From positions 1 through 10,625 of the forward strand of contig JAJZKS010000039.1 in NCBI GenBank assembly GCA_021850835.1: a DNA stretch of 10,625 nt. The letters run 5' to 3'. Below the pieces are notes generated by a model. The model had not been told where the DNA came from. It worked only from the letters and a program-made list of their open reading frames with translations, and ran no database searches. This DNA comes from Thermoplasmata archaeon. GTDB lineage: Archaea; Thermoplasmatota; Thermoplasmata; Thermoplasmatales; Thermoplasmataceae. Below, one piece after another: positions 1 to 10,625 of the stretch (its first letter is position 1; each line of letters starts with the position of its first letter). The translations under genes and the position numbers were made by a program.

Positions 1-9
1 GAGATTAAG

Positions 10-83
10 CGGGTCCGAGGGGGTTCGAACCCCCGACCTATGGATTAAGAGTCCATCGCTCTACCTAGCTAAGCTACGGACCC
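10..83 (-). tRNA. tRNA-Lys (anticodon CUU)
   Basis: On the minus strand the sequence folds into a full cloverleaf. The acceptor stem is GGGTCCG (83-77) paired with CGGACCC (17-11). The D arm contains AGCTAGGTAG, the anticodon stem is ATGGA/TCCAT around the loop CTCTTAA, and the T arm is GGGGG-TTCGAAC-CCCCT. Loop positions 34-36 read CTT, which decodes AAG (lysine). The discriminator base is G (position 10), and CCA is not encoded, since the next bases read CTT. The first T-stem pair is a G-U wobble; every other helix is well formed. No intron is seen. This tRNA inserts lysine at AAG codons during translation. Confidence 0.97.
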
Positions 84-106
84 AGCCTTACGTTATCCAA
101 TAGTTC

Positions 107-113
107 TTTAAAA
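107..113 (-). promoter_or_regulatory. TATA box of tRNA-Lys
   Basis: On the minus strand this reads TTTTAAA. Its centre lies about 27 nt upstream of the mature tRNA 5' end at position 83, the expected archaeal TATA-to-start distance. The spacing and the AT-rich block are seen directly; promoter activity is inferred. Confidence 0.6.
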
Positions 114-271
114 TCTTTCTACTTCTAAACGTCCATGAATTCTATCAAACCGAACTAAGTAAAATTTGTCAGGGTGTTAGGGGTGACAGAGAGAGAATTT
201 GTAAAATCATTCATTTACCATACCTTACCCAGAACTTAGGACATTAAAACCGCTTCTGCCGTGTGCTGAAT

Positions 272-308
272 AAGATTGAATTCAACGAGAGTTGAGGATT
301 CTCATCTT
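272..308 (+). other. Imperfect RNA hairpin with GAGA tetraloop
   Basis: Read on the plus strand, AAGAT (272-276) pairs with ATCTT (304-308), GAAT (278-281) with ATTC (298-301) and TCAAC (282-286) with GTTGA (291-295). The loop GAGA (287-290) is a GNRA tetraloop. That makes 14 base pairs, interrupted only by a 1x2 internal loop and a two-G bulge. A TTAAAA block at 244-249 lies about 26 nt upstream of the hairpin start. It could be a small non-coding RNA or a 3' structure of the opposite transcript. Function is unknown. Confidence 0.35.
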
Positions 309-410
309 AACCGGCGAATTGAATATTTACTAACTAACAAATGAAGTAAGTTTTTCCAGATGCCATTGTTATAATTGGGAAAATAACTTGCACTTAAATA
401 ATAAATGGCT

Positions 411-418
411 AAAAAAAA
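411..418 (-). terminator. Poly-T terminator after the TasA-like gene
   Basis: On the minus strand a run of eight T lies about 20 nt past the TAA stop of the TasA-like gene. Archaeal RNA polymerase commonly terminates at T-rich tracts without a strong hairpin, so this is the likely transcript end. Confidence 0.55.
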
Positions 419-438
419 TAATTGTGGTTTAATGAAAT

Positions 439-1137
439 TTACTCAAGCGGAGATAGTGGAATTCCAAGGCCCCAGCTGAATGTTGATCCTTGTGCGGATG
501 CTGAAGCGTTTGAAGGCAGGAAGGCGTATAGTGTGTAGGTTATGCTCTGGCCATCTGCAAGAGAGGTAGGCGTTGAGGAAGATGAGGTCGCATTTGCAAG
601 GAAATCAAGTCCGCTGGTTGAAATGCCTCCACCAAGGTTTCCTGTGTTCACTACGCTGTTTAAGTATTGTTTTGTTACTGGGGGCTGCAGCTCACTTATC
701 GGAACCGGGCTGTTAAAGACCTGGCCTGCACCATTGGCCACTGGTGAGGTGGAATCGAGCATACTTGTGTTCAAAGTGGCTGTTCCTGTGTTTGTCACTG
801 TTATCTGGAACTCAAGCCAATATCCTGGGAGCATACCACTAACGTTTCCGTATACATTTAACGTCGAGGCTGCAATTCCGTTTACTGTAACTAAATTCTT
901 TCCAGGCGTGGCAGCAGTTACATCATTGAGGGTCTGCCCTCCGTTAAATCCCAGCGCCAAAGGGTTGTATGACGAGGCGTTTGTCGCAACAAAACTCAGG
1001 GTCTCTGTATAGCTGACGGTAGCTGCCGACTCATGAAAGTAGGCATTCGCTTGTCCGCTCCAAGCGGAAAAAGCGAAAGTCCCTCCCATAACTACTACGA
1101 CGGGGACCATCATCATGGCAAACAATTTCTTGTTCAT
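439..1137 (-). CDS. TasA/camelysin-like secreted fibre protein with SipW-type signal peptide
   Basis: The 232-residue protein is predicted to be exported. Residues 2-4 carry lysines, followed by a hydrophobic stretch (5-19) and the segment GGTFAFSAWSGQANAYF (18-34). This resembles the GGTFAYFSD-type end of SipW-dependent signal peptides, and cleavage may fall between residues 22 and 32. The mature part is rich in T, S, N, G and V, with alternating beta-strand patterns. The blocks MLPGYWLEFQITVTNTGTATL (102-122, one residue block split here only by eye) and the C-terminal YTLYAFLPSNASASAQG (201-217) match the PG..., NTGT... and LP..A pattern of TasA/CalY jelly-roll proteins. There is no C-terminal membrane anchor, so it should be released and may polymerise. 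TasA forms Bacillus biofilm fibres, and related proteins form archaeal bundling pili; a fibre role here is inferred. The start is supported by AGGTGACA at 1143-1150. A SipW-like peptidase gene lies at 4222-5397. It is a single-copy subunit gene on the strand opposite its presumed processing genes. Confidence 0.8.
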   Translation of the reverse strand: MNKKLFAMMMVPVVVVMGGTFAFSAWSGQANAYFHESAATVSYTETLSFVATNASSYNPLALGFNGGQTLNDVTAATPGKNLVTVNGIAASTLNVYGNVSGMLPGYWLEFQITVTNTGTATLNTSMLDSTSPVANGAGQVFNSPVPISELQPPVTKQYLNSVVNTGNLGGGISTSGLDFLANATSSSSTPTSLADGQSITYTLYAFLPSNASASAQGSTFSWGLGIPLSPLE

Positions 1138-1142
1138 TTTTA

Positions 1143-1150
1143 TGTCACCT
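1143..1150 (-). promoter_or_regulatory. Shine-Dalgarno site of the TasA-like gene
   Basis: AGGTGACA on the minus strand lies 5 nt before the ATG at 1137. GGTGA pairs with the archaeal 16S 3' end (AUCACCUCC), which fixes this start. Confidence 0.75.
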
Positions 1151-1218
1151 TATAAAATTCATGGATAAGTGCCTGTTAAGTGGTGTAGAAAGATTGTTAG
1201 AATTATTTGTTAGTTAAA

Positions 1219-1226
1219 TTTTTATA
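1219..1226 (-). promoter_or_regulatory. TATA box of the TasA-like gene
   Basis: On the minus strand this reads TATAAAAA followed by TTTAAC. It predicts transcription starting near 1196 and a 5' leader of about 60 nt, long enough to hold the Shine-Dalgarno site. Assigned from sequence and spacing only. Confidence 0.5.
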
Positions 1227-1370
1227 CTATAATGAAAAGAATTAAACAAATGCTATTGACAGTTTAGTTTAGCTCTAAGAACGAAGGTCTAACGCACTTA
1301 TTGTAGGAATTTAATAATTTGAATAGCCTAATTGGCACTTCAATGGGCGTGTTGGTGTTAGATTCAAACC

Positions 1371-1391
1371 GTGCAATCCACTTGATTGCAC
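1371..1391. promoter_or_regulatory. Perfect inverted repeat, operator-like
   Basis: The arms GTGCAATC (1371-1378) and GATTGCAC (1384-1391) are perfect reverse complements around the 5-nt spacer CACTT. It sits about 47 bp upstream of the TATA box at 1438 in the divergent region. An 8+8 dyad of this size is typical of a binding site for a dimeric winged-helix regulator. The obvious candidate is the product of the adjacent gene at 1673, by inference. Confidence 0.5.
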
Positions 1392-1437
1392 ATGCAAAAT
1401 TGAAATATTGTGGTTAGGTATATATATTTAGTCTAGA

Positions 1438-1446
1438 TATATAAAA
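1438..1446 (+). promoter_or_regulatory. TATA box of the winged-helix/membrane-protein cluster, inside an imperfect palindrome
   Basis: TATATAAAA at 1438-1446 is a strong archaeal TATA match and predicts a transcript start near 1470. It is embedded in an imperfect dyad: TTAGGTATATATAT (1414-1427) faces ATATATAAAACCTAA (1437-1451). From this promoter the leader to the ATG at 1673 would be about 200 nt. A second AT-rich block (1614-1628) could give a shorter transcript. Confidence 0.5.
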
Positions 1447-1672
1447 CCTAAATTATTGGAAAACGGTTATTTTGGAGATTTTGAGGCTAAGCCAATCCAG
1501 AAGTGTCTTCACTTCAGGTTATTTTATCTTATCATAAAAATTCATTAGATAATATTGGAAAAATGAAACAATCACAAAAGTATGCCGATTCAGCAAAATT
1601 AAATTTTACAAAAAATATTAATATAGTTTTCAACATAATTTCTAACCTTCTAAAAAGGGCAAGGGAGACTCC

Positions 1673-2404
1673 ATGGAATATACCAATCAAGAACCGTCGG
1701 TATCACAAGCGAACTTATGGGGAAAAATCCTTTCTATTAAGGAAATTTGGACTTTTCTTATGGCTCCAAAGTTGTTTGGAAAGTCTGGGAAGGAACACGA
1801 TTTTGATTTTGGATTTTACCTGGAAGATGATGGCTATCTGGCTCTCGGAAAGCTCTATAGCCGGGATATCCGCAATGGGCTCTCATTGTTGACCTACTTC
1901 AATGCGCAGTGCAACGATGTTGGGGCTGATAGGAAAGTCATATTCAGTGAGAGGGAAATCCCAGAAGAAGTCGAACTCCTTGCCAATACATTGAAAATAG
2001 ATATTCTAAAAAATGTTCATGAAGTGGTCAATTTCTTGTCAAAGTCGTTGAAGGAAGATGGAATCGAAAGTAATAATGAACTCCACCAGAGTTCGATCTT
2101 TTCTTTGAAAAAGGATAGTAAAGGCGACAAATCACGGAAGAAATACAGGGACAGAACAAAGTTAATCCACGAGGTTTTGAATTCTGCATCAACCGAAGAG
2201 GGCACGACACTGAACAACTTGGTCATAAAATGCAATCTCAATTACAACTCTGCAAAGAGAATCGTAGACGATCTGATTAAGAGGGAGCTCCTTAGCATTA
2301 CTAAGGATGGAAGTGACAAGACATTATACAAAACCACAGGAAACGGGTCTCAGATCATAGAAAAGCTGAGGTTCATAAATAGGGTGGGCCATAATGAGCA
2401 ATAA
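1673..2404 (+). CDS. Winged-helix DNA-binding protein with possible degenerate nuclease-like N-terminal domain
   Basis: This 243-residue soluble protein has no membrane segment. Residues about 158-236 form a winged helix. It runs from the first helix RTKLIHEVLNSA, through a second helix and recognition helix around CNLNYNSAKRIVDDLIKRELL (189-207, key residues N190, S193, K195), to the wing SDKTLYKTTGNG. This resembles the archaeal HTH_45-type winged helix. Residues about 42-112 alternate strands and helices in a restriction-endonuclease-like (Mrr-type) order: strand DFGFYL, strand GYLALGK, helix NGLSLLTYF, strand RKVIFS, then IPEEVELLA with the strand KIDIL. The usual E/Q-x-K is LGK (K60), so the fold, if correct, is probably inactive. 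A charged linker (130-160) joins the parts. ATG 1673 is chosen because the frame has a stop at 1643-1645 and AAGGGAG lies just upstream. It is the first gene of the plus-strand cluster, so it probably regulates the locus or itself. Confidence 0.65.
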   Translation: MEYTNQEPSVSQANLWGKILSIKEIWTFLMAPKLFGKSGKEHDFDFGFYLEDDGYLALGKLYSRDIRNGLSLLTYFNAQCNDVGADRKVIFSEREIPEEVELLANTLKIDILKNVHEVVNFLSKSLKEDGIESNNELHQSSIFSLKKDSKGDKSRKKYRDRTKLIHEVLNSASTEEGTTLNNLVIKCNLNYNSAKRIVDDLIKRELLSITKDGSDKTLYKTTGNGSQIIEKLRFINRVGHNEQ

Positions 2405-2441
2405 TGGAAATTCTCTTCTTAATTTCTGAAAAAGGTGGAAA

Positions 2442-3051
2442 ATGCTACTCATACTTATTATCCCAACAATCATTATCTCTTCAACCATTGTGATTTATTT
2501 TGTCCTTACAAAGGGACTTGCTTCCTACTTAAATAAGATTGAAAACAAGGCTAATAAAATCCAAAGAATCTCTATCCTATTGATAGCCTCAGATTTGGTT
2601 GCACTTTTTTCCAAGAGTGAATCTAAGACACTTGTTGACAAAATCCTGGAAGGCGCTATAGGGGATGATGATCATATGTTTAGGTCTCTTACCACTTCAT
2701 TTGGGGGGTGCCGGTCATGAGATTGAAAGATTATACAAAGAGATTAACAAGGCTTATAAACCGTCTGTGGAGCTATCAAGGATGAAAATATCCGCAACAT
2801 ATCTAAGAGCGGCTCTCTTGCTATATGGTTTCTCTGTGTCAATCTCACAGTATGTAATTGCAGTGTTTTTCTATCATGCAGGGATTTCAATTCTATCTCC
2901 CGCCATAATAGACATGATTATTGGGACATTACTATTTTCCTCTTTTTTCATCTACATTTCAGTTTACATCATTCTTATTTCGCGGCGTATTGAAATCGGA
3001 TACTCAAAGCTTCAGGACAGTGGGGCAAGGATTGGAAATGAAACGGATTGA
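2442..3051 (+). pseudogene. Three-helix membrane protein gene, interrupted by a one-base frameshift
   Basis: Two overlapping frames together describe one membrane protein. The first (2442-2720) gives 92 residues: a membrane helix (2-24), then an amphipathic charged stretch (25-85). It hits TGA right after a G6 tract (2703-2708). The +1 frame continues directly with a charged helix (GHEIERLYKEINKAYKP) and two membrane helices, ending at 3051. If the tract had five G, the product would be 202 residues with helices near 2-24, 121-143 and 154-179 and a short charged tail. The second frame has no plausible start of its own near the junction. GGTGG lies just before ATG 2442. I do not recognise the family. 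The gene lies between the regulator and the DUF5305-like gene, suggesting a membrane component of the locus. The break may be a sequencing or assembly error, a real mutation, or slippage at the tract. Confidence 0.65.
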
Positions 3052-3269
3052 TTTCAAAGTGGCATTTGCTTTTCACAATAAATTAGATCTTGGGAGGTTG
3101 GATTTAATTCAGAAACATTTATTATATTACAATGGGTTATTTCATACAGACACAAGTCAGGATCAGCGGAAGTGTGGGCTCAAAACAATACTGATGGGAT
3201 CTCGATCAACTCAGTTGCATAAAAGGTCAAAGGAGATGATTGCCACTTTGCTACATAGGGGAATTTCGC

Positions 3270-3274
3270 GGTGA
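3270..3274 (+). promoter_or_regulatory. Shine-Dalgarno site deciding a TTG start
   Basis: GGTGA lies 6 nt before TTG 3281. The TGA at 3272-3274 is also an in-frame stop for the next gene, so no longer start is possible. Together these support TTG as the initiator. Confidence 0.65.
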
Positions 3275-3280
3275 AACTGT

Positions 3281-4225
3281 TTGGATAGAAAGGATAAATT
3301 ATGGGTAAAAGCCATCTTGGTTGCATTACTTCTAATTATGGCCGCAATTGGAATGGTAATCTCTCTGGAAGCCCATCAGTACTATATCAAGGTCCCCACT
3401 TCCAGTTATGACATATCCGGCGGTTATACAGTAACCGATAATCTCTTGGCCAATCCACTTTATAACCAATCCAGCATAGAAAACCCTCAAGTCATATATA
3501 ATGGAATAACAAGCTCTATCAACTTAAGCGCACAGGTCTTCATTGAGCTTAGCAACATGTCCGTGAAGAATTTTTCCCTTATTTCACAAGTCTCTCTTGC
3601 ATCAAGTAGCCCGTCATGGGAAAAATTGATCAATACAAACATCACTTATGAAAAGGTCTCAACAAAAGGGGCCTTTGAAATACCCATTAGAATTAATCTG
3701 TCCAAGGAATTGGCCCTGGCTGACAACATAGACATTCAATTACAAGATGGTAGTTCTGTCCCAGTACTGGACATCAACCTAAGTGTTGTTTCCCAGGGTT
3801 TAGACTCATTCTCTGCATCCATTTCAATGGCTCTCCACAGCACTTATGAGGTGGTTACATACGACATTCCAGTTCCAATTTCTGTTTCATCTTATAATCA
3901 GGAACTGGTTACGCCCCACACACTTATCGGATTAGACATTGTTTTTGGTTACATTTTTCTTGCTGGGGCAGGATTGGTAGGCGTTGTTTTAGCGGTCCTG
4001 TATAAACCACGGCATGGCGATCCGCTTGAAAAAATAAAGAAAGATCATGGTGAACAAATTATTGAGATTAACACGCCACCGGAAGAGTCTGCAAAGAATC
4101 TCATGAGGCTTGAGGACATACTGAAAATATCAGAAATATTTGAAGTTCCAGTTTTTCTCTATGTTCCAGATAGGGTATTTTTTGTCAGCCATCAAGGAGA
4201 ACAGTACAAGTATGAGTTGATATGA
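3281..4225 (+). CDS. DUF5305-like bitopic membrane protein, partner of signal peptidase
   Basis: The 314-residue protein has an N-terminal membrane helix (about 8-29), an extracytoplasmic region of about 185 residues rich in beta strands, a second membrane helix (about 215-241) and a cytoplasmic tail of about 70 residues. The N-terminal strand pattern with NPLYNQSSIENPQVIYNGI (58-76) resembles the NPLF...Y...I signature of archaeal DUF5305 proteins. So does the tail ending in LEDILKISEIFEVPV (277-291), FFVSHQGEQYKYEL. DUF5305 genes are often found beside signal peptidase I genes in haloarchaea, and here the next gene is a signal peptidase overlapping by four bases (ATGA). The biochemical role is unknown; an accessory or scaffold for export or assembly of the TasA-like protein is inferred. 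The start is TTG with GGTGA upstream. The assignment rests on remembered family features, without a database search. Confidence 0.6.
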   Translation: MDRKDKLWVKAILVALLLIMAAIGMVISLEAHQYYIKVPTSSYDISGGYTVTDNLLANPLYNQSSIENPQVIYNGITSSINLSAQVFIELSNMSVKNFSLISQVSLASSSPSWEKLINTNITYEKVSTKGAFEIPIRINLSKELALADNIDIQLQDGSSVPVLDINLSVVSQGLDSFSASISMALHSTYEVVTYDIPVPISVSSYNQELVTPHTLIGLDIVFGYIFLAGAGLVGVVLAVLYKPRHGDPLEKIKKDHGEQIIEINTPPEESAKNLMRLEDILKISEIFEVPVFLYVPDRVFFVSHQGEQYKYELI

Positions 4226-5397
4226 AAAGATCCTCCCTGAAATTGCTTACTGTGATTCCGTATGTTTTAGTTTGGCAAGTTGGGTTTGTCTTTCACATTG
4301 ACAGGTTCATCATTGTACTTGTTCTTCTTTTCCCAATCATCTTTACTAGACCATCTGATTATAAGTTGAATAAGTCAATTTTGTATTCCCTAGTCTTTAG
4401 CCTGGTCTTCATATTCATGCTCATAGAACCAGCCATTGCATATGGCAAAATACATTTATATGGTACCTCAGAAGCTTTTTTCCCAAATCTGCTGTACATA
4501 TTACTGTTTAGCATATCTGTAGTTTCTATGAATCAGGGGGTTGTGATCAAAACTCTCTGGCGTAAGCCAATGATTGCGCTTACAATTTCTTCAATAGTTT
4601 ATGCTCTAAGTGTAACCCCCATACAATTATTTCTCCAATTAAATGGACTCCCTCAACTTCTTCTCTTCAATATTTCTTTTCTCATCGTCTTTTCCTTTTT
4701 AATAGGGTTTATGTACTTGAAAAGCAAGTTCAACCTTGCTACCGCATTGATCTTCCTACTGATCTATTCGGCCTTCCTTATTCTAAATGTAAATGTTCAG
4801 GTTTCTAATCTTTTCAATCTAGTCTGGGAAATCATAGCACTTTCAGTCATACTTTACCTAACAGACAGAGTAATGAAGGAATCCATCCTAGTAAGAAGGG
4901 CATTCAAATCAGGTAGAGTTGTATTTAAGAAAAAAGATCGAACCTCAGCGGTAATATTCTCTGGAATAATTGTCATATTATTGCTCCTTGTAGTCATGCC
5001 ATTGATAACACATGAATCACACTATGTCATTGCTGATCCAACCGACAGCATGTCCCCGCAGATTATACCCGGTTCTCTACTTTTCGTGTCACACATAGGA
5101 GTAAATCAGGTTAAAACAGGGGATGTCATTGTATTCAGGGCCCCTTGGGAGAACGGCACCCTCTTTGCACATGAAGTGATCAATATCACACACAGCAAAG
5201 GTCAGGAGTATTTCATAACCAAAGGGATTAATAATCCTGCAAAGGACCCATTGCCTGTGCCTTCTAGTGACTTGGTTGGCCAGGTTTATTTCGTCTTACC
5301 ATACGTGGGATTCATATTGATCTACAGTCAGGTGACCGCGTCATTCATCCTTATTTTAGCCGGCATTTTCTATTTCAAGGAAACAAGAAAAAAATAG
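4222..5397 (+). CDS. SipW-like archaeal signal peptidase I with large N-terminal membrane domain
   Basis: This protein is predicted to cut signal peptides at the outer face of the membrane. The catalytic block is residues 270-355. The nucleophile is S276 in DPTDSMSP, followed by IIPGSLLFVSH and TGDVIVFRAP, and the base is probably H317 in LFAHEVI, as in archaeal/ER-type (S26B) enzymes that use His instead of Lys. The segment TKGINNPAKDPLPVP (333-347) corresponds to the usual TKGDxN...DP motif, but the first Asp is I336; D342 is kept. The N-terminal 260 residues carry about seven or eight hydrophobic segments, and another follows at 365-385, making 391 residues against about 190 for Bacillus SipW. 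ATG 4222 overlaps the previous TGA, so the two genes are translationally coupled. A TasA-like substrate is encoded at 439-1137. The peptidase family is confident; the specific substrate is inferred. Confidence 0.85.
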   Translation: MKRSSLKLLTVIPYVLVWQVGFVFHIDRFIIVLVLLFPIIFTRPSDYKLNKSILYSLVFSLVFIFMLIEPAIAYGKIHLYGTSEAFFPNLLYILLFSISVVSMNQGVVIKTLWRKPMIALTISSIVYALSVTPIQLFLQLNGLPQLLLFNISFLIVFSFLIGFMYLKSKFNLATALIFLLIYSAFLILNVNVQVSNLFNLVWEIIALSVILYLTDRVMKESILVRRAFKSGRVVFKKKDRTSAVIFSGIIVILLLLVVMPLITHESHYVIADPTDSMSPQIIPGSLLFVSHIGVNQVKTGDVIVFRAPWENGTLFAHEVINITHSKGQEYFITKGINNPAKDPLPVPSSDLVGQVYFVLPYVGFILIYSQVTASFILILAGIFYFKETRKK

Positions 5398-5451
5398 CAC
5401 CCTTAAAATCTACATTCAACAATCATTTACAATTGTGCAGTAATAACTTAA

Positions 5452-5456
5452 TTTTT
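5452..5456 (+). terminator. Short T tract after the signal peptidase gene
   Basis: TTTTT lies 55 nt past the TAG stop and before the ribosomal promoter. It is a weak candidate archaeal terminator; nothing stronger is seen in the gap. Confidence 0.25.
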
Positions 5457-5506
5457 GCTGTAATCAACTCAAGATACAGGCAAGAAATCTGGGCTGCCAA
5501 TAAAGG

Positions 5507-5514
5507 TTTAAATA
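5507..5514 (+). promoter_or_regulatory. TATA box of the ribosomal protein operon
   Basis: TTTAAATA preceded by purine-rich AAAGG, a BRE-like element, predicts transcription starting near 5536. The leader to the uL3 start would be about 100 nt. It is the only strong TATA match in the 237-nt gap before uL3. Confidence 0.65.
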
Positions 5515-5520
5515 TGCTTA

Positions 5521-5539
5521 TAAGTTATCGAATAACTTA
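5521..5539. promoter_or_regulatory. Perfect inverted repeat at the ribosomal operon start site
   Basis: TAAGTTAT (5521-5528) and ATAACTTA (5532-5539) are perfect reverse complements around CGA. The dyad begins 7 bp after the TATA box and covers the predicted transcription start, where a bound protein would block polymerase. A direct copy of one side, AATAACTTAA, occurs at both 5442-5451 and 5531-5540. An operator role is inferred. Confidence 0.45.
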
Positions 5540-5551
5540 AAACCATACACA

Positions 5552-5605
5552 ATGGGCAATGCAATATGGCATCCCAGCAAAGCTGTCAAACTTCTGGCAG
5601 GCTGA
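5552..5605 (+). other. Short upstream reading frame in the uL3 leader
   Basis: ATG 5552 opens a 17-residue frame (MGNAIWHPSKAVKLLAG) ending in TGA 5603-5605, inside the predicted leader of the ribosomal operon. It begins about 16 nt from the predicted transcript start and has no clear ribosome site. It overlaps a possible hairpin at 5581-5603, where AGC and TGTC pair with GGCA and GCT. It may be a chance frame or a leader peptide. Confidence 0.25.
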
Positions 5606-5634
5606 AAATGTGTAACGGTCACAGGTGATAAATA

Positions 5635-6624
5635 ATGGCAACGCCACATCACCCCAGACGGGGGTCTATGGGTTACTACCCACGGGTACGTTCGAAGAGA
5701 ATGCAAGGTGACATCCGCAGCTGGCCTAATGGAGATGGAGCAGCAAAGATCCAGGCTTTCGCAGGCTATAAGGTCGGAATGACACATGTTGAAATGGTAG
5801 ACTACAGGCAGAAAAGCGTCACAGCAGGACAGAACATCATGTCTGCAGTCACAGTGGTAGAGGTTCCTCCACTCAGCGTGGCGGGAATCAGGTATTATGA
5901 TGAAACCATTGAGGGCCTAAGAATTGTTTATGAGAAATGGGCCGAGAACCTTGACAAGGAGGTTGCAAGGAGAGTTACAGCAACCAAGAACAGAAAGGAT
6001 CCTCCAATGGTTACCGAAGTTTCAGACGTAAGGTTAATCGTCCACACAAATCCACAGCTTATTACTGGAGTTCCTTCAAAGACACCAGAAATTTTTGAAA
6101 TCAGAGTGAGCGGAAACGATGTCAAGGAAAAGATGAAATATGCAGAAGAACACCTTGGCAAGCAGCTTCATTTTTCAGATTTCTCAAAGGCAGGAAATTT
6201 TGCTGACATCATCGGGGTCACGAAAGGCAAAGGTTTCCAGGGCCACGTTAAGAGATTTGGCGTAAAGCTCCTTTCAAAGCACAACAGGAAACACAGAAGG
6301 ATGATTGGTACGCTTGGTCCATGGCACCCAGATTGGGTGAGGAACACAGTTCCACAGGCAGGACAGATAGGTACTCACCAAAGGACCGCACATAACATCC
6401 GTATCATAAAACATGGAAAGAATGAGGGCGAGGACGAAATCAATGTCAAGGGAGGCTTCACAAATTACGGCCTTGTCAGGACAGAATATGTACTGTTGCA
6501 CGGCTCAATTCCAGGAGCATCTAAAAGGCTCATAAAATTCAGGGACCCAGCAAGGCAGCAGGTTCCATCTGTTGAGAACCTCACTGTTTCGTATGTTTCC
6601 AGGGAATCAAAACAGGGTGATTAA
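5635..6624 (+). CDS. rpl3: Large subunit ribosomal protein uL3
   Basis: uL3 is an early-assembling protein of the 50S subunit whose extension reaches the peptidyl-transferase region. The 329 residues match the usual archaeal length. The basic N-terminus, with HHPRRGSMGYYPRVRSKR, is typical of archaeal uL3. The region GKGFQGHVKRFG and the stretch GTLGPWHPDWVRNTVPQAGQ (225-244, with W230), then GTHQRTAHN, form the conserved tryptophan-finger and rRNA-binding segment. The start at ATG 5635 is set by AGGTGA at 5623-5628 with 6-nt spacing. It is first in an operon headed by the TATA box at 5507, and uL4 follows 2 nt after its stop. Confidence 0.97.
   Translation: MATPHHPRRGSMGYYPRVRSKRMQGDIRSWPNGDGAAKIQAFAGYKVGMTHVEMVDYRQKSVTAGQNIMSAVTVVEVPPLSVAGIRYYDETIEGLRIVYEKWAENLDKEVARRVTATKNRKDPPMVTEVSDVRLIVHTNPQLITGVPSKTPEIFEIRVSGNDVKEKMKYAEEHLGKQLHFSDFSKAGNFADIIGVTKGKGFQGHVKRFGVKLLSKHNRKHRRMIGTLGPWHPDWVRNTVPQAGQIGTHQRTAHNIRIIKHGKNEGEDEINVKGGFTNYGLVRTEYVLLHGSIPGASKRLIKFRDPARQQVPSVENLTVSYVSRESKQGD
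6615..6621 (+). promoter_or_regulatory. Shine-Dalgarno site deciding the TTG start of uL4
   Basis: GGGTGAT, inside the last codons of uL3, lies 5 nt before TTG 6627. It supports TTG as the initiator, giving the expected uL4 N-terminus. Confidence 0.7.
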
Positions 6625-6626
6625 TC

Positions 6627-7388
6627 TTGAAATCTAACGTTTACAATCTTGAAGGAAAAGTGAAGAAAGAGATAGAACTCCCTGAAGTCTTCTCCACAGT
6701 TCCGAGGGCAGACCTCATAAGGAAGGCATTCAGGGCAATATCACTTTCATTAAGGCAGCCTTACGGGGCATCACCACTGGCAGGGACAAGGAGAGTTGGA
6801 CATAACTCTGGACCTGGCCGTGGTGCAGCAAGGATCCCGAGGGCAACTTCCGGCTCAAACAATGCGGTCCTTCTGGCCAGCTTCGTTGGCGGCAGGAGTG
6901 CCCACGCACCAAGGACCTCTAAGATATTGCACAAGGGTATTAATGAGAAGGAAAGAAAACTCGCAAGATCCGGGGCAATCGCAATGACCACTTCACTGGA
7001 ATCAGTGCAGGCAAGGGGCCATAGGGTTCCAGAAGGGGCAACTCTCCCAATCATAGTGGAAAACAAGCTTGAGGAAATCAGGAAGACAAAGGAAGCAAGA
7101 GAGTTCCTTGAGACCATAGGGCTCTTCGACGATGTCATGAGATCAAAAGAAGGCACAAAGGTCAGAGCTGGAAGAGGAAAGATGAGGGGAAGGAGATACA
7201 AACAGCCCAAGAGCCTTCTCATCGTAGGTACTTCCAAAGAGAACCTTAGAGCATTTTCATCACTTCCTGGCGTTGATGTGGCGACACCAAATAGCCTTAG
7301 CATCAGGAAACTTGCCCCAGGCGGAGTCGGGGGAAGATTGACAGTTTTCACAGAGTCTGCGATCGAGAGCATGAGGAGTGGGCAATAA
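6627..7388 (+). CDS. rpl4: Large subunit ribosomal protein uL4
   Basis: uL4 binds 23S rRNA domain I, and its long loop lines the peptide exit tunnel with uL22. The 253 residues have the archaeal/eukaryotic form. The N-terminal strand VYNLEGKVKKEIELPEVF is followed by the basic glycine-rich loop GASPLAGTRRVGHNSGPGRG (47-66). A conserved SAHAPRTSKILHKGINEKER block and the C-terminal globular part containing GRGKMRGRRYKQPKS come next. Initiation is at TTG 6627, and the stop TAA shares its last base with the ATG of uL23 (TAATG), so the genes are coupled. Confidence 0.96.
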   Translation: MKSNVYNLEGKVKKEIELPEVFSTVPRADLIRKAFRAISLSLRQPYGASPLAGTRRVGHNSGPGRGAARIPRATSGSNNAVLLASFVGGRSAHAPRTSKILHKGINEKERKLARSGAIAMTTSLESVQARGHRVPEGATLPIIVENKLEEIRKTKEAREFLETIGLFDDVMRSKEGTKVRAGRGKMRGRRYKQPKSLLIVGTSKENLRAFSSLPGVDVATPNSLSIRKLAPGGVGGRLTVFTESAIESMRSGQ

Positions 7389-7639
7389 TGGTTGATTACA
7401 TAATCAAGCCTGTCGCCACAGAAAAAACAATGCTGCAGGTGGAAAAAGAAAACAAACTGACATTCATAGTGCACAAAAAGAGCACAAAGGCAGAGATCAA
7501 GAAAGAAGTTGAGGAGAGATTTTCAGTGAAGGTCGATTCAGTGAATATGCTCATCACAAAGGCTGGCAAGAAGGCTGTTGTTAAACTCTCTTCCGAATAT
7601 TCTGCTGATGACATTGCAGGGAGGATAGGAATATTCTGA
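7388..7639 (+). CDS. rpl23: Large subunit ribosomal protein uL23
   Basis: uL23 sits at the rim of the exit tunnel and is a docking site for factors such as the signal recognition particle. The 83 residues fit the compact archaeal form. It starts with IIKPVATEKTM, the family hallmark, then KLTFIVHKKSTKAEIKKEVE and VKVDSVNMLITKAGKKAVVKL. The ATG overlaps the uL4 stop by one base. The tip extension of bacterial uL23 is absent, as expected for archaea. Confidence 0.96.
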   Translation: MVDYIIKPVATEKTMLQVEKENKLTFIVHKKSTKAEIKKEVEERFSVKVDSVNMLITKAGKKAVVKLSSEYSADDIAGRIGIF

Positions 7640-7647
7640 GGTGAATT

Positions 7648-8340
7648 ATGGGTAAACTAATCATACCACAGAGAAGAGGAAAAGGAGGGCTTGTCTACAC
7701 AAGCCCAAGCCACAGGCACGTTGGTGAGTTGAAATTAATACCTGAAGGAGAGTACAAGGTAGCTGACCTTATACACGCACCAGGCAGGAACGCACCAGTT
7801 CTAGTGCTTTCAAACTCAAATGGGGAGAAATATCTCCAGATTGCTTTCAACGGCGCATTTGTGGGGCAGAGCCTTCAGTCTGGGCCTCAGGTTCATGCAG
7901 CCCTGGGAAACACGATTTCACTCGGTTCTGTGCCAGACGGTTCATATGTCCACAACATTGAGAGCATACCAGGAGACGGAGGAAAGTTCTGCAGAACAGC
8001 CGGAACCAGCGCGCAGGTTATCAGTCATGGAGAGAGTGTAGCAGTAAAACTTTCATCGGGAAAGATCAAGCAGTTCCACCCGCTTTGCAGGGCCACCCTT
8101 GGCTTTGTCGCAGGGTCCGGAAGCAAGGATATCCCAATTCTTAAAGCAGGAAGAAATGTGCACTACCACCAGAGCAGGGCCAAGAGGCCATTCTCTGTCA
8201 GGGGAGTCGCAATGAATGCAGTAAACCACCCGCATGGAGGAGGAAACCACCAGCACGTTGGAAGGCCGAGCACAGTGGGAAGAGGAACCCCCCCGGGAAG
8301 GAAGGTTGGAAGACTTTCACCTAAGAGGAGGAAGAAGTAA
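7648..8340 (+). CDS. rpl2: Large subunit ribosomal protein uL2
   Basis: uL2 is required for subunit joining and lies next to the peptidyl-transferase centre. The 230 residues are in the archaeal range. The N-terminus [13 protein letters not shown] is archaeal. The oligonucleotide-binding and SH3-like domains span the middle, including [13 protein letters not shown] and [18 protein letters not shown]. The C-terminal [19 protein letters not shown] (near 190-208) contains the conserved histidine region implicated in peptidyl-transferase function. It ends in a basic tail ([17 protein letters not shown]). GAGGTGAA, overlapping the uL23 stop, positions ATG 7648. Confidence 0.97.
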
Positions 8341-8342
8341 TT

Positions 8343-8801
8343 ATGGCACAGAATAAACAGGCATCAGTAAAATCAATCAAGAGAAGGGCGCGAAAATCAC
8401 AGAAAGTAGTGATGGGGCGCTCTAAGGAATTCCACTTCAAGGGGCTTTCACTGGAAGAGCTTCAGGCACTTCCCATGGACAAGCTTCTGGAAGTCCTTCC
8501 GGCCAGGGCAAGAAGGTCACTCAAGAGAGAAAGCAACCACGAGCAGAATGTGGTCTATACAAAGCTCTCATCCGAAAATGTTCACGAGTTGAAGACTCAC
8601 GTGAGGGATGCAATAATCATGCCCAAGTTCGTTGGAAAGGTTGTTGAAGTATACAACGGAAACTCATACGTCAAGTTTGAAATCAGGCCAGAAATGATAG
8701 GTCACTACCTGGGCGAGTTTGCACCCACAAGAAAAGATGTAAAACACTCTGGCCCCGGAGTTGGAGCTACAAGGTCTTCGAAATTCATGCCACTGAAGTG
8801 A
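8343..8801 (+). CDS. rps19: Small subunit ribosomal protein uS19
   Basis: uS19 lies in the head of the 30S subunit, pairs with uS13 and contacts the A-site tRNA region. The 152 residues match the archaeal/eukaryotic (S15-type) form, which is longer than the bacterial protein because of an N-terminal extension (KRRARKSQKVVMGRSKEFHFKG). Conserved parts include LPARARRSLKR, VHELKTHVRDAIIMPKFVGK and the C-terminal GHYLGEFAPTRKDVKHSGPG. The strong site GAGGAGGA (8325-8332), within the uL2 tail, lies 10 nt upstream; the intergenic gap is 2 nt. Confidence 0.96.
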   Translation: MAQNKQASVKSIKRRARKSQKVVMGRSKEFHFKGLSLEELQALPMDKLLEVLPARARRSLKRESNHEQNVVYTKLSSENVHELKTHVRDAIIMPKFVGKVVEVYNGNSYVKFEIRPEMIGHYLGEFAPTRKDVKHSGPGVGATRSSKFMPLK

Positions 8802-8806
8802 TGTAA

Positions 8807-9256
8807 ATGAAAGGATACGCAATAGCACAGATACCGGAAAGATCCGCAATCGCAAGGGCAAAAGAAGTGGATATTTCATTGAAAGATGCAGTAAACATTG
8901 CACACCACCTCAGGGGAATGGGGCTGGAAAGGGCTAAGGACACGCTTGAAAAAGTAATTGCAAAGGAACAGCCCGTACCGTACTTCAGATACCTTGACTC
9001 AGTTTCCCACAGAAGGGGAACAGGGCCTGGAAGGTACCCGGTCAGGGCAGCAAAAGCATTTCTTGACCTGCTCAACAATGTTGAAGCTAATGCAGAATTC
9101 AAGAGCCTGGACACAGACTCATTGAAAATACTTCATGTTTCAGCATCCAAGGGCCGTGTCATAAAGAAGTATTCCCCAAAAGCCTATGGAAGGGCAGGGG
9201 CATTCTTTAGAGATTTAATCAATATCGATATCGTAGTTGAGGAGGTTACAGAATGA
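8807..9256 (+). CDS. rpl22: Large subunit ribosomal protein uL22
   Basis: uL22 spans the 50S subunit, and its beta-hairpin lines the exit tunnel near the uL4 loop. The 149 residues match the archaeal length. The helical core includes [19 protein letters not shown] and [12 protein letters not shown]. The motif [20 protein letters not shown] (68-87) and EANAEFKSL are family hallmarks, and [19 protein letters not shown] forms the tunnel hairpin. It starts at ATG 8807 with only a weak upstream AAGTGAT. Its stop overlaps the uS3 start in ATGA, indicating coupling. Confidence 0.95.
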
Positions 9257-9915
9257 AGGAAAGGAAATTTGTGGCAAATTCAGTAAATAAGCTTCTTGTC
9301 ACTGAGTATCTGAGAAGTGCCACAGAGAGTGCAGGATTTGGCGGCCTCGAGATGAAGAGGACCCCATTCGGAACAAACATCACACTGTATGCAAATAAGC
9401 CGGGCCTGGTAATTGGAAGGCACGGCGGAAAAGTCCAGGAAATTACAGAAACACTGGAAAAGAAGTACAAGGTAGAATCACCGCAGATAGAAGTCAAGGA
9501 AATCAATGAGCCAGACCTGAATCCTCAGGTAGTTTCCAAGAAGATTGCCCTTTCACTTGAGAAGGGTTGGTCTTACAGGAAAGCAGGAAACACTTCACTG
9601 AGAAGGGTTACCGAAAGTGGAACCAGGGGAGTCATGATAAGGATCGCCGGAAAGATATCCGGTGAGAGGGGTAGAACACAGAAGTTCACCTATGGTTCAA
9701 TCAAATATTCCGGTGAACCCGCAAGGGCCGGAATGGAAACAGGATTTTCAATAGCCAAGATGAAACTCGGTGTCATCGGGGTCAGCGTGAAAATGCTCAG
9801 AAATGACTACAAGCTTCCGGATGAAATCGTTGCAGACATAAGGCCACAGGTGCAAACCGTATCAGAGGTGCAGGAAAATGGAGCTAAGAGCGAAACAACT
9901 AAAACAAATGAGTAA
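9253..9915 (+). CDS. rps3: Small subunit ribosomal protein uS3
   Basis: uS3 lies at the mRNA entry channel and helps unwind mRNA. The 220 residues start with a short basic segment, followed by a type II KH domain with [17 protein letters not shown] (GRHGG at 55-59). The C-terminal domain contains [19 protein letters not shown] and [16 protein letters not shown]. It ends in a charged low-complexity tail ([22 protein letters not shown]), common in archaeal uS3. GAGGAGGT (9239-9246) sets ATG 9253, which overlaps the uL22 stop. The last 38 bases overlap the uL29 gene. Confidence 0.97.
9865..9870 (+). promoter_or_regulatory. Shine-Dalgarno site of uL29 inside uS3
   Basis: GAGGTG inside the uS3 coding region lies 7 nt before ATG 9878. 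It favours this start over the internal ATG at 9908-9910, giving a 38-base overlap between genes. Confidence 0.7.
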
Positions 9916-10081
9916 GGAAGAGGTACAGGATAAGCTTAAGGCCCTCAAGGAGTCATTGCTCAATGAAAGGGCATCCGTGGCAATGGGAGGGGCTCCAACA
10001 AATCCTGGTAAGATAAAGTCAATAAGAAGGCAGATCGCCAGAATATTAACTGTTCTGGGCTCGGAGGATAACAAAGAATGA
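9878..10081 (+). CDS. rpl29: Large subunit ribosomal protein uL29
   Basis: uL29 is a two-helix protein beside uL23 at the exit tunnel. The 67 residues match the family. [20 protein letters not shown] corresponds to the usual 'lr..ei..ms.eEl..kl' start, followed by the second helix [18 protein letters not shown], with the conserved basic R-R-x-I-A-R. Choosing the start at 9878 keeps the first family segment, although it creates a 38-base overlap with uS3. GAGGTG supports it. Its TGA overlaps the ATG of the next gene. Confidence 0.93.
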
Positions 10082-10377
10082 AGGATAAGAATTTCACTGG
10101 TTTGCCAAAGGAGCTGCAACCTTGGGAAGGATTTACAAGGGACAGCCAGGCAGTGAAAGTCAGCGTAGACAAAAGAAGGTACGGAAAGAACGTGACAATA
10201 ATCGAAGGGATTGACCCAAAGTCTGAAAATATCTGGGATATCGCCAAGGAACTCAAAAAGAAGGTTGCCTCAGGCGGTACCGTGAAGGACAACAAGACCA
10301 TTGAACTTCAGGGGGACCACAGGGACACTGTGAAAAAATATCTGGAGGACATCGGGTTTAAGGTGGAGCTGGTTTAG
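10078..10377 (+). CDS. Translation initiation factor aIF1 (SUI1 family)
   Basis: aIF1 binds the 30S subunit near the P site and helps discriminate start codons during initiation. The 99 residues match the archaeal length. The SUI1 fold is visible as AVKVSVDKRRYGKNVTIIEG (25-44), with the conserved basic loop RRYGK. Helix IWDIAKELKKKVASGGTVKD (52-71) and IELQGDHRDTVKKYLEDIGF, with its GDHRD turn, follow. The site GGAGGAT (10063-10069) lies 8 nt upstream, and the ATG overlaps the uL29 stop in ATGA. The position between uL29 and the RNase P gene is the standard archaeal arrangement. Confidence 0.95.
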   Translation: MKDKNFTGLPKELQPWEGFTRDSQAVKVSVDKRRYGKNVTIIEGIDPKSENIWDIAKELKKKVASGGTVKDNKTIELQGDHRDTVKKYLEDIGFKVELV

Positions 10378-10625
10378 ATGGATGCAAAGGACTACGCAAG
10401 GGAATTCATCGGCAGCACCATAAGGGTAATTTCCCACTCAAATTCCCTCTTCAAGGGTTTGGAGGGAGAAATTCTGGACGAGACTGCAAGAACTTTCAGG
10501 ATTAGGTCACATGGAAAGCTGAAAATCATTCCAAAGGCAACAGGAAAATTCATGATCACATCTGATAGATTCAATCTGAAGGTGCAGGGCAGCTCAATAC
10601 TCATGAGGCCCGAGGAACGCCTGAA
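10378..10625 (+). CDS. rnp1: Ribonuclease P protein component 1 (Rpp29/Pop4 family), partial at window end
   Basis: This is the archaeal homologue of human Rpp29, a protein subunit of RNase P, which with its RNA removes 5' leaders from tRNA precursors. Eighty-two codons are present and the gene runs off the right edge. ATG 10378 follows the aIF1 stop directly, with AGGTGGAG (10361-10368) upstream. The visible part has the family pattern. It begins AKDYAREFIGSTIRVISHSN and continues FKGLEGEILDETARTFRIR, a strand-rich Sm-like core. KLKIIPKATGKFMI follows, and the segment ends ILMRPEERL, resembling the conserved 'RPE.R' near the family C-terminus. Its place after aIF1 is the expected archaeal gene order. 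Confidence 0.92.
   Translation, partial: MDAKDYAREFIGSTIRVISHSNSLFKGLEGEILDETARTFRIRSHGKLKIIPKATGKFMITSDRFNLKVQGSSILMRPEERL

Follow-up and report, generated by a model that had tools for sequence, protein, structure and literature searches.

A conserved cassette for a candidate TasA-superfamily surface protein and a polytopic S26 signal peptidase in Thermoplasmatales

The genes of the locus

The stretch of DNA analysed here, which we call the window, is 10,625 nucleotides long and 99.97% identical to L001, a Thermoplasmata contig of the MAG MAS3.bin138. The five gene types that an earlier note had seen together in 5 kb (Table 1) are confirmed by their reading frames, by family matches and by their recurrence across the window's order. 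Four of the frames are as first described, with one correction: that of the TasA-like gene runs on the minus strand and diverges from the other four genes. The fifth gene, for a small membrane protein, reads as two overlapping frames, 2442-2720 and 2665-3051, the window and the intact copy in L001 differing in length by one base; it is one gene, and the multi-helix protein proposed by the note stands. The 3' end of the DUF5305-like gene overlaps the start of the S26 gene by 4 nucleotides.

Table 1. Features of the locus, in window coordinates
Feature	Position	Strand	Basis
Secreted TasA-superfamily protein (candidate), 232 aa	439..1137	-	Homologue alignments A1 and A2; profile; AF2 model
Shine-Dalgarno-like GGTGA just 5' of the TasA-like start	1144..1151	-	Read from sequence
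TATA-box-like AT-rich element 5' of the TasA-like gene	1218..1233	-	Read by eye
Winged-helix (HTH_45/Sso10a-type) putative regulator, 243 aa, without predicted TM helix	1673..2404	+	Profile matches
Small membrane protein with three predicted TM helices	2442..3051	+	Intact 202-aa copy in L001
DUF5305-like protein with a presumed ectodomain between two predicted TM helices and a short tail, presumably cytosolic	3281..4225	+	PF17231; TM windows
Polytopic S26 signal peptidase, 391 aa	4222..5397	+	TIGR02228; SipW NF046067; PDB SEC11A/C; TM windows; alignments

The product of the TasA-like gene consists of a short n-region containing Lys, a hydrophobic stretch, a cleavage region and a predicted beta-sandwich domain. 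There are 37 further homologues in databases; the entries of the family list no Pfam domain and, where named, read 'hypothetical protein'. The family conserves the motif G-x-x-A-F-S-A-[WF]-x-G in the cleavage region: G19, A22, S24, A25 and G28 are invariant in all 45 order-level members, as are P104 and G118, and position 26 is always aromatic. Once members from outside the order are aligned, A25 and P104 lose strict invariance, P104 remaining at 90% or more; the neighbouring G105 is kept in 43 of the 45. The claim of a SipW-type signal peptide survives as this near-invariant cleavage region, but the profile of that type, TIGR04088, has no match listed at E<=10 for any of 37 family members; four M73 proteins from other Thermoplasmatota pass its cut-off. 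Each of the 13 upstream regions inspected has GGTGA or GGTGC directly before the start, and the TATA-box-like element has the same position in two close orthologues (upstream regions of G001, G002 and G004, compared by eye).

The winged-helix protein scores above the cut-off for HTH_45 and below it for Sso10a; the winged-helix assignment of the note holds, the regulatory role being putative. Its family is conserved within the cassette, and the small membrane gene is paired with it across the order.

The peptidase and its DUF5305-like neighbour

The peptidase passes the cut-off of the archaeal signal peptidase family TIGR02228 (96.2 bits, cut-off 51.85; 1.8e-27), and its PDB relatives are SEC11A/C. 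Against the SipW equivalog NF046067 it reaches 57 bits, below the cut-off of 190 (1.8e-15): the earlier identification is upheld for S26B, and the enzyme is SipW-like only. The catalytic Ser (SMxP) and His (AHE) are conserved: every aligned copy that spans the region has SM and, after it, a His, the Ser-His rather than Ser-Lys dyad of an S26B, or ER-type, enzyme; the activity is predicted. Its topology is unusual: mostly eight to nine membrane helices are predicted, lying before the catalytic motifs. Cassette copies in the window's order carry [KR]G[IV]xNP, and copies in loci without DUF5305 carry [KQ]GDAN. A further TIGR02228 match lies outside the cassette in 7 of 20 genomes (G001, G004, G045, G065, G070, G082, G107). 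With PF10502, ten genomes that lack the TasA-like, S26 and DUF5305-like genes gave no match, but the cassette genomes G104 and G106 were missed as well.

The DUF5305-like protein had been described as bitopic, and its two predicted helices agree with this. The window's copy scores 26.1 bits against PF17231, under the Pfam cut-off of 29, and is called DUF5305-like only; the profile is matched at E<=0.1 in 16 of 19 aligned relatives, and its cut-off is passed in 19 of 389 genomes of the phylum, order relatives of the window's gene included. A profile search of the PDB gives DUF5305 no significant relative, and its name was not found in the literature searched; the cassette suggests a partner role for it.

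Distribution of the cassette

Among 117 genomes of the window's order, the TasA-like family is found in 19, the S26 gene in 18 and the DUF5305-like gene in 17. The co-occurrence that the earlier note asked for in related genomes is there: 16 genomes have all three, and in 15 of these the five genes lie on one contig, in several gene orders. An overlap of at least 16 genomes between TasA-like and S26 genes has a hypergeometric tail of 7e-15 (117 genomes, kinship between genomes ignored). Three genomes (G050, G067, G077) have the TasA-like gene and lack a match to S26 or DUF5305. Scans of viral contigs with the S26 query and with alignment A1 of the TasA-like family found no relative, and a viral origin was rejected.

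Outside the order, the S26 gene adjoins DUF5305 in 11 of the 13 loci examined, the other two being cut by contig ends. These data, together with the cleavage region, point to a dedicated export-and-cleavage set for a TasA-superfamily surface subunit, a reading to which we give a probability of about two in three. A somewhat unlikely alternative, which is compatible with it, is that S26 and DUF5305 form a more general special signal peptidase that serves secretion rather than fibres, the TasA-like protein being one of several substrates. Other Thermoplasmatota have the pair with no A2 or A4 match within the stretch examined, for example in L158 and L164 (16 kb each) and on the short contigs L159 and L161; furthermore, some TasA-like paralogues lie away from both genes (L107, L113, L117). 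Against such generality, 16 of the 18 genomes of the order that carry S26 also carry the TasA-like family, and the five genes keep company on single contigs as described above.

Relatives of the TasA-like family

Taken alone, the window's protein reaches no cut-off of Pfam or NCBIfam and has no significant match to TasA, M73 or any PDB entry, with none to PF12389 at E<=1; it is through the family that the link to TasA is made. Its profile, built on a 45-row alignment and searched against 177,635 PDB sequences, ranks AbpX first (9sj2, E=0.0013; 9rhp, 0.0096), a borderline match that spans about half of the profile, positions 43-154. TasA comes after AbpX (5of1, 0.19; 8aur, 0.23), neither value being significant alone. 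With a wider alignment AbpX is still first (E=0.00047) and TasA drops behind two unrelated proteins; with the 37-row alignment A1, neither appears at E<=10.

The family that most members match is Pfam M73/camelysin (PF12389): 27 of 45 at E<=1, the best at 2.8e-5, and the homologue L118 is above the cut-off with 23.5 bits. A profile-profile comparison with the M73 proteins of other Thermoplasmatota, which themselves match TasA 8aur at 3.3e-7, gives P=2.1e-5 and a probability of 77% over a 40-column C-terminal hairpin; the negative control, against DUF5305, gives P=0.008 and 5%. Earlier profile comparisons were weak (6.6% and 8.4%, on the C-terminal hairpin only). By eye, three motifs follow one another in the same order as in those M73 proteins: the signal and cleavage region, a Pro-Gly strand pair and the C-terminal hairpin. 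The profile match to the PDB aligns P104-G105 with the Pro-Gly-Asp of TasA, whose Pro-Gly is a 'proline box' at the protomer interface (excerpt of PMC10151520); this comparison covers the Pro-Gly only, with no counterparts assigned for Q232 and F200 of TasA.

The AF2 model of the protein (pLDDT 81.5) is a beta-sandwich. In the comparison of structures that had been proposed as a check, TasA, AbpA and AbpX were absent among the 50 best matches listed each time by Foldseek and VIA-align for two models, all generic sandwiches; as the comparison covered the family's own models and no TasA control, the absence is uninformative rather than negative. By its profile match the subunit counts as homologous to AbpX, as a borderline case.

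A possible fibre and its alternatives

The earlier note read the locus as a candidate for a TasA-like fibre, with SipW-TasA as a parallel, and this is partly supported. A secreted protein with a near-invariant cleavage region, encoded beside an S26B-type peptidase, is seen in the sequence, as is a profile likeness to AbpX and, not significant alone, to TasA; the fibre itself is what we infer. In the mechanism that we propose, the TasA-like protein would be exported through Sec, and the S26 enzyme would cut in the A-F-S-A-[WF] region, so that the mature protein would begin with a flexible strand. This strand could enter the next subunit, a donor-strand exchange as in TasA and the archaeal bundling pili, and a fibre or a fibrous matrix would be built on the cell surface. 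The role of DUF5305 is probably to hold the substrate at the peptidase or present it there, or else to anchor the base of the fibre; that of the winged-helix and small membrane proteins is probably to regulate expression. A more speculative idea, which we think unlikely, is a membrane complex of the polytopic S26 enzyme with DUF5305, in which cleavage would be coupled to handing the strand over to a growing filament, making the peptidase an assembly platform too.

A main rival, though an improbable one, is that the protein is related to TasA and non-fibrous, and helps to make up the unordered protein layer on the outside of Thermoplasmatales cells. Such a layer, about 20 nm thick and of open identity, covers Cuniculiplasma divulgatum and Oxyplasma meridianum, the filaments identified there being a pilin pilus and an archaellum (excerpt of PMC12448462). 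Residues 31-232 are charge-poor (9 D/E, 2 K/R) and have five N-x-S/T sites, as might suit a coat. However, its profile relatives AbpX and TasA make strand-exchanged fibres (excerpts of PMC11952670 and PMC9674648), and the conserved proline sits where TasA protomers touch. Still more doubtful is a generic Ig-like secreted protein, for instance an S-layer-like domain or an adhesin, that would resemble TasA in the Pro-Gly/Asn-x-Gly region by convergence: that region also matches the generic DUF7507, DUF11 and CARDB domains, CEP192 PapD-like domains match as well, and the sandwich matches and the result with A1 go the same way, but the M73 order of the three motifs, with the hairpin found also by profile comparison, and the S26B peptidase encoded in the same locus argue against it.

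Thermoplasmatales live in very acid habitats. Most of them lack an S-layer, and it is an open question what their exterior protein layer consists of (excerpt of PMC12448462); in the excerpt of PMC8975820, no protein is named for the filaments where Ca. Scheffleriplasma meets its Micrarchaeon. The cassette offers a candidate family for the surface coat or for cell linking in this wall-less group. If the peptidase is indeed also an assembly platform, donor-strand fibres would be built without chaperone or usher across Thermoplasmatota, a group mostly without wall and S-layer. TasA homologues in archaea are already published (PMC10151520, citing Wang et al. 2022, in excerpt); a link between TasA and Thermoplasmata was not found in a literature search that was aimed only partly at it.

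Comparison with known systems

Like the tapA-sipW-tasA system of Bacillus subtilis (PF12389), the cassette combines a secreted subunit, a special cleavage region and an adjoining ER-type (Ser-His) signal peptidase, and the subunit has a conserved Pro-Gly strand pair that aligns with the one of TasA. SipW has about two membrane helices, and the cassette peptidase differs by its many predicted ones and by its DUF5305 partner; further differences are that no TapA-like gene is seen within the window and that the sequence likeness is visible through profiles only.

The bundling pili of AbpA (Pyrobaculum) and AbpX are donor-strand fibres of archaea, and by profile no solved structure is nearer to the family than AbpX, with the difference that the match is limited to about half of the profile. 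ABPx is assigned to Pyrodictium abyssi (excerpt of PMC11952670), and we infer from the name that it is the 'AbpX' of the PDB. The thread filament of Sulfolobus acidocaldarius is likewise made of a small secreted beta-rich subunit, Saci_0406, with a predicted signal peptidase I cut and donor-strand assembly, and the excerpt of PMC9715654 describes no dedicated peptidase; unlike AbpX, Saci_0406 is not among the PDB matches of the family profile.

Other Thermoplasmatota have simple SipW-TasA loci (L134, L136, L138), where an M73/TasA-type protein lies near an S26 peptidase, with winged-helix-profile matches in L136 and L138, as in the cassette. Their S26 enzymes have two or three predicted helices (two in L136 and L138), and the stretches examined have no DUF5305-profile match. 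The cassette can be read as a variant on the already known SipW-TasA theme, in which a polytopic peptidase is probably joined by a DUF5305 partner.

Layout of the cassette

The earlier note had described a secreted protein, an S26 peptidase, a DUF5305-like protein, a small membrane protein and a winged-helix gene within 5 kb, and all five are present: the window carries a tRNA-Lys, these cassette genes, then ribosomal protein genes with L3 first. As whole-genome proxy for the window we used the MAG Thermoplasmata archaeon MAS3.bin138 (G001), whose contig JAJZLU010000035.1 is 99.97% identical to it across 10,625 bases. The DUF5305-like and S26 genes overlap by four bases; the reading frame of the small membrane gene, split in the window, is intact in the G001 locus L001 (202 aa). 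Equal-length ORFs follow the cassette also in locus L004 and, partly, in L110.

Features of the window and of related loci (L-numbers)
Feature	Position	Strand	Remarks
TasA-like gene	439-1137	minus	divergent from the other four
Winged-helix gene		opposite to 439-1137	HTH_45/Sso10a family matches
Small membrane protein		opposite to 439-1137	three predicted helices
DUF5305-like protein	3281-4225	opposite to 439-1137	two predicted helices
S26 signal peptidase	4222-5397	opposite to 439-1137	family matches
Cassette end	5397-5635		just 5' of the L3-led ribosomal protein run
Two small overlapping genes	L001:12619-13318		outside the window past the tRNA; antitoxin and PIN-domain toxin likeness, by eye
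Broken DUF5305 gene	L106:6282-8868		in G106; interrupted by a stretch that holds an oppositely oriented 501-aa ORF, a possible transposon insertion
TasA-like paralogues	L107:7513-9086		tandem; no S26 or DUF5305 match in fetched stretch
TasA-like paralogue	L113:2223-3071		no S26 or DUF5305 match in fetched stretch
TasA-like paralogues	L117:7710-9711		tandem; no S26 or DUF5305 match in fetched stretch
Cysteine-rich TasA-like paralogue (example)	L104:2336-2992

Conservation of the gene set

The neighbourhood survey bears out the proposed association: the TasA-like family occurs in 19 of the order's 117 genomes, S26 in 18, the DUF5305-like family in 17, and all three in 16. In 15 of these 16 the fetched neighbourhoods place the five genes on a single contig; in the sixteenth, G097, they are spread across several contigs, each no longer than about 4 kb. 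The exceptions are G050, G067 and G077, with TasA-like genes only, G036, whose 3 kb contig holds the other cassette genes but no TasA-like one, and G028, with a weak S26 match only.

Gene order varies. Besides the divergent arrangement of the window, loci L104 and L109 have the co-directional order winged helix, membrane protein, TasA-like, DUF5305, S26, TasA-like, TasA-like; L103 and L108 have this order on the opposite strand, in L108 with intervening small ORFs, and in L106 it carries an insertion. Yet another arrangement is seen in L112, L114, L116 and L118. Because the gene set persists despite rearrangement, these data argue for a functional link between its members. That these genes form a cassette is nearly certain. 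The roles of the regulator and of DUF5305 are guesses from position and topology.

DUF5305 exceeds the Pfam cut-off in 19 of 389 genomes of the phylum (28 at E<=0.001), and 14 of those 19 lie outside the order. There, G428 being left out, an S26 gene adjoins in 11 of 13 fetched loci; the remaining two, in G218 and G257, end at contig ends. The TasA-like profile matches in 31 of 400 genomes of the class, with four strong matches outside the order (E below 1e-15): in G478, G498 and G409, all three fetched, S26 and DUF5305 adjoin the TasA-like gene; G484, a fragment, was left out, and G377 alone was fetched among the weaker matches outside the order. Locus L162 has DUF5305, S26, a winged-helix match and a protein that matches the M73-type profile A4 at E=1.8e-14 but Pfam M73 at only 0.02, and thus links the TasA-like-cassette and M73 kinds of locus.

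Polytopic S26-DUF5305 pairs also occur in four loci of other Thermoplasmatota (L158, L159, L161 and L164), where the TasA-like profile matches nothing in the fetched stretch. By eye, L136 and L138 run from a response-regulator-like gene through genes for a TasA-type protein, a further secreted protein of SipW type and a simple SipW-like peptidase to another response-regulator-like gene.

The S26 peptidase

Membrane helices were counted as hydrophobic windows in a simple hydropathy scan. The S26 protein of the window has ten, nine of them N-terminal to the catalytic motifs. The 15 copies of the order with at least 358 aa have 5-10 (8 or 9 in 12 of them), 11 first-pass copies from outside the order 4-11, and the five of L134-L138, which lack DUF5305, 2-3. 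Ser and His are retained in all aligned copies covering that region, and [KR]G[IV]xNP takes the place of [KQ]GDAN in the cassette copies of the order.

Probable relationship of the secreted protein to TasA

A search with the window protein returned 38 entries, its own included, and a 35-row profile returned 74 among the best 7,992 candidates scored; no Pfam domain was shown for any of the 74, and the few names shown were "hypothetical protein", including Thermoplasmatales archaeon A-plasma and AK. Alone, the window protein matches no family and no PDB entry significantly, and a narrow 37-row profile recovers neither AbpX, the archaeal bundling pilus protein, nor TasA from the PDB. The 45-row order-level profile ranks AbpX first (E=0.0013) and TasA third and fourth (0.19 and 0.23, not significant alone); widened with members from outside the order, it has AbpX first at 0.00047, and two unrelated proteins come ahead of TasA, which takes fifth and sixth place (0.19). 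Pfam M73 (camelysin) is the commonest family match: at E<=1, 27 of the 45 members match it. M73 proteins of other Thermoplasmatota match TasA at 3.3e-7. Profile comparison of the TasA-like family with those M73 proteins gives P=2.1e-5, limited to a 40-column hairpin, against P=0.008 for the control; earlier profile comparisons were weaker. We judge membership of the TasA superfamily likely, with a probability of about 0.85.

The structure prediction proposed in the earlier note gave two AlphaFold2 models (pLDDT 75.1 and 81.5), both a beta-sandwich, and the PDB matches listed for them are generic. The low-confidence stretch that precedes it, at about residues 23-40, resembles what a free donor strand would give, though low confidence has other causes. 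That the protein forms fibres is probable, less firmly so than its family membership.

Comparison with TasA and TapA

In the cleavage region G19, A22, S24, A25 and G28 are invariant in all 45 order-level members, and position 26 is always W or F; a second block has P104 (45/45), N116 (43/45) and G118 (45/45). A25 and P104 lose strict invariance when members from outside the order are included. The signal peptide would be cleaved after A22 or S24, and the latter would place an aromatic residue at P2', as in TasA (PMC10269814). The proline box of TasA, P62 with F29, Q232 and F200, is described as its most conserved, protomer-contacting part (PMC10151520); the profile alignment provides a counterpart of the proline, and none was identified in the family for Q232 and F200.

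The window itself shows no TapA-like gene. Five loci, L103, L104, L106, L108 and L109, each have a TasA-like paralogue with 5-6 cysteines between the genes for the membrane protein and DUF5305, and in each the two paralogues after S26 are free of cysteine. TapA has two disulfides (PMC10151520), and the cysteine-rich paralogue lies 5' of the peptidase gene, the same placement as tapA; by this analogy, it may be a TapA-like initiator in those five loci.
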